DNA of 64,000 bases, from assembly GCA_015521685.1 (NCBI GenBank), contig WANT01000047.1, positions 1 through 64,000 of the forward strand, given 5' to 3'. The translations under genes were made by a program, and so were the position numbers. This DNA is from Aeropyrum sp. (GTDB taxonomy: Archaea; Thermoproteota; Thermoprotei_A; Sulfolobales; Acidilobaceae). How positions within the stretch are numbered: the stretch's first letter is position 1; each line of letters begins with the position of its first letter. Of the stretch, positions 1 to 64,000 are shown in pieces. The notes under the pieces are model-generated. The model had not been told where the DNA came from, ran no database searches, and saw only the letters and a program-made list of their open reading frames with translations.

Positions 1-12
1 GTTGCTGAGGGA

Positions 13-1746
13 ATGCAGGGCGCTCAGATGTATGAGATGGTTTACGTCGGAGAGTACAGGCTTATAGGTGAGATAACGAGGATTAGCGGGGATAAGGCGT
101 TTATTCAGGTCTACGAGTCGACTAGCGGTCTGAGGCCTGGGGAGCCCGTCGAGGGGACGGGGGCGCCTCTCAGCGTAGAGTTAGGTCCTGGCCTCCTAGG
201 GAATATCTATGATGGGGTTCAGCGTCCGCTACCGCTAATCGCTGATAAGGTTTCCGAGATCGATCCTAGGAGGAGGATGTTCGTAGAGAGGGGTGTGCAC
301 GTACCAGCTCTTTCGAGGGAGAAGACCTACCTTTTCAAGCCGAGCAAGCTAGAGGAGGGCCAGAAGGTTGAAGGTGGTGATGTTCTCGGCACCGTCCAGG
401 AGACTAGCCTAATTGAGCATAAGGTAATGGTTCCCCCGGGTATTAGGGGCAGGCTCAGGTGGATAGCCGGGGAGGGTGAGTATACTGTTGAGGACACGAT
501 AGCTGTTGTAGAGCGGGACGGCCAGAAAGTCGAGGTTAAAATGTATCAGAGATGGCCGGTGAGGATTCCCAGGCCCTTCAAGGAGAAGCTTGAGCCCGCG
601 CTGCCTCTAATCACCGGAGTCAGGATCATAGACACTTTCTTCCCCATGGCCAAGGGTGGTACTGGAGCGGTTCCAGGAGGGTTCGGAACGGGCAAGACAG
701 TCACACTCCACAGCCTAGCCCAGTGGAGCGAGGCTAGGGTAGTCATCTACATTGGCTGTGGGGAGCGAGGCAATGAGATGACCGAGGTCCTCGAGAGGTT
801 CCCCAAGTATAAGGACCCGTGGACCGGGAAGCCCCTAATGGACCGTACAGTCCTGATAGCCAACACCAGCAACATGCCTGTCGCAGCTAGGGAGGCCAGC
901 ATATACGTCGGCATCACGATAGCAGAGTACTATAGGGACATGGGATACGACGTCCTCTTAGTTGCAGACTCGACAAGTAGGTGGGCTGAGGCCCTCAGAG
1001 AGATTGCTGGTAGGCTTGAGGAGATGCCTGCTGAAGAGGGATACCCGAGCTACCTGGCATCCAGACTCGCCGAGTTCTACGAGAGGGCGGGGAGGGTGAC
1101 AGTTCCAGGCAGCCCTGAGAGGATGGGGAGCGTGACGGTTGTAGGGGCTGTCAGCCCGCCCGGAGGCGACTTCAGCGAGCCTGTAACCAGCCACACGACG
1201 AGATTCATAAGGGTGTTCTGGGCTCTAGACACCAAGCTCGCATACAGCAGGCACTACCCGGCCATAAACTGGCTCACAAGCTACAGCGCATATGTAGACC
1301 TTGTCACCCAGTGGTGGCACGATAATGTTGACAAGAGGTGGAGGGAGTATAGGGATGAGGCTATGAACATACTCCTGAGGGAGAGCGAGCTACAGGAGAT
1401 AGTCAGGCTGGTGGGGACAGAGGGTCTGGACGAGAAGGATAAAATGGTGCTGGAGACTGCTAGGATGCTGAAGGACGGGTTTATGAAGCAAAACGCCTTC
1501 GATGCTATAGACGCATTTAGCACGCCGCAGAAGCAGTTCGTCCTGCTGAAGATGATCATGGATATACACAAGAAGAGCCTCGAGCTTATAGAGAGGGGCG
1601 TCACTGTGCAGCAGATACGAGACGCTCTAGGCAGGCTCTATATAGACATAGTGAAGGCTAAGTTCTCCATACCAAACGACGAGCTCGAGAAGATTAAGGA
1701 GATTAGGCTTAGAGCCTTGAAGACCCTAGAGTCTCTTGCAGGCTAG
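13..1746 (+). CDS. atpA: A/V-type ATP synthase catalytic subunit A
   Basis: P-loop GGFGTGKT, catalytic-subunit motifs ([23 protein letters not shown]), followed by B and D subunits. Confidence 0.97.
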
Positions 1747-1763
1747 AAGGGGGGTGAGGACCT

Positions 1764-3155
1764 GTGGCTCTAGGGGTCAGGGAGTATAGGAATGTGTCGG
1801 AGATAAAGGGCCCACTACTCTTCGTCCAGGGAGTCTCGAGGGTAGCGTATGACGAGATCGTAGAGGTCGAGCTGCCGACTGGAGAGAAGAGGAGGGGTAG
1901 GGTGCTGGAGGTTGGGATGGGTTATGCAGTCGTCCAGGTCTTCGAAGGGACAACAGGCATAAGCCCCACTGGGACCACCGTCAGGTTTCTCGGCAGACCC
2001 CTAGAGATACCGGTTACGGAGGACATGCTAGGGCGTGTGATGAATGGCATCGGAGAACCCATCGACGGGGGGTCTAGGATAGACGCTGAGGAGAGGAGAG
2101 ATGTCAACGGCTCGCCTCTAAACCCCTCAGAGAGGGCCTATCCAGAGGACTTTATCCAGACTGGAGTGAGCGCTATAGACGGAATGAACACGCTGGTGAG
2201 AGGCCAGAAGCTCCCGATATTCAGCGGAGCTGGCCTCCCCCATAATAGGCTAGCAGCACAGATAGCTAGGCAGGCGACCGTTAGGGGCGAAGAGGAGGAG
2301 TTCGCAGTAGTGTTCGCGGCTATAGGCATCAAGTACGACGACTTCCTATTCTTCAAGAAGTTCTTCGAGGAGACGGGGGCCCTGGGTAGGGTTGCTATGT
2401 TCGTTAACCTTGCTGACGAGCCAGCCATGATTAGGCTAGTAACGCCTAGATCGGCGCTAACGCTAGCCGAGTACTTGGCCTATGAGAGGGACATGCACGT
2501 CCTCGTGATTATAACTGACATGACTAACTATGCGGAGGCTCTGAGGGAGATAAGCGCTGCCAGGGAGGAGGTCCCTGGCAGGCAGGGCTACCCCGGCTAC
2601 CTCTATAGCGACTTGGCTAGCATATACGAGAGGGCAGGCAGGGTTAAGGGGAAGAAGGGTAGCATAACGCAGATGCCTATACTGACAATGCCAAACGACG
2701 ACATAACCCACCCAATACCCGACCTCACCGGCTACATAACAGAAGGTCAGATAGTGCTCAGTAGGGAGCTTCACAACAGGGGCATCTACCCGCCTATCAA
2801 CGTGCTGATGAGCCTCTCCAGGCTTATGAAGGAGGGTATAGGTCCTGGGAAGACTAGGGAGGATCACAGCGAGGTAAGCAACCAGCTGTATGCGGCCTAC
2901 AGCAGGGGGGTTGAGCTCAGGAGCCTGGCTGCAGTGGTTGGAGAAGAGAGCTTGAGCCAGAGGGATAGGAAGTACCTGAGGTTCGCTGACCTATTCGAGG
3001 AGAAATTCCTAAGCCAGGGTGAAAGGGAGAACAGGAGTATCGAGGAGACTCTCGACATAGCGTGGGATATACTCTCTGTGCTGCCTGAAGAGGAGCTAGT
3101 CAACATAAAGGAGGAGACTATAAAGAAGTATCACCCAAAGTATAGGAAGCCGTAG
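1764..3155 (+). CDS. atpB: A/V-type ATP synthase subunit B
   Basis: V-ATPase B motifs ([32 protein letters not shown]); GTG start. Confidence 0.97.
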
Positions 3156-3191
3156 GATGGCAAGCCCGGGCCCGCTGGAGGCTGGATTGCC

Positions 3192-3824
3192 TTGGCTGTA
3201 GACCCTAGGAAGGTGTTGCCGACTAAGATCAACCTCATCAGGCTAAGGAGAGAGCTGGCTATGATGCGGCGTATAAGGAGGGTAATGGAGGAGAAGAGGG
3301 AGGTAATTCTACACTACATCATAAGCATGGCTGGAGAGTATGTAAGGTACCAGAGGGAGGTTTATGAGGAGATAGAGAGGATCTATACCAACTACTATCT
3401 GGGGGCCGCTGCAGAAGGGCTAGAGAGGGTTAAGGCATACACATCTCCGGTGGAGGGCTCGCTGGAGGTAGAGGTCTCTACGCGAACACTCTTCGCTGTT
3501 AAGACCCCAGTATTCAAGCTGGACGAGGGTAGTATACCCCCTCTATCGCTGCCAGCAGGCTCCGATCCAAAGCTGATGGAGTCTATTCTCTCTATGAGGA
3601 CGATCCTGGAAAAACTATTGAAACTCGCCGAGTATGAGGAGTCTATTCAGAGGCTCGTTAAAGAGCTGAAGGATACTCAGCGTCTAATAAACGCTCTTGA
3701 CTACGTGATCCTGCCTAGCTACCAGGATGCTATAAAGTTCATAAAGCTAGTGCTAGAAGACAGGATGAGGGAAGACTTCGTTAGGCTGAAAATGATAAAG
3801 AGGAAGATGGAAGTGGCTAAATGA
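3192..3824 (+). CDS. atpD: A/V-type ATP synthase subunit D
   Basis: Typical N-terminus ([18 protein letters not shown]), coiled-coil composition, operon position. Confidence 0.93.
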
Positions 3825-3976
3825 CGTTATATGAGTAGAGCTCCTCACCGGTTTATTTAGACGTTGGATTCTGGTTTTGTCAAATGGGGAGTTTCTTTAA
3901 AGTTTATTTTGCTGTCTTGCGGAACAATTGCGGAACAAAATAGAATTTGTTCTTATTTGGAATTCTGTGGTCAGGG

Positions 3977-4225
3977 CTATGGGATCAGCACGCCAACGGC
4001 TAGCAAGAACGCTGCGAGGAGGAACGTCAGCTTGAGTAGTCCAGCGGTGTCTGTGTTTACTGCCGTGTTGAGTATCCTATAAACCACCAGGCCTACTATG
4101 AAGGTCCCAGTGACGGCTAGCAGGCTTATCCCAGCAATCACTAGGTAGTAGCTGATATCAACGCCTCCCTTGAAAGCCAGCTCCTTCAGCAGCTCGTAAG
4201 CCCTCACTAGGTCTGAGAGAGCCAT
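3977..4225 (-). CDS. small two-TM membrane protein, unknown function
   Basis: 82 aa with two hydrophobic helices; convergent with atpD. Confidence 0.6.
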   Translation of the reverse strand: MALSDLVRAYELLKELAFKGGVDISYYLVIAGISLLAVTGTFIVGLVVYRILNTAVNTDTAGLLKLTFLLAAFLLAVGVLIP

Positions 4226-4359
4226 AGCCCTCGCACCGACCTATGATTCTGGTAATAACAGTAAATCCCTAGTACCGGTTCGTAATACGCGGGTAGTATT
4301 TAGCCCTGCGAATCCAGGCTGATAATCCTGGACCTGGACTCTGGTGGCAATGTAAACCG

Positions 4360-4419
4360 GGGATGATGATGGTTAAAAGCACCGATACACTAGATGAGGT
4401 TGGCCAGGACAGCTGACGC
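4360..4419 (+). ncRNA. candidate C/D box sRNA (C ATGATGA 4363-4369, D' CCGA 4382-4385, C' TAGATGA 4391-4397, D CTGA 4413-4416)
   Basis: Ordered C/D'/C'/D boxes with about 12-nt guides in an intergenic region. Confidence 0.7.
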
Positions 4420-4446
4420 GCTACCATTTGGAGGGTGTAGACGGTT

Positions 4447-5148
4447 ATGGTAGGAGGGTCAGAGCCTATCGTGTTGAAAATTAGCGGTAGCCTATTCTAT
4501 CCGCCGAACCCAGATTTTATCAAGTCTGTTGCAGAGTCTGTGGTAGCTTTAACTAATGCCGGATTCAAGCCTGCAGTTGTTGTGGGGGGCGGAGGCCTAG
4601 CTAGAAAGTACATAGGAGTCCTGAGGGAGCTCGGGGTTTCTGAGGCCCTGCTAGACGAGACGGGGATTGAAGCCTCGCGACTAAACGCCTCCTTGCTCGC
4701 GAGAACTCTCTTCCCTCGCTCAAAACCGTATGCTCTAGCATCTCTGAGGGATATTGTGGAAACCCATATTTCTGGCCTCATACCAGTTTCAGGGGGGCTT
4801 CACCCGGGTCAGAGCACAAACGCGGTGGCTGCTCTAATTGCAGAGGCTATAGGTGCTTCGATAATACTTAATGGGCTCAATAGGGTTGGGGGAGTTTATC
4901 GTAGGTGGCCTGTAGAAGATAGTGATGCAAGCCCCATAGAGAGATTGACTTATGGCGAGTTCGAGCGTCTAATATTGGGTGTGACTAGCGATGAGGCTGG
5001 AGGTTATGCTCTCTGGGATAAGGTTGCTCTGAGTATAGCGCGGAGGAGTAGGCTCACTATAGTGTTTTTCGATGCAAGCGATCCGAGAAACATATTGAGG
5101 GCGCTTAAGGGAGAGATCGGCAGTAGAGTGGTCCCTGAGGGTGGCTAG
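4447..5148 (+). CDS. pyrH: archaeal uridylate kinase (amino acid kinase family)
   Basis: VLKISGSLF N-terminus, VVGGGGLARKYI, ETGIEASRLNA. Confidence 0.85.
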   Translation: MVGGSEPIVLKISGSLFYPPNPDFIKSVAESVVALTNAGFKPAVVVGGGGLARKYIGVLRELGVSEALLDETGIEASRLNASLLARTLFPRSKPYALASLRDIVETHISGLIPVSGGLHPGQSTNAVAALIAEAIGASIILNGLNRVGGVYRRWPVEDSDASPIERLTYGEFERLILGVTSDEAGGYALWDKVALSIARRSRLTIVFFDASDPRNILRALKGEIGSRVVPEGG

Positions 5149-5150
5149 AG

Positions 5151-5540
5151 GTGGATGAAGGTATACCAGGCCACGCTGGTAAAGGGGTTTCGCTTGTCTT
5201 TCAGAAGAAGCTAGCTGAGATGTCATGTAGGTTTGAGGCGGAGGGCGATATAACCAGGATACACGTATCTGGGGCTATAGTTGAGGTTAAGGACGAGCCG
5301 GGGCAGGGGCCTGTAGTTGAGGCTTCGCTGCAGCTAGCTTCAGATAGTCTTGGTGTAGGTGAGACTATAGAGGGATTCAAGCATGCATTATTACTATTGT
5401 CGGAGCTAGGAAGGCCTATGGAGTATGATCTGGATAAGGGTATTCCCGGCTTCTATATTCTGAGGATATTGGTCCGGTTCGAAGGGTTAGAGGATGCGTA
5501 TGATGCTCTTATTCAGGCACTAGAGAGGGTTGGCTGCTAG
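5151..5540 (+). CDS. hypothetical protein
   Basis: ORF directly after pyrH, coding-like composition. Confidence 0.6.
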   Translation: MDEGIPGHAGKGVSLVFQKKLAEMSCRFEAEGDITRIHVSGAIVEVKDEPGQGPVVEASLQLASDSLGVGETIEGFKHALLLLSELGRPMEYDLDKGIPGFYILRILVRFEGLEDAYDALIQALERVGC

Positions 5541-5659
5541 ACTCCCCTTCCACCCATAGAGGATAATTAAGAAGCCTCAGTTGCCGTGCGTAATAGCATA
5601 TACCACTCACTTATCTTACCTATAAGACAATTTTCGGGGAACCTTATTTATACACTGGT

Positions 5660-7327
5660 GTGCGTAGGGTGGTCCTTCCCGAGAAGATACCTCCTAGGCC
5701 TGGCTACGAGATAACTATCAAGTATATATATGACAGGGCTCTGACAATATTCCCCTACATGGAAATAGTGTACAGGACCTCTCAGGGTAAGGGCAAGTAT
5801 ACGTTCAGCGATGCCTCCTTCAGGGTAGAGAGCCTAGCAAATGCCCTGGCATCTCTGGGCGTTGGAGGGCTTGACAGGGTTGCTACTCTAGACTGGAACA
5901 CCCACTGGCACTACGAGACTTACTTTGCCGTTCCTATGATGGGCGCTGTTCTCCACCCTGTGAATATAAGGCTGGCTCCTAATGAAATCGCATACATTAT
6001 GAATAATGCTGAGGACAAGGTCGTTATAGTTCATAGCGACTTCATAAAGCTAGCCGAGGCAGTACTACCCCATGTGAAGAGTGTTGAAAGCGTAATTATC
6101 GTTGACGCCGACTCAGTGCCCGACAAAGTGGGCGGCAAGAAGGCTTACCACTATGAGGACCTCATCAAAGAGCATAGTGGTAGGTATGACTGGCCAGAGG
6201 TTGATGAGGATAGGCCTGCTGCCATGGGGTACACTAGCGGTACAACAGGCCTTCCCAAAGGAGCATATCACAGCCACAAGATGATAGTTGTCCACGCTAT
6301 GAGCGGCGCCCTCCAGCTGGCGACCTTAGGGAAGAGAAAGGTTACAGCAGAAGATACTCTACTGCACATCGTTCCCATGTTTCACGTATACGCCTGGGGC
6401 CTCCCATACATAGCAACAATGCTCGGAGTGAAGCAAGTATTCCCGGGCCGCCTAGACCCCAAGGTACTCCTAGATCTCATAGCCGAGGAAAGGGTTACTA
6501 TGACGGCTGGAGTGCCAACGATCCTTTACATGCTGCTAGCGCACCCAGAGAGCCAGAACTACGACCTATCAGGCCTCCTCTTCGTCAACGGCGGGCAAGC
6601 TCTTCCAAGAGGGCTCGCAGAGCTAGCTAGGAAGAGGGGTATTGAGGTCATGGTTGGCTATGGAATGACCGAGACAGCACCCATACTAACCTTAGCCACC
6701 GTGCCGCCCAAATTCAGAGATAGGTGGGACGACTTATCCCTCACCACTGGCTGGCCAATCCCGCTAGTCGAGCTTAGGGTTGTGAACCCCGAGACTATGG
6801 AGCCTGTGCCGAAGGACGGAAAAACTATGGGTGAAATAGTGGTCAGAGCCCCCTGGATAACTCCTGAGTACTACAAGGATGTGGAGAAGACTGAGAAGGC
6901 CTGGAGGGGAGGCTGGTTCCACACTGGAGATATTGCCGTTTGGTTCGAGGAAGGATACGTCCTTATCGTAGATAGGGATAAGGATGTTATCAAGTCAGGC
7001 GGGGAGTGGATAAGTAGCGTGAGGCTCGAGAGCGCCATCAGCCAGCACCCAGGAGTGGCTCAGGTGGCTGTCATAGGCGTGAAGCACGAGAAATGGCAAG
7101 AACGGCCTGTAGCAATTATAGTACCGAAGAGCGGCTGGGAGAACAAGATTACCACCGAAGAGATAACAAGATTCCTCACAGAGAACTTTGTTGAGAAGGG
7201 AGAGATACCCAAGTGGTGGCTGCCAGATAGAGTGGTGGTAGTGGACGATCTCCCCAAAACCAGCGTAGGCAAGATAAACAAGAGAGCCCTACGAGAGAAG
7301 TTCAAAGACCTATTAATATCAGGATGA
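5660..7327 (+). CDS. AMP-forming acyl-CoA synthetase
   Basis: YTSGTTGLPKGA, GYGMTETAP, GWFHTGDIAVW, KTSVGKINK. Confidence 0.93.
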   Translation: MRRVVLPEKIPPRPGYEITIKYIYDRALTIFPYMEIVYRTSQGKGKYTFSDASFRVESLANALASLGVGGLDRVATLDWNTHWHYETYFAVPMMGAVLHPVNIRLAPNEIAYIMNNAEDKVVIVHSDFIKLAEAVLPHVKSVESVIIVDADSVPDKVGGKKAYHYEDLIKEHSGRYDWPEVDEDRPAAMGYTSGTTGLPKGAYHSHKMIVVHAMSGALQLATLGKRKVTAEDTLLHIVPMFHVYAWGLPYIATMLGVKQVFPGRLDPKVLLDLIAEERVTMTAGVPTILYMLLAHPESQNYDLSGLLFVNGGQALPRGLAELARKRGIEVMVGYGMTETAPILTLATVPPKFRDRWDDLSLTTGWPIPLVELRVVNPETMEPVPKDGKTMGEIVVRAPWITPEYYKDVEKTEKAWRGGWFHTGDIAVWFEEGYVLIVDRDKDVIKSGGEWISSVRLESAISQHPGVAQVAVIGVKHEKWQERPVAIIVPKSGWENKITTEEITRFLTENFVEKGEIPKWWLPDRVVVVDDLPKTSVGKINKRALREKFKDLLISG

Positions 7328-7375
7328 GTGACCGAGTTAAAGGTAGATTATGAGAGTCACCTCTAAGTTACACGG

Positions 7376-8746
7376 TTGTTTTTAAATTCTCAGTCCGTTT
7401 TAACCTCTTATACTCACCGATCTAAAGCCCGGGGTAGCCAGGTTTTGGCGGGAGAAGATAGTATAGGTATGCACAGACGGTTCGCGGGGAAGATTGAAAT
7501 TATACCCAAAGTGCCTGTTAGGAGGTCAGAGGATTTCTCAATCTGGTATACGCCAGGCGTCGCAGATGTGAGCCTGAGGATAAACAAGAATCCCGACGAG
7601 AGCTTCGAGCTAACCAGCAGGTGGAACATCATAGCTATTGTGACAGATGCCTCACGCGTATTAGGTCTAGGCAAGCTAAGGCCTGAAGCCGCCTACCCCG
7701 TTATGGAGGGCAAGTCGCTCCTCTTCAAGCTGCTAGGCGGGGTTGATGCGGTCCCGATAGTGCATGGTAGGAGGGAGATAGGTGGTTTCGCGAGTCTGGT
7801 TAAGGATCTCGAGCCTAGTTTCGGGGGCGTTAATCTTGAGGACATTGAGAGCCCGAAATGCTTCTACCTTCTAGACCTCTTGAGGACCGAGCTTGAGATA
7901 CCTGTCTGGCATGATGATCAGCAGGGTACTGCGGCAGCATCATTGGCAGGGCTTATCAACTCTTTCAAAATAGTGGGGAAAGACCTTAGAGAATCCAGAA
8001 TTGTTCTCCTCGGATCAGGAGCGGCGAACATAGCCTTGTATAGATTCCTGAAGTCATACGGTGTGAAGCCCGAGAACATAATCGTGCTAGATAGCAGGGG
8101 TGTTTTGCACCCTGAGAGAGAAGACATGGACAGGCTCCTATTCTCTAACAGGTATAAGTACGAGATAGCGCTAGAGACAAAGGGCGGCGGCCTACCGCCA
8201 GGGGCGGGCCCCGCTGAAGCGCTTAAAGGGGCTGATGCCGTAGTAGCCGCCTCAAAGCCCGGGCCTGGAGTCATCAAGAAGGAGTGGATTTCATCTATGG
8301 CCAAAGACCCTATAGTATTCGCTCTAGCCAACCCGGTTCCCGAGATCTGGCCGCACGAGGCAATTGAGGCTGGTGCCAGGATAGTAGCAACCGGGCGGAG
8401 CGACTTTCCAAACCAGGTTAACAATGCTCTCGTATTCCCGGGCGTCTTCAGGGGAGCACTAGATGTTAGGGCCAGAACTATTACGGATAGCATGGTTATA
8501 GCTGGGGCGGAGGAGCTAGCCAGGACAGCAGAGGAGAACGGCGGGCTTAGCGAAGATAGGATCCTACCAACTATTGAAGAGTGGGAGGTCCATCCTAGGG
8601 TTGCAGCAGCTGTGGCATGGCAAGCTAGTAAGGAGAAGGTTGCGAGGAAGCCGAGGACCTACGTTGAGGAGCTTAGAAACGCGAGGGAGATCATAGAGAT
8701 TGCTAGGATGAAATACGAGAAAATACTCTCAGCCCTACACCATTGA
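7376..8746 (+). CDS. NAD(P)-dependent malic enzyme (true start probably the ATG near 7469, MHRRFAGKIEI)
   Basis: YTPGVADVS, WHDDQQGTAAASLAG, GSGAANIA, FALANPVPEI. Confidence 0.93.
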   Translation: MFLNSQSVLTSYTHRSKARGSQVLAGEDSIGMHRRFAGKIEIIPKVPVRRSEDFSIWYTPGVADVSLRINKNPDESFELTSRWNIIAIVTDASRVLGLGKLRPEAAYPVMEGKSLLFKLLGGVDAVPIVHGRREIGGFASLVKDLEPSFGGVNLEDIESPKCFYLLDLLRTELEIPVWHDDQQGTAAASLAGLINSFKIVGKDLRESRIVLLGSGAANIALYRFLKSYGVKPENIIVLDSRGVLHPEREDMDRLLFSNRYKYEIALETKGGGLPPGAGPAEALKGADAVVAASKPGPGVIKKEWISSMAKDPIVFALANPVPEIWPHEAIEAGARIVATGRSDFPNQVNNALVFPGVFRGALDVRARTITDSMVIAGAEELARTAEENGGLSEDRILPTIEEWEVHPRVAAAVAWQASKEKVARKPRTYVEELRNAREIIEIARMKYEKILSALHH

Positions 8747-8775
8747 TGTTCGGGCTAGGGGGGGTGCCTGTCTAG

Positions 8776-9258
8776 ATGTACGATAGGGGGGCTGTTGTTA
8801 GGGAGCCCAGAAAGGAGGATGTCGAGCAGCTCTCGACATTAATTTATAGATTTTATATGCTCAACGAGGAGTTTGACCCTCTATGGTCTCTCTCTGAGAA
8901 CGCTAGAGAGGAGGCGATTAGGGAGGCTGAGAAGTGTGTAGAGCCTGGCAGGGAGGAGATTGTCCTAGTTGTCGAGGTAGACGGGTCTCTCGCTGGCTAT
9001 ATTAGAGGATATGTTCGGGAGTTTCCCATGCTTAAGAGTAGGAGGATAGCTGTAATTAGGGAGCTGTATGTTCACCCCTCGCATAGGGGTTTGGGTTTAG
9101 GCTCCCTCCTTATCGATAGGTTTGGCGATAAGGCGAGGGCTGTGGGGGCTAAGGCTATTGCTGTAGAGTTTCCAACGCAGAACATTATAGCGGAGAACTT
9201 CTATAGGAAACTCGATTTCAGGAGGTTTATGACAATCTACATCAGGGAGGTTGGGTGA
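8776..9258 (+). CDS. GNAT family acetyltransferase
   Basis: RELYVHPSHRGLGLGSLLIDRF acetyl-CoA-binding motif. Confidence 0.88.
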   Translation: MYDRGAVVREPRKEDVEQLSTLIYRFYMLNEEFDPLWSLSENAREEAIREAEKCVEPGREEIVLVVEVDGSLAGYIRGYVREFPMLKSRRIAVIRELYVHPSHRGLGLGSLLIDRFGDKARAVGAKAIAVEFPTQNIIAENFYRKLDFRRFMTIYIREVG

Positions 9259-9734
9259 TGGTAGTGGATCGTATCATAGTGAGGAGGGCTGAGGTTCGTG
9301 ATGCCGAGAGCGTTGTGGACATGATAGTAAGGCTCAAAATATTCAATGAAGAGCTTAGTGGTATGTTTAGGACAGTGCAGGATGTTAGGGAGAGGGCTAG
9401 AGAGTACTTCATGTCGAGTCTGGATGGCGATGGTAAGATATTGTTAGTGGCTGACGCGGGCGGCGAGGTAGCTGGATTCATTAGGGTAGAGCTAGTCGAC
9501 AGGATATTCTACGAGCCACGCGTTAAAGCCCTAATTACAGATATATATGTGAGGCCTAGCTATAGAAGGAGCTCTGTGGGCCATATATTGATTGAGGCCG
9601 CTACCCGCGAGGCCAGAAGGATGGGTGCTGGCATGATTTCTGCGATATATCCGATCAAGAACTATGTAGCCAGCGAGTTTTATAGGAAGATGGGGTTTGA
9701 GGAATTGCAGGTAGAGGTATTCAAGGAGTTATAG
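9255..9734 (+). CDS. GNAT family acetyltransferase (paralog of preceding gene)
   Basis: TDIYVRPSYRRSSVGHILIEAA, NYVASEFYRKMGF; 4-bp overlap with upstream GNAT. Confidence 0.87.
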   Translation: MMVVDRIIVRRAEVRDAESVVDMIVRLKIFNEELSGMFRTVQDVRERAREYFMSSLDGDGKILLVADAGGEVAGFIRVELVDRIFYEPRVKALITDIYVRPSYRRSSVGHILIEAATREARRMGAGMISAIYPIKNYVASEFYRKMGFEELQVEVFKEL

Positions 9735-9771
9735 TGAGAGCAAAGCGAACTACGATTGCAGCCCAGCACCT

Positions 9772-10878
9772 CTAGTACCAGGATACTTTGCTTGAATGGA
9801 ATGCCCTAATCAGGCCAGAGACGATTAGCCCGGCTCCTAGGATTGCCAGAGCTGGTATTGATGGATTGACTCCGAGAGTTATTGTGGATGCGAATACTAC
9901 GAGGATAGAGGTAACTGTCCAGAAGACGGAGGATACGCTGGCTATTCTCACTTTCTTCGGAGCTCTATCCAGAACGTAAGTAACTAGGGCTAGGACAGAC
10001 CAGCCATAAGCCATACCTATTAGAGACAGGTCTAGCCACGGGAGCCCCGAGTCCAGTCCTATATACAGAGCAGTCGCTAGTAAGGCTGCTGTTGAGGCTG
10101 CTAGAGTCGAATCTATACTTGCTGCAAGTGTAACTCCTATAGCATATCCCAGGCTGTATACTAGTGGTGTTAGCTCGCCTAGAGCGGTGCTAGCCTCCTG
10201 CATTGCAGAAATTTTAAGTGACGCCATAACTCCAACGGCAGAAGAGAGCCTAACCACTTCGTCCAGCCTGAGTCCCTCAGCCCTGCCCTGGAGAGCGCTT
10301 TTCAGAGTAGTGGCGAAGTTGTCGAGTACTTTGAGGGAGGAGAATGGTATGGGGACGTTGGTCACATTCTTGGATGACGCTATTGCTGCTAGGAGTATTG
10401 CTGCTGCTATTGGTACTATTGATCCCGTCATGAGTGCTAGAAGAACTAGAGTTGATGACCCTACCACGCTGACTACGTAGTACTCTGCCAGAGTCTTCTT
10501 CCAATGCACATAGTCTACCTGATTGTAGATTGTTGTTGAGAGTGCAAACCCCGACATACCTATTAAGAGAGATATAGCTATGAGCTCGGCTATACTAGCA
10601 CCCCCGGCCAGAGAGCCGAAGGGCTGGACTATTACCAGCACCCCACCTATGATCCCTGCTGCCAAGAGGATTAGCCTTCTACCGTGGGCACTCCTAAATC
10701 TGGAACTAGCGATGACTAGCCCCCAATAGGAGCCTATGGTGGTTACAGCTGTCATGACTATCTTGGCTATCAGCATATGGCCAGGTATCATGCTATCGAG
10801 TAGCTTTACGGCGTTTGACTCCGAAATGGTGAGGGCTGCCGTGAGAGCAGCCATGAGCAGGCCGAACTCTATCCTCAT
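9772..10878 (-). CDS. multi-spanning membrane protein, MFS-transporter-like
   Basis: About 10-12 hydrophobic segments over 368 aa. Confidence 0.7.
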   Translation of the reverse strand: MRIEFGLLMAALTAALTISESNAVKLLDSMIPGHMLIAKIVMTAVTTIGSYWGLVIASSRFRSAHGRRLILLAAGIIGGVLVIVQPFGSLAGGASIAELIAISLLIGMSGFALSTTIYNQVDYVHWKKTLAEYYVVSVVGSSTLVLLALMTGSIVPIAAAILLAAIASSKNVTNVPIPFSSLKVLDNFATTLKSALQGRAEGLRLDEVVRLSSAVGVMASLKISAMQEASTALGELTPLVYSLGYAIGVTLAASIDSTLAASTAALLATALYIGLDSGLPWLDLSLIGMAYGWSVLALVTYVLDRAPKKVRIASVSSVFWTVTSILVVFASTITLGVNPSIPALAILGAGLIVSGLIRAFHSSKVSWY

Positions 10879-10999
10879 CTTACTTGGCTCCCAGAGATGC
10901 TAGGGAGTCGAGGGAAATATGGGGTTAGGGGCGTATCGACGGGGATTCAACTATTAAGCCTTGCCAGTGTTATCAACCGGGTTTTAGGCGGGCTCGACT

Positions 11000-11503
11000 C
11001 TATAGCTCTCTAAGCCTCTCTCTCCTATCTATCTCGCTCCGCAAGCTGTAGATGACCGATATGTAGCTGGGGGCGAGTTTGACTATGTCTGTCTTGGATA
11101 GCATCCCTACTGGTTTCTGGCTGTCGGGATCTAGTACTGGCAGGTGACCTATGTTGTGTGATCCCATGATTTCGGCGGCTTTCTCTACAGCGTCATCTGT
11201 GTAGACGAAGTATGGATTCTTGGTCATTATATCCCCAATCCTCACGGTGTCGGGATCCAGCCCCCTCGCAACAACCTCACGTATAATGTCTGTCTTGGTC
11301 ACTATACCTAGGAGCGTGTTCCTCTCATTAACGATTATGAGGCTACCCACCTTGTTATCAAGCATCTTCTTTGCGGCTTCCCTCACGCTGATTATGGGAA
11401 GTGCAGTTACTGGCGGCGAATTCATAACGTCTCTAACCTGGAGGTCGCTGTATTCCCCTGACAACCGCCTTACACCCCTTCTGCAAATATAGCAAGACTC
11501 CAA
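11000..11503 (-). CDS. tandem CBS-domain protein
   Basis: Two CBS repeats (VRDVMNSPPVTALP..., IGDIMTKNPYFVYTDD...). Confidence 0.92.
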   Translation of the reverse strand: MESCYICRRGVRRLSGEYSDLQVRDVMNSPPVTALPIISVREAAKKMLDNKVGSLIIVNERNTLLGIVTKTDIIREVVARGLDPDTVRIGDIMTKNPYFVYTDDAVEKAAEIMGSHNIGHLPVLDPDSQKPVGMLSKTDIVKLAPSYISVIYSLRSEIDRRERLREL

Positions 11504-11547
11504 GAATCTAAAGGGCTGAAACTAGAGTTATATGTAGCATTATAAAG

Positions 11548-12246
11548 CTAGTCAACCCACTCAGCCCCCTTCTCAGCTAGTTCCTCGAGTAGCCTGCTCG
11601 CAGCCCTCCTGTCTAGGCACGAGGTGCTCGTACAGAGAAAGTCCGCATCTATTCTCGCTATCTTCTCTACTGACGACTGCCAGAGCTTCTCGTCGCTATC
11701 CCACCTCCTACTTAGTCGTCCAAGAGCATCAGCTACGGCTATGACAGTAGCGTCAGGAGCATCTATGAATAGGCTTATACTGCCAGGCGTGTGCCCGGGC
11801 GTGAACATTACGTTTATCTTGCTTGTGCATCCAGGAAGCGGGCCCTCGCGACGGATCTCTACTCCAACGGGCACGGGGCGGAATGGCAAGCCGTACTCGT
11901 TAGCAGCGGTCTTTACAGGATCTCCTGTCTCGATCCATCTAGAGTCGGGATTCCTAGCTGCAATGGTGGTATTATGGCTATCATGGAGCCAATATGAGCC
12001 GCCACTGCTGGGTAGGTGTGCATGGCTTATGATAGCGTAATCTATTTTCCAGGGTTTTATGCCGATCTCTGCCAGGGATGATGATAGTGTTAATATAGAC
12101 TCTGGAGCTCCACTCCCTGTATCGTAGAGTACTATACAATCTTCGATGGAAGCCCCTAGAGTCAGGGAGTCGGGCCAGGGAGTGAGTCCAGGATATAGTA
12201 GGATCCACACCCCCTTTGCTAGCTTTATAACAGTCGACTCGGGCAC
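11548..12246 (-). CDS. metallo-beta-lactamase-fold hydrolase
   Basis: DYAIISHAHLPSSGG, FTPGHTPGSISLFI. Confidence 0.85.
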   Translation of the reverse strand: MPESTVIKLAKGVWILLYPGLTPWPDSLTLGASIEDCIVLYDTGSGAPESILTLSSSLAEIGIKPWKIDYAIISHAHLPSSGGSYWLHDSHNTTIAARNPDSRWIETGDPVKTAANEYGLPFRPVPVGVEIRREGPLPGCTSKINVMFTPGHTPGSISLFIDAPDATVIAVADALGRLSRRWDSDEKLWQSSVEKIARIDADFLCTSTSCLDRRAASRLLEELAEKGAEWVD

Positions 12247-12347
12247 ACCCTTATTTACTCCTGCATACTGAATGTCGATAATTATTGTTGATTGTTGAAT
12301 ACCAACCTAAAGATGTTTAGAGTAGCTAGTTGTATTGGGGTAGGGCT

Positions 12348-12803
12348 TTATATCTCCTCCATCCCTGTCTCGAACTTCCTTATGATAACTCTGAATACGA
12401 CGTCGAGAACCTCAAGCTTCCTCCTTATCTCTTCGTGGTCAACGTCAGACCTAGAGAAATCAGCGATTATAGTACACCCTCCCTCCTCGCCCCTAATAAT
12501 GCTGGTACACTTGCTGGCGACTATGTCAACTCCATGCTTGGCTAGCGTGTCTGCCACTGCGGCTAGAGCTCCTGGCCTATCCTTGAGGGTGACATCTATC
12601 TCGTAGATTGATTCTGACTTGGTGGTGATTGGCGTGGCTATAATCTCCCTCCTGTCAACGTCACCAATTAGTAGCATCATCATGCCGGTTTCGATGCCCA
12701 GAGCGTTCCTAATTGATAGTGGTATTGTTATCCTTCCCTTCGAGTCTACCTTAACTAGAGCTGTCAGCCTCTTCATGAATACTCTCCCCTGGTTAGCCCA
12801 CAC
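12348..12803 (-). CDS. AbrB/SpoVT-type DNA-binding domain fused to ACT domain
   Basis: VKVDSKGRITIPLSIRNALGIETG (AbrB) followed by IDVTLKDRPGALAAVADTLAKHGVDI (ACT). Confidence 0.88.
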   Translation of the reverse strand: MWANQGRVFMKRLTALVKVDSKGRITIPLSIRNALGIETGMMMLLIGDVDRREIIATPITTKSESIYEIDVTLKDRPGALAAVADTLAKHGVDIVASKCTSIIRGEEGGCTIIADFSRSDVDHEEIRRKLEVLDVVFRVIIRKFETGMEEI

Positions 12804-13056
12804 ATTTATTTTACACCCTTCAACGATATTAATAGTTCAATTATTGCACAGTGGAAAGGGATCTCCATCTCTCACAGGGTTGCCTAGAGTTTAATAATAG
12901 GAAGCTGGCAACCAAAAGGCTTGTATTAAGGTCTAGCAGAGGACTAGTCATGTTACTTAGACATGTCGGGCCGAGACATTCTAGTAGGTGGATTAGGTTT
13001 AAAGGGATCTTTCGACGGGATTTTTAGATCTCTAGGCTTCCAATCCTTGAGGGTGG

Positions 13057-13320
13057 GTGGAGGCTGTGACCGCGGGTATTAAGCTCTACAGGATCTATTA
13101 CAACACCTATAGTGACGAGGTGCATCGCCGAGTAGTTGAGGAGCTCTCAAGGAGGTTTGGAGCTGAGGTTAGGCATCGAAGTTCTGAGGTACTCGGTGAG
13201 TTCAGGTTCGTCGAGCTAGTCCTGCCCGAGGAGGGTAGGGAGGCTGAGATAGCAGAGGTAGTGAAGTCTGTTGGGGAGGTTTTCGGGGTTAAGGTCGAGT
13301 GGATTGATACGACGAAATAG
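13057..13320 (+). CDS. hypothetical protein, 87 aa
   Basis: Coding-like ORF upstream of ileS. Confidence 0.6.
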
Positions 13321-13364
13321 GGTTAAGAAGAAGCTGTAATCGTATTATAAGAGGGTGTTTCAAG

Positions 13365-16300
13365 ATGGGTAGGGTCCCTAGGATAATCAGTAGTGAGAGA
13401 TACGATCAGTTCGGGCTTGAAGAGTACGTTAAGAAATACTGGTCTGAGAGGAATGTTTATGGCAAGGTCAAGAATAAGTCGTCGAAGAGCCCTAGGAAAT
13501 TCTATTTCCTCGACGGCCCTCCATACGCCTCGGCCAAATCAATACACGTGGGGACTGCGTGGAACAAGATAGTGAAAGACGTTGTCTTAAGGTATCATAG
13601 AATGGCTGGCTATAATGTTTGGGATAAACCTGGTTATGACACACACGGTCTACCAATAGAGGTGAAGATCGAGCAGCAGCTCGGCATAAAGGTAAAGAGG
13701 GAGATCGAGGAGAGGGTTGGAGTCGAGAGGTTCATAGAGGAGTGCAAGGCGTTTGTAGACGAGAATATGGAGGCCATGACGAGGCAGTTCAAGGAGATAG
13801 GTGTTTTTATGGATTGGGAGGAGCCCTATGTGACATATACAGATGACTACATAGAGTCGGGCTGGTGGCTCATAAAGAGGGCGTGGGAGCAGGGCCTCCT
13901 ATACAAAGGCTACAGAGTGCTCCACTGGTGTCCTAGGTGTGAGACAACCCTAGCAGACTATGAAGTGTCGGAATACAAGGAGCTCGAGGATCCATCGATA
14001 TACGTGAAGTTCGGGGTTGAGGGTAGAGACTCGGAGTACCTACTAGTTTGGACTACGACTCCATGGACCCTCCCTGCAAACGCATTCGTAATGGCCCACC
14101 CTGAGCTAACCTATGTTAAGGTCCGTGTGGGTGGCGAGACTTACATACTCGCTAAGGCTCGTTTAGAGAGCGTTATGAGGGAGGCTGGTATAGAGGACTA
14201 TGAGGTCCTAGCCGAATTCCCCGGGAGAGAGCTCGAGGGTTTGAGGTATAGGCACCCGCTTGAGGACCTTGTGGATGCCCAGAAGGAACTGGCAAAGTGG
14301 CACATGGTTGTAATGGCTCCTGAGGCTGTCACACCCCATGAAGGAACTGGCTTAGTCCACTCGGCTCCAGGACATGGTACAGTGGACTATGATGTGGCTC
14401 AGAGGATAGGCGTTCCTGTAGTCTCGCTGGTGGATGAGCACGGGAGGATGACGGACGGGGCGGGTAAGTATAGGGGACTGTATTTCAGGAGAGAGGCTAA
14501 CGAGGCAATCATAAGCGACCTGTCGAGCAGGGGTGCTCTCCTTCACAACTCGAAAATAATACACAGGTACCCGGTCTGCTGGAGGTGTAAGACTCCACTG
14601 CTCCTAAGGGCAACTAGCCAGTGGTTCATAAGGGTGACTAGCCTTAAGGAGAGTTTGCTCAGGGAAGCTGAGAGGGTGGAGTGGCAGCCAGGCTGGGCGA
14701 AGACTAGGTTCGTCAACATGCTTAGAGAGCTCAGGGACTGGGTGATTAGTAGGCAGAGATATTGGGGTATACCTCTGCCCGTGTGGCAGTGCGGTTCATG
14801 CGGGTACGAACATGTCGTTGGCGATGTTGAGGAGATCGTGAAGATGGGGGGTGAAAGGCCGGAAAATCTTCACAGGCCATGGGTGGATAGAGTTAGGCTT
14901 AGGTGTCCGAAGTGTGGAGGAGATATGTCTAGAGTGCCTGACGTTCTCGACGTGTGGTTCGACAGCGGTGTATCTTTCTATGCTAGCCTAGGCTACCCCA
15001 AGAAGAGGGAGCTGTGGGAGACGTTGAAGCCAGTGGACTTCATAGTAGAGGGCCACGACCAGATCAGGGGGTGGTTCTTCAGCCTGCTAAGGAGTGGTGT
15101 TATAGGGTTCAACCGGACGCCCTACAGGAGGGTTTTGGTCCACGGCTTTGCACTCGACGAGCAGGGCCGCGAGATGCACAAAAGTCTAGGCAACTACGTT
15201 GACTTCGACGACCTGATATCTAAGGTGCCTCGAGATGTAGTCAGGTTCTGGGTTCTCCAAAACACTGTGTGGGAGGACCTGAGATTCAGCTGGAAGGGCC
15301 TCGAGCTAATGAGGAGGGACTTTAACATAATCTGGAATGTCTTCTCGTTTGCTAGCACCTACATGGGGTTGGATGGGTTCGATCCAACTGAGAACAATGT
15401 AGAAAGTCTCAGGGATAGCCTAGAGATTGAGGATAGATGGCTTTTGTCGAGGCTCGCCGGACTCAAGAAGATATACCACGAGTCGATGGCCGAGCTGAAA
15501 CCCCACGAAGCTGCTAGAGCGCTTAGAAGGTTCATAATAGAGGATGTGAGCCACTGGTACCTAAGAATTATTAGGAGGAGGGTTTGGGAGGACGCCGACA
15601 CGCCATCCAAACGGGCAGCCTACGCCACTCTATACAAGGCTTTATGGGAGTGGCTGCTAATGGCAGCTCCACTAATCCCATTCACCTCCGAGTACTTGTA
15701 CGTGAAGATGTTCAAGGAGGCTGGAAGCCACAGTGAGGAATCGATACACCTCCACGATATCCCGGCTAGGGAAGATGATGTTATAGATTCTAGGCTAGAG
15801 GAGGACATGGAGAGGGCTAAGATGGTGGTTGAGGCAGTCCTGTCAGCCAGAAACGAGGCTGGTCTAAAGCTTAGAAGACCTATACGGAGGGTCGTTGTGG
15901 TGCCTTCGGCAGCTGGTGTCGAGGAAGCTATAAAGAGTATGGAGGAGATTATCAAGCTTATGGCAAACGCGAAGGAGATAGAGATAACTGATGTATCATC
16001 GCTGGAGGCCACGCGTATCTATAGAGTGGAACCGGTGTATAGCTCGCTGGGCCCCAAGTTTAAAGGGCTTATGCCAAAGGTACTCAAACTGCTCGAGGAG
16101 AAGTCGGAGGAGATAGGGAGGGCTATATCTGAGAAGGGCGTGTACGAGGGGAATGTTGACGGTGAACAAGTCGTCCTTACTATAGAGGATGTTAAGCTGA
16201 GGGCGGAGTACCCCGAGTGGCTTAGGGTGAAGGCAACGCCTCTAGGGCTAGTTGCGATAGATACGAGGCTCTCCAAGAGCGAAGTGTTCGAGGGCATAGC

Positions 16301-16556
16301 TAGAGACATAGTTAGGAGGATTCAGGCTATGAGAAAGGACGCTGGCTACAACGTTGAAGACTATATTGTAGCCTGGATAAAAGGGGAAGGAGAGATACTA
16401 GAGGCGGTAGCCTCTATGAAGGATTACATACAGAGAGAAACAAGGGCAAAAGAGCTATTCCTCGAGGAGCCTCCAGCTGGGGAGGCCGAGGTGCTAAGGG
16501 AGTGGGATATAGACGGGGACAGGGTGTTAATAGGGCTAAAGAGGTATACAGGGTAG
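13365..16556 (+). CDS. ileS: isoleucyl-tRNA synthetase
   Basis: [19 protein letters not shown] (HIGH-type), MHKSLGNYV (KMSKS-type), paired zinc Cys motifs. Confidence 0.96.
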
Positions 16557-17197
16557 CGCCAAGCAAGCTCAGGACCTACGTTTACTGCCCCAGGCTATAC
16601 TTCTTCGAAGCCCATATGGCGAGGCAAAGAACTCCAGTTGAGAGGCTAAAGATGCTGATAGGCAGAATATATCACTATCTAGCTGGCCTAGTTGATAGGA
16701 TTAAGGGGGAAACTGTAGAGGAGAGGTACGAGGCCCAGATAGGAGGATATACAATAGTGGGAAGACCAGACTCGTGGAGGAGGACGGGGGAGACTATTGT
16801 AGTAAAGGAGAGGAAGAGCGGGCGAGGACCTAGATCAGGGGTCTGGCTCTCAGATCTCTTGCAGGGCGTCGCCTACGCCATACTTTTGTCTAGAATCGAG
16901 AAGGTCAGGGAGGCGGTTGTCGAGGTAAAATACCTTTCTGGGGGAGGTGGTGCAGTTAGGGTTGACAGCGATCTCGTCTCAATGGCTCTCAGGTCTATTG
17001 AGGAAATGAGGCTTGTTGATGCAGGGGTAGTGCCCTACGCAAACCGCTCTCCAGGCAAGTGCGCTGCTTGCCGCTATCGAGATGTTTGTAGCTTTATGGA
17101 CGAGCTGGTCAAGCACCAGTTGGAGGATGGCGAGTTGTACGAGCCGGGAAGCTGGGTTAGGGAGGCGGGAAGCGTTTTCGACCGCCAAAAGCCTTAG
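16502..17197 (+). CDS. solo Cas4-like PD-(D/E)XK nuclease with Fe-S-type cysteines
   Basis: [33 protein letters not shown]-terminal [10 protein letters not shown]. Confidence 0.8.
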
Positions 17198-17277
17198 GCT
17201 ATATACGGCTCTATTGACGCTAGTGATAATATCTATGGCGGTGAATACTGTTCTAGTTTCTGGTTTCTGATTAAGGA

Positions 17278-18240
17278 TTGAGAGGGATGTCAGGCTCTGA
17301 AAGGATCCAGGACGTTATCGAGCGTAAGGTGAGAGAGGCCTACGAGTCTGTTGTTCTAGAGAAGGCTAGAGGAAGGGTCAGGGACCCAGAGAGGGCCGTT
17401 AAGGTGTTAGAGAAGGACTTCAAGCTAGTTGTAGACAAAAGGCTTGTAACTCTGGTGTACGCGGCGTTTTTAAACGGGCGGCCAGTTCTCTTCGAGGGCC
17501 CGCCAGGAACTGGAAAGACAGAGATAGGTGAGGCGCTCCTAGAGCTATGGTCTGGAAAGAAGCCATTCATACTGCCCTGTAGCGAGTCCTACGACGAGTA
17601 CAAAGTGATAGGAGATTTCCACCCCCAGATGGCCATGAAGCACGGCTTCAACGAGGAGAGCTTCATTCCGAGGCCTCTTCTAGCAGCCCTAATACTCGAT
17701 ACAGGAGTGCTAGTGGACGAGGTAAGGCGCAGCAATGAAGAGTTCCAGAACCTGCTTCTAGATATTGTGGATAAGCGTAGGATCATAGTGCCCGAGATTA
17801 AGCGTGTCTTCAGAGCGAGGGGGACGGGCTTCCAGGTGGTAATGACTAGCAACCCTGAGGACATAGCTCAAAACGAGCTAAGCGACGCGTTCCTAAGGAG
17901 GGTTATCAGAGTGAGGTTCTCTTACCCGAGCCCCCATGTCGAGGAGAGGATTATTCGGCTGAAGCTTGACGAGAAGCCTTTGGTAGGTAGTGAAGTTATG
18001 GAGATAGTTATGAGGGTTGTTGACAAGCTGAGGTCCTCAACAATAAGCCATAAGCCAGGGACGGCGGAGGCCGTGTCCTGGGTGAGGCTGGCCCAGGCTA
18101 TCGCAAGGCTCAAGGGGAGGGAGAGGGTTACTATAGAGGATCTAGCTGAAGCCGCGGAATCTATCCTTGTGAAGCGGATTGATGATGAGGATGTTGTTGT
18201 AGAAGTGATGGGTGAGTACCTGAGTGCAAAGGCATTATGA
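17278..18240 (+). CDS. MoxR-type AAA+ ATPase
   Basis: Walker A EGPPGTGKTEIGEAL, Walker B-like VLVDEVRRSNEEFQNLLLD. Confidence 0.92.
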   Translation: MRGMSGSERIQDVIERKVREAYESVVLEKARGRVRDPERAVKVLEKDFKLVVDKRLVTLVYAAFLNGRPVLFEGPPGTGKTEIGEALLELWSGKKPFILPCSESYDEYKVIGDFHPQMAMKHGFNEESFIPRPLLAALILDTGVLVDEVRRSNEEFQNLLLDIVDKRRIIVPEIKRVFRARGTGFQVVMTSNPEDIAQNELSDAFLRRVIRVRFSYPSPHVEERIIRLKLDEKPLVGSEVMEIVMRVVDKLRSSTISHKPGTAEAVSWVRLAQAIARLKGRERVTIEDLAEAAESILVKRIDDEDVVVEVMGEYLSAKAL

Positions 18241-20203
18241 CGTATCGGAGATAAGATCCGCTCTACCTAGAATAGCGGAAAGCTTACGGTCTGCAGGCTA
18301 CAGCGTGGGCATTTCAGACGTGGTAGAGCTAGCCAGGATTGTAGAGGCCTACGCAGACCTCTCCTCAAGAAGCTGCCTTAGTGAGGAGGAGGTAGAATTT
18401 CTGGCAGGCTCCATAATAAAGAACTCTAAAGCTGTTGAGCTGCTGATGAGCGAGCTTCGCAAAGCCACTGGTAGCGATAAGATGAGGGAAAGAGTTGAGA
18501 GGATTGAAAGAGAGATATCTCTAAGCCTAGAGAAGCTTAGGGTCAGGCCTGGAGGAAGAATATCTAAGAAGAAGGCGTCTCGGGGTGGAGGAGAGGCCAT
18601 TGCAGCCTACATGAAGCTGAGGAACGTTGGAGCGATAAGGGGAAAGCCTGGGAGGGAGAGGGTCCTAGACAGCCAGGGATTGAGGAGCCTAGCCTATAGG
18701 CTGGCTAGAGACGGCTTCGATAGCCTGGAGGAGGCTTATAGATCCAAGCGTGCTAAGCCCGACTCTGATAGGCGGCTTATGGAGGCTGAATCAGGGCTGG
18801 TTCCAAAGCTTGCTGAGATGGACGAGAAGAGTCTGATAGAGCTAGGTTGGGCTTCTATTAAGAAGGGAAACTCGTATGTGTTGAAGGAGGTCGGTAAGGA
18901 GCTGTCGAGGAGAGCGTTAAGCGGGTCTCTAACTAGAGCTGAAGAAGCGTATCCTATTCTCAAGAGGGCTGGGATTCTGAACCGGGAGGTACTGGCTAGG
19001 ATGGTGGCTCAAGATCCCTCTCTAGCTTCGAGGCCTGAGGTTGATGTTGATGTTGTGGCTAGGGCAGCTGGCATGGTGAGTCTAGAAAGGGCTGGGGAGA
19101 TTGTTTCGAAGAAGATTAAGACGGCTAGCCGTGATGAGGCTGAGGTCCTGCTGAGGAAGATATCTCCCGAGGCTCTCTGGGCTGTAAAGAGTCATAGGTT
19201 GGGTGGGGAGGAGGGTTTGTTGTTTAGTGCTGCGGTTAAGGCGGCGGCCAGCCTAAGGAGTGCCTTACGCTACTCTGAGAATGGAGGTGAGGGTTGGAGG
19301 GAGATGGGTGAGGGCCTGGCTGTTGAGGCGTTCTCTATGGCTTCAAGCCTACCACCAGACGCTAGTTTGGGGGGGTTGAGTAGGGCGACGGTCTTTTCTA
19401 TGGCAGAAACAGCCATTTCAATTCTATCACTTAATTCGCGGCCACTCAACGATCCAGAGAAGGTTGTCGAGACTGTGAGAAGGCTCGATCTACCTGTATC
19501 TATAAGGGTGTTAAGATCTCTATATGGGAAGACGTTCGACGAAGGCGAGAGAGAAGTGCTGGTTAGGAGCATGGAGAGGATCCTCTATAAGTTCTCCTCT
19601 AGAATAGGCCTCAGGCTCCTGCCCAAGACTCTCAGATCCGAGCTCAGATCACATAGGGTTGATGTAAGGTCAAGCATATACAAATCTATCAGGACTGGCT
19701 CTCCAACGCTGGTGTACAGAAGCAAGCTGAAAGCGGCTAAGATAAACCTAGCTCTCGACGTGAGCTCCTCCATGCTGGAGTACTCCTCGTGGGCTATTGC
19801 AGTTGCAAGCCTCTTCCTATCCAACATAGTCAGGCTCACCCTCTTCAGCCATAAGACACACGTCCTAGACGGGCCCCTATCGAGACGGGAAGTAGCTAGA
19901 ACGCTACTATCAGCAGAGTTCAGAGGGTTTACTGACGTCTCTAGGGCTATAGAGGAGACGGCGTTCCCAGGAGCTAGGAGGCTTGTAGTAGTCAGCGATC
20001 TACAACAGACTGTAGACTCTACTCCTCTCCCAGCCGTCGTTAGAAGCCTTTCTAGGAGGGGATATAGGATTGCTTTCATAGCACCTCCAAGCGCGAGGCT
20101 AGAGGATGTAGAGTCTGTGAGGGAGGCTGGTGCAAGCGTCATTATAGCGTGGACGCCTAGGCAAGCTGCCCTAGGTATATTGAGGCACCTATTGAGACGC
20201 TAG
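18224..20203 (+). CDS. VWA (CoxE-like) domain protein
   Basis: C-terminal MIDAS DVSSSM, adjacent to MoxR. Confidence 0.88.
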   Translation: MQRHYDVSEIRSALPRIAESLRSAGYSVGISDVVELARIVEAYADLSSRSCLSEEEVEFLAGSIIKNSKAVELLMSELRKATGSDKMRERVERIEREISLSLEKLRVRPGGRISKKKASRGGGEAIAAYMKLRNVGAIRGKPGRERVLDSQGLRSLAYRLARDGFDSLEEAYRSKRAKPDSDRRLMEAESGLVPKLAEMDEKSLIELGWASIKKGNSYVLKEVGKELSRRALSGSLTRAEEAYPILKRAGILNREVLARMVAQDPSLASRPEVDVDVVARAAGMVSLERAGEIVSKKIKTASRDEAEVLLRKISPEALWAVKSHRLGGEEGLLFSAAVKAAASLRSALRYSENGGEGWREMGEGLAVEAFSMASSLPPDASLGGLSRATVFSMAETAISILSLNSRPLNDPEKVVETVRRLDLPVSIRVLRSLYGKTFDEGEREVLVRSMERILYKFSSRIGLRLLPKTLRSELRSHRVDVRSSIYKSIRTGSPTLVYRSKLKAAKINLALDVSSSMLEYSSWAIAVASLFLSNIVRLTLFSHKTHVLDGPLSRREVARTLLSAEFRGFTDVSRAIEETAFPGARRLVVVSDLQQTVDSTPLPAVVRSLSRRGYRIAFIAPPSARLEDVESVREAGASVIIAWTPRQAALGILRHLLRR

Positions 20204-20310
20204 TGTCTCGCCGGGATAAGCTGGCGGTAGGATATTTTAGGACAAGATCTTTTAGGTAGAGTTGGGTATAATAGGGTAGGCTTCAGGTAGGCCTTGGGGG
20301 GTTTAGTGTA

Positions 20311-20745
20311 TTGGCGCTGGAAATGAGGCCAGAGTGGAAGAAATTCAGGTATAGGGGCAGAACGCTAGAAGAGCTGCTAAAGATGAACCTCGAGGAGCTA
20401 GCACAGCTTTTGCCAGCTCGCCAGAGGAGAAGTATCAGGCGTGGTCTCACTCCTCAGCAGGAGAAGCTACTTCTAAAGATCAGGAAGATCAGGAGAAGGG
20501 TTGAGGAGGGTAGGCTAAAGAAGCTCCCGGTGATAAGGACCCACGTGAGAGACATGATAATCCTCCCCGAGATGGTCGGATTTACTATAGCGGTATACAA
20601 CGGCAAAGAGTTCATTCCCGTCAAGATTGTCCCCGAGATGATAGGCCACTATCTGGGAGAGTTCAGCCCAACAACAAAGATAGTCCAGCACGGCGAGCCC
20701 GGGCTGAAGGCGACTAGAAGTAGCCTACACGTAGCCAGCAAGTGA
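20311..20745 (+). CDS. rpsS: ribosomal protein uS19
   Basis: [43 protein letters not shown]. Confidence 0.97.
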
Positions 20746-20764
20746 CGGTGGGGGTGCCTCTAGG

Positions 20765-21235
20765 TTGCCGCGGTGGAGCTACTCAATGAAGCTCAGGGAC
20801 GAGTCTGAGATTGCTAAGGCTATGATGAGGAATGTTCCAGTCCACCCCAAGATTATGGCTGAGATTGCTAGAGCTATTAGTGGTATGAGGGTGGATGAGG
20901 CTAGGAGGTTCCTGAGGGCTGTTATAGAGAAGAGAGAGGCAGTCCCCTTCAGGAGGGCCCATAGGAAGCAAGCCCATAGAAGGGGGTTAGCGGATAAGTG
21001 GGGATGGCCTGTTGGGAGGTATCCTGTGAAGGCCGCCAAGTATATGATTAAGCTTCTGGACAATGTCGAGAGCAATGCCGCCAACAAAAACCTAGATGTC
21101 GAGAGGCTGAAGATAATCCAGGTAGGTGTTCACAAGGGTATAACTCTGAAGAGGTGGATGCCCAGGGCCTGGGGGAGGGCTACTCCTAAGAATAAGACGC
21201 ATAGCCATGTAGAGATTATTGTTAGGGAGGTGTGA
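20765..21235 (+). CDS. rplV: ribosomal protein uL22
   Basis: Archaeal L22 sequence and cluster order. Confidence 0.96.
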   Translation: MPRWSYSMKLRDESEIAKAMMRNVPVHPKIMAEIARAISGMRVDEARRFLRAVIEKREAVPFRRAHRKQAHRRGLADKWGWPVGRYPVKAAKYMIKLLDNVESNAANKNLDVERLKIIQVGVHKGITLKRWMPRAWGRATPKNKTHSHVEIIVREV

Positions 21236-21969
21236 GTATAGTGCCGCCCAAGGTGATCAAATACTTCATAAACCAGGCTATGCTTAGGGCTAAAATTGAC
21301 GAGTGGCTGGCGCAGAACTTCTATGAGGCTGGCTACAGTAGGGTCAAGATAGTACAGACAAGCTTAGGCACTAATGTTACCATATGGGCTGAAAGGCCCG
21401 CCCTCATAATCGGTAGAAGGGGCGCGACGATCAAGAGGCTCCAAGAAGTACTCCAGTCGGTATTCGGACTGCCAAACCCGAGAATCCGCGTAGAGCAGCC
21501 AGATAATGTAATGCTAGACGCTAGAGTCCAGGCCTTCAGGATAGCAAGGTCAATAGAGAGGGGTATACACTTCAGGAGGGTAGCTTTCGCTGCCCTTAAC
21601 AGGATTATGTCCAACGGCGCCCTAGGAGCCGAAATAACGATCTCCGGCAAGCTGACTAGCGAGAGAGCTAGGTTCGAAAAATTCAGAGCTGGCAAGGTTT
21701 ACAAGAGTGGGCACAAGGTTGACGAGCTAGTGGACCGTGCATCAGCATACGCCAGGCTACCTAAGGGCGTTATTGGAGTCGACGTGATAATAGTGAGGCC
21801 GGGGAAGCCGGGAGACTATATTAGGATAAAGAGTGAAGATGAGGTGAAGGAGCTTGTGGGAGAGCTCAAGAGCCAGCTCGACGAGCTAGGACTAGCTGGC
21901 GAGACTGCGAAGAGTCTAGAGGAGCACATGGAGGTATCGAGGCCTGGCGAGTCTGCGGGCGAAGAGTGA
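21232..21969 (+). CDS. rpsC: ribosomal protein uS3
   Basis: KH domain IIGRRGATIKRLQEVLQ, GVIGVDVIIVRPG. Confidence 0.97.
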   Translation: MSIVPPKVIKYFINQAMLRAKIDEWLAQNFYEAGYSRVKIVQTSLGTNVTIWAERPALIIGRRGATIKRLQEVLQSVFGLPNPRIRVEQPDNVMLDARVQAFRIARSIERGIHFRRVAFAALNRIMSNGALGAEITISGKLTSERARFEKFRAGKVYKSGHKVDELVDRASAYARLPKGVIGVDVIIVRPGKPGDYIRIKSEDEVKELVGELKSQLDELGLAGETAKSLEEHMEVSRPGESAGEE

Positions 21970-21990
21970 TCTAAGGAGAGGGGTGTTAGT

Positions 21991-22197
21991 ATGGGCAAGT
22001 TTAAGATGAAGCCTAAAGAGCTGCGCGAAATGAGTGTAGAGGAGCTTGAAAAAACACTCAGGGAGCTGAGGATAAAGATTGTAGGGCTGAGGTATAGGGC
22101 TAAAGTAGGCCTTCTAGAGAATCCTGGGGAGCTGCGTGAGACCAGGAGGAACATTGCTAGAGTTCTAACCGTTCTTAGGGAAAAGAAGAAAATGTAA
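21991..22197 (+). CDS. rpmC: ribosomal protein uL29
   Basis: KELREMSVEELEKTLRELR, NIARVLTVLREKK. Confidence 0.95.
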   Translation: MGKFKMKPKELREMSVEELEKTLRELRIKIVGLRYRAKVGLLENPGELRETRRNIARVLTVLREKKKM

Positions 22198-22274
22198 TTT
22201 ATATGGGTGGCTAGGCTTCGACCCCTAAACCAAGGCCGCCCCCCCAAGTTCTAACCGGCTTTAGAGTTAAGGTA

Positions 22275-22535
22275 TTGAGTCATACCGACCCAAACCTAGC
22301 TAGCTTAGAAGGACTGGTGGTGGTTGAAACCTCCAACACGCTTCTAATTAGGGTGAGCAGAGAGAAGCTTGTTAGGGTGCTTAAGGCTGGAGCCGTCATC
22401 GAGGCGGAGCTGGAGGGCGGTGAGTATATTAGGATACCTGGTAGAGAGTTAATCGGGAATCCGGTGGAGAGGGTTAAGGAGTATAGATGGAGGGTGTCGG
22501 GGAGGTGCCGAAGTTCAAACAAGTTAAGAACCTAA
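22275..22535 (+). CDS. rnp1: RNase P protein component 1 (Rpp29/Pop4 homolog)
   Basis: Conserved position between L29 and S17; LEGLVVVETSNTLLIRVS and C-terminal GNPVERVK. Confidence 0.85.
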   Translation: MSHTDPNLASLEGLVVVETSNTLLIRVSREKLVRVLKAGAVIEAELEGGEYIRIPGRELIGNPVERVKEYRWRVSGRCRSSNKLRT

Positions 22536-22846
22536 GGGTCCCTGGAGTGGAGCCTCCTAAATCTGTGTGTAACGACCCTAACTGCCCCTGGCATGGTACT
22601 GCCAGAGTTAGGGGAGTGCTTCTCGAGGGTAGGGTTGAGAAGAATAGGGCCAGACGTATGGCTGTTATCCGCCATGAGTACCTGTACTACGACAGGAAGT
22701 ATAAGAGGTACGAGAGGAGGAGCAGGAAGCTCCACGCTCACCTCCCAGACTGTATAAGCGTAAAGGAAGGAGACCTTGTTGTAATAGGGGAAACGAGGCC
22801 GATATCCAAAACCGTGAAGTTTGTGGTACTAGGTGTTAAGGGCTAG
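22487..22846 (+). CDS. rpsQ: ribosomal protein uS17
   Basis: Archaeal S17 insertion CNDPNCPWHG, LHAHLPDCISVKEGDLV. Confidence 0.95.
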   Translation: MEGVGEVPKFKQVKNLRVPGVEPPKSVCNDPNCPWHGTARVRGVLLEGRVEKNRARRMAVIRHEYLYYDRKYKRYERRSRKLHAHLPDCISVKEGDLVVIGETRPISKTVKFVVLGVKG

Positions 22847-22863
22847 GGGGTGAGTTGTAGGCC

Positions 22864-23283
22864 TTGGCTAAGAAGAAGTATGGAGTCGTCGTATCTAGAT
22901 ATGGAGTGAACACCGGAGTTCAGGTTGGGAGTTACGTGGGGGTTGCTGATAACAGCGGCGCTAAAGAGGTTATGATAATCAGCGTTCCTCAAGTCAAGAC
23001 TAGGCTTAGGAGGCTTCCCTCAGCTGGCGTGGGCGACTTGGTGGTCGTTACTGTTAAGAAAGGAACCCCTCAGATGAGGAGGCAGGTTGTTTACGCTGTG
23101 GTTGTGAGGCAGAGACGCCCCTTCAAACGGCCTGATGGAACTTGGATTTCGTTCGAGGACAACGCAGTGGTTATAGTAAACCCCGACGGCACGCCAAGGG
23201 GTAGCGAGGTGAGGGGGCCAATAGCAAGGGAGGCCGCTGAGAGATGGCCAAGAGTGGCTAAAATAGCCACCATGATAGTTTGA
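22864..23283 (+). CDS. rplN: ribosomal protein uL14
   Basis: [43 protein letters not shown]. Confidence 0.97.
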
Positions 23284-23709
23284 TTGTTGCGGGTGTTGGG
23301 GATGCCAGTCTTAACGAGAAGTAGGCAGCCTAGGAGGCAGAGAAAGGCTTATTTCAATGCACCCCTACATGCGCGGCAGAAAATGGTCAGCGCTCCTCTT
23401 AGCCCAGAGCTTAGGGAGAAGTATGGTGTTAGGAGCCTGCCTGTTAGAAAGGGTGATAAGGTTAGGGTAATGAGGGGCGATTTCAGGGGACATGAGGGTA
23501 AGGTAGTCAAGGTTGATCTAAGGAAGTATAGGATATTCATAGACGGAGTCACAATAAAGAAGGCTGACGGGACGCCTGTGTTCAGGCCTATACATCCCTC
23601 CAACGTGATGATTGTTGAGTTAGATTTGAGCGACAAGCATAGGAAGAAGATTATAGAGAGGAAGGCTGGAGTAAGCCCCACCAAGTCAGAGGAGCCAGAG
23701 GCCAAGTAA
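23284..23709 (+). CDS. rplX: ribosomal protein uL24
   Basis: KOW motif [22 protein letters not shown]. Confidence 0.95.
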
Positions 23710-23750
23710 TTAAGCCGTGGATTAGATTCGAAGTAGGAGGGTGTGATATA

Positions 23751-24512
23751 ATGGCTAGGATGGGTGGCCAGAGGAGGCTCAAGGCCCTAGCCTCGCCGAG
23801 ATTCTGGCCTATACTGCGTAAGGAGTATAAGTGGGCTGTTAAGCCCCGGCCAGGACCTCACCCCTCCGAGAGAAACATCCCACTACTCCTAATCGTTAGG
23901 AACGTACTGGGATACGCACTCACAGCACGAGAGGCTAGAAAGCTAATAGCTGAAGGTCATTTCAAGGTAGATGGTAGAGTTAGGAAGGATTACAAATACC
24001 CAGTGGGCTTCATGGACGTTGTGGAGGTTGTGGAGACTGGAGAGGCTTACAGAATGCTTCCATACCCTGTAAAGTATTTCAAGCTACACCCTATCGAGAA
24101 GGAGGAGGCTGGTGTCAAGCCAGCCAGGATTGAGAATAAGGTGACTGTAAGAGGAGGACATATACAGCTTAATCTTCACGACGGGCGCAACGTTCTAGTT
24201 CGAGTAAGCGATCCTAGGAGGGCTGAGGAGGACGTCTATAAAACTATGGGCACCCTCTTGATAACCATACCAGACCAAGATATCAAGGCCTATGTCCCAT
24301 TTTCAGAGGGGAAGTTGGCGATCATTATAGGCGGTAGGAACGTGGGGAGAGTTGGCGTCGTTAAGAGTGTGAAGCCGGGGTGGGGGAGGAAGAGAACCTT
24401 AGTGACGCTTGAGGATGCTAGGGGAGGCGTCTTTCAGACGTCAATGGATTATGTCTTCATAATAGGCTCCGAGGAGCCGCTAATCACACTACCGGAGGGT
24501 GCATGGAAGTGA
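23751..24512 (+). CDS. rps4e: ribosomal protein eS4
   Basis: Archaeal S4e sequence (RNVLGYALTAREARKLI), cluster order. Confidence 0.96.
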   Translation: MARMGGQRRLKALASPRFWPILRKEYKWAVKPRPGPHPSERNIPLLLIVRNVLGYALTAREARKLIAEGHFKVDGRVRKDYKYPVGFMDVVEVVETGEAYRMLPYPVKYFKLHPIEKEEAGVKPARIENKVTVRGGHIQLNLHDGRNVLVRVSDPRRAEEDVYKTMGTLLITIPDQDIKAYVPFSEGKLAIIIGGRNVGRVGVVKSVKPGWGRKRTLVTLEDARGGVFQTSMDYVFIIGSEEPLITLPEGAWK

Positions 24513-25084
24513 GTAGCCCGCAAACCCTACCTCTACAGCCTGAGAGGGTTTCGGAGATCCTCGAGGACTGGAAGAGCAAGCCCATGAGGAGGCCTAGGAT
24601 AACCAAGGTTACAGTTAACATAAGCCTAGGCCAGGGTGGTGAGAGGCTTCAGCGCGCAGCCGAGGTCCTCGAACAGCTCACGGGCCAGAAGCCTGTGTTC
24701 AGGAAGGCCAAGAGGACTATTAGGGCGTTTGGAGTAAGGAAGGGTGAGAACATCGCTGTAATGGTTACCCTTAGAGGAGAGAAGGCTATTTCGTTCCTCA
24801 AGAGAGCTCTAGAGGCGGTGGGATATAGGTTGAAGTCCTCTAGCGTGGATGACCATGGTAACGTGTCTTTCGGTATAGAAGAACACATTCTTATTCCTGG
24901 TGTAAGGTATGACCCTAGGGTGGGTATACTGGGGATGGATGTGGCTATAACAATACAAAGGCCAGGACATAGGATAGTTGAGAGGAGGAGGCAGAGGAGA
25001 GGCCACATACCCAGGCGGCATAGAGTTACTAAGGAGGAAGCTATGGTGCTGCTGAACCAAACCCTAGGGGTTACGTTTATATAG
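24503..25084 (+). CDS. rplE: ribosomal protein uL5
   Basis: KVTVNISLGQGGERLQRAAEVLEQLTGQKPV. Confidence 0.96.
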   Translation: MEVSSPQTLPLQPERVSEILEDWKSKPMRRPRITKVTVNISLGQGGERLQRAAEVLEQLTGQKPVFRKAKRTIRAFGVRKGENIAVMVTLRGEKAISFLKRALEAVGYRLKSSSVDDHGNVSFGIEEHILIPGVRYDPRVGILGMDVAITIQRPGHRIVERRRQRRGHIPRRHRVTKEEAMVLLNQTLGVTFI

Positions 25085-25099
25085 CCAGGGTGAGTGGTG

Positions 25100-25264
25100 A
25101 TGGGTAAGATCAAGCCTCCTAAACCAAAGATCATGGGTAGGGGTGCCCAGAGATGCCAGAGGTGTGGAACCAGAGACGCTGTGATACAGAAGTACGGGTT
25201 ATACCTTTGCCGTCAGTGCTTTAGAGAGATCGCGCCGCTCCTAGGGTTCAAGAAGTACATGTAG
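25100..25264 (+). CDS. rpsN: ribosomal protein uS14, zinc-ribbon type, 54 aa (absent from supplied ORF track)
   Basis: Own translation [54 protein letters not shown]; between L5 and S8. Confidence 0.95.
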
Positions 25265-25271
25265 GGGGTGA

Positions 25272-25679
25272 GTGGATATGGTGATGCTCGATACTCTGGC
25301 CAATGCGATGGCTACTATTAAGAATGCTGAGATGCGTGGTAAGAGCGAGGCTATCATAATGCCTGCTAGCAAGCTGATAGCAAGTGTGCTTAGGGTGTTG
25401 GAGAGCGAGGGCTATATAGGAGGCTTCGAGTATATCGATGACGGTAGATGGGGCAAGTTTAGGGTTACACTATTGGGGAGGATTAACGATATAGGTGTTA
25501 TTAAGCCTAGGATGCCTGTCAAGTATACAGAGCTTGCTAAGATGCCCGAGCATCTGAGAAAATATCTGGCTAGCAGGGATATAGGCACCCTTATAATATC
25601 TACTCCTCAGGGGGTTATGACGCATAGGGAGGCCCTAAAGAGAAAGATAGGAGGTATAGTAATAGCCTACGTTTATTAG
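25272..25679 (+). CDS. rpsH: ribosomal protein uS8
   Basis: [37 protein letters not shown]. Confidence 0.96.
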
Positions 25680-25810
25680 ACTGGGGAGCGCAGCATCCCG
25701 CTATTTTCGCATTCCTTGAACCTTAACTTAGGGGTTCGTGATAAGATCCATTTATTCTATTGTGAACCCCTAGTTGCCAGTGGGATGGCCTGTTCCTTCG
25801 CGTCCATACA

Positions 25811-25818
25811 TTATATAA
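25811..25818 (+). promoter_or_regulatory. putative TATA box of an internal promoter upstream of rplF
   Basis: TTATATAA about 44 nt before the rplF GTG in an otherwise unusual 180-bp gap. Confidence 0.5.
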
Positions 25819-25861
25819 CCTCAACTTTACTCCAACCCTCTAGGGAGAGCTGGGGGTACTA

Positions 25862-26416
25862 GTGTTGGCCAGGGACGTCCACGTGGTTGAAGAGGTGGAG
25901 ATACCCGAGGGAGTATCTGTCGAGACTGACGGCCGCAGGGTGAGAGTTTCAGGGCCAAAGGGCGAGCTAGAAAGGGACTTTTCGCACGCCAGAGGCGTAA
26001 TCATCAGGGTAGAGGATGGGAAGGTGGTTATAGAGTCGTATTTCGCTAAGTCTAGGGAGAGGGCTATGGTTGGCACCATAGCCGGCCACATAAAGAACAT
26101 GATAAAAGGTGTCCTGGGCGGTTTCAGGTACAAGCTTAAGATAATGTATAGCCACTTCCCAGTGAATGTCAAGGTTGAGGGAGACAAGCTAGTTATATCT
26201 AACTTCCTAGGAGAGAAGGGGGTTAGAGTCGCTAGAATCATGCCTGGCGTCAGTGTTCAGGTCAAGGGGAGCGATGTTATAGTGGAGGGCATAGACCTCG
26301 AGGCGGTCGCTCAGACCGCGGCTAACATCGAGTTGGCCACGAAGGTCAAGGACAAGGATAGGAGGAAGTTTATGGACGGGATATACATCTATGAGAGGGA
26401 GGTGATTGCCCAGTGA
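25862..26416 (+). CDS. rplF: ribosomal protein uL6
   Basis: VRVSGPKGELERDF, order S8-L6-L32e. Confidence 0.96.
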   Translation: MLARDVHVVEEVEIPEGVSVETDGRRVRVSGPKGELERDFSHARGVIIRVEDGKVVIESYFAKSRERAMVGTIAGHIKNMIKGVLGGFRYKLKIMYSHFPVNVKVEGDKLVISNFLGEKGVRVARIMPGVSVQVKGSDVIVEGIDLEAVAQTAANIELATKVKDKDRRKFMDGIYIYEREVIAQ

Positions 26417-26859
26417 GCGAGGGTCAGGTAGGGGAGTCCTATAGTCTGGAGTCTGTGCTTGAGAAGAGGCAGAACTATCTCAAGCTTAAGAAGTCAAGGG
26501 AGGCCTTGAAGAAGGCTATAGCTAGTAAGAGTAGGAAGAGGTTCCTGAGATACCTTAGCTGGAGGTTTTGGAAGTTCGAGAGGAGGGAGTACTGGAGGAA
26601 GCCTAAGGGTAATGATAACAAGATGAGGCTCCAGCTTAAGGGGTATCCGCCTGTAGTTAAGGTAGGCTATAGGACTCCTAAGAGCGTGAGGGGTCTGCAC
26701 CCTAGCGGTCTGGAGCCGGTAGTAGTTAGGAGTGCAAGCGAGTTAGAGCGTCTCAGCCCTGAGAAGCATATAGTCTATATTGCCTCCGGAGTCAGCCTAC
26801 GAAAGAGTAAGGAGATAAGGGAGGAGGCTCTCAAGAGGGGCTTCAAGCTGGCCAACTAG
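26413..26859 (+). CDS. rpl32e: ribosomal protein eL32
   Basis: RFLRYLSWRFWKFERREYWRKPKGNDNKMR, GYRTPKSVRGLHPSG. Confidence 0.95.
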   Translation: MSEGQVGESYSLESVLEKRQNYLKLKKSREALKKAIASKSRKRFLRYLSWRFWKFERREYWRKPKGNDNKMRLQLKGYPPVVKVGYRTPKSVRGLHPSGLEPVVVRSASELERLSPEKHIVYIASGVSLRKSKEIREEALKRGFKLAN

Positions 26860-26878
26860 GGCGTAGAGGTGTAGGGGT

Positions 26879-27346
26879 GTGGATTATAGGCTTCAGAAGC
26901 GTCTAGCCGCTGAGATACTGGGTGTAGGAGAGTCTAGGATATGGATAGATCCTGACCCGGAGCTTAGAGAGGAGATTGAGGGGGCCGTTACTAAGGCGGA
27001 TGTGAGATCCCTTATTAAGCGAGGCATAATTGATGTCGAGCCGAAGAAGGGCAACGCAGGTTATTCAGGAAAGGTTAGGAGGCTACAGCGTAGAAAGGGG
27101 CGTAGAAGGGGCCCGGGGAGGAGGAAGGGCGTTAGCACTGCGAGGTTGGATCCTAAAGAGGCGTGGATGGCCAGGATCAGGAAGATAAGACGATACCTAC
27201 AGTACCTAAGAGACAAGGGAGTCATAGATAGAAGGACATACAGGAGATTGTATATGCTGGCGAAGGGAGGGACCTTCAGGGACCTGGCTAGCCTCAAGAG
27301 GTATATGGCCGATAGGGGTATTCTCCGCGAGGAGAGGACGAGTTAA
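26879..27346 (+). CDS. rpl19e: ribosomal protein eL19
   Basis: LQKRLAAEILGVGESRIWIDPD, basic GRRRGPGRRKG. Confidence 0.95.
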   Translation: MDYRLQKRLAAEILGVGESRIWIDPDPELREEIEGAVTKADVRSLIKRGIIDVEPKKGNAGYSGKVRRLQRRKGRRRGPGRRKGVSTARLDPKEAWMARIRKIRRYLQYLRDKGVIDRRTYRRLYMLAKGGTFRDLASLKRYMADRGILREERTS

Positions 27347-27377
27347 TCTCGTGCCCCTTGCGTTGTATGGTTAGAGG

Positions 27378-28013
27378 GTGGTCATAGTGGGTCGAGGTCC
27401 TAGGTATAGGGTTCCCCTACGGAGGCGTAGGGAGGGTAAGACCAACTACTATAAGAGGTTTAGGCTTGTTAAGTCAGGCAAGCCTAGGCTAGTTGTGAGG
27501 ATATCAAACCAGTATGTCTGGGTCCAGCTAGTTGAGGCTAGGATTGAGGGTGACAGAGTGCTTGCAGCGGCACATAGTAGAGAGTTAGGCAAGATCTACG
27601 GGTGGAAGGGAGATGGTAACAATACGTGCGCTGCATACCTTACGGGGTATCTAGCGGGGCTTAGGGCCGTCAATAAGGGCGTTATGGAGGCGATATTGGA
27701 TGTCGGCCTACATAAGCCAGTAAGTGGTTCTAGAGTATTCGCCGCTCTTAAGGGCGCTCTCGACGCTGGAGTTAAGATACCCTATTCCGATGAGATACTG
27801 CCGAGCGACGAGAGGATAAAGTGCGAGCACGTGGCGAGCTGGGCGTCCGGGCTCAAGAACGAGAATGAGGATCTCTACAAGAGACTCTTCTCCAAGTACA
27901 TCGAGCGTGGCTTAGAGCCTGAAAGGCTTCCAGAACACTTCGAAGAGGTCCTCGAGCGGATTAGAGCTAGCTTCAGCGAAAAACCCGCCAGAGAGGTAGA
28001 AGTTAAAGCCTGA
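27378..28013 (+). CDS. rplR: ribosomal protein uL18
   Basis: [37 protein letters not shown]. Confidence 0.96.
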
Positions 28014-28042
28014 GGCAAAGTACATGATCGGGGGGATATGGT

Positions 28043-28702
28043 ATGTCGTCTGTGGGCGATGTGAGCAGCGTGGAGGGATGGCAGCCTAGGACTAGGGTTG
28101 GCAGGCTTGTGAAGGAGGGGAAGATAAAGTCTATAGACGAGATATTCAGGCGTAACCTACCAATACTGGAGACAGAAATCGTAGACTATCTCCTCCCAGG
28201 CTTGGACCACGAAGTGATTGATGTGAGCATAGTCCAGAAAATGACAGACGCTGGGAGAATAACAAGGTTTAGAGCTGTAGTTGTCGTTGGCAATAGGGAT
28301 GGCTATGTGGGCCTAGGAAAGGGTAAAGCTAGGCAGTTTAGATTCGCTATCGAGAAGGCTATCAGGAATGCCAAGCTTAATGTAGTACCTGTTAGGAGAG
28401 GGTGCGGGAGCTGGGAGTGTACATGTGGCGAAGCCCATAGCGTCCCGTATATCGTTAGGGGCAAGAGTGGTAGCGTCGAGGTTATACTGAAGCCGGCCCC
28501 TAAGGGTACAGGCCTGGTTGCGGGGGATGTGGCCAAGGTTGTTTTGAGGATGGCTGGGATAAGCGATGTATGGACGTTTACAAAGGGAGAGACTAGGACG
28601 AGCTATAACTTTGCTAGGGCAACGTATCTAGCTCTGAGGAATACATACGCTTTCGTAACCCCAGCAGACTGGAGCCAGGCGTCACTAAGACTTCAGGGGT
28701 GA
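28043..28702 (+). CDS. rpsE: ribosomal protein uS5
   Basis: [27 protein letters not shown]. Confidence 0.97.
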
Positions 28703-29193
28703 AGGCTTCTATGACGCTCTACGCTATTATTAGGATACGGGGGACAGCAGATCTACATCCAGATCTGGAGAAGACCCTCCACCTCCTCAGGCTGAGGAGG
28801 AGGTATGTTGCTGCAATATATCATAGTAGCCTGCCTGGGATCAGGGATATGATGAGAAAGGTTGAGCCGTGGGCTACATACGGTGAAATAGAGGTTGGTA
28901 CTCTTGAGAAGCTACTGAGGGTTAGAGGCAGGCTTGAGGGTGACAAGCCAATAACTGACGAGTGGGTCTCAAGCGTCTTAGGACTGGAGGGTGGCGTAGG
29001 GGAGCTGGCAGAGAAGCTGGTGGCAGGGGAGATTCACTACCATAGGCTCGCCGATAAGGGTGTGAAACCCTTCTTCAGGCTTCACCCGCCCCGCGGAGGC
29101 TTCAAGAGGTCTATAAAAAGGCCGTACGGCGATGGAGGCGAGCTAGGATATAGAGGTGTCGCGATAAACGATCTAATAACAAGGATGCTTTGA
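28699..29193 (+). CDS. rpmD: ribosomal protein uL30
   Basis: [27 protein letters not shown]. Confidence 0.95.
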
Positions 29194-29211
29194 GAACGGG
29201 GGTGATGCGAT

Positions 29212-29679
29212 ATGGTTGTGAGATCTAGAAAGAAGTCCAGGAGGCTGAGAGGAAGGACAAGGACTATGGGGTGGGGTAGAATAGGCCAGCACAGAAAGAG
29301 CGGGTCTAAGGGGGGCTATGGCGCTGCAGGTCTTGGAAAGCATGAGTGGACTTGGACTATAAAGTATGCTCCAAACTGGTTTGGCAAGAAGGGCTTCAGG
29401 CCTCCGAGAATCAGGGTTAACAAGGAGGTTAGGACGATTAATGTGGGAACTGTAGATGAGTTAGCTAAGACTCTTGAGGCAAGAGGTGATGTTGAGAAGG
29501 ATGGCGACATGGTGGTCATAGACCTCAGCAGGATTGGTATACACAAGTTGCTGGGAGGCGGGAAGGTTAGCAAGCCCCTAAAGATTATTGTACCGTATGC
29601 AAGCGAGGCCGCTGTGAAGAAGATCGAAGAAGCTGGAGGACAGGTTATTGTTACAATGAAGAGCATAGAACCAGAGTAG
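29212..29679 (+). CDS. rplO: ribosomal protein uL15
   Basis: RRLRGRTRTMGWGRIGQHRKSGSKGGYGAAG. Confidence 0.95.
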   Translation: MVVRSRKKSRRLRGRTRTMGWGRIGQHRKSGSKGGYGAAGLGKHEWTWTIKYAPNWFGKKGFRPPRIRVNKEVRTINVGTVDELAKTLEARGDVEKDGDMVVIDLSRIGIHKLLGGGKVSKPLKIIVPYASEAAVKKIEEAGGQVIVTMKSIEPE

Positions 29680-29823
29680 TAGGCGGTAAAAATACTTTTG
29701 CATTCTATTGGACTGGGTCGGGCATCCCCTAGGTCTCTAGAATACGTTTGAAACGCATCCTCTACAACTAACTCTTCCTCCTGGATAACCATATTCATAC
29801 GTAGGTAGGGGTGAATAATCCAG

Positions 29824-30867
29824 TTGGGTGACTGCAGGAGGAGATTCAATATCAGCGAGACTGTTATTGAAACCTTCCACGTTGTTATGCAAAGTCATGC
29901 AAACCCGCTTGGCATCCTTCACGGAGGAAATCTGATAAGATGGCTCGTGGATGCAGCCTCGCTAACAGCCTCAAGGGTGGTTAGAGGCTATGCTGTACTA
30001 GCTGGAATAGACTTCGTCTATCTAGGTGACCCAGTTAGGGTTGGGGAGACTCTTGCCACATACTCTTGGGCAGGCTATACGGGTAGGTCTAGTGTAGAGG
30101 TGGGGGTTTCGGCGTACGCAATTAGCAGGGACGGAGAGTCTTTCGAAGTGAGGAAAGTTAGTGCAGCTCATATGACGCTTGTATATGTCGGCGGAGGACC
30201 TACGTCCATCACTCCTAGACCTCATATGTCTTGTGTGAAGCCCTCGGACTCAGAAGAAGAAGTGTTATACGAATCCAGCATCAGGCTTAGAGAGATGAGG
30301 CGGGGTAGGCTGTCTAAGAGAAAACAATACTCCAATATCAAGGATCCCCCTACACCATTAGTCGAAGGATATGTTATAGAGTCACATAGGATAGTGAATC
30401 CCGTGGATTCTCTGGCTTACAATGTTATGCATGCTGGCTCCCTACTGTATCTCGTCGACGAAGTAGGAGGAATTCTTGCATCTAAATATTCTAAAGGAGT
30501 TGTAGTGACGGGGTATCTGGGCCCCGCAGACTTCTATAGACCTATATATACAGGCAGCATACTCAGGCTTGTGGGAGCCATATCCTACGTAGGCTCCTCG
30601 ACAATCGAGGTTGAGATAAGGAGCTTAACCTCACTTTTCGGAGAGGGTATTGAAGGGATATCATCCAGATCGTACGTTACATACATCAACCTAGGTTGGG
30701 AGGGGAAGCCGACACCCGTGAGAAGGTCGGACAGTGTTGATAGGGTGGTTATGGAGGAGTCTATAGAGCGGGCTAGGGAGAGAAGCGAGATTATTAGAAG
30801 CCTCGAGGGCGGGAGCCTTAAGATTGATCCTCCACCAATGTATCTAGAGCGTCTAGCGAAACTATAG
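29824..30867 (+). CDS. double hot-dog acyl-CoA thioesterase
   Basis: Two hot-dog repeats (MQSHANPLGILHGGNLIRWLVDAAS; NVMHAGSLLYLVDEVGG). Confidence 0.85.
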   Translation: MGDCRRRFNISETVIETFHVVMQSHANPLGILHGGNLIRWLVDAASLTASRVVRGYAVLAGIDFVYLGDPVRVGETLATYSWAGYTGRSSVEVGVSAYAISRDGESFEVRKVSAAHMTLVYVGGGPTSITPRPHMSCVKPSDSEEEVLYESSIRLREMRRGRLSKRKQYSNIKDPPTPLVEGYVIESHRIVNPVDSLAYNVMHAGSLLYLVDEVGGILASKYSKGVVVTGYLGPADFYRPIYTGSILRLVGAISYVGSSTIEVEIRSLTSLFGEGIEGISSRSYVTYINLGWEGKPTPVRRSDSVDRVVMEESIERARERSEIIRSLEGGSLKIDPPPMYLERLAKL

Positions 30868-31018
30868 AATCAACGTTAATAGTAATACGATTGTGCTGAA
30901 AGGATTGATAAGGGATCAAGGCCTAGGGAGATGGTGTCAATACTATAGGTCTAAAAGAAATAAGGGCGTTGATTGGTAAAATGGGTTGTAACTCTCCTAG
31001 TAAAGGTGTGTTAATGAT

Positions 31019-33241
31019 ATGGGATATTGGTGGAAAGGCAAGATCTTGAGGACAATACAGTTTAACATTGAAGACCCCTTTGGGTTCTACGCAGACAGGA
31101 TAAGGGCTGAGGACCTGGTCTCTCTTGCTAAGAAAGTTAATGCTAACACATTGATTGTTTTCGCTAGAGACGCGTGGGGCAGGGTTTTTTACAGCAACAG
31201 CAAAGTCTACCCTAGGCACCCCAACTCTAGACTAGACGTGGAAGAGCTAGTTAGGAGGGCTAGGGATGAGGGAATCAGAGTTATTGTTATGACTGATCAT
31301 ACTGCAAACCGCTTCATATATAGGAGGCACCCTGGCTGGGCGCAGAAAACGAGGGACGGAGAGGTAATAGTTCTAGAACACTATCCGGTGAGAGAAAAAG
31401 TGAGGGACCCTCACTGGCCTCAGATATGCATCAATAGCCCCGCCTTCGAGACGTATTTTCTTCCAGAGGCTCGCGAGGCCATAGAGAAATTGGATCCCGA
31501 TGGCGTTCTCCTGGACAGCTTCAGGTATATGCCGGACCCTCCTAGGGCGTGCTACTGTAGATACTGCAGGCTTAGATTTAAGCTCGAAAGAGGGCTAGAT
31601 CTCCCTGAAGTTGATGACATGGAAGACGAGAGTTTCAGAGAAGCTTGGGACTGGAGGTATCACGTTGTTGTCGATAGCATTAAGAAGCTAAGAGACGCAG
31701 TAAAAGAGGCTAAAGAAGATACGTTCTTCTTCTATAACAGCCACCCTGTTGGCTGGGCTGGCAGGGGCACAATAGTTGCGGAGAGAGCTAGGGAGTATTT
31801 GGATGCGGTTTTTGCTGAGGCGAGCGAAACTGACGTGCTGACTGTGATGATGCTACCCATGGTGACTAAGCTCTCTAGGGCAGCTATCGGTGACGATAGA
31901 GAGGTCCTCGTCAGCAGGAACCTATTCTACAATCTAAGGACTGTGCAGAGTGCTACGCCATACGCTGTAAAGCAAGGCATAAGGAGTATTGTAGCGTCGG
32001 GAGGCCACCCAATAGCGACGATATTCAGCAGCCAGTACTTCGAGGACCCCAGAGCCCTGGACGCCCTGGCCGAGGTATACTCGGAGATAGAGAGGATCGA
32101 GGGCAAGATTGCTGGGGCAGAGCCCATTAGATACATTGGAATACTATACAGCAGCGACACACACGAGAAAGCCTACTGGGACAAGCCCCACTTCTACACG
32201 TCGGAGATAGAAGGATTCGCTATGATAGCATTCCACAAGCACCTCCCCTGGGAGTTCATATCGACCAAGGATCTAGAGAAGGCTGGGAGGTACGACGTCC
32301 TAATAGCGCCTGACACTGTCGTGTTGAGCGATGATGAGGAGGAGCTGCTGAGGAGATATGTTGAGGACGGAGGCTTCCTAGTCGCCACCCACGATTTTGG
32401 GACGATGAGGCCTGACTTCACGTATAGACACGCCCTGGCAATTGAAGACGTGTTAGGGGCTACTTACGAGGGGGTGTTTTTCTTCGGTTATGTCTACATA
32501 GATCTGGCCTTCGACCCTGAGATCTACGAGGAGTTTTGGAGGGGTATGCCTAGATCCATAGTTCTGGGCGACTTCTCAACAGCATTCACTAAAGAGCGCT
32601 TCGAGCCGAGGCTAGGTGAGCTTGTCAGAGCCAGGCCTACCACAGGGAGGCCGATAGCTATGGGTAGACTTGGGAGGAGTGCCTATGGCTATGAATACAC
32701 GCTAGGGAGGAGTACGCCAGCCCCCGACTCAACGCTTAACATGGCAGCGGCAATATTAGGAGGCTCAGGTAGAGGGCGGACGCTCTACTACTCAGTGCGT
32801 CTCGGAGCACACTACTCGAGGCTAGGACATCCTGACTATGCAGAGCTATTGATGAGGCCCCTCTTCAAGTTATCTCGACGCCCCAAAGCTTGGAGCGACG
32901 CACCTGATACTGTGCAGGTAGAATACTTCGCTAAGGGAGACTCGGTAGGGGCTCACCTGGTGAATCTCACATTTAACGAAAGGATACTCTCAACCGTTAC
33001 TGGGCCGAGCAAACAAGCACTCCCTCCATACCATCCCAGCTATAACGTGCACCCCCCAAGGACGCTCGTACCGGTAGGCCCCTTCAACGTCTACCTACCT
33101 AGGCCAGCAGAAGGGAGGCTGAGGGTCTATGATGCAGTGTCTGGAGACGACCTAGAGTATGAGGTGGACGACGGCACAGTCAAGATAACTATTAGGAGCC
33201 TGAAGGAATACATGGTCCCCGTGGTAGAGCCCCGGGGGTAG
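31019..33241 (+). CDS. putative glycoside hydrolase-like protein (GHL6 / beta-galactosidase-trimerization-like)
   Basis: TIM-barrel-like N-terminus (DPDGVLLDSFRYMP, CYCRYCRLRF), downstream GATase-like trimerization segment. Confidence 0.7.
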   Translation: MGYWWKGKILRTIQFNIEDPFGFYADRIRAEDLVSLAKKVNANTLIVFARDAWGRVFYSNSKVYPRHPNSRLDVEELVRRARDEGIRVIVMTDHTANRFIYRRHPGWAQKTRDGEVIVLEHYPVREKVRDPHWPQICINSPAFETYFLPEAREAIEKLDPDGVLLDSFRYMPDPPRACYCRYCRLRFKLERGLDLPEVDDMEDESFREAWDWRYHVVVDSIKKLRDAVKEAKEDTFFFYNSHPVGWAGRGTIVAERAREYLDAVFAEASETDVLTVMMLPMVTKLSRAAIGDDREVLVSRNLFYNLRTVQSATPYAVKQGIRSIVASGGHPIATIFSSQYFEDPRALDALAEVYSEIERIEGKIAGAEPIRYIGILYSSDTHEKAYWDKPHFYTSEIEGFAMIAFHKHLPWEFISTKDLEKAGRYDVLIAPDTVVLSDDEEELLRRYVEDGGFLVATHDFGTMRPDFTYRHALAIEDVLGATYEGVFFFGYVYIDLAFDPEIYEEFWRGMPRSIVLGDFSTAFTKERFEPRLGELVRARPTTGRPIAMGRLGRSAYGYEYTLGRSTPAPDSTLNMAAAILGGSGRGRTLYYSVRLGAHYSRLGHPDYAELLMRPLFKLSRRPKAWSDAPDTVQVEYFAKGDSVGAHLVNLTFNERILSTVTGPSKQALPPYHPSYNVHPPRTLVPVGPFNVYLPRPAEGRLRVYDAVSGDDLEYEVDDGTVKITIRSLKEYMVPVVEPRG

Positions 33242-33250
33242 CGTTGAAGT

Positions 33251-34345
33251 ATGGTAAATATGGGCAGGAGCCTTAAAGGCCTATTTAGATCTGCTGTCGG
33301 CAGCTCAGAGGCCGACAACCTCAGAGTCAGAGGTACAAGAGACCTTGCCCGCAGAATCGGCTTCATACGGCCGGAGAACGTGGAGCTCACTAAAGGCTCT
33401 ACCAGGAGGGTAGTATCATTCTTCAACCCGGCCCTCAAGGTAGATTCTAAAGGCTTGGTTGAGATTCATGGTAGGGCTATTGCGGGGTATTATAAGTATG
33501 TTAGTATGATTGCAAGGGTGGAGTTGAGCCTGGAAGACCTAACATCGGGAGCGTGTCGAGCATGTGAATCTAGGCTGAAGGCAGAGCCCGAGATATTTCC
33601 TGGAGGGTGGATAGATTTCTGGGGTGCGGAGGACCCACGATTCACTAAAGTCGAGGATAAGGAGGTTATAGTGTACACTGGCAGGACTCTAGCCTACTAC
33701 TCACAGACTAATATTGGAAACACTTTCCCAGTGGTGGCTGTGAGGAATAACGGGTCTTGGAGCAAGAAGGGGTATATAACGCTTAAGCCTGACGAGGCTC
33801 CTCTAGCTGTTAGCATTAAAAACTCGTTCATACTCGAACACAAAATGGATAAGCTCGCATTTCTTAGGGTACACGACGTGTCTGGCAGGTTCCATCTTCT
33901 GGTGAGTAAGATAGACGGTATACCTGAGAGGGATGGGATTACTCCTATCGTTGTTGGCGAGACTTGGAGAGTAATAGATCCGGCTCCCTTCGAAGAAAAG
34001 GTTGGGTGGGCCTCGCCAGTTGTAGGTTATAGCGGCGAGGGTATACTGGTGCTTCTTCATGGTGTGGATACGGAGATGCAGGTCTATAGGGCTTTCGCCA
34101 TGATTATAGACATCGAAGGCGAGGACCTAGTTGTGAGGTCTGTAACTCCAACTTATATCATGGAGCCAAAGACAGTAGAAGAGATATATGGTGACAGGCC
34201 GTACACAGTATTCCCGTGTGGCTCTTGGCTAGTTGACAATGAGATCCTAGTCTCCTATGGCTCGGCCGATACAGCAGCTGGCCTGGCTTTCATACCTCTA
34301 AGCGATTTAATGGATCTACTTGATAAGGGCTCTACTGGCTACTAA
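33251..34345 (+). CDS. GH130-like glycoside phosphorylase/glycosidase
   Basis: WGAEDPRFTKVEDKEVIVYTGR, beta-propeller-like repeats, VSYGSADTAAGLA. Confidence 0.72.
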   Translation: MVNMGRSLKGLFRSAVGSSEADNLRVRGTRDLARRIGFIRPENVELTKGSTRRVVSFFNPALKVDSKGLVEIHGRAIAGYYKYVSMIARVELSLEDLTSGACRACESRLKAEPEIFPGGWIDFWGAEDPRFTKVEDKEVIVYTGRTLAYYSQTNIGNTFPVVAVRNNGSWSKKGYITLKPDEAPLAVSIKNSFILEHKMDKLAFLRVHDVSGRFHLLVSKIDGIPERDGITPIVVGETWRVIDPAPFEEKVGWASPVVGYSGEGILVLLHGVDTEMQVYRAFAMIIDIEGEDLVVRSVTPTYIMEPKTVEEIYGDRPYTVFPCGSWLVDNEILVSYGSADTAAGLAFIPLSDLMDLLDKGSTGY

Positions 34346-35721
34346 AGCCCGCCCTTTTTAACCAGCCTGTATCTATCGATCATCCCTTCAACCCTATCCC
34401 CCGACCACCAAAACTCGGCTATCATCCTACCGCCCAGGTAGGGGGACCAGAGACGGACGGATCCTCTAGATAAGTCGTCATATTCCGGGATTTCATCGGG
34501 CACCAGTATAAGCTGGCCCGCGAATCCACCAACCTGCTCGGCCAATAGCGCCGACCCAACTATCCTCAGCCTATACTTGACGCTGCCCTCAAACCCCTCG
34601 TAATAACCCTCCAGCTTCTCGAGAAGCTCAAGATATCTTACAGGCGCTGGGGAGTAGGGATCCCCGTTCATTATTGATGAAAGGGATGCCAGGCCTATGA
34701 GCATCAATGGGTATCCCGTAGTGTTCGACATTACCACAACACCGATACCTTCTCTGGGGATATAGCCCATCCAAGCAGTGTATCCTAGTACACTTCCACC
34801 ATGGCCTGCTATCATCTTGCCGTCGAAGCCAGGGATTAGCAAGAGCCCGTATCCATAACTCTCCCCACCTAAGACCTGCCATGGAACTTTCACATATGCC
34901 CTCTCCATGATCTCGGCGGAATCCATTACGGGTTCGCTTCTAGTTGATAAAGCCTCCACATACTTCAGCATGTCGACTACATTAGATAGCAATCCACCAT
35001 CAGCCTCTATCCCCGAGGGTATGGTAACGCTTCTAGGTGGAGATCCTGGAGCATAGGGTGTCGCCATATCGAGCCCATCGGGGCATCCTCCGAGAAAGCA
35101 TGTATGATTCATACCAAGCTCGCGGAGAATCTTCTCTCTAACGAAGGACCTATACGGCTCGCCAGAAACCGCCTCTACTATCAATCCTAGAACTACATAC
35201 CCTTCGTTAAGGTAGAAGAACCTTTGTCCAGGCTTGCCGAGATACCACCCCTCTCTGACAGCCTTCTCTAAATAAAGGAGAGCGTCTCTAGGGTTGGAGT
35301 ACGGCTTCCAATACTCCTTGGCCCCGAAAAACCCTCGGAGCAGCGACTCAGCGTAGCCTGTTGCTGGTATGCCTGAGGTGTGTGTAAGTAGGTGGTGTAT
35401 CCTTATAGGCTCTGAGTCTATCGATAAACTCGTGTCAATATAGTCCTCTACAGGATCCTGAGGTGACAACAGCCCCTCTCTGGCCAATATCAGGATTGCT
35501 AGGGCAGTGAACGATTTGGTTATGCTACCTATACCGAATAGAGTCTCACCCCGTACTGGACTACCTGTCTCGAGATTACTGTAGCCGAACGTCCTTATCC
35601 ACCGATCTCCGTTACTTAATAAGCCCAGGCTAAGCCCCGGCATCCTGTATTTTGATATTTTGTCGAGGATGAACGACTCTAGCCTCCTCAACTCTCTACC
35701 AAACTGCAATAGCTGGCACAC
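34342..35721 (-). CDS. serine beta-lactamase-fold hydrolase (class C / S12-like)
   Basis: SxxK in LFGIGSITKSFTALAIL, YLNEGYVVLG (YxN), HGGSVLGY. Confidence 0.9.
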   Translation of the reverse strand: MCQLLQFGRELRRLESFILDKISKYRMPGLSLGLLSNGDRWIRTFGYSNLETGSPVRGETLFGIGSITKSFTALAILILAREGLLSPQDPVEDYIDTSLSIDSEPIRIHHLLTHTSGIPATGYAESLLRGFFGAKEYWKPYSNPRDALLYLEKAVREGWYLGKPGQRFFYLNEGYVVLGLIVEAVSGEPYRSFVREKILRELGMNHTCFLGGCPDGLDMATPYAPGSPPRSVTIPSGIEADGGLLSNVVDMLKYVEALSTRSEPVMDSAEIMERAYVKVPWQVLGGESYGYGLLLIPGFDGKMIAGHGGSVLGYTAWMGYIPREGIGVVVMSNTTGYPLMLIGLASLSSIMNGDPYSPAPVRYLELLEKLEGYYEGFEGSVKYRLRIVGSALLAEQVGGFAGQLILVPDEIPEYDDLSRGSVRLWSPYLGGRMIAEFWWSGDRVEGMIDRYRLVKKGGL

Positions 35722-35815
35722 CCTATTGCCTCTACAAGCTCCTAATATTACACTCCCTCCACCCTAACTTAAAATTAAGCACTGTAAGGAAAGGATTAGG
35801 GGGAGTGACGTTTAA

Positions 35816-36814
35816 GTGAGCTATCCCATAGTTGACCTACACGAAGACATAGCATTTTATTACATGACTGGGGGTCTTGGGGCTAAAGCGCAGAGATTTG
35901 ATTTAGATGTGGAGGGGAGGGAGGCAGATATACCTAAGTATAATAGGGCTAACGTTAGGATAGTTTTTGCAGCGTTATTCCCACAGATTGAAGTATATGG
36001 TTTTAAAGAGAGGACCTCCTACCCGACCCCTGCTTCCTCGAGGCTAATAATGCTAGACCAACTTAAAACTCTCTACGCTCTATCAAGGCTGCACGAGATA
36101 GAAATCATAACTTCGATCAAAGAAGTCAAGTCTATAATGGGCTCAGGAGAGTGGAGGCTTGGGTTAATATTACATTTGGAGGGTGCTGATCCGCTACTTG
36201 ACGTGCTAGACTTGGAGGTGTTGTGGAGGCTCGGAGTCAGGAGTGTGGGCCTCACATGGAACCATGACAATATGTGGGCTGCTAGCTGTAGAACCAGAAA
36301 GGACTATGGCTTGACAGGGTCTGGAGAGGAGCTTGTTAGAGAGGCTGGAAGGCTGGGCATTATAGTTGATCTCGCTCATGCCAGCGACAAGACAGTGCTA
36401 GATGTTGCGGCGATTTCTAGAAAACCAGTTATCGTGTCCCATACTAACTTCAGGTGGTTTGTCGACAACCCGAGGAATGTTAGCGAGGAGATGGTTGAGG
36501 CAGTGATAAAGACCGGAGGGGTTATAGGCTACTCCTTCATAGGAAGCCTTATAACGTTGGGGCGGAGGCCTACTATTGATGATGTAGTCGCCCAGATATT
36601 AGACTTTGTAGAAAGGTTTGGATACCAGTGGATAGCTATAGGGACGGATTACCATGGTCTGATTGGCGTTGATCCCCCGATAGGTCTGGAGTCGATAGAT
36701 AAGCTACCAGACCTTCTAGATGCGCTGGGAGAGGCCGGGCTGGGAGATAAGGAGCTGAGTGCTTTAACCTATGGAAACATATCTAGAGTATTATCTGAGG
36801 TCCTCGGGGACTAG
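35816..36814 (+). CDS. membrane dipeptidase (M19)
   Basis: DLHEDIAF, SVGLTWNHDNMWA, IVDLAHASDKTVLDV, PVIVSHTNFR, IAIGTDYHG. Confidence 0.92.
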   Translation: MSYPIVDLHEDIAFYYMTGGLGAKAQRFDLDVEGREADIPKYNRANVRIVFAALFPQIEVYGFKERTSYPTPASSRLIMLDQLKTLYALSRLHEIEIITSIKEVKSIMGSGEWRLGLILHLEGADPLLDVLDLEVLWRLGVRSVGLTWNHDNMWAASCRTRKDYGLTGSGEELVREAGRLGIIVDLAHASDKTVLDVAAISRKPVIVSHTNFRWFVDNPRNVSEEMVEAVIKTGGVIGYSFIGSLITLGRRPTIDDVVAQILDFVERFGYQWIAIGTDYHGLIGVDPPIGLESIDKLPDLLDALGEAGLGDKELSALTYGNISRVLSEVLGD

Positions 36815-36839
36815 GACTTTCTAGTCGTATGTATCTTGG

Positions 36840-39482
36840 TTGTGGAGAAAGTTTAGATGGATAGCTGTAGCTATGAATTTCTTAAAGGTGCCCTGTGTTT
36901 TGGCTCGAGCCTCGGTTGGACGCTTTAGATTATTTCTACTTGCTATGGAAGCATCGGTCTTAGTGCTTCTACTCCTTGTTCCAGTACTACTGCCACCAGT
37001 ATATCAAATAGTTGATCCTGTAGGCGGGGTAGTTGGAGGACTATCTCTAGACCTGCCCGAGGATGTGTACCTGGAAGTGGCTGGCTTGGATGGTAAGGCA
37101 AAGGTCTACATGGACGATTACGGTGTACCGCATATAATAGCTGACAGCGAGAATGCAGCCTTCTACGCCATAGGCTGGACTCAGGCCAGCTTAAGACTAT
37201 TCCAGATGGATGTCTTCAGACGTGTAGCTCTAGGGGAGCTGTCCGGACTTCTGGGAGAAGCTGCGCTTGAAGTTGATAGAACGTCTCTCACCCTGGGTTT
37301 TAGAGACTCGAGCGTAGCAACTTGGGAATACATCAAATCGGCAGAAGAGTATTCTGAACTGGCTAGGGCTATAGAATGGTATACTAGGGGTGTCAACGAC
37401 TATATCAACTATGCTGTAGAGAATGGGCTCCTCCCGGCTGAGTACAGGCTTCTGGGGGTAATGCCCTCTAAGTGGCACCCGGTGGATAGTATAGCCCTGT
37501 CTAAATTCTTCCACCTTATGCTATCGTACTCTACTGACGATCTTGTGCTGCAAAAACTTGTGAAGAGAAACGGGTATGACTTGATAGTCGACCTAGACGT
37601 TGTCGAGAGAAACCTAAACCTCTCCCACGCAATATGCTATGAGGCCGTGACGTGGGGAGAAATAACCGGTATGGATGGCCCCTTCGACCCGGATATAGAA
37701 GAAAGCATAGTCAGTGAGCCCCTCCACGGAGCTCCGGTAGAGCTTAACACAGGGCCCGGCCTCGTAAACGGTGTCGAGCACGCAATCATGCTTAGCGAGA
37801 AACTTGTGTCTGTTTTGTCACCGGGCTATATGGAAGCCTCAAACAACTGGGTTATCTCGGGAGTTTATACCGAAAGTGGGAAACCCATGCTAGCTAATGA
37901 CCCTCACCTCCAGCTTACAGCACCTAGTCTATGGCTCTTCATGAGAGTCAGCAGTCCTGGCTATAATGTTGCAGGGGTTTTCCTTCCAGGAGTGCCTCTC
38001 GTAGTGATAGGACGGAATAGCAATGTCGCATGGGGATTCACAAATGTGGGGAGCGACTTCACAGACTTCTACTACTATGATTGGCTCGACGAAAAAAGGT
38101 ATATCTACAAGGGAGAGGTGATGGAGGTCGAGGCAAGAGAGTATAAAGTTTATGTGTGGGATCCAGCCGGCAGGAGCTATAGAGAGGAGGCGGTAACCAT
38201 CGAATATACAATCCACGGTCCCCTTATCGAGTGGGAAGGCGAAAAATATGCTGTTGCCTACACTGGGAGAGGACCAACGTTCGAGGTAATATTCCTATGG
38301 CTACTTAACAAGGCTGATAACGTGGTTGAAGCCCTCCAGGCTCAAAGATTCTTCTACGGGCCACCTCAGAACATGGTTATAGCAGACAGAGACGGGAATA
38401 TAGCGTACAGTCCGGTCGGGGCCTATCCACTTAGATCTAACACTCCTTTGATAGTCACCAGGTACGGCGGTATTGTTAACACGGGCTTCCTCCCGTTCAA
38501 TGGTAGTGAGGGGGAGGGTGAATGGAAAGGATATAGAGATTATTCAGAGATACCTATACTGTATAATCCTCCATCAGGATACGTGGCAACAGCCAACAGC
38601 AGACCCTTCGACCTAGAGTGTTGGGAAGGGTTTGGATGGAACTATGCAGACAGGTTCAGAACCCAGCGCATATACAGCCTTCTTGAACAAGCATCCCGAG
38701 ACGGAGCAATATCGATTAGGGAGAATATGAAAATACAGACGGACACGAGGGATTTAGGCCTAGAGAGGATGGCAACTCTACTTCTCGCCCTTCTAGAGAA
38801 AGCTGGAGTTAGTAATGAGTACACCTCGACCATAGAGTCATGGCTGCCAAGTCCAAGCACGGGCGAGACATCAACGGGAGCCACACTAGTTTTGCTCTCT
38901 TCGTGGTTCTTTGCACAAGAAGTCTGGAAGGAGCTATATGGCTCCTACAGCGATTGGCGGTTCCTCAAGGTAGAGCATATCGAAGTTCTAGTGAATAGCT
39001 ACCTAGAAGGAGAAGTCTGGATAGAGAAATATTTCGAGGATGGAGAGCTAGAGGAGATTGCTGTAGAGGCTCTAAGAAAGGCCGTAGCAACGGCCACAGA
39101 GTACTTTGGTTCCGATGATCCGGAAGATTGGTTTTATGGCAAGATACACTACTATAACCCCGACCACGTCATATCAAGTGTTCTAGGGTTTGATGAGCGC
39201 CCTGCTCCCGGCGGCCCGTTTTCAGTTAACGTTGCCCCACCAAGCGAGATAACTAGTAGTAGAGGCGCTCCCGTGTCGGCTGGGCCCAGCGTTAGGATAG
39301 TTGTAGACCTGTCTGAATCATCGATATACTTCTCCCTGCCCGGCGGTCCTAGTGGAGTTCCTTTCTCGCCTTTCTACCAGAACCTCTATAGAGAGACATG
39401 GTTGAAGGGCCAGTACGTTGAGGTCGAGATATATGGTGAGCCTGACGCTAGGCTTTTGCTTTCCGTGACTCCAGCGGGGTGA
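36840..39482 (+). CDS. penicillin acylase family (S45) protein, membrane anchored
   Basis: N-terminal TM, DDYGVPHI, putative nucleophile in EASNNWVISG, MLANDPHLQLTAPSLWL. Confidence 0.9.
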   Translation: MWRKFRWIAVAMNFLKVPCVLARASVGRFRLFLLAMEASVLVLLLLVPVLLPPVYQIVDPVGGVVGGLSLDLPEDVYLEVAGLDGKAKVYMDDYGVPHIIADSENAAFYAIGWTQASLRLFQMDVFRRVALGELSGLLGEAALEVDRTSLTLGFRDSSVATWEYIKSAEEYSELARAIEWYTRGVNDYINYAVENGLLPAEYRLLGVMPSKWHPVDSIALSKFFHLMLSYSTDDLVLQKLVKRNGYDLIVDLDVVERNLNLSHAICYEAVTWGEITGMDGPFDPDIEESIVSEPLHGAPVELNTGPGLVNGVEHAIMLSEKLVSVLSPGYMEASNNWVISGVYTESGKPMLANDPHLQLTAPSLWLFMRVSSPGYNVAGVFLPGVPLVVIGRNSNVAWGFTNVGSDFTDFYYYDWLDEKRYIYKGEVMEVEAREYKVYVWDPAGRSYREEAVTIEYTIHGPLIEWEGEKYAVAYTGRGPTFEVIFLWLLNKADNVVEALQAQRFFYGPPQNMVIADRDGNIAYSPVGAYPLRSNTPLIVTRYGGIVNTGFLPFNGSEGEGEWKGYRDYSEIPILYNPPSGYVATANSRPFDLECWEGFGWNYADRFRTQRIYSLLEQASRDGAISIRENMKIQTDTRDLGLERMATLLLALLEKAGVSNEYTSTIESWLPSPSTGETSTGATLVLLSSWFFAQEVWKELYGSYSDWRFLKVEHIEVLVNSYLEGEVWIEKYFEDGELEEIAVEALRKAVATATEYFGSDDPEDWFYGKIHYYNPDHVISSVLGFDERPAPGGPFSVNVAPPSEITSSRGAPVSAGPSVRIVVDLSESSIYFSLPGGPSGVPFSPFYQNLYRETWLKGQYVEVEIYGEPDARLLLSVTPAG

Positions 39483-39489
39483 GAAAGTT

Positions 39490-39849
39490 TTGGTAGTGAA
39501 GACTGCGGCTGGAATAGTTGTCGCGTCGCTCTTATTCGTTGCAGTAATCTACCTACTGCCGCCTCCTATAGGGGTCATAGCAGCCCCACTATCAGTTGCT
39601 ATAATAGGATCTATAGCTATGTCGAGGCTAGCAACAGCGCTCTCAGCGCTTGTGGGATACTCTCTTGCAGTGGCGGTAAGCGTTCCACTGTTAAACACCT
39701 TCAGATTCCTCTATGATGTCCTAGGACCTGTAAGTCTAGCCCCGTTCATATACTATCCAGTCATAGCCGTAATTGCAGCCGATATAACCAAGACTATATC
39801 GCAATACTTTAAAGAGATAAGGCACGGCAACAGAGCTAGTACCAATTAG
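39490..39849 (+). CDS. small multi-TM membrane protein
   Basis: About 4 hydrophobic segments, 119 aa. Confidence 0.6.
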   Translation: MVVKTAAGIVVASLLFVAVIYLLPPPIGVIAAPLSVAIIGSIAMSRLATALSALVGYSLAVAVSVPLLNTFRFLYDVLGPVSLAPFIYYPVIAVIAADITKTISQYFKEIRHGNRASTN

Positions 39850-40373
39850 CTCGTGAATATCTTTGGAATCTTTACTCCGCGCTGGCCTTGGTATCTCCCG
39901 CTGTATGGTTTTCTGGCTGGTGTGTTCAGCCTGACCAGGACTAGGTGTAGGAAGCGGTCTCCCGGGTAGAGCTTGACTGGGAAGCTCGAGCCCACCACTT
40001 CTATTGTGAGTTGTCCCTCGAACCCAGCGTCCACCACGGTCGCGGGGATGTACAGCCCAGTCCTGGCCCAGGTGCTCCTCAGGTTGACCAGCCCAGCCAC
40101 ATACGGGGGTAGCCTGATGTACTCCACAGTATGGAGGAGTATATGCTCCAGGGGCCTAACCACAATCTCATCCCCCTCCCCGCACTCATAGAACTCCCCA
40201 GGGTCCCCAGGGCTCCTGGGGTCCAGCACCCTCCCCGTAGGCCTGAACCTGCAGTACCCCCGCCCCAGCCTCAAGTCCAAACCATTCTCCCTAACACTAT
40301 CCCCCGCAAGAGGATCAACAACAAGCTCCCCCAGAGCCAGAAGCCCCTCAATATCCCTATCGCTCAAAATCAC
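39846..40373 (-). CDS. dcd: dCTP deaminase
   Basis: ENGLDLRLG, LRSTWARTGLYIPATVVDAGFEGQLTIE. Confidence 0.93.
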   Translation of the reverse strand: MILSDRDIEGLLALGELVVDPLAGDSVRENGLDLRLGRGYCRFRPTGRVLDPRSPGDPGEFYECGEGDEIVVRPLEHILLHTVEYIRLPPYVAGLVNLRSTWARTGLYIPATVVDAGFEGQLTIEVVGSSFPVKLYPGDRFLHLVLVRLNTPARKPYSGRYQGQRGVKIPKIFTS

Positions 40374-40643
40374 GGAAAGCTCACCCCTAGTAATCCTCTG
40401 AGAGTTTTGATTGAATTGATTCCTGGGTGGTTAGTGTTAGTATTACCTTCGAGGTCATGAATTCAGCAGGGTAAGCTACCAGCTGGTGAGCTGGTTCTCT
40501 GTAGCATTTGGGTGTTTGTTTCCTTTCATCCTACTTTAAACGTTATGATTTATAGAATTAGTATAAATGATATTAATAACTGTAATATAAGTAATAATGT
40601 TTCATATGATAATTACTTGTTTTCATGGCTTAGTTAATCAGCT

Positions 40644-41702
40644 TTGAATAACAACAATTCGAAAAGTGAATATTTTAACGGAAACCCAAAACTATGGGCG
40701 GTTGACATGAGTGAATTTAGGCCGCCAATAGCGATTAAGACGTGGATTCCAATAAAAAGCCTTGGATACGTAAACGTTTATGCTTACGAGAATGGTAACT
40801 CAGTTTATCTAATAGATGCTGGGATGTATTCAGCTCGGAGCATACATGGCTTGATTAGACGTCTCAAGGAGAAGGTTGGCGAGAGGTTCGAGCTGGAGAA
40901 GATTGTTATAACACATTTCCACGTAGACCACATGACAGGAGCGGCGTTGCTGAAAGACGTTTTCTCGGCAGATGTATTTGTAAGCATTGGTGAGCTTGAG
41001 CTACCTCTTAGAAGCGGTTCTCCTGACTATTACCTCGAGGGTGTTTTCAGTCTGTATAGCGAAAATGGTGTTCCAGACGAGACCATCAAAGAGATAGAGA
41101 GAGCGCATCCAGCACTCATTCTTAGCGATGCTTACAGAAGTTTCTCATCTTTAGAGCTTAGGCCTATATATTCAGGCGACATACTAGCACTCGGCGATGT
41201 TAGGCTTAGGGCGGTTCCCGCACCTGGCCACACGCCCGGCCACATAATTCTCGAGAGCTTGGACTACCCGGCTGCCTTCGTCGGTGACAGCATTATCGAG
41301 AACATTACTCCAACGATAATACTAGACTCCTGGGAGAGAGACCCTCTTGGAGACTATCTGAAAACTCTAGCTTACATAGCCGAGAGGAAATATCATATAG
41401 CGTACAGCGGCCACAGAGAGCCTATAATAGACCCGAGCGTCCGCGCAGTAGAGATACTGAGACACCACGAATCTAGGCTAAAGGAGGTAGAAGACCTCCT
41501 CCGGAGGAAGGGAGCTGCAACAGGCTACGAGGTTGCTAGAGAGCTAAAGTGGAGGACTAGATACGCCAGTTGGGAAGAATACCCGCCAATGGAGAAGTTC
41601 TTTGCAATCGGCGAGGCTCTGGCCCACCTCAGAAGGCTATATATTGAGGGTAGAGTTGAGGTTATAGAGAAGAACGGCTCCAGACTATATAGACCCATAT
41701 AG
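40644..41702 (+). CDS. metallo-beta-lactamase-fold hydrolase
   Basis: ITHFHVDHMTGAALL, PAPGHTPGHIIL, FVGDSI. Confidence 0.88.
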   Translation: MNNNNSKSEYFNGNPKLWAVDMSEFRPPIAIKTWIPIKSLGYVNVYAYENGNSVYLIDAGMYSARSIHGLIRRLKEKVGERFELEKIVITHFHVDHMTGAALLKDVFSADVFVSIGELELPLRSGSPDYYLEGVFSLYSENGVPDETIKEIERAHPALILSDAYRSFSSLELRPIYSGDILALGDVRLRAVPAPGHTPGHIILESLDYPAAFVGDSIIENITPTIILDSWERDPLGDYLKTLAYIAERKYHIAYSGHREPIIDPSVRAVEILRHHESRLKEVEDLLRRKGAATGYEVARELKWRTRYASWEEYPPMEKFFAIGEALAHLRRLYIEGRVEVIEKNGSRLYRPI

Positions 41703-41839
41703 TTTATGGATAGGCGGTTCGACGATAGGAGCCTTGAGTCTCTCAACACATCAATTCTACTTAGACGCAGCTAAAGCGGTAATACAAGGGTTTAGATAGT
41801 ATAGTATACACTACTCGAAAACCTTAATCGGGCGCTGCA

Positions 41840-42340
41840 TTGTCAAGGGAGAGCAGACTTGTAGATAGGGAGAGGCTTATTGAGTGGGTTAAGAAGAGGA
41901 TTACCGAGTTAGAAGAGGAGCTAGAGGTAGCAAAGACTATTTTAGAGGTGCTGGAGAAGGGTGGTGTTAGCGAGGCTCCTCTACCAGGGGAGAAGGGAGA
42001 AGACATTAAGGTCGGGAGGAGGAGGGTGGCTAGGCTCTATAAGGGTGAGACGCATGTTCGCATAGTTTTTGAAGAGCCTCAGCCCTTGCCTGAAGAGGTT
42101 GAGATTTACTTGAGGAATGTAGAGGAGGAGCTTAGATCTCTCCAGGCTAGGATAGGAGGAGTTGTTGGAGAAGATTTGGCGACGCTGGATTTCGTAAGGG
42201 TGGGTGAGGGTAGTGTGAGAGAGATTTCCTTTAGGGGGTTATACACGACTGTGGAGCACTTAAAGGCTAAGGCTGCTCTGAAGTATGCTGCTGAGACAAT
42301 ACACTATATCAGTAGGGCTATGAATAAGCTGGATAGCTAG
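41840..42340 (+). CDS. conserved hypothetical protein
   Basis: Long coding-like ORF with N-terminal coiled coil. Confidence 0.65.
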   Translation: MSRESRLVDRERLIEWVKKRITELEEELEVAKTILEVLEKGGVSEAPLPGEKGEDIKVGRRRVARLYKGETHVRIVFEEPQPLPEEVEIYLRNVEEELRSLQARIGGVVGEDLATLDFVRVGEGSVREISFRGLYTTVEHLKAKAALKYAAETIHYISRAMNKLDS

Positions 42341-42506
42341 ATCAATATCATAGTTGCGGCAGCCTGCGAGTTCTTCCATGGTTAACCTAAGATTGCTAAT
42401 GGGTTGTTGGTCATTAAAGATTAGGTTCAGCTATATTTGAGCGAGTCTAGATAGCCTAAGTCAGGTCCTTGTAGAACCGCTATTAGGCCTTCTCACGAAT
42501 AGTCTC

Positions 42507-43877
42507 TTGAATATATGGTGTTGCATGGCTATGGAGGAGGGATTTAAGCTAGAGTCGCTGCGAAGGCTTGGATTCGGGAGGCATAGCCACATAACGGGGT
42601 TAGGCCTAGATAAGGATGGTCGCGCTAGGAAGGTGGGAGACGGGCTTGTTGGGCAGGAGGAGGCTAGGGAGGCTGCTGGTATAGTAGTGTCAATGGTCAG
42701 GGAGGGTAGGCTGAGCGGGAAGGGGATTCTACTTGTGGGCCCGCCTGGAACCGGCAAGACCGCTATTGCCATTGGAATTGCTAGGGAGCTCGGTGAGGAT
42801 ACCCCCTTCGTTTCGATAAACGCTGGAGAGCTGTACGGTGAGGGAGATAAAATCGAGAAGATCGAGCAGATGTTTAGGAAGGCGATAGGCGTTAGGGTTA
42901 GGGAGAAGCGTGAGGTTGTTGAAGGTCTCGTCTCATCGCTGAGCATACTTCGGAGAAGAACGCCCTTCAGCCCCTATCCCGCGATAGCTGGTGCCAAGAT
43001 TACTTTAGAGACGCAGGAGGAGTCTAGATCGTTTAGCGTGGGCCCCGAGATAGCAGAACAGCTGGTCTCACTTGGTGTTAGGAAGGGAGACGTTATACTC
43101 ATAGACGCGGAGACCGGTGTTGTCAGGGTGGTGGGTAGGGGGAAGGAGAGGGGGAGAAGCTTTGATATAGACGTTCAGAGGGAGGTAGAGATACCTAAGG
43201 GGCCAGTTAGAAAGGTTAAGGAGTTTGTGAGAACCGTCACTTTACACGAGATAGATGCTAGTGTAGCTGCTCAGAGAGTAGCCTTCACAGGGCTGCTGAG
43301 CATATTCGAGGCTGAGAGGGGTATAACATCTGAAGACAGGAAGAAGACCGACGAGATTATAAGGAAGTGGGTAGATGAGGGTAAGGCAGAGATAATTGCT
43401 GGTGTGATATTTATAGACGACGCACACCTACTAGACATGGAGCTATTCTCTTTTCTAACAAAGGCTATGGAGAGTGACATAGCACCAATCATAATACTGG
43501 CCACGAATAGGGGTATAGCCAAGGTAAGAGGTACAGACATAGAAAGCCCCCACGGGATACCAAGGGACCTTTTAGATAGGCTTCTAATAATAACTACACG
43601 GCCGTACAGAAAGGATGAGATTAGGGAAATTATAAGGCTTAGGGCTGACGAGGAAGAAGTCCCCCTCTCCAATGAGGCACTCGAGAAGCTATCTGACATA
43701 GGTAGTGAGAATAGCTTAAGATACGCTCTACAGCTCTTAGAACCCTCACTCATGATAGCCAGGAGAAGGGGATCAACTAAGGTTGAGCCATCCGATGTGG
43801 AGGAGGCACAAAGACTCTTTGCCGACCTTAAGAAGAGTTTAGATGTCACTGTCAAGTACAAGGAGCTAATGCTTTAG
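42507..43877 (+). CDS. archaeal TIP49/RuvB-like AAA+ ATPase
   Basis: GLVGQEEAREAAGIVV, Walker A GPPGTGKTAIAIGIA, VIFIDDAHLLDMELFSFLTKAME. Confidence 0.92.
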   Translation: MNIWCCMAMEEGFKLESLRRLGFGRHSHITGLGLDKDGRARKVGDGLVGQEEAREAAGIVVSMVREGRLSGKGILLVGPPGTGKTAIAIGIARELGEDTPFVSINAGELYGEGDKIEKIEQMFRKAIGVRVREKREVVEGLVSSLSILRRRTPFSPYPAIAGAKITLETQEESRSFSVGPEIAEQLVSLGVRKGDVILIDAETGVVRVVGRGKERGRSFDIDVQREVEIPKGPVRKVKEFVRTVTLHEIDASVAAQRVAFTGLLSIFEAERGITSEDRKKTDEIIRKWVDEGKAEIIAGVIFIDDAHLLDMELFSFLTKAMESDIAPIIILATNRGIAKVRGTDIESPHGIPRDLLDRLLIITTRPYRKDEIREIIRLRADEEEVPLSNEALEKLSDIGSENSLRYALQLLEPSLMIARRRGSTKVEPSDVEEAQRLFADLKKSLDVTVKYKELML

Positions 43878-43971
43878 TCAGTTAGTACTGTGTAGGAAGA
43901 GGGAGGTCCTTCACAGAGACTACTAAATTTTTAAGGCCGCATAACATGATTAACTAACCCCGGCGGAGAGT

Positions 43972-44084
<113 letters not shown>

Positions 44085-44182
44085 AACCCATGAGGATAAG
44101 GGCTCCTACTCTCACATCACCCATAAAGTTAAGGCTATGTATTAAGCAAGAGCGCTACCTCTAGTGATGCTAGCGTTACTAC

Positions 44183-44617
44183 TTATCTAGATAGGGTCCC
44201 GCCAATTATACCTCCTAGAACGCCTCCTAACATGCCAATCAATCCGAGAAGAAGCCCTATTATCAAAGCTATAAAGAGGCCTACTACCCCAACTACACCT
44301 CCAGCACCTACTATAAACGCTAGTCCTGGTATGCCCGCGAAGAGCCCTACAAGCCCCGCGAGGAGAAGGACTCCTATCGCGTAGAGTACCCAGAATACAA
44401 GGGCAGCTATTAAACCCGAAACAAGCCCAGCTATAGCCCCTCCTGAAGGGCTTCTAACTATCACTCCAGCCACAAGCCCTGCTATTAGGCTGCCTATCAC
44501 AGGGGCTACAATATTAAGTATAATATGGAGAATAGTTCCGACGGCTATTGCTAAAGGCATCAAGTCGTGTAGCCCTCCAATAATCAATATACCTACTTCC
44601 TGGGGGATTTCAATCAT
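44183..44617 (-). CDS. Gly/Ile-rich membrane protein
   Basis: 144 aa of hydrophobic, Gly-rich segments. Confidence 0.6.
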   Translation of the reverse strand: MIEIPQEVGILIIGGLHDLMPLAIAVGTILHIILNIVAPVIGSLIAGLVAGVIVRSPSGGAIAGLVSGLIAALVFWVLYAIGVLLLAGLVGLFAGIPGLAFIVGAGGVVGVVGLFIALIIGLLLGLIGMLGGVLGGIIGGTLSR

Positions 44618-44650
44618 GAAGATGCGTTGAGCCGCATCTGGCTATGAGGG

Positions 44651-44713
44651 CTATGATGAACACCTAATATCCGAAGTATGGTAGATAGATGAGAGAGCGG
44701 TGGCTGTCTGAGC
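44651..44713 (+). ncRNA. candidate C/D box sRNA (C 44653-44659, D' 44671-44674, C' 44687-44693, D 44708-44711)
   Basis: ATGATGA ... CCGA ... AGATGAG ... CTGA at archaeal spacing. Confidence 0.65.
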
Positions 44714-44757
44714 CCCCCTCAGCATCGTGGCTATGCTGGTTCAGGGTGTTTCAATGC

Positions 44758-46614
44758 ATGAGTAAGGCGGTTTTCCCCTACGAGTCTTGGAGAAAAGGGC
44801 AGAGAGAGATTGCGGAGGAAGTCAGGAGGGCTGTTGATACTCGAGACATTATGGTTTTGAGTGCACCCACAGGATTCGGCAAAACCGCAGCAGTGATATA
44901 TGGTCTACTATCATCTTCCGCAGACAAGATCTTGTATTTAGTCAGGACTGTGAACGAGCTAGACCCCGTTGTAAGGGAGCTTAAGCGGTTCAGAGCGGAG
45001 TTCACGCTCTTGTTCAGCGCCAGGAGAATGTGCCCGCTTATGACGTCTCCCGGAAGCCTGCCCTCCGTGGAGGATTTCTGGGGTAACTGCAGGCTAGCCA
45101 GGGTAAAGGGTGTGTGTGACTACTACTCGAACTTGATGACTATAGATCCTAGCGTAGTTAGGCAGCACATCTCATCCCATCCTGGAATCAGCGCTTACAG
45201 GATTGCATGGGACTTAGCTAAGTTCAAGAAGCTTTGTCCCTTCTTCGCATTCCGATCACTGGTAGATGATAGCATGTTCATAGTGGCCACATACCCCTAC
45301 TTCTTCAAGGAAGACGTATTCCAGTCGTTCCTAGAACCTTATTCTCCAGAAGACTTTGTGGTAGTCGTAGACGAGGCTCACAGCCTCCTCAATGCACACA
45401 CGTTGCTTGAGTATAGGGTGTCTAAGCGCGATTTCGAGAACTCTATAAGGGAGATCGAAGAATATGCTCCATCAGCCACCAGTCTCGCCTCAGGTCTTAG
45501 GGAGATCTCCCAGATTATTATGGGAATATCAGCGCCTAGGATAAGACTAGCTGATAAAAAGCCCTTCCTAGAGAGGCTGGGGGACATAGAGGTTGTCTCA
45601 GATGTTGTTGAGTTGATCAGGATGAAGAAGGCCGAGGAAGCTCTTATGAGTTTAGGTCCTCAAGGTCTTGGAAGGATTAAGACTCACCTGTCTAAGATCC
45701 AGGCTTGGATGCAGGTTCTAGTTAGGGACGACTCTTATCTGTTTGCTGAGGAGGATGAGAGGGGCAACTTATGGCTTATCGCTACTCCCCTAGACCCTTC
45801 TTCCGTGGTATCAGCTTCACTCTCACGCGTCAAAGCCGCTATACTCATGAGTGGGACTATGCCGCCAGGCGGTATGGTGCGTAGCGTTCTAGGGATTAAT
45901 AGAAACGTGAAGCATGTAGAGGCCTCAATAGCGTTCGGCGTAACAAGCTACGGGTCGTACGTAGTGACGGTAGTGTCTGACGTCACCACGGCTTTTAAGC
46001 ACCGTGACGATAGAATGTATAGGCTGATAGCTTCGAGACTAGCAACTATACACAGGGGCCTGCCTGGCCTAAAGTTGGCTGTCTATCCAAGTTACGAAGT
46101 TATGTACAGGGTTATAGAGAGGCTTCCCTCGGAGTTCGAGCTAATTGTAGAGTCTAAGTCCACGAGCTTAGAAGAGGTGGAGTCATTCTTACTATCTAGA
46201 GAACCGGGAGAGGCTATTCTAGTTAATGCGGTCGCGGGTGGCAAGCTGGTTGAGGGCGTGGAGTTTATAGATTATGAGGGGAACAACCTGCTGAAGGTCG
46301 TAGCTGTTGTAGGGATCCCCTTCCCACAGCCAGACGACTATACGAAGACCCATCTGAAGGTCATCGCAGGGAGGATAGGGCCTACCACGGCTAGGAAGCT
46401 GGTATACCTAGTGGGCCCTATGATCAAGGTCAGGCAGGCATTGGGAAGGGCGATAAGGAGGCCCGAAGATAGGGCTGCATTCTTCCTACTCGACTACAGG
46501 TATCTAAGGAAGGATATCAAGAGAACGCTGGACATGCCAGTGCACTATGTTACTAGAGGCTCTGGAGAGCTCGAGGAGGTGGTTGCAAGTGTTAGAAAAA
46601 TATTGGGGGGTTAG
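44758..46614 (+). CDS. xpd: XPD/Rad3-family Fe-S DNA helicase (start revised from 44689)
   Basis: SAPTGFGKTAAVIYG, four Fe-S-type Cys, DEAH box VVDEAHSLLNAH, GRAIRRPEDRA. Confidence 0.9.
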   Translation: MSKAVFPYESWRKGQREIAEEVRRAVDTRDIMVLSAPTGFGKTAAVIYGLLSSSADKILYLVRTVNELDPVVRELKRFRAEFTLLFSARRMCPLMTSPGSLPSVEDFWGNCRLARVKGVCDYYSNLMTIDPSVVRQHISSHPGISAYRIAWDLAKFKKLCPFFAFRSLVDDSMFIVATYPYFFKEDVFQSFLEPYSPEDFVVVVDEAHSLLNAHTLLEYRVSKRDFENSIREIEEYAPSATSLASGLREISQIIMGISAPRIRLADKKPFLERLGDIEVVSDVVELIRMKKAEEALMSLGPQGLGRIKTHLSKIQAWMQVLVRDDSYLFAEEDERGNLWLIATPLDPSSVVSASLSRVKAAILMSGTMPPGGMVRSVLGINRNVKHVEASIAFGVTSYGSYVVTVVSDVTTAFKHRDDRMYRLIASRLATIHRGLPGLKLAVYPSYEVMYRVIERLPSEFELIVESKSTSLEEVESFLLSREPGEAILVNAVAGGKLVEGVEFIDYEGNNLLKVVAVVGIPFPQPDDYTKTHLKVIAGRIGPTTARKLVYLVGPMIKVRQALGRAIRRPEDRAAFFLLDYRYLRKDIKRTLDMPVHYVTRGSGELEEVVASVRKILGG

Positions 46615-47006
46615 TAGATTAACTCGAGATAATCCTCTAACTCGTCGAGTATATCCATGATACTCTCTCTAACCTCGGACCTTACACTTAAACCTAGAGA
46701 TCTAGCCTTAGCTTCCAGTTCCTCAGCTACCATCTCAACTTCTAAGAGGTAATCCTCAACGACACTCCGAATCTCGTCCTGAGAACCCTCAACACCCTCA
46801 ACCAGATCCTCGATCTCGCCGAACAACTCTAGCCTGACACGCAAGCTCCCCTGCTGTAGTGCGGCGATTAACCTAAGGGGGGCTGACTGGTGTCTGAGCT
46901 CTATGACGCCGTCTTCCAACTTATAAGAGAATCCCCGCTTCTCTGCCACTTTCCTCGCATACTCGAGGAACTCAGGAATAGTTGCCTCGTTGGCCAAAGA
47001 CACCAC
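46611..47006 (-). CDS. hypothetical protein
   Basis: 131-aa ORF convergent with xpd. Confidence 0.6.
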   Translation of the reverse strand: MVSLANEATIPEFLEYARKVAEKRGFSYKLEDGVIELRHQSAPLRLIAALQQGSLRVRLELFGEIEDLVEGVEGSQDEIRSVVEDYLLEVEMVAEELEAKARSLGLSVRSEVRESIMDILDELEDYLELIY

Positions 47007-47176
47007 CGATCACAACAACCGCTAATTTATGTTGGTAGCCTTGAACCTATGTTTTCAGTGCTAGATGGTATTAAGTTTTATACACCGTTAGCGATTCCTC
47101 CGTGCTGGAGGGCAGGTGTTAACTCCGTTATACTATATCAACCCTTATTAATCCCACGTGGATACTAAGTGAAGAC

Positions 47177-47521
47177 GTGGTGACCGGGGCTATGAGCAAC
47201 CTAGCCCAATTCGTGAGAGTAGCGATAGACATGGACACCTGTATAAGCTGCGGAGCGTGCATTGAAGTTTGTCCCTACGACGCTCTGGAGTTCGATGACA
47301 ACATGAAGGCAAGGCTGATATGGGAGAAGTGCCAGGACGACTTCAGCTGTATAGAGAGCTGCCCGGTAAATTGCATATACAAGGTGTCAGAGGCGCCTGA
47401 AGAACTGAAGACCGAGAAGGGCGGATGGTACAGGATAGGTAGGGAGCTGACAGAGGAAGAGAAGCAAGCTTTCGAGGAGTGGAGGAACAAGTACGGGGTC
47501 AAAGTAGACCCTGTACAGTAG
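47177..47521 (+). CDS. ferredoxin-like 4Fe-4S protein
   Basis: CISCGACIEVCPYDAL plus CQDDFSCIESCPVNCI. Confidence 0.92.
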   Translation: MVTGAMSNLAQFVRVAIDMDTCISCGACIEVCPYDALEFDDNMKARLIWEKCQDDFSCIESCPVNCIYKVSEAPEELKTEKGGWYRIGRELTEEEKQAFEEWRNKYGVKVDPVQ

Positions 47522-47525
47522 TTTG

Positions 47526-47560
47526 GTAGAGTGCAGCGGGCCCAAGCCCCGCTGCTCTCA
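47526..47560 (+). terminator. hairpin downstream of ferredoxin gene
   Basis: gcagcggg/cccgctgc (47533-47540 / 47548-47555) just after the stop codon. Confidence 0.45.
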
Positions 47561-47750
47561 AGCGATTTTAATATTGTAGTTGATCCTGCCCTACCTGCAA
47601 TCGAAAGATGTGGTAGTGTTATTAGCGCGTTCTACACGAGCATTTCGCTATGTTTAATTTCCGCCTAAGGAAGCTAGACAGCGGCTTTATTGCAGTGACT
47701 TTTATCTAGAACTCCTATGCATTGAATACCGTGGATGCACCAATTGATTA

Positions 47751-48314
47751 GTGAGGTGGCTCGTGGGGATGCCTAGAGCCCTTATTATAACTGCGGACTA
47801 CTTTGAGGACATAGAGTTGTTCTACCCATATTATAGGCTTATTGAGGCTGGGTTCGAGACTGTTATTGCAGCCCCCGAGAAGGGAGAGGTTAAGGGAAAG
47901 CTTGGCTACAGGGCGAAGGCAGAGCTTTCATTTGAGGAGGTCAATCCGGGGGATTTCGACGTCCTAGTTATACCTGGCGGTAGGGCTCCCGAGAGGGTGA
48001 GGCTTTCCGAAGCCGCGCTGAAAATAGTGAAGTATTTCTTCGAAAAGAGCAAGCCTGTAGCAACCATCTGCCACGGCCCGCAGGTCCTCATTAGCGCAGG
48101 GGTTGTTAAGGGTAGGCGCCTGACGAGCTATTGGGGGGTGAAGGACGACGTCATCGCAGCGGGCGGTGAATGGGTTGATGAGGCGGTGGTCGTAGACGGC
48201 AACCTAGTCAGCTCCCGATATCCGCCAGACATCCCATTCTGGATGAGAGAGTTCTTCAGACTGCTGGACAAGCTAGGCCTCTTATCCCCAACTCCAAAGG
48301 CAGAGATAGGATAA
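47751..48314 (+). CDS. DJ-1/PfpI family protein
   Basis: VLVIPGGRAPERVR, VATICHGPQVLISAGVVKGRRLTSY. Confidence 0.93.
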   Translation: MRWLVGMPRALIITADYFEDIELFYPYYRLIEAGFETVIAAPEKGEVKGKLGYRAKAELSFEEVNPGDFDVLVIPGGRAPERVRLSEAALKIVKYFFEKSKPVATICHGPQVLISAGVVKGRRLTSYWGVKDDVIAAGGEWVDEAVVVDGNLVSSRYPPDIPFWMREFFRLLDKLGLLSPTPKAEIG

Positions 48315-48419
48315 CGCGTAAGGATGGTTGGGATACCTAAAATTTCTATTAAAGATGTTTTTGCTTATTCTAAATAAAACCTAGAGAGTCTCAACCATGC
48401 TAATGACGTAGTATTATTA

Positions 48420-48481
48420 ATGTGATGAACCTAGCGGGGCCAACCGCTTGAGCGGGATGAGGAAGGTCTTGAGTGCTGAAC
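48420..48481 (+). ncRNA. candidate C/D box sRNA (C GTGATGA 48422-48428, D' CTTGA 48447-48451, C' GGATGAG, D CTGA 48476-48479)
   Basis: Box order and spacing; D guide complementary to a tRNA-Leu(CAA) anticodon loop. Confidence 0.65.
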
Positions 48482-48665
48482 AATACTACACGAAATAAAT
48501 AGAAATAAATAGTAAGATATTCAGGCTCACGTAGAACTATTAGAAACTTTTCAGGACAAGACAGTATGATATTGTCTGAATAAGCATCATAGTATGGCTG
48601 CTGCTCAAATGTTTTTAATAATGAATCTAGCCAATCCTGGATTATCTTGGAGGTAGGCCGAGGAG

Positions 48666-50069
48666 TTGGGTAAGCTATTCGGTACTGATGGGGTTCGCGG
48701 CGTTATAGGGAGGGAGTTTACTCCTGAGCTTGTGCTGAGGCTTGCGCGGGCTATAGGTAGTTATTTTGGAAGGGGTTCCAGGATACTTGTGGGGAGGGAT
48801 ACAAGGTCTGCTGGCTATTATTATGAGGGCTTGGTTGTTGCGGGCCTCGCTTTCGAGGGTGTCAAGGTGGATGTTGCGGGCGTGTTGCCAACCCCAGCGC
48901 TCCAGCTTTATGTGAGGGATAAGGGTTATGATGCGGGGGTTATGATTACTGCGAGCCATAATCCACCTGAGTATAATGGGGTGAAGGTTGTTGGAGGTGA
49001 TGGCATTGAGATTAGTGGTGAGGTCGAGGAGGAGATTGAGAAAATATTCTTCGAGGAGCGTTTTAGCAGCGTGGAGTGGCAACAGCTTTCTGGAACTCCT
49101 GGGAGGGTTACTAATGCTATCGATTATTACGTGGAATCTATAGCTAGACTAGTCGACTCCGACAGGATTAAGGCAAGATCCTACAAGGTCCTAGTGGATT
49201 GTGGCGGAGGTGCTACAAGCTACACTACCCCCAAGATCCTCTCTAGGCTAGGCGTTAAACCCGTAACACTGAATTGTAATCCAGACCCTCTCTTCCCGGC
49301 CAGAAGCCCAGAGCCCAGCCCGAAGAGCCTTACTCTAGCTGCTAGAACCGTTGTGGAGTCGGGTGCAGTCCTTGGTGTGGGGCACGATGCTGACGGTGAC
49401 AGGGCGATAGTGATAGACGACTTAGGGCGAGTACATTGGGGGGATCGTAGCGGCACGCTGCTCGCGGCCCATGTAGTAGAGGCGGGGATTGCAGAAGGGC
49501 CCAAGAGAGTCTTTACAGGAGTCTCCAGCAGTAGCCTCGTGGAAGAGTATCTCAGGCAGTACGGTGTTGAGGTTGTGTGGACCCCTGTGGGAGCACCCAA
49601 AATCGCTAAGATGCTAAGAGAGATGGGGGGGATAGCCGCGTTCGAAGAGAACGGGGGCTACATGCACCCGCCACATCAGCTTGTTAGGGATGGTGGGATG
49701 AAGATCGCTCTCATGCTTTCTATGTTATCAGAAGATGGTGGTTTGAGGTCCTCGGTGCTCTTCAATAGGCTGCCGAAGTATTATCCGATAAAGATAAAGA
49801 TTCCTTCGTCAAGGGAGGACTCTACGTGTGCTCTGGCCGCGGTTGAAGAGCTGTTCGCCGGGGAGAGGCTAGTAAAGATTGATGGTGTTAAGGTAATTGG
49901 CGAAGACTACTGGGTTCTCGTGAGGCCAAGCGGCACGGAGCCTGTGCTCAGGATCATGTTGGAAGCCAAGAGTGAAGGTGGGGCGAGGAAGCTCTTGGAG
50001 AAGGTCCTAGAGGCTATTGCGTCGCGCTGCCCTTCTCTCTCCCGCAGTGCTCGCGGCATACTCTCCTAA
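48666..50069 (+). CDS. glmM: phosphoglucosamine mutase / phosphomannomutase
   Basis: GTDGVRGVIG, TASHNPPEYNGVK, GHDADGDRA, RPSGTEPVLRIM. Confidence 0.93.
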   Translation: MGKLFGTDGVRGVIGREFTPELVLRLARAIGSYFGRGSRILVGRDTRSAGYYYEGLVVAGLAFEGVKVDVAGVLPTPALQLYVRDKGYDAGVMITASHNPPEYNGVKVVGGDGIEISGEVEEEIEKIFFEERFSSVEWQQLSGTPGRVTNAIDYYVESIARLVDSDRIKARSYKVLVDCGGGATSYTTPKILSRLGVKPVTLNCNPDPLFPARSPEPSPKSLTLAARTVVESGAVLGVGHDADGDRAIVIDDLGRVHWGDRSGTLLAAHVVEAGIAEGPKRVFTGVSSSSLVEEYLRQYGVEVVWTPVGAPKIAKMLREMGGIAAFEENGGYMHPPHQLVRDGGMKIALMLSMLSEDGGLRSSVLFNRLPKYYPIKIKIPSSREDSTCALAAVEELFAGERLVKIDGVKVIGEDYWVLVRPSGTEPVLRIMLEAKSEGGARKLLEKVLEAIASRCPSLSRSARGILS

Positions 50070-50781
50070 CTATGTCTCTAACTCCCCTCAAACCCTCCTG
50101 GAACTCCCTCTTTTCGGGAAACCTGATAACCTTAGGCGCATAGCCCAGCCGCTCCCTAATAGATCTTCTAAGATCTTCCTCATCGAACATCTGGTCTGGT
50201 CCCAGAACGATGACGTCTGGCTTAACCCTCTCTACAGACTCTAGAAAGTCGCTCTCACTACCTAGGAAAGCCCTGTAGACATATTTGACAGAAGATACAA
50301 CCTCGAGCCGAGCTCTCTCGTCTAGAACAGGATTTCTGCCTTTGACTCGTCTTACAGTTTTGTCTCTAGCTACGACCACATACAGCTTTCCGTGGCTAGA
50401 GGCGTATCGAAAGAGTTCTATGTGGCCTGGATGGAGGAGCTCGAAAGTACCCCCAACGAATACTCTCTTCTCTATCTCACTGCCTTGGGGCCATTCGGGC
50501 TCTATTACGCCAAGGTATTTCAGGGAGTCTATCAATCCTTCGGCGTAGCTTGCTGCTGCGAGTGCTGTCTCGAGATCTCCTTTGGCGGCGTAGTACTTGG
50601 CATCTTCTATATACCTCTCAGCAGCGTCTAGTAGGGCTTCAATGTTTACAACCTTCTTCCTCTGGGCTTCCTCTATCTTCGTTCTTAGACTGCGAACAGC
50701 GGTCTCAGCGCTCATAATGTATTTAGAGGCCCGCGCCTCTAGCGTTTCGTTAGTCAATTCAGAGGCCTCCACACCTAACAT
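50014..50781 (-). CDS. DUF357-like N-terminal domain fused to cytidylyltransferase-like domain (RibL/FAD synthase-like)
   Basis: VFVGGTFELLHPGHIELFRYA, VVLGPDQMFDEE. Confidence 0.82.
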   Translation of the reverse strand: MLGVEASELTNETLEARASKYIMSAETAVRSLRTKIEEAQRKKVVNIEALLDAAERYIEDAKYYAAKGDLETALAAASYAEGLIDSLKYLGVIEPEWPQGSEIEKRVFVGGTFELLHPGHIELFRYASSHGKLYVVVARDKTVRRVKGRNPVLDERARLEVVSSVKYVYRAFLGSESDFLESVERVKPDVIVLGPDQMFDEEDLRRSIRERLGYAPKVIRFPEKREFQEGLRGVRDIVRRVCREHCGREKGSATQ

Positions 50782-50819
50782 GAGCTATCCTCCAATGGTT
50801 ATAGGGTTAGATTTTAGTA

Positions 50820-51449
50820 TCACCCGGAGCCAAGCCTCCCTAGTGTAGCCCTAGCAACACCTCCTTCTAGGCTTATAACTGCATAGAATCCCTGCTCAAG
50901 AGGCCCGGGATTAACAAAAACCGTTCTCCCATGCCTTTCGACACCTCGCGACTCGTGTATATGTCCAAACAAATGTGCAGAGGGCTCGAGCTTATCCACT
51001 AGCTCCTTCAACTCCCACAGGCCAGCTCTAGCACCTAAGATAGTAATGTCGAGTATACCGTGGGGTGGATGATGAGATAGTAGGATGTCAATGCCTTCAC
51101 TAGGTATCCTCTTGGCTAGCATCCTCACACTGTTGGCTGGATCCATCCCGCCGACGCCTGCCATCACCAGGCCCTTAACGCTCAATGTCCTTCCATCAGC
51201 TAAGACCCCTGCGTCTAGCAACGCCCTCCTTATACCGGCGTGATCCACATTCCCAGTAACTGCGATAATATTGTTTGAAGGGCACCTCAGAATCTCTTCA
51301 ACAACCATTGTACACTCAAAGTCACCAGTCACGACTACTATATCTAGCCCTAGACAATTGGCATCTCTAACTAGCCACCTAACTATCTCCATATTACAGT
51401 GTAGATCAGATATATGTAGTAGTTGAGTCAAGATTCTAATCACCAACAA
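50820..51449 (-). CDS. calcineurin-like metallophosphoesterase
   Basis: LLHISDLHCN, VVTGDFE, VTGNVDH, LSHHPPHG, FGHIHES. Confidence 0.9.
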   Translation of the reverse strand: MLVIRILTQLLHISDLHCNMEIVRWLVRDANCLGLDIVVVTGDFECTMVVEEILRCPSNNIIAVTGNVDHAGIRRALLDAGVLADGRTLSVKGLVMAGVGGMDPANSVRMLAKRIPSEGIDILLSHHPPHGILDITILGARAGLWELKELVDKLEPSAHLFGHIHESRGVERHGRTVFVNPGPLEQGFYAVISLEGGVARATLGRLGSG

Positions 51450-51597
51450 AACGAAAATAAATCGGAAATTAAATTAGCAGGCTCCAATAGCAACAGAGGT
51501 CTCCCCTGCATAGTGTTTGAATAAGTGGGTTTTCCGATCTTTACGTATAGTGTGATGAGGTTTAGGACTGAATTCGGGAGGAGTGCAATTGGAAAAT

Positions 51598-51620
51598 ATT
51601 GAAGTAGATTAAACTTCAAT
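51598..51620. repeat. inverted repeat ATTGAAGT-N7-ACTTCAAT upstream of acyl-CoA synthetase gene
   Basis: Perfect 8-bp arms read directly. Confidence 0.6.
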
Positions 51621-51664
51621 TTTAAATCTCGCTCATCGAATGAATATAGGAAAGGGTTTGGGCG

Positions 51665-53392
51665 GTGGGCGTCGAGGAACCCAGAGAGTCTAGCCCCTCA
51701 GAGATTTACCTATCCAAGCCGTGGCTGAAGAATTATGATGAGGGAGTTCCACACGATATCGAGATCCCAAATAAGCCCCTCTACTGGATCCTAGAGGAAT
51801 CAGCTAGCAAGTTCCCCAACAGGAGCGCACTAGTATTCTACGGAAGGGAAGTGTCTTACATGGAGCTACTCGATAAAGCGAGGAGGTTTGCTACCTACCT
51901 AAAAAGTATCGGGGTTGATAAAGGCGATGTCGTGGGCATATTTCTACCTAACTCGCCCCAGTTTGCAATAGCCTTTTACGGCGCCCTAATGGTTGGGGCA
52001 ACTGTTAGCCCCATGAATGTGCTCTACAGCCCTAGGGAGATACACCACCAGCTTAGTGATAATAAGGCGAAGGTCCTAGTAGCTATAGACTTGTTTAAGG
52101 ACAAAATAGTGGCTGGTCTACCAGACAGTGTAGAGAAGGTTTTATGGACTGGGATCCAAGACTTCCTACCACCCTTGAAGAGCTTCCTATACAAGATATT
52201 CAAGAAGCCTCCTAAACCACCTAGTGGAGGAGTTCACGGTAGATTTATGGATGCTCTAAAGAGTGAACCCATATCCCAGGGTGTGGAGGTAGATATTGAG
52301 AACGACATTGCAGCGCTTATGTATACTGGAGGGACTACTGGCACACCAAAGGGTGCTATGCTGACCCATAAGAACCTACTCGCGAACGTCCTGCAGATAG
52401 ATGCATGGTTCAAGCGGGGTGTGAAGGGTAAAGATGTCTTCATAGGAGTCCTCCCATGGTTCCACATCTACGGACTAACAGCTGTTCTCAACAGCGGAGT
52501 CCATAAAGCGGCAACTATCATAGTGTACGCGAGGCCCGATATTGACGAGATTATGAAGGACATACAGAAGTATAAGGCGACAGTTTTCCATGGAGTACCT
52601 ACACTCTACAGGATGATAATTAACCATCCAAAAGTGAGCAAATTCGACCTAACAAGCCTAGAGGTATGCATAAGTGGTGCGGAGCCCCTGCCAAAGGCGG
52701 TTGCCGAACGGTTCATGGAGCTCACTGGTGCTAAGCTCAGGGAAGGTTATGGGCTAACCGAGACCAGCCCGGTCACGCATGTCAACCCCATAGAAGGAGA
52801 GGCAAGGTATGGTAGCATAGGTGTGCCCGTGCCATCAACTCTCGCTGCGATAGCCGATCCTGAGGAAGACAGGATACTCCCTCAGGGAGAGGTCGGAGAG
52901 CTAATCGTAAGTGGGCCCCAGGTTATGAGGGGGTATTACAACAGGCCGGAGGAGAATGAAAAGGTGTTTATGGAGTGTTGCGGGATGAGGTGGCTAAGGA
53001 CCGGCGATATGGCGAAGATGGATGAGGATGGCTACTTCTACATAGTAGATAGGAAGAAGGACATAATCAAGTATAAAGGATACAGTGTCTTCCCGAGAGA
53101 GATAGAGGAGGTTCTATACCGGCATAAGTGTGTGAGGGAGGCTGCGGTAATAGGTGTGCCGCACCCGGAGTACAACGAGTATCCTAAGGCTTTCATATCT
53201 CTAAGGGAGGAGTGCAAGGGTAAGATTACTCCGGAGGAGCTCATAGAATTCGCTAGAGAGAACTTGGCCCCCTACAAGGTGCCGAAAGAGGTGGAGATTA
53301 GAGACGACCTGCCTAAGAGCGGCGTAGGCAAAATACTTAGGAGGGTTCTGAGAGAGGAGGAGCTGAAAAAGAGGGTGCAGGAACCGAGCTAA
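51665..53392 (+). CDS. long-chain acyl-CoA synthetase
   Basis: YTGGTTGTPKGAMLTHKNL, GYGLTETSPVTH, KSGVGKILRR. Confidence 0.93.
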   Translation: MGVEEPRESSPSEIYLSKPWLKNYDEGVPHDIEIPNKPLYWILEESASKFPNRSALVFYGREVSYMELLDKARRFATYLKSIGVDKGDVVGIFLPNSPQFAIAFYGALMVGATVSPMNVLYSPREIHHQLSDNKAKVLVAIDLFKDKIVAGLPDSVEKVLWTGIQDFLPPLKSFLYKIFKKPPKPPSGGVHGRFMDALKSEPISQGVEVDIENDIAALMYTGGTTGTPKGAMLTHKNLLANVLQIDAWFKRGVKGKDVFIGVLPWFHIYGLTAVLNSGVHKAATIIVYARPDIDEIMKDIQKYKATVFHGVPTLYRMIINHPKVSKFDLTSLEVCISGAEPLPKAVAERFMELTGAKLREGYGLTETSPVTHVNPIEGEARYGSIGVPVPSTLAAIADPEEDRILPQGEVGELIVSGPQVMRGYYNRPEENEKVFMECCGMRWLRTGDMAKMDEDGYFYIVDRKKDIIKYKGYSVFPREIEEVLYRHKCVREAAVIGVPHPEYNEYPKAFISLREECKGKITPEELIEFARENLAPYKVPKEVEIRDDLPKSGVGKILRRVLREEELKKRVQEPS

Positions 53393-53431
53393 CTTTTCCT
53401 ATTGATCGATCATAAAACGGTTAGACGGTTT

Positions 53432-53626
53432 TCACCCAGGCATTCCCTGCGGCCCTTTCGTTAGATAATAATCTGGGTTTTTCTCGAACTCTACCTTGCA
53501 CATGTTGCTGCAGAAGTAGTATATCTTCCCCTTATAGACGGTCTTATATTGAGCTGTCTGAGTCTCTACCTCCATTCCGCAAACCGGGTCTATAGCCTTG
53601 GCCACTGCCTGCCACCAGGTTAACAT
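53432..53626 (-). CDS. YHS domain protein
   Basis: AIDPVCGMEVETQTAQYKTVYKGKIYYFCSNMCKVEFEKNPDYY. Confidence 0.9.
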   Translation of the reverse strand: MLTWWQAVAKAIDPVCGMEVETQTAQYKTVYKGKIYYFCSNMCKVEFEKNPDYYLTKGPQGMPG

Positions 53627-53693
53627 TCAATGCTCTACCAGCCTATATTTAAAAGGATGAGTATATAGTAAGTGTCCGGCGGGATCCGCCGCA

Positions 53694-54932
53694 TTAAAGT
53701 GTTGCATAGTGTGATACTTTCTGCAGAGCCTCATCCACGCTCCTGGCTACTAGGGGTTCACTCCTCCTCTCCAACCATGCTGAGGCTAGATAGTTGAGTG
53801 CATCTGGGTCTTTGAGGCCGTGACCAGTTAGGATCAGCACAACTATTGATCCATCCCTAACTGCACCCATCCTCTTTAGCTTTGCGAGGCCTGCTAGGGA
53901 GGCGGCGCTGGCAGGCTCAACAAGGATTCCCTCCTCTCTTGAAAGCATTACCATGGATTCTAGTATCTCGGAATCAGAAACTGCAACCATAGCCCCCCGA
54001 GACTCCCTCACCGCCTGTATTGCCTTATAGCCGTTTACTGGACTACCTATCCTGATCGCCGAGGCTATTGTCTCGGGATATTTTATAGGCCTAACTACAT
54101 TATCTCCACGCATCCAAGCCTCCACAATGGGGGAGGCCCCCTCGGCTTGGACTCCGATCATCCTAGGGCTAGGCCTGCCTAGTCCTAGCAGAGGGGATTC
54201 TCTGAACCCCTTCCATATAGCTGATATGTTGCCAGCGTTACCCACGGGAGCTATGACGAAGTCGACGTTCTCCCCCAGCTCCTCCGCGATCTCAAATCCG
54301 ATGGTCTTCTGCCCCTCTAGGCGATAAGGGTTAAAGCTGTTAAGTGGATATGCTAGAGAAGTCTCTGAGGCTCTTAAAACCACCTCAATTGCATTATCGA
54401 AAGTTCCTTCTATCTCAATGACTCTAGCCCCTAGGGAGGCTATCTGGCTCGACTTACCCCTAGCAACTTTACCTCGAGGCAGAACGACTAGCGGCGTGAG
54501 AGAGGCTTTCCTAGCGTAGGAGGACATGCTAGCTGCTGTATTACCTGTGCTGGCAGAAATGACTGCCCGGTATCCGAAGCTGAGTGCTATACTGACCCCG
54601 ACACTCATACCTCTATCTTTAAAACTGCCAGTCGGATTCTGGTATTCAGCCTTAGCGTAAAGCTGAAGCCCAAGCTTCTTAGATAGGTTGTCTAGCTTGA
54701 CTAGCGGAGTCTCGCCTTCTCCGAGGGAAATCCTGATCCTTGGCTTCGGAAGGAGATCGCTGTACCTCCATACACCTCTACCCTTAGGCGAGCCGGTAGA
54801 GTTGTATTGAGGTTCTAAGGGCTCCTTACAATACTCGCAGAGAAAGCTGTTGACTAAAGGCTTGTAAACGCGCCTACACCTTGGACAATGCAGGGATTCA
54901 GGCCCATAGACGCTGTAGTCCTCGTCAATAAT
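53694..54932 (-). CDS. thrC: threonine synthase; start uncertain (ATT near 54932 or CTG near 54893); ORF track truncates it to 54608
   Basis: In-frame upstream translation HCPRCRRVYKPLVNSFLCEYCKEPLEP...GEGETPLVKLDNL...AEYQNPTGSFKDRGMSVGVS with no stop until 54957-54959. Confidence 0.85.
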   Translation of the reverse strand: MIDEDYSVYGPESLHCPRCRRVYKPLVNSFLCEYCKEPLEPQYNSTGSPKGRGVWRYSDLLPKPRIRISLGEGETPLVKLDNLSKKLGLQLYAKAEYQNPTGSFKDRGMSVGVSIALSFGYRAVISASTGNTAASMSSYARKASLTPLVVLPRGKVARGKSSQIASLGARVIEIEGTFDNAIEVVLRASETSLAYPLNSFNPYRLEGQKTIGFEIAEELGENVDFVIAPVGNAGNISAIWKGFRESPLLGLGRPSPRMIGVQAEGASPIVEAWMRGDNVVRPIKYPETIASAIRIGSPVNGYKAIQAVRESRGAMVAVSDSEILESMVMLSREEGILVEPASAASLAGLAKLKRMGAVRDGSIVVLILTGHGLKDPDALNYLASAWLERRSEPLVARSVDEALQKVSHYATL

Positions 54933-55149
54933 ACCATCCTCGCCTTTACTTCTACATTAGATTGATCTTGCATTGACACATATTTAGAGGCCTGAAACTT
55001 ACATAGTAGGATCTGGCTATGAAAATCTTCTTACCAATAAAACCAGTAGGCCCCCATATTAGAGGCTCCGATATAAAAGCCCATCTATTGCCATATGGTT
55101 TGTTGGAGATTGAGATAGACGTTTAGCAAAAGCCGCGGGTGGATATTGA

Positions 55150-55674
55150 TTGGACCCTGTCGCCGAGTCGTTCAGAAGGATCGTTGAAGAGATATACTGG
55201 CAGGAGAGTCTCGAGGAAGCAGAGAGAACCCTAGAGGAGAGGATCCGCAATATGGATAGAGACCTAAGAGAGCTCCTGTTAGAAAGAAGAAGAGAGTATT
55301 GCGGGGACCCCAAGTCTGTCCTCTCAGTTCTAAGCCTGGAGGCCTTACTATCGTCTGACGATAATGCTGATTCAACTGAAAAGAAGCTAGCCGTCCTCAA
55401 GGCTATGGTGAGCTCTGCCTTCCTCCTACAGTGCACTCCTACTTGGCAAGAGCTCGATAGCGAGGAGAAGGCGTGGATTCTAGCTCCATTGTACAGGGCT
55501 AGCTATGGCCTAGAGCTAGCCTCAAAGGGTTCGCACGTAGATGAATTCCATTTGAGCCACGCTGTGGAGATGCTGGAAATCGCTCTACAGAGAGCGGAGA
55601 TGCTGGGGCTGATAGAGGAGATGAGGGAGCATATAGAGAAGCTGGCGAGCAAGCTCCTAGAAGAGAGCATCTAG
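55150..55674 (+). CDS. hypothetical alpha-helical protein
   Basis: 174-aa coding-like ORF, TTG start. Confidence 0.6.
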   Translation: MDPVAESFRRIVEEIYWQESLEEAERTLEERIRNMDRDLRELLLERRREYCGDPKSVLSVLSLEALLSSDDNADSTEKKLAVLKAMVSSAFLLQCTPTWQELDSEEKAWILAPLYRASYGLELASKGSHVDEFHLSHAVEMLEIALQRAEMLGLIEEMREHIEKLASKLLEESI

Positions 55675-55797
55675 CCCTTCCTAGGTATGCATAATGGCAT
55701 ATTTCACTTCAGGAGAATGAGTTAGCCTATCTACCCATAATCTCTGAACTCAAGGTGGAGTTTAGCTATGGAGGAGCTTGTGGACCGGGGATTCCGG

Positions 55798-55822
55798 GGC
55801 GGGACCAGTGGTTGGTCCCGCC
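55798..55822. repeat. 10-bp inverted repeat GGCGGGACCA-N5-TGGTCCCGCC at the tRNA-Tyr 3' end
   Basis: Perfect arms read directly. Confidence 0.8.
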
Positions 55823-55922
55823 GCGGGGATTCGAACCCCGGACCACCCGGTATCTGCGGTTCTACACCGGGCTCGCCCGTGTCCCACTACAGCCGGGCGC
55901 TCTGCCGCTGAGCTACGGCGGG
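55813..55922 (-). tRNA. tRNA-Tyr(GTA) with encoded CCA and a 35-nt canonical intron at 55852-55886 (37/38)
   Basis: Cloverleaf: acceptor cccgccg/cggcggg, cccgg-ctGTAga-ccggg after splicing, T arm cggggttcgaatccccg. Confidence 0.92.
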
Positions 55923-56035
55923 ACCATACTAATCAAGTCTATCTCTGGAACCTATAAGGTTTGAATGAGAGCAAATCTAATCTACGTTAAAGCCTCTTAA
56001 CGGTATATTGATTGACTTAGTATTATGGTCTGTAT

Positions 56036-56099
56036 TAGGGCGATGAGGATAGGTGGGCTTTTCTGATGTAGTGAGGAGTGCGGTCGTAGCCGAGCCCAT
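56036..56099 (+). ncRNA. weak C/D-box-like candidate (gCGATGA, D' CTGA 56063-56066, D CCGA 56090-56093, flanks GGGC/GCCC)
   Basis: Degenerate boxes with terminal complementarity. Confidence 0.3.
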
Positions 56100-56150
56100 A
56101 TGAGGCAGCAATAGCTTCATATCTGGATAAGGCAGAATTGATAGAATTAG

Positions 56151-56660
56151 GTGTGTAAGGGTGGTGCTATGACTAGTCTTAAGTTAGAAGTTGTGGATAT
56201 AGAGATTCCTGAAGGAGCTAATATAATTATAGGGAAAAGCCATTTTATCAAAACCGTAGAGGATATATACGAAGTTCTGGTAACTAGTTGTCCTTCACTA
56301 AAGTTCGGCATCGGATTCTGCGAGGCCTCAGGGAAGAGGCTAGTAAGGCATGACGGAAATGATGAAGAGCTTCGGCAGGCGGCGATCAAGGCATGCCTTA
56401 AGATAGGTGCTGGCCACGTCTTCGTGATTTACATTAAGGGTGGGTGGCCTATCAATGTCCTCAACGCTCTGAAGAATGTTCAGGAAGTGGTGTCGGTTGA
56501 GGCGGCCACTGCCAACCCTGTGAAGGTCATTGTAGCCGATCTCGGGGAGCAGAGAGCGTTACTAGGGGTTGCAGACGGCTTCAAACCTCTGGGTGTGGAG
56601 TCTGAGGAGGATATTCGGGAGAGGAAGGAGTTTCTAAGGAAGATAGGGTACAAGAGGTAA
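56151..56660 (+). CDS. adenosine-specific kinase family protein (DUF355-like)
   Basis: [51 protein letters not shown]. Confidence 0.85.
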
Positions 56661-56680
56661 CGCCACAGCCACGCCTAAGC

Positions 56681-58555
56681 CTATCTAGCCTTATCTAAAC
56701 CTAGTTTTTCTTTGATCCACTTGAGTTTGATCTCAAGCCTCTTCCTCCTATGCCTTGGAGAGGACAGAATGCTGTGGCTATGGCTACCTCTAGTGAAGAC
56801 TAGTAGGGTGCTATCCTTACCTAGGATCTTCAAGGCTGTATGCATGGCCAGAGCCTGGTCAATGAAGCACCTATAGTCCTGCATGCTGTGGATTATGAGG
56901 AGAGGCGTCTTAACCTTCTCAGCGTTGAATACAGGGCTCCTCTTAACATACTCCTCCAAGTTGTCTAGAGGCGTGCCACCAATCTGGTCCACGTCAAACC
57001 AATACCCTATATCGGCGGCCCAGAAGTCAGCTATCCAGTCAGCTATACCATTCTCGCTTACCGCTGCCGAGAACTTGCTAGTCTTAGTTATAATCACATT
57101 CGTCATGTAACCGCCGTAGCTGATGCCTGTAACGACGAGGCGGGATTGGTCAGCGTCAACTCTGGCTAGGACCTCGGAAAGGAAGTCCATGATCTGGTTG
57201 AAATCAACCTCGCCGTACTTCCCTCTAATATCCGCGAATTCTTCTGAGTAGCCGTCGCTCCCCCTCGGATTGGAGTAAGCTACGATAAAGCCTTGGGAGG
57301 CGAATAGCTGCATCTCGTAGTGGAACGAGTACCCATACATACCCTTGGGCCCGCCGTGAACGAAGAGTATAAGTGGTTTAGGCCCCTCGGTATCATCGGG
57401 TTCTATGAACCAGCCGTCTATCTGGTCTCCCTGGCTATTTAGACTTATGTGTATGGGCTTGTAGAGCTTGAATTTCTCTCCGAGCCAGCTATTTATACTA
57501 GTCACTTGAAGGACCCTACCGCCGGATAGTCTGTAGACTTCGGTGGGCGATACTGGGTTTGAGGCGGTGAAAACAGTGTCCACACCGTTCGAGTGAGCCT
57601 CGTAGATCACGGAGTCCATCCTTACGAGGTCCTCAACTCCCTTCTCATCAATTACTGCTAGTACGCTCCTACCAGAATCTGCGTATACTACGGCTGGCCT
57701 TCCGTCTAGCCCTCCAGCTATGGACCATATGTTTCTATCCAGCGAATCGCATGATAGGCACTCAGCACCACCTCCTTGTAACTTGTATAGTTTGTTGTGG
57801 CTCGCTATGCCTATCTCTCTCTTATGAGCTAAGAGGTAGAGCTCCTGCCCTACACACTTTATGCTAGATATAGTAAGTCCTTCCAGGATAGTTTCTGGCT
57901 CCCCGCCCTCCGGCTTAATTCTCTTGAGATGGGTGGTCAAAGGATCCTTCCAGGACTCGAGCGATACGTAGTAAATATATCCTCTGCATGATTCGGCCGA
58001 CGCTACGCCAATCTTCTCCTCGGTTATCTTTTCTACAAAGCCTGAATCGGCATCAACTAGATGTAACTGGTCTGAGAGGCCAGCTATGAATCCAGCCCCG
58101 TCAAACCAAAGGGGTAGCCTGTTAGTCATAACGTAGTCTCCATCGCCATCATAGAAATCCTTCTCTTCAACTGGCGCTACTACGAGCATCCTCCTAGCAT
58201 CTAGCCAGGCTAGAGAGGAAATCCCGTGTTTGAACCAGGCTATGCGCCTAGCCTCTCCAAGCCTACCTGCAACGTATAGTCCGGAACCCTTCTCCCCTTT
58301 ACCCGCGGTTCTTCTGCTGGCGAATGCCAGTAGCCGCGAGTCAGGGCTCCACTCAGGCTGCGAGTCTCCCTCTCCCTGGTAGAAAGACTGCTCTCCAGAG
58401 GACCATAGAACGCGGATCTCGTTTCGATACTTATTTGACTCAAGGTCGGGGACTGTGGTCGAAAACGCTATATCTCCAGATGGCGATATCCTAGGGGAAG
58501 ATATCCTAACAAGGCGAAGCACTTCTTCCACTCCTAGCTTCCTACGACTAGGCAA
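56681..58555 (-). CDS. S9 prolyl oligopeptidase / acylaminoacyl-peptidase-like
   Basis: LFVHGGPKGMYGYSFHYEMQLFASQGF, VTGISYGGYMTN, MQDYRCFIDQALAMHTAL, catalytic-type His in RGSHSHS. Confidence 0.9.
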   Translation of the reverse strand: MPSRRKLGVEEVLRLVRISSPRISPSGDIAFSTTVPDLESNKYRNEIRVLWSSGEQSFYQGEGDSQPEWSPDSRLLAFASRRTAGKGEKGSGLYVAGRLGEARRIAWFKHGISSLAWLDARRMLVVAPVEEKDFYDGDGDYVMTNRLPLWFDGAGFIAGLSDQLHLVDADSGFVEKITEEKIGVASAESCRGYIYYVSLESWKDPLTTHLKRIKPEGGEPETILEGLTISSIKCVGQELYLLAHKREIGIASHNKLYKLQGGGAECLSCDSLDRNIWSIAGGLDGRPAVVYADSGRSVLAVIDEKGVEDLVRMDSVIYEAHSNGVDTVFTASNPVSPTEVYRLSGGRVLQVTSINSWLGEKFKLYKPIHISLNSQGDQIDGWFIEPDDTEGPKPLILFVHGGPKGMYGYSFHYEMQLFASQGFIVAYSNPRGSDGYSEEFADIRGKYGEVDFNQIMDFLSEVLARVDADQSRLVVTGISYGGYMTNVIITKTSKFSAAVSENGIADWIADFWAADIGYWFDVDQIGGTPLDNLEEYVKRSPVFNAEKVKTPLLIIHSMQDYRCFIDQALAMHTALKILGKDSTLLVFTRGSHSHSILSSPRHRRKRLEIKLKWIKEKLGLDKAR

Positions 58556-58671
58556 TGACTATTCCCCATAGGCACAGTTGGAACGCCAAGAGTGTAAATA
58601 TAGAGCTGTAAAGCAAGTACATCAGCAAAAAGAGGAAAAGCCGCTTAAGTAAGACAATGTCTTTATCTGGA

Positions 58672-58758
58672 GCGGCCGGGAGCAGACCCCCGCCCCGCCT
58701 AGAGCCCTAGGCCTATTCGGGCCTAGCTATGAAAGGCGGCTTCCCTCCCGGCACACAC
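58672..58758 (+). ncRNA. candidate H/ACA box sRNA with K-turn
   Basis: Lower stem gccgggag/ctcccggc (58675-58682/58745-58752) followed by ACA (58753-58755); pocket; upper stem ccgcct/aggcgg; GA/GA K-turn-like internal loop; apical ctaggcc/ggcctag. Confidence 0.75.
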
Positions 58759-58875
58759 AAGCACTTATCCGAAGCTAGGCTATCGTATAGCGGCTGAACC
58801 GCGAGGGCGAGCGAGTTGAGGGTTCGAAGCCAATGGTTGGAGGGTTAGGGTATGTTTTGTTCATGCGAAAAACTT

Positions 58876-59592
58876 TCAGTGTCTGGGCGGTAGTAATCCT
58901 CCGAGGTCCTCGATCTCCTTTGAAGCCTCTTCTAGGTCCTTGAAGGTGTCAATGCTCCTCCAGTAGTAGGGGGGTATCTCGTACCTCACTGCTACTAGCT
59001 TTTTCATACTGGCCAGTTGTGGGAATGTTGTTTTCTCTATGTCGCCATGGTCTGGCAAATATTTCACTATCTCGCTGCTCACCGCGTACAGGCCTCCATT
59101 GATCCAGTAGTCGTGGATCAGGGGCTTCTCCCTGAATCCCGAGACGTTGCTGTCTTCCAGCTCTAGAATTCCGTAGGGGCTTCTTAGTGGTACTGCTGCT
59201 ATGCCCGCAGTGGCTTTCCTTTCCTGGACAAGATTGACTAGAGGTCCTGGATCGATGTTAGTCACTATATCACCATTAACTACCAGGACCACTGGCTCCT
59301 TCTCTATAATATGTCTCGCATTCCAGAGAGCTCCCGCAGTACCTAGAGGGCTGTCCTCAACGACGTACGTGATTCTAACTCCGAGTCTAGAGCCCGAACC
59401 TACCTCTTCGATTATCTTCTCCTTTAGGTATCCGACTAGGAGTACGAACTCCTGAACCCCGTAGTACTTTAGCCACTCTATTTGGTGCACTAGGACTGGC
59501 TTTCCCGCGACTTCAAGGAGGGGTTTAGGCTTTTGCTCTGTGAGAGGTCTTAGCCTCTTGCCATATCCACCAGCTAGGATTAGCGCTAGCAC
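58876..59592 (-). CDS. NDP-sugar nucleotidyltransferase
   Basis: LILAGGYGKRLRPLTEQKPKPLLEVAGKPVLVHQIEWL, VNGDIVTN. Confidence 0.93.
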   Translation of the reverse strand: MLALILAGGYGKRLRPLTEQKPKPLLEVAGKPVLVHQIEWLKYYGVQEFVLLVGYLKEKIIEEVGSGSRLGVRITYVVEDSPLGTAGALWNARHIIEKEPVVLVVNGDIVTNIDPGPLVNLVQERKATAGIAAVPLRSPYGILELEDSNVSGFREKPLIHDYWINGGLYAVSSEIVKYLPDHGDIEKTTFPQLASMKKLVAVRYEIPPYYWRSIDTFKDLEEASKEIEDLGGLLPPRH

Positions 59593-59718
59593 TTCTCGTC
59601 AGCCCTAAATGGTGAAAAATGGGTGTGTGCAATATTATGTTTGAGGGTTAAAAAATTAAAACGATATTGTAAAAGACTATTCTTGAATGGCCAGTTATCC
59701 GCAATGCTTGTTGTTTGA

Positions 59719-61317
59719 TCACTTGTTTCTTAGCAGGAAGTATGCAGCACCTGCTAGTGCGAGAAGGATGGCCGCAGCAGCTCCAGCCACAATCGATACT
59801 GGTATTCCCTCGTCACCACCAGATTCAGATGGGGTCTCGCCTTCATCTTCCTCCCTAGGTGTCTCCCCGGTCTCGGAGGTCTGCTCCTTTGTTGTATTAT
59901 CTTCAGTCATTGTTGTTTCTGTCCTCGCGTCACCAGGTTTCTCGGTCTTTTGCGTCTTGGTCTCTTCGCCAACCGTCTCGGTTGTTGTGGTTGTTGTGGT
60001 TTCCTCGCCACCAACGCTTATCTGTGGAGTGGTCTCGGCTTTAGCAATGTTGTAAGAGGACTCATCAAGACTGGTAAAGCCTATGGCAATGAGCACTATT
60101 TTTACGTCGTCAGTGCTTATTCCGTAGGGATCTTCTATTAGTTTCCTCTCTAGCTCGTTCAATCCTGACGTTGGGACCCCTTTCTTTACACGCTGCTGGA
60201 ATAGAAGCTCGAATTTCCAGCTACTCCAGTCTCCCTCCCCGCTTGGCATTAGGGCGGCTTTGAACGTTATCGTAGCGACACCGCCTGGGGAGCTGGTGGT
60301 GAACTCGGAGTAGAAGCCATCCGAGCGGTCTGGGTCAGCCTGGCTATCGGGGCCTATGTTGGTGTTGAAGGCTGTCTGGCCAACGAGCTTTCCAAGATAG
60401 TATACCTCGATAGCAACTGCAACGTGGGATGCATTAGAGGATGAGCCCTCAGCCTCTAGCTTGTAAGTTATAATGTATTCCTCGCTGGTCTCCTCGAGAG
60501 ATATGGAGAAGACAGGCTCAGAGCGGAATTCGACACTAACACTGGTTGTCGTTGGCTCTAGCTGGCTATAGAAGGGCTCGTCCTCGTCATAGTATGTGGT
60601 GGTATCCACGGGAGGATACTCTGTAGTCTCTGTCCCAGTATACGTTGTGGTGTACTCTGACTCAGGTTGCTCTACAAAGTCGATCTCATCTACTGCAACT
60701 TGACCCACCTGCATATATTGGTCCGAAACCATGATTGAGAATTCGGCGTCGACGAGTATAGACACTCTATTCTCGAATGCGTCCCGCAGAGACTCTAGAT
60801 ACGACTGGCCAATAGTGTTGCTTGTGAAGATTATGTCTAGCCTCTCCTCGCTAACCTCCACCGCTCCAGATGACGATATCGAGCCCCACGGTCCCTCAAG
60901 AGTTATGTATGACTGTTGCAATGACATCCCGGGCATAGACATAACAACGCTATCAATCTGCAGAATAATGCCATCTCCCTCAAGGCCGATCTCTATGTTG
61001 ACAGTCACTCCGTAATTTATGTACATATTCTGGCCTTCAAGCGGTCCTGGAGGAGGAAACGTGTTGGCAGGATAGAATGATAGTTTGAGGGCTTCGCTAC
61101 TCGAATAGATCTCGACATACTCGACATCGGCTAGCGATACATCAATAAACGTGCCTCCGTACGCCTGAGAGTAGCTGTCATTGACAGCGTCCTCAACTAC
61201 CATGCTGAACTCGCTCTCGCCATACGCCTTGAGAATTGGCGTGGCCTGTAATGCGAGGGCAGATACAAAAAGGAGAGCGAAAATACTCTTTGTTACCTGC
61301 GATAATGATATTTTCAA
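59719..61317 (-). CDS. secreted/cell-surface protein with Thr-rich stalk and C-terminal TM anchor
   Basis: N-terminal signal-like helix, TTTTTTTETVGEE...TETTMTEDNTTKEQT region, terminal VAGAAAAILLALAGAAYFLLRNK. Confidence 0.8.
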   Translation of the reverse strand: MKISLSQVTKSIFALLFVSALALQATPILKAYGESEFSMVVEDAVNDSYSQAYGGTFIDVSLADVEYVEIYSSSEALKLSFYPANTFPPPGPLEGQNMYINYGVTVNIEIGLEGDGIILQIDSVVMSMPGMSLQQSYITLEGPWGSISSSGAVEVSEERLDIIFTSNTIGQSYLESLRDAFENRVSILVDAEFSIMVSDQYMQVGQVAVDEIDFVEQPESEYTTTYTGTETTEYPPVDTTTYYDEDEPFYSQLEPTTTSVSVEFRSEPVFSISLEETSEEYIITYKLEAEGSSSNASHVAVAIEVYYLGKLVGQTAFNTNIGPDSQADPDRSDGFYSEFTTSSPGGVATITFKAALMPSGEGDWSSWKFELLFQQRVKKGVPTSGLNELERKLIEDPYGISTDDVKIVLIAIGFTSLDESSYNIAKAETTPQISVGGEETTTTTTTETVGEETKTQKTEKPGDARTETTMTEDNTTKEQTSETGETPREEDEGETPSESGGDEGIPVSIVAGAAAAILLALAGAAYFLLRNK

Positions 61318-61434
61318 CTCTTCATACTCCGCAGCCTATATTATTGGCTACACTTCTAGAGGATACAATACATAGGGTATAAATATTGCGACAAAACTTG
61401 GATGGAGCCATTTCCGTTGAGAACTCAAGATCCT

Positions 61435-62418
61435 TTATTGAGAAGGTGATACAGTTGCTGGTATCCCTAAAACCTTCTCAACATATTTGGCAGTAAACCA
61501 CGCATCAGTACTCCTCACACCATCGATCAACACCAGCCTAGGCTTGGCTTCCTCAACATAGGAGACTATCTCTCGGAACGTTGCGTGATCGCTGAAGGCT
61601 ACGTTTATTAATCTATCGCCAGCCCAAGCCGCCGGAGCCCTGAGCTCCCACCCAGTGAGCCTTACGTGTATGCCAGGCCTCCTCGAGTAGCTTTTGACTT
61701 TGCTCATGTGTGCAAAGACTATTGCCGAGTAATCTATATTATCGCCCGAATATATCCTGAGGGGCTCAACATCAACGCCATAAAACTCAGAAGCGATCCT
61801 AGCTAGAGCAACGGTTCTACTATCAGCCATGAACTCCAGCCTGACGCCTCTAAGCCTGAGTTGAGCCATAACTTCCTGAAGCTTGCCATGATATCCGTAT
61901 ATCCACACAGGCCCCTCTCCGATGAACCTGTCAATAATCTCCATCAGAGCAGCCAGAGCATCCCACTCACCCCACCTCCTCTGAAGCCTAGGGCTGCCGT
62001 AGGTGGCATCAACTACAAGGCAGTCAAGACCCTTGAGGGGGGGCGTGCCCGGCATTTTAAAGTCGCTCGTATAGCCGTATGAACCCTCAGCAGTCTCCAC
62101 TAGGACCTGTGCACTCCCGGCTATATGCCTAGCCTTGAGTAGCCTCACCCTCTCCCCATCAAACTCCATGGACCCTCCGTAAGGGAGTTCAACCCTCTTC
62201 TCCAGCGGGACTCGATAACCTAGCACATCAAGGAATTTGAATGTGTACGGAGTAGCAATCACCAACAGGCTCTCCCTAGCACTCCTCCCCAGCCCCTTAG
62301 TGTGATCAGAGTGAGCATGGGTTACCACCCTAATTGGGCGTTTATGGTAACCATCTATAGTGTAGTTAGATCCTAGCAGTATAGCGCCGCTCTTGGTAAC
62401 TCGGGCTTTGCAATCCAA
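61435..62418 (-). CDS. metallo-beta-lactamase-fold putative exonuclease/RNA-processing-like protein
   Basis: VVTHAHSDHTKGL, LKARHIAGSAQVLVET, GYTSDFKMPG, VAFSDHATFREI. Confidence 0.82.
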   Translation of the reverse strand: MDCKARVTKSGAILLGSNYTIDGYHKRPIRVVTHAHSDHTKGLGRSARESLLVIATPYTFKFLDVLGYRVPLEKRVELPYGGSMEFDGERVRLLKARHIAGSAQVLVETAEGSYGYTSDFKMPGTPPLKGLDCLVVDATYGSPRLQRRWGEWDALAALMEIIDRFIGEGPVWIYGYHGKLQEVMAQLRLRGVRLEFMADSRTVALARIASEFYGVDVEPLRIYSGDNIDYSAIVFAHMSKVKSYSRRPGIHVRLTGWELRAPAAWAGDRLINVAFSDHATFREIVSYVEEAKPRLVLIDGVRSTDAWFTAKYVEKVLGIPATVSPSQ

Positions 62419-62496
62419 ACTGCTAGTCCCACCTCAAGTGGATAGCGCGGGCGCCTTTATCCCAGTTACCCTCTTAGAGAGCCAGCTAGCATTCTT

Positions 62497-63744
62497 CTAG
62501 TCTCTAATGAGCCTAGAAAGCTCGCCCACCAAGATCTCCTCAACTTCATCCAGAGTAACACTACCTTTGAGTGACGCCTCCTCGAAGAGTCTCTGGAGCG
62601 CTCTCACGACCTTCTTAGTATACGCGTTCATAGCCATCTCCAGGACCTCATCAGGAGGCACCTCTCTCTTCAGAGAGCTTGTAGCCCTCGCGAGCTCCCT
62701 TTGGCTGAGCCTGCTTAGAAGCCTGGCGACGGACCTAGAAGCTTCCCTCCCAGGCCTCTTAGCGAGGAGTTCCAAAAGATCCTTCAGCTCTGACTCAATA
62801 ATTGACTCGGCTGCTGGGAGCCACTTCAGCCTCTCCCTCAGAGCCCTCCTAGCTTCCTCCTCTAAATGCTTCATGTGGAATACCCTCCCCTCAACTCTGG
62901 GGGTTGCTGGTGGGTTGGAGACGTCTATAACAATCTTAGGCGTATTCCCTTCAAGATCTTCCTCGCTCAAAACGAGATGCCCGCCGCCCACTGCTACATA
63001 GAGGACGTCGATCCTTCTAACCAGCTCTCGAAGCGCATCAAGAGGTAAAACCTCCCCATCGACACCGCCACACAGTGCGAGGACCTCGCGTCCTCTGCTA
63101 ACAGTCCTGTTAAACACCAATAGCAGGGAAGGCTTGGACTTCATGCATAGAAGGTTTGCGATACTCCGAGCTGCCATACCAGCACCAACTACTCCGATCT
63201 TAAGCCCCTCTAGGCTCCCAAGAACTCTCTCCGAAAGCTGTACTGCCGCTCCTATATATCCAACCCCGCCTCGCGAGATGCCCGTCTCACTCCGAACCCT
63301 GGATCCAGCTCTTAGTGCTTTATGGAAGACCTCGTCTAGAAGGGGGGTTGTAAAACCTAGCTCTCGCGCCTTGAGCCATGCTAGCCTCACCTGGCCGAGG
63401 ACCTCGTGGTCTCCTATAATCCGCGACTCGAGACCGGCTGCTACTCTGAAGAGGTGTCGAATCGCGTCGATTCCACGGAGCTCGACAACCGCGCCTCTTC
63501 CACCAGCAGTTGATACTATCATCGATGCAACGTGAGCTAGCAGGCTTTTCGGAGGCTCGTCAAAGTACGCCTCGAATCTGTTGCAAGTAGCGAGAACTAC
63601 AACACCCCTAGAACGGAACCCAAGATCCCTCAGAATATCCTCCCACTTCCCCTCCAGCCTAGAGAGGACCTCACGTCTAGCAAAGTTAATGTTAGTTCCA
63701 ACCATGACAACCCTGCTGGTCAGAGCTTCCCCTGTCACAGCCAT
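62497..63744 (-). CDS. hemA: glutamyl-tRNA reductase
   Basis: VLATCNRFEAYF, GLESRIIGDHEVLGQVRLAWLKARE, VVGAGMAARSIA. Confidence 0.94.
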   Translation of the reverse strand: MAVTGEALTSRVVMVGTNINFARREVLSRLEGKWEDILRDLGFRSRGVVVLATCNRFEAYFDEPPKSLLAHVASMIVSTAGGRGAVVELRGIDAIRHLFRVAAGLESRIIGDHEVLGQVRLAWLKARELGFTTPLLDEVFHKALRAGSRVRSETGISRGGVGYIGAAVQLSERVLGSLEGLKIGVVGAGMAARSIANLLCMKSKPSLLLVFNRTVSRGREVLALCGGVDGEVLPLDALRELVRRIDVLYVAVGGGHLVLSEEDLEGNTPKIVIDVSNPPATPRVEGRVFHMKHLEEEARRALRERLKWLPAAESIIESELKDLLELLAKRPGREASRSVARLLSRLSQRELARATSSLKREVPPDEVLEMAMNAYTKKVVRALQRLFEEASLKGSVTLDEVEEILVGELSRLIRD

Positions 63745-64000
63745 TCCCTAGCAACCCCCGACAGTCGTCTACCCAGGCTGATGGCGGCGGATAGGGACTC
63801 TTCGCGAGACGCATCTACAGACGCCCAAAACGAGTGTGACCCATCAGGGGAGAGCACTACACCAGTAATCCTTACCACGCTACCCAGGTCCTCGGCATAC
63901 GCACCAATAGGAGTTCTGCACCCTGCTCTAGCCCCCTCAAGAACCCCTTTTTCAGCAAGAGCCACCGCCCACCATTGAGGCGGCTCAACACCGCTAAGCT
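63735..64000 (-). CDS. hemC: hydroxymethylbilane synthase, C-terminal part (truncated by window edge)
   Basis: GARAGCRTPIGAYAE cofactor-Cys motif; frame stays open to the window end (LSGVEPPQWWAVALAEKG); adjacent to hemA. Confidence 0.8.
   Translation of the reverse strand, partial: LSGVEPPQWWAVALAEKGVLEGARAGCRTPIGAYAEDLGSVVRITGVVLSPDGSHSFWASVDASREESLSAAISLGRRLSGVAREWL

Follow-up and report, generated by a model that had tools for sequence, protein, structure and literature searches.

In Aeropyrum sp., a short locus near the ATP synthase operon is the gene for a box C/D guide RNA that very probably directs methylation of the wobble base of tRNA-Lys(UUU). It occupies positions 4363-4416 (+ strand) of the window, i.e., the whole 64 kb stretch of DNA that was analyzed. 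Judged from sequence comparison, the full reading, namely a box C/D RNA of ~55-65 nt whose D' guide would specify Um34 in tRNA-Lys(UUU) and whose D guide would specify C1991 of 23S rRNA, appears highly likely to be correct. By the established mechanism of such sRNAs, the C/D and C'/D' motifs form an RNP with L7Ae, Nop5, and fibrillarin, and methylation falls on the target ribose that faces the fifth base before D or D'. If transcribed and assembled into such an RNP, the Aeropyrum sRNA would use its D' guide to bind bases 31-40 in the anticodon arm of tRNA-Lys(UUU), bringing the U34 ribose into the fifth, catalytic position to yield Um34, and its D guide to pair with 23S rRNA, where C1991 (E. 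coli numbering) would be methylated. A plausible decoding effect is that Um34 stiffens the wobble base and so confines the tRNA to AAA, keeping it off the Asn AAY codons that share the box, with tRNA-Lys(CUU) reading AAG beside it. The sRNA is ordinary in kind and notable in its conservation, the breadth of which is the part that a specialist may not know.

Box architecture and genomic setting

A C/D sRNA with this sequence had been proposed in an earlier note on this DNA, and direct reading, the orthologs, and a pattern search all agree with it: a strict C-D'-C'-D pattern matches only once in the 64 kb window, at 4363-4416 (+), and in none of 200 simulated windows (first-order Markov). Reading along the + strand, the C box ATGATGA (4363-4369), whose TGATGA is invariant in an alignment of five orthologs, is followed by the D' guide TGGTTAAAAGCA (4370-4381), the D' box CCGA (4382-4385), a D'-C' spacer that is the most variable part of the alignment (4386-4393), the C' box ATGAGGT (4394-4400), the D guide TGGCCAGGACAG (4401-4412), and the D box CTGA (4413-4416), which is invariant among the orthologs. 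The locus thus has terminal C and D boxes, internal D' and C' boxes that are both degenerate here, and two 12-nt guides. A degenerate D' box, as placed here by the ortholog alignment, is usual; in other lineages this slot reads NNGA or similar, one base after GGTTAAAAGC. The predicted fold of the sRNA is weaker than that of shuffled sequences (z +1.83), and such an unstructured prediction fits the expectation for a guide RNA. A promoter and terminator scan, the models of which are bacterial, gave nothing useful at the locus.

The C' box requires a correction. It had previously been read as TAGATGA (4391-4397), which is probably wrong, since the ortholog alignment places it 3 nt downstream. With TAGATGA as the C' box, the D guide would be 15 nt long and there would be no UGA at the place of the C' box, while ATGAGGT yields 12-nt D guides in all orthologs. 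We therefore took the register from the orthologs, all five of which share the TG and the 12-nt distance to CTGA, even though the resulting C' box in the window is a poor fit to the consensus. This shift leaves the main claim, a guide for tRNA-Lys, untouched.

Upstream of the sRNA is the gene for ATP synthase subunit D (3192-3824, +; Pfam PF01813), also found beside the orthologs, and downstream is a gene of the amino-acid-kinase family (UMP-kinase-like; 4447-5148, +; Pfam PF00696), which starts 31 nt past the D box. Each of the genus's other five genomes contains an ortholog of the sRNA, four of which were found by DNA search (G001, presumably A. camini; G002, presumably A. pernix K1; G003; and G005) and the fifth (G004) by near-match search. 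In the first four, the amino-acid-kinase neighbor is shared and the ATP synthase B and D genes flank the other side of the sRNA, the B gene of G003 and G005 lying outside the stretch or giving no match. Also beside the ATP synthase genes, on the opposite strand (3977-4225, -), is an 82-aa ORF without a Pfam match, the position of which is kept in four congeners and the sequence in part (41-61% over 59 aa).

The locus weakly matches the Rfam family sR21 (RF01137) at 4359-4428 (+), with 29.4 bits against a gathering score of 45 bits, so the window copy falls outside the family as Rfam delimits it. The G002 ortholog, which has the same boxes and the same guides as sR21, matches the model end-to-end with 64.7 bits, above the gathering score, whereas the G001 and G005 orthologs score 34.6 and 34.3 bits respectively, both under 45. 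Hence, we base the orthology of the window copy on synteny and alignment and not on the Rfam score. The sR21 model is narrow: besides placing these three copies under its cut-off, it misses the rest of the family, and thus covers just a fragment of a far larger one.

Predicted guide targets in tRNA-Lys(UUU) and 23S rRNA

No tRNA-Lys(UUU) gene was found when the draft assembly itself was searched, and the tRNA-Lys(UUU) and rRNA targets of both guides, each with the target nucleotide at the fifth base, were therefore read from congeners. The earlier note had inferred the tRNA-Lys(UUU) sequence from the tRNA-Lys(CTT) gene and had proposed to find the tRNA-Lys(TTT) gene in the genome and to check the 10-bp pairing. 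The gene is absent from this organism's own draft and present in the five other genus genomes, where it reads GCGGGCUUUUAACCCG, and in each of these the anticodon arm is GCGGGCTTTTAACCCG, exactly as inferred. Against it, window positions 4371-4380 are fully complementary over 10 bp (bases 31-40), and A4377, the fifth base upstream of D', is opposite U34, as had been claimed. The pairing extends to 11 consecutive Watson-Crick bases (31-41) in the G002 ortholog, and that of the G005 guide is interrupted by a single mismatch, opposite base 37.

The window does contain the gene for the other lysine tRNA, an intron-bearing tRNA-Lys(CUU) (43972-44079, +), which is a near-miss target. Its sole difference from the guide is C34, located at the fifth position, and the longest complementary run through that position collapses. 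As the two lysine tRNAs differ only at the base to be methylated, the guide would separate them at the catalytic position itself. A search of rRNA with the D' guide found no site of comparable complementarity. Both tRNA-Lys introns of A. pernix are reported to lie in the variable arm (PMC4307357), so that bases 31-40 are contiguous in precursor and mature tRNA alike. We also considered a counterpart guide for C34 of tRNA-Lys(CUU), and rejected it as the sole AAGAGC locus (L155) has no C/D architecture.

The D guide, left unassigned in the earlier note, has a match in 23S rRNA: its segment GGCCAGGACAG (4402-4412) is the exact 11-nt complement of CUGUCCUGGCC in the 23S rRNA of G001 and G002. By alignment, its fifth base is opposite position 1988 of the annotated E. 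coli 23S gene, which we take to start 3 bases late, reckoned from the known position C1962; this gives C1991 in standard numbering. Neither 16S nor 23S rRNA was found in the draft assembly, a weak result since the rRNA search also failed in several control genomes. Within the family, several other genera carry an identical D guide. Across lineages, we checked rRNA and the D-loop of tRNA-Lys for a common D-guide target, and found no consistent match outside Aeropyrum and its relatives.

A second, 9-nt complement of the D guide, GUCCUGGCC, occurs in tRNA-Lys introns, namely those of the CUU gene in the window (44003-44079) and of the UUU genes of G001 and G002 (L048, L053). Three relatives that share the D guide (G038, G049, and G053) were searched for it and lack it; for this reason we take the intron match as a coincidence.

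Conservation across the class and alternative readings

The guides of C/D sRNAs are usually replaced quickly from one lineage to the next. We searched 229 genomes of the class, 122 of them classed as good, for the pattern TGATGA-N(0-3)-GGTTAARAGC, with the reversed pattern as a control. The C box and guide are found exactly in 136 of the 229 genomes (88 of the 122 good ones), and the control gave 0 matches. Downstream C' and D boxes are present in 104 of 110 fetched loci compared with 5% of shuffled stretches; two of the six loci that fail this test, L077 and L095, nevertheless resemble C/D sRNAs on visual inspection. A variant with up to two mismatches occurs in 29 of the 34 good genomes that lack an exact match, and all but one (L320) of the 30 variant loci read are C/D sRNA-like. 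The distance from GGTTAAAAGC to the D' box is always one base, which keeps U34 at the fifth position. The tRNA-Lys(UUU) itself is nearly invariant across the class; this near-invariance means that the guide need not change, but does not explain why the sRNA is kept. That one guide has held to a single wobble base throughout the class, with the partner half of the RNA varying, suggests that Um34 has a selected role in lysine decoding at high temperature.

Some of the divergent guides deserve mention. In some genera a G is opposite U36 and a G-U pair is needed, as in the variant GGTTGAAAGC of G165-G170 (L338-L342), also found in G041 and G042, where the base facing U34 is kept. The guide of G047 (L324), GGTTAATAGC, has a mismatch to U34 at the fifth position together with an intact D guide, and the tRNA function may possibly have been lost there.

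A one-genome-per-species scan beyond the class returned 73 stretches, of which four are bacterial; with an estimated 7 random matches expected in the scan, the bacterial ones are at about the level of chance. C/D sRNAs that look complete were found in records titled Njordarchaeota (L235), Methanomethylicota (L236), and Thermofilaceae (L255). In Aigarchaeota-type loci (L198, L207, L223, and L228; L194 is less clear), the Lys(UUU) guide precedes CTGA and is thus at the D position, and another C box and guide are located upstream of it. These observations would fit a scenario in which guidance of Um34 in tRNA-Lys(UUU) is near-universal and ancestral in the class and beyond, the partner guide having been free to vary and the Lys guide having shifted to D in the Aigarchaeota type. 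We give this scenario about an even chance; if true, few known C/D sRNA functions of archaea would be as conserved.

The class-wide pattern also bears on other explanations of the locus. Taken alone, the 10-mer GGTTAANAGC is expected about 0.5 times per window (2 found vs. 0.53 expected, not significant), and the window copy is under the Rfam cut-off, both of which would suit a chance resemblance with no sRNA gene behind it. We thus accept the locus as real because of its architecture plus conservation and not because of the 10-mer, and the same-place orthologs in the genus, one of them with an Rfam match, together with the class-wide conservation and the absence of any match to the reversed pattern, refute chance and leave it a negligible probability. 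Another possibility is that the C/D sRNA is real but has been conserved for the action of its D guide on 23S rRNA, and that the pairing of D' with tRNA-Lys is incidental. The perfect 11-nt rRNA match in G001 and G002 and the sharing of one D guide by several genera within the family are what such a function would lead one to expect, yet across the class it is the D' guide that is kept and the D guide that changes freely without a consistent rRNA target, the opposite of the prediction. The pattern largely refutes this explanation, which we regard as very improbable.

The sRNA could also serve as an antisense RNA or chaperone on the anticodon arm, for example by holding pre-tRNA-Lys during splicing, with methylation not being its main role. 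The 9-nt intron match described above would allow both guides to touch one pre-tRNA, and bases 31-40 are contiguous before as well as after splicing. However, the intron match is missing from three relatives that share the D guide (G038, G049, and G053), most class members read have a different D guide altogether, and the strict spacing of one base before D' is consistent with a catalytic register. An antisense or chaperone role consequently seems quite unlikely, and a methylation guide for U34 of tRNA-Lys(UUU) remains the preferred reading.

Relation to known position-34 guides

The sRNA belongs to a known kind: archaea are known to have guides for the wobble base (PMC7994747), and Rfam already includes one member of the family. 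According to the sources cited here, archaeal C/D sRNAs act on position 34 of tRNA-Leu(CAA), Leu(UAA), Met, and Trp in Pyrococcus, and families of such sRNAs are described in Pyrobaculum (PMC7994747, PMC7668247). In Sulfolobus, U34 of tRNA-Gln(UUG) is a predicted C/D guide target (PMC7994747, PMC7668247), and ribose-methylated U34 is known in other tRNAs (PMC7668247). The Aeropyrum sRNA shares with these guides the C/D mode of guidance, the wobble-base target, and the specificity for a single tRNA; it differs in that these sources name other tRNAs, whereas its predicted target is tRNA-Lys(UUU). No earlier report of a Lys(UUU) guide was found in the papers covered, and the main surveys, such as that of Pyrobaculum sRNAs (NAR 2018), may mention one.

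Two comparisons are more specific. Pyrococcus sR50, the guide in the tRNA-Trp intron, is likewise a C/D guide for tRNA nucleotide 34, but is described as residing inside the intron of its own target (PMC7994747), while the Aeropyrum sRNA has a gene of its own close to the ATP synthase operon. For a tRNA-targeting sRNA of Pyrobaculum, the partner guide is reported without a target (PMC7994747, citing Lui et al., 2018), whereas the partner guide in Aeropyrum fits 23S rRNA. The guide itself makes a precise prediction, Um34 in tRNA-Lys(UUU), and Sulfolobus is genetically tractable. Finally, the C/D sRNA at L335 (G125), one of the 30 variant loci read, carries the guide GGTTAACAGC, which instead of tRNA-Lys(UUU) is complementary to the anticodon arm of tRNA-Asn(GUU) with its fifth base opposite G34, and is likely a paralog for the neighboring codon pair.

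Follow-up and report, generated by a model that had tools for sequence, protein, structure and literature searches.

The window, the whole 64,000-nt stretch of Aeropyrum DNA analysed here, contains a 320-nt gap between an S9 peptidase gene and a sugar-nucleotidyltransferase gene, both on the minus strand, and a hairpin that we interpret as a guide RNA lies in this gap on the plus strand. An earlier note made from the sequence alone had placed an unannotated H/ACA guide RNA between these two genes, a position borne out by Pfam matches for both neighbours. Its unannotated status held as well: the locus had no Rfam match at gathering threshold, and at E-values up to 10 gave only chance-level matches far below gathering scores. 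The features of the locus are as follows.

56681-58555, minus strand: flanking S9 peptidase gene (Pfam PF00326)
58643-58651, plus strand: possible archaeal TATA-like element CTTAAGTAA, approximately 22-30 nt upstream of the RNA, by inspection only
58673-58757, plus strand: whole predicted H/ACA guide sRNA, as the span of the covariance-model match (second model, R2; 59.5 bits, E 8.6e-9, the window being one of the R2 seed sequences)
58675-58682, plus strand: lower stem, 5′ strand GCCGGGAG, from sequence and covariation
58687-58694, plus strand: 5′ pocket arm CCCCCGCC, perfect 8-bp pairing with 16S GGCGGGGG, n+2 onwards
58695-58700, plus strand: upper stem, 5′ strand CCGCCT, from sequence and covariation
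58701-58704, plus strand: k-turn strand AGAG (GA for tandem sheared pairs), GA in most members
58707-58726, plus strand: apical hairpin CTAGGCC/GGCCTAG above the k-turn, from the fold
58730-58733, plus strand: k-turn strand TGAA (UGA), UGA or UGG in nearly all members
58734-58739, plus strand: upper stem, 3′ strand AGGCGG, from sequence and covariation
58740-58744, plus strand: 3′ pocket arm CTTCC, with TTCC (58741-58744) pairing with 16S GGAA and C58740 unpaired
58745-58752, plus strand: lower stem, 3′ strand CTCCCGGC, from sequence and covariation
58755-58757, plus strand: ACA box as assigned from homologues, at a distance of 15 nt from the upper stem (same-genus orthologue alignment and covariance-model span)
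58876-59592, minus strand: flanking sugar-nucleotidyltransferase gene (Pfam PF00483)

Inspection of the sequence found the stems, arms and AGAG/UGAA k-turn elements exactly where the earlier note had put them. A pocket is present between the lower and upper stems, both of which covary, and the predicted AGAG/UGAA k-turn above the upper stem is of the kind that would mark an archaeal H/ACA RNA. The lower stem is followed by an overlapping run, ACACACA, holding ACA copies at 58753-58755 and 58755-58757, 13 and 15 nt from the upper stem. The earlier note had chosen the copy at 13 nt; an ACA does stand there, directly after the lower stem, but the functional box is taken to be the second copy because the ACA of the homologues aligns with 58755-58757. 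Its distance of 15 nt lies in the 14-16 nt range of archaeal H/ACA boxes and fits the 14-15 nt of productive guides (PMC4652768). No promoter or terminator was found at the locus by a bacterial-type scan. Elsewhere in the window, two tRNA genes longer than 100 nt (43972-44079, plus strand; 55816-55922, minus strand) probably bear introns.

The fold of the single window sequence is unremarkable for its composition (z-score −1.5). The unconstrained minimum-energy fold reaches −40.5 kcal/mol, versus approximately −37.0 kcal/mol for the H/ACA fold; CCGCC occurs twice in tandem, so that in the minimum-energy fold GGCGG takes the arm copy as its partner rather than the upper-stem copy, and the free RNA may prefer this alternative register. 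Among the relatives described below, members such as G022, G205, G051 and G005 have an upper stem unlike the arm (CCTCCA, CCCCGC, CTGCCGCC) and keep CCCCCGCC or CCCGCC as the arm, which favours the H/ACA register over the minimum-energy fold. The match of the arms to rRNA had been judged unlikely by chance; this stood against uniform random arms, which equalled the window score in 0 of 2000 trials, but less well against shuffled arms of the same composition, which equalled it somewhere in rRNA in 42 of 2000. Because C-rich arms fit G-rich rRNA easily, the pairing alone is good, not overwhelming, evidence. A mechanical scan for a lower stem, box, spacing, upper stem and UGA, with criteria written after the element had been seen, returned one element in the 64-kb window, the hairpin at 58673-58757; 20 shuffled windows gave a mean of 0.05 elements each, none with an rRNA target. 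The window sequence alone is only moderately strong evidence for an H/ACA RNA, and it is comparison with related sequences that settles the case for the predicted guide.

A DNA similarity search of 60 relatives returned no real homologue except the window itself. A pattern consisting of the arms and ACA, with no stems, was searched in 60 genomes, and three of its matches outside the window (in G004, G018 and G051) had full H/ACA anatomy by eye, their lower stems lying outside the search pattern yet present and leading directly to the ACA. A first covariance model built from the window and these three sequences matched 11 of 200 genomes, including G135, G099, G022, G205 and G061. The second model, R2, used eight seed sequences, G004 being left out; it matched further genomes, G005 and G003 among them, and 24 of 232 in a search of the class. 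A third, R3, built from 29 members, matched 42 of 232, with the same arms and different stems, its weakest matches (E 0.004-0.1) being uncertain. The window is part of both R2 and R3, and the E-values that these models give it are therefore not independent. Ungapped structural alignments were used for the seed models because MAFFT misaligned the raw hairpins; in these alignments N stood in for the apical loop, and a small number of variable bases were left out.

Covariation was extensive. Changes on both sides with pairing kept were seen in 13 of 16 base pairs among the eight seed sequences, and compensatory changes in 15 of 16 among the 29 aligned members, with covariation in all 10 model pairs of the lower stem. 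In these alignments, which were fitted to the structure, 97.8% of cells were paired (slid controls 35-55%; shuffles 0/500). The lower stem contains G-U pairs consistent with the plus strand being the RNA. The ACA box stands at 14-15 nt in most members. The 3′ arm is TTCC in 27 of the 29 and TTTC in the other two, and the 5′ arm is conserved even in relatives with a differing upper stem, arm conservation among matches being partly selected for because the models contain the arms. Two results are not imposed by the models: the presence of stems in the three sequences found by the stem-free pattern, and the synteny in G005 and G003. The earlier note had proposed a covariance-model search and a covariation analysis in relatives, and both came out in favour of the element.

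When R2 was run on 401 phylum-wide genomes, nothing was found outside families f1 and f7. The whole genome of G053, presumably Staphylothermus hellenicus, gave no such element and weak noise only; it does hold many copies of a dispersed repeat, GTTTGTCCCTACCGTGTCATTC...GGTAGGGACTTCC. Weak R2 matches of 36-62 nt (e.g. loci L099-L102, L105 and L107) were rejected as noise, judged by shape. One assembly, G110, which is 82% complete, contains two similar guide copies on different contigs, reflecting either duplication or mixed strains.

Synteny was found within the genus. G005 (1,669,696 bp) and G003 (1,595,994 bp), which we take to be Aeropyrum pernix K1 and A. camini, respectively, carry the guide in the same orientation in the orthologous gap, beside S9 peptidase orthologues that are 65 and 64% identical and a nucleotidyltransferase orthologue that is 86% identical. 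In G005 the predicted RNA, of about 85-90 nt, maps around 1465025-1465108 on the plus strand. Their arms have changed (CCCGCC; UUUCU), and the best pairing is still with U920 of 16S rRNA, through 6 + 5 pairs including one G-U. No guide homologue was found in the same-genus assemblies G001 and G002. The S9 peptidase and nucleotidyltransferase genes nearly abut in G002 and G004, with no guide between them; the guide copy of G004 lies elsewhere on the contig.

Several members depart from the full form. The guides of G022 and G205 have CTA/GTA, and that of G014 has CCC/AGC, instead of ACA, with arms and stems kept. Guides of the G004 and G018 type have four extra nucleotides (AGAC or GGGA) inserted in the upper stem, on its 3′ strand. 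Five assemblies of family f9 (G161, G228, G131, G229 and G183) retain the arms (CCCCGCC ... TTCC), the upper stem and UGA, show neither a lower stem nor an ACA where these would be expected, and have a common 3′ tail, CGGCCUUCA, also given as CGGCCTTCA. These f9 hairpins, linked to the window family by R3 matches only (E 0.004-0.05), are possible reduced guides for the U920 site.

The predicted target is U920 of 16S rRNA (E. coli numbering), the first of the unpaired pair U920-U921. The source assembly (1.44 Mb, 68 contigs) contains no 16S gene that we could find, and the target segment was therefore read from the 16S of relatives. As the earlier note had claimed, the window arms match a universal segment: they form perfect duplexes of 8 + 4 bp on GGAA-UU-GGCGGGGG, with UU between them. 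GAAUUGGCGGGGG is present in all 25 16S loci recovered from relatives, and GGAAUUGGCGGGGG in all but one, the exception having an apparent intron junction before the segment. U920 was the top-ranked of all uridines for the window arms on the rRNA region of G005; it ranked first for five of the six members tested, the window included, and second for G061, whose arms were scored on the rRNA of G005 and not on its own. The weakest part of the predicted geometry is the 5′ target duplex, with 4 bp and one unpaired nucleotide beside the stem and an estimate of −2.1 to −2.3 with initiation, which would place it close to the −6 kcal/mol limit that PMC4652768 discusses. In relatives, loss of 16S sequence upstream suggests introns that end just before the target segment or, in G029, inside it (loci L064, L065, L069, L078 and L079). 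In such genomes the guide could presumably act on the interrupted site only after splicing.

In the established 16S structure, U920 is flanked by the central pseudoknot strand on one side and by helix 28, the neck of the 30S subunit, on the other; in E. coli the arms cover nucleotides 916-919 of the pseudoknot strand and helix 28 from its start at 922. This placement would suit an RNA that mainly chaperones folding of the central pseudoknot and neck, with modification secondary or absent, and such a role would also accord with the members that keep both arms without an ACA and the possible f9 relatives that keep them without a lower stem. We nevertheless regard it as unlikely for the family, since most members retain the full catalytic geometry: ACA, 14-15 nt spacing, a covarying lower stem and the UN gap. 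A related speculation, likewise improbable, is that a guide family serving one 16S site retained its arms and upper stem in a neighbouring family but shed the lower stem and ACA there, the conserved function being binding of the rRNA junction, in folding or as a checkpoint, instead of or besides pseudouridylation.

It is very unlikely that the RNA is an H/ACA guide whose functional target is a neighbouring or other uridine, such as a site in 23S or U921. A register shifted by one, targeting U921, is available to members with ATTCC, for example G051 (35.0 vs 36.0), and for the window arms a small number of other rRNA sites come within a few points of U920. However, members differ in the 3′-arm base beside the stem, which may be C, G, U or A, so that U921 is not generally possible, and the first rank of U920 in five of six members argues against another uridine. 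That the hairpin belongs to a neighbouring mRNA, as a structured leader or terminator, or is a GC-rich hairpin formed by chance, is scarcely credible: the z-score of only −1.5 and the fit of C-rich arms to G-rich rRNA in 2% of composition-matched shuffles lean that way, but the neighbours are on the other strand with no terminator-like site in the bacterial-type scan, homologues occupy different loci in many genomes, and the covariation would have to be an artefact.

We conclude that the element is most probably a gene in its own right, encoding a box H/ACA guide sRNA with a single hairpin that is predicted to guide pseudouridylation of 16S U920, and assign this reading a probability of about 0.9. 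The H/ACA identity proposed in the earlier note is supported by covarying homologues, ACA spacing, k-turn elements, synteny in two genomes and a Cbf5 gene in the source genome. The latter was matched in two pieces 33 nt apart (contig C36, 5053-5832 and 5866-6069), as expected from the cbf5 intron known in these archaea (compare PMC2738675). The guide would be transcribed from its own gene, and its hairpin would bind Cbf5, Nop10 and Gar1, and L7Ae through the k-turn. The open pocket would then capture pre-16S or 16S rRNA, with CCCCCGCC on GGCGGGGG and UUCC on GGAA. U920 and U921 would both stay unpaired at the foot of the upper stem, and Cbf5 would isomerise U920 to pseudouridine there. The literature passages covered name no pseudouridine at 16S position 920, the main experimental paper and supplementary tables being outside their scope.

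The mapping of crenarchaeal rRNA pseudouridines and their guides is sparse. The prediction made here is specific and can be tested: it joins one guide to one site, at a 16S junction central to function, in hyperthermophiles that are in culture, which we take to be A. pernix, A. camini, Pyrolobus and Pyrodictium, and the covariance model recovers the family in approximately one-fifth of the class genomes searched. The series from full guides, through guides without ACA, to possible guides without a lower stem asks what an H/ACA guide minimally needs.

The element represents a new family of a known kind, the box H/ACA guide sRNAs, and the nearest known system is that of the Pyrococcus abyssi Pab H/ACA guides, classes 10/5/9 and 10/6/9 (Toffano-Nioche et al. 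2015, PMC4652768). Like these, the window family has a single hairpin, a UGA/GA k-turn, an upper (GA) stem of approximately 10 layers by our own count, a 5-nt 3′ arm, a lower stem with, in most members, an ACA behind it at 14-15 nt, and a target UN between the duplexes. It differs in its guide arms and lower-stem sequence, the window lower stem being 8 bp, and the literature passages covered, which do not take in Muller 2008 as the primary paper, give other sites for the P. abyssi guides. The Sso1-type H/ACA guide, which targets tRNA-Tyr psi35 in Sulfolobales and A. pernix (PMC4652768), is likewise crenarchaeal with a canonical fold and is set apart by its tRNA target. H/ACA-like sRNAs without a lower stem have been described in Pyrobaculum (Bernick et al. 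2012, as cited in PMC3608112 and PMC4652768). As far as these citing papers describe them, the possible f9 relatives resemble the Pyrobaculum RNAs in form, in having arms, an upper stem and a k-turn with no lower stem, whereas the window RNA differs from them in its full lower stem and ACA.
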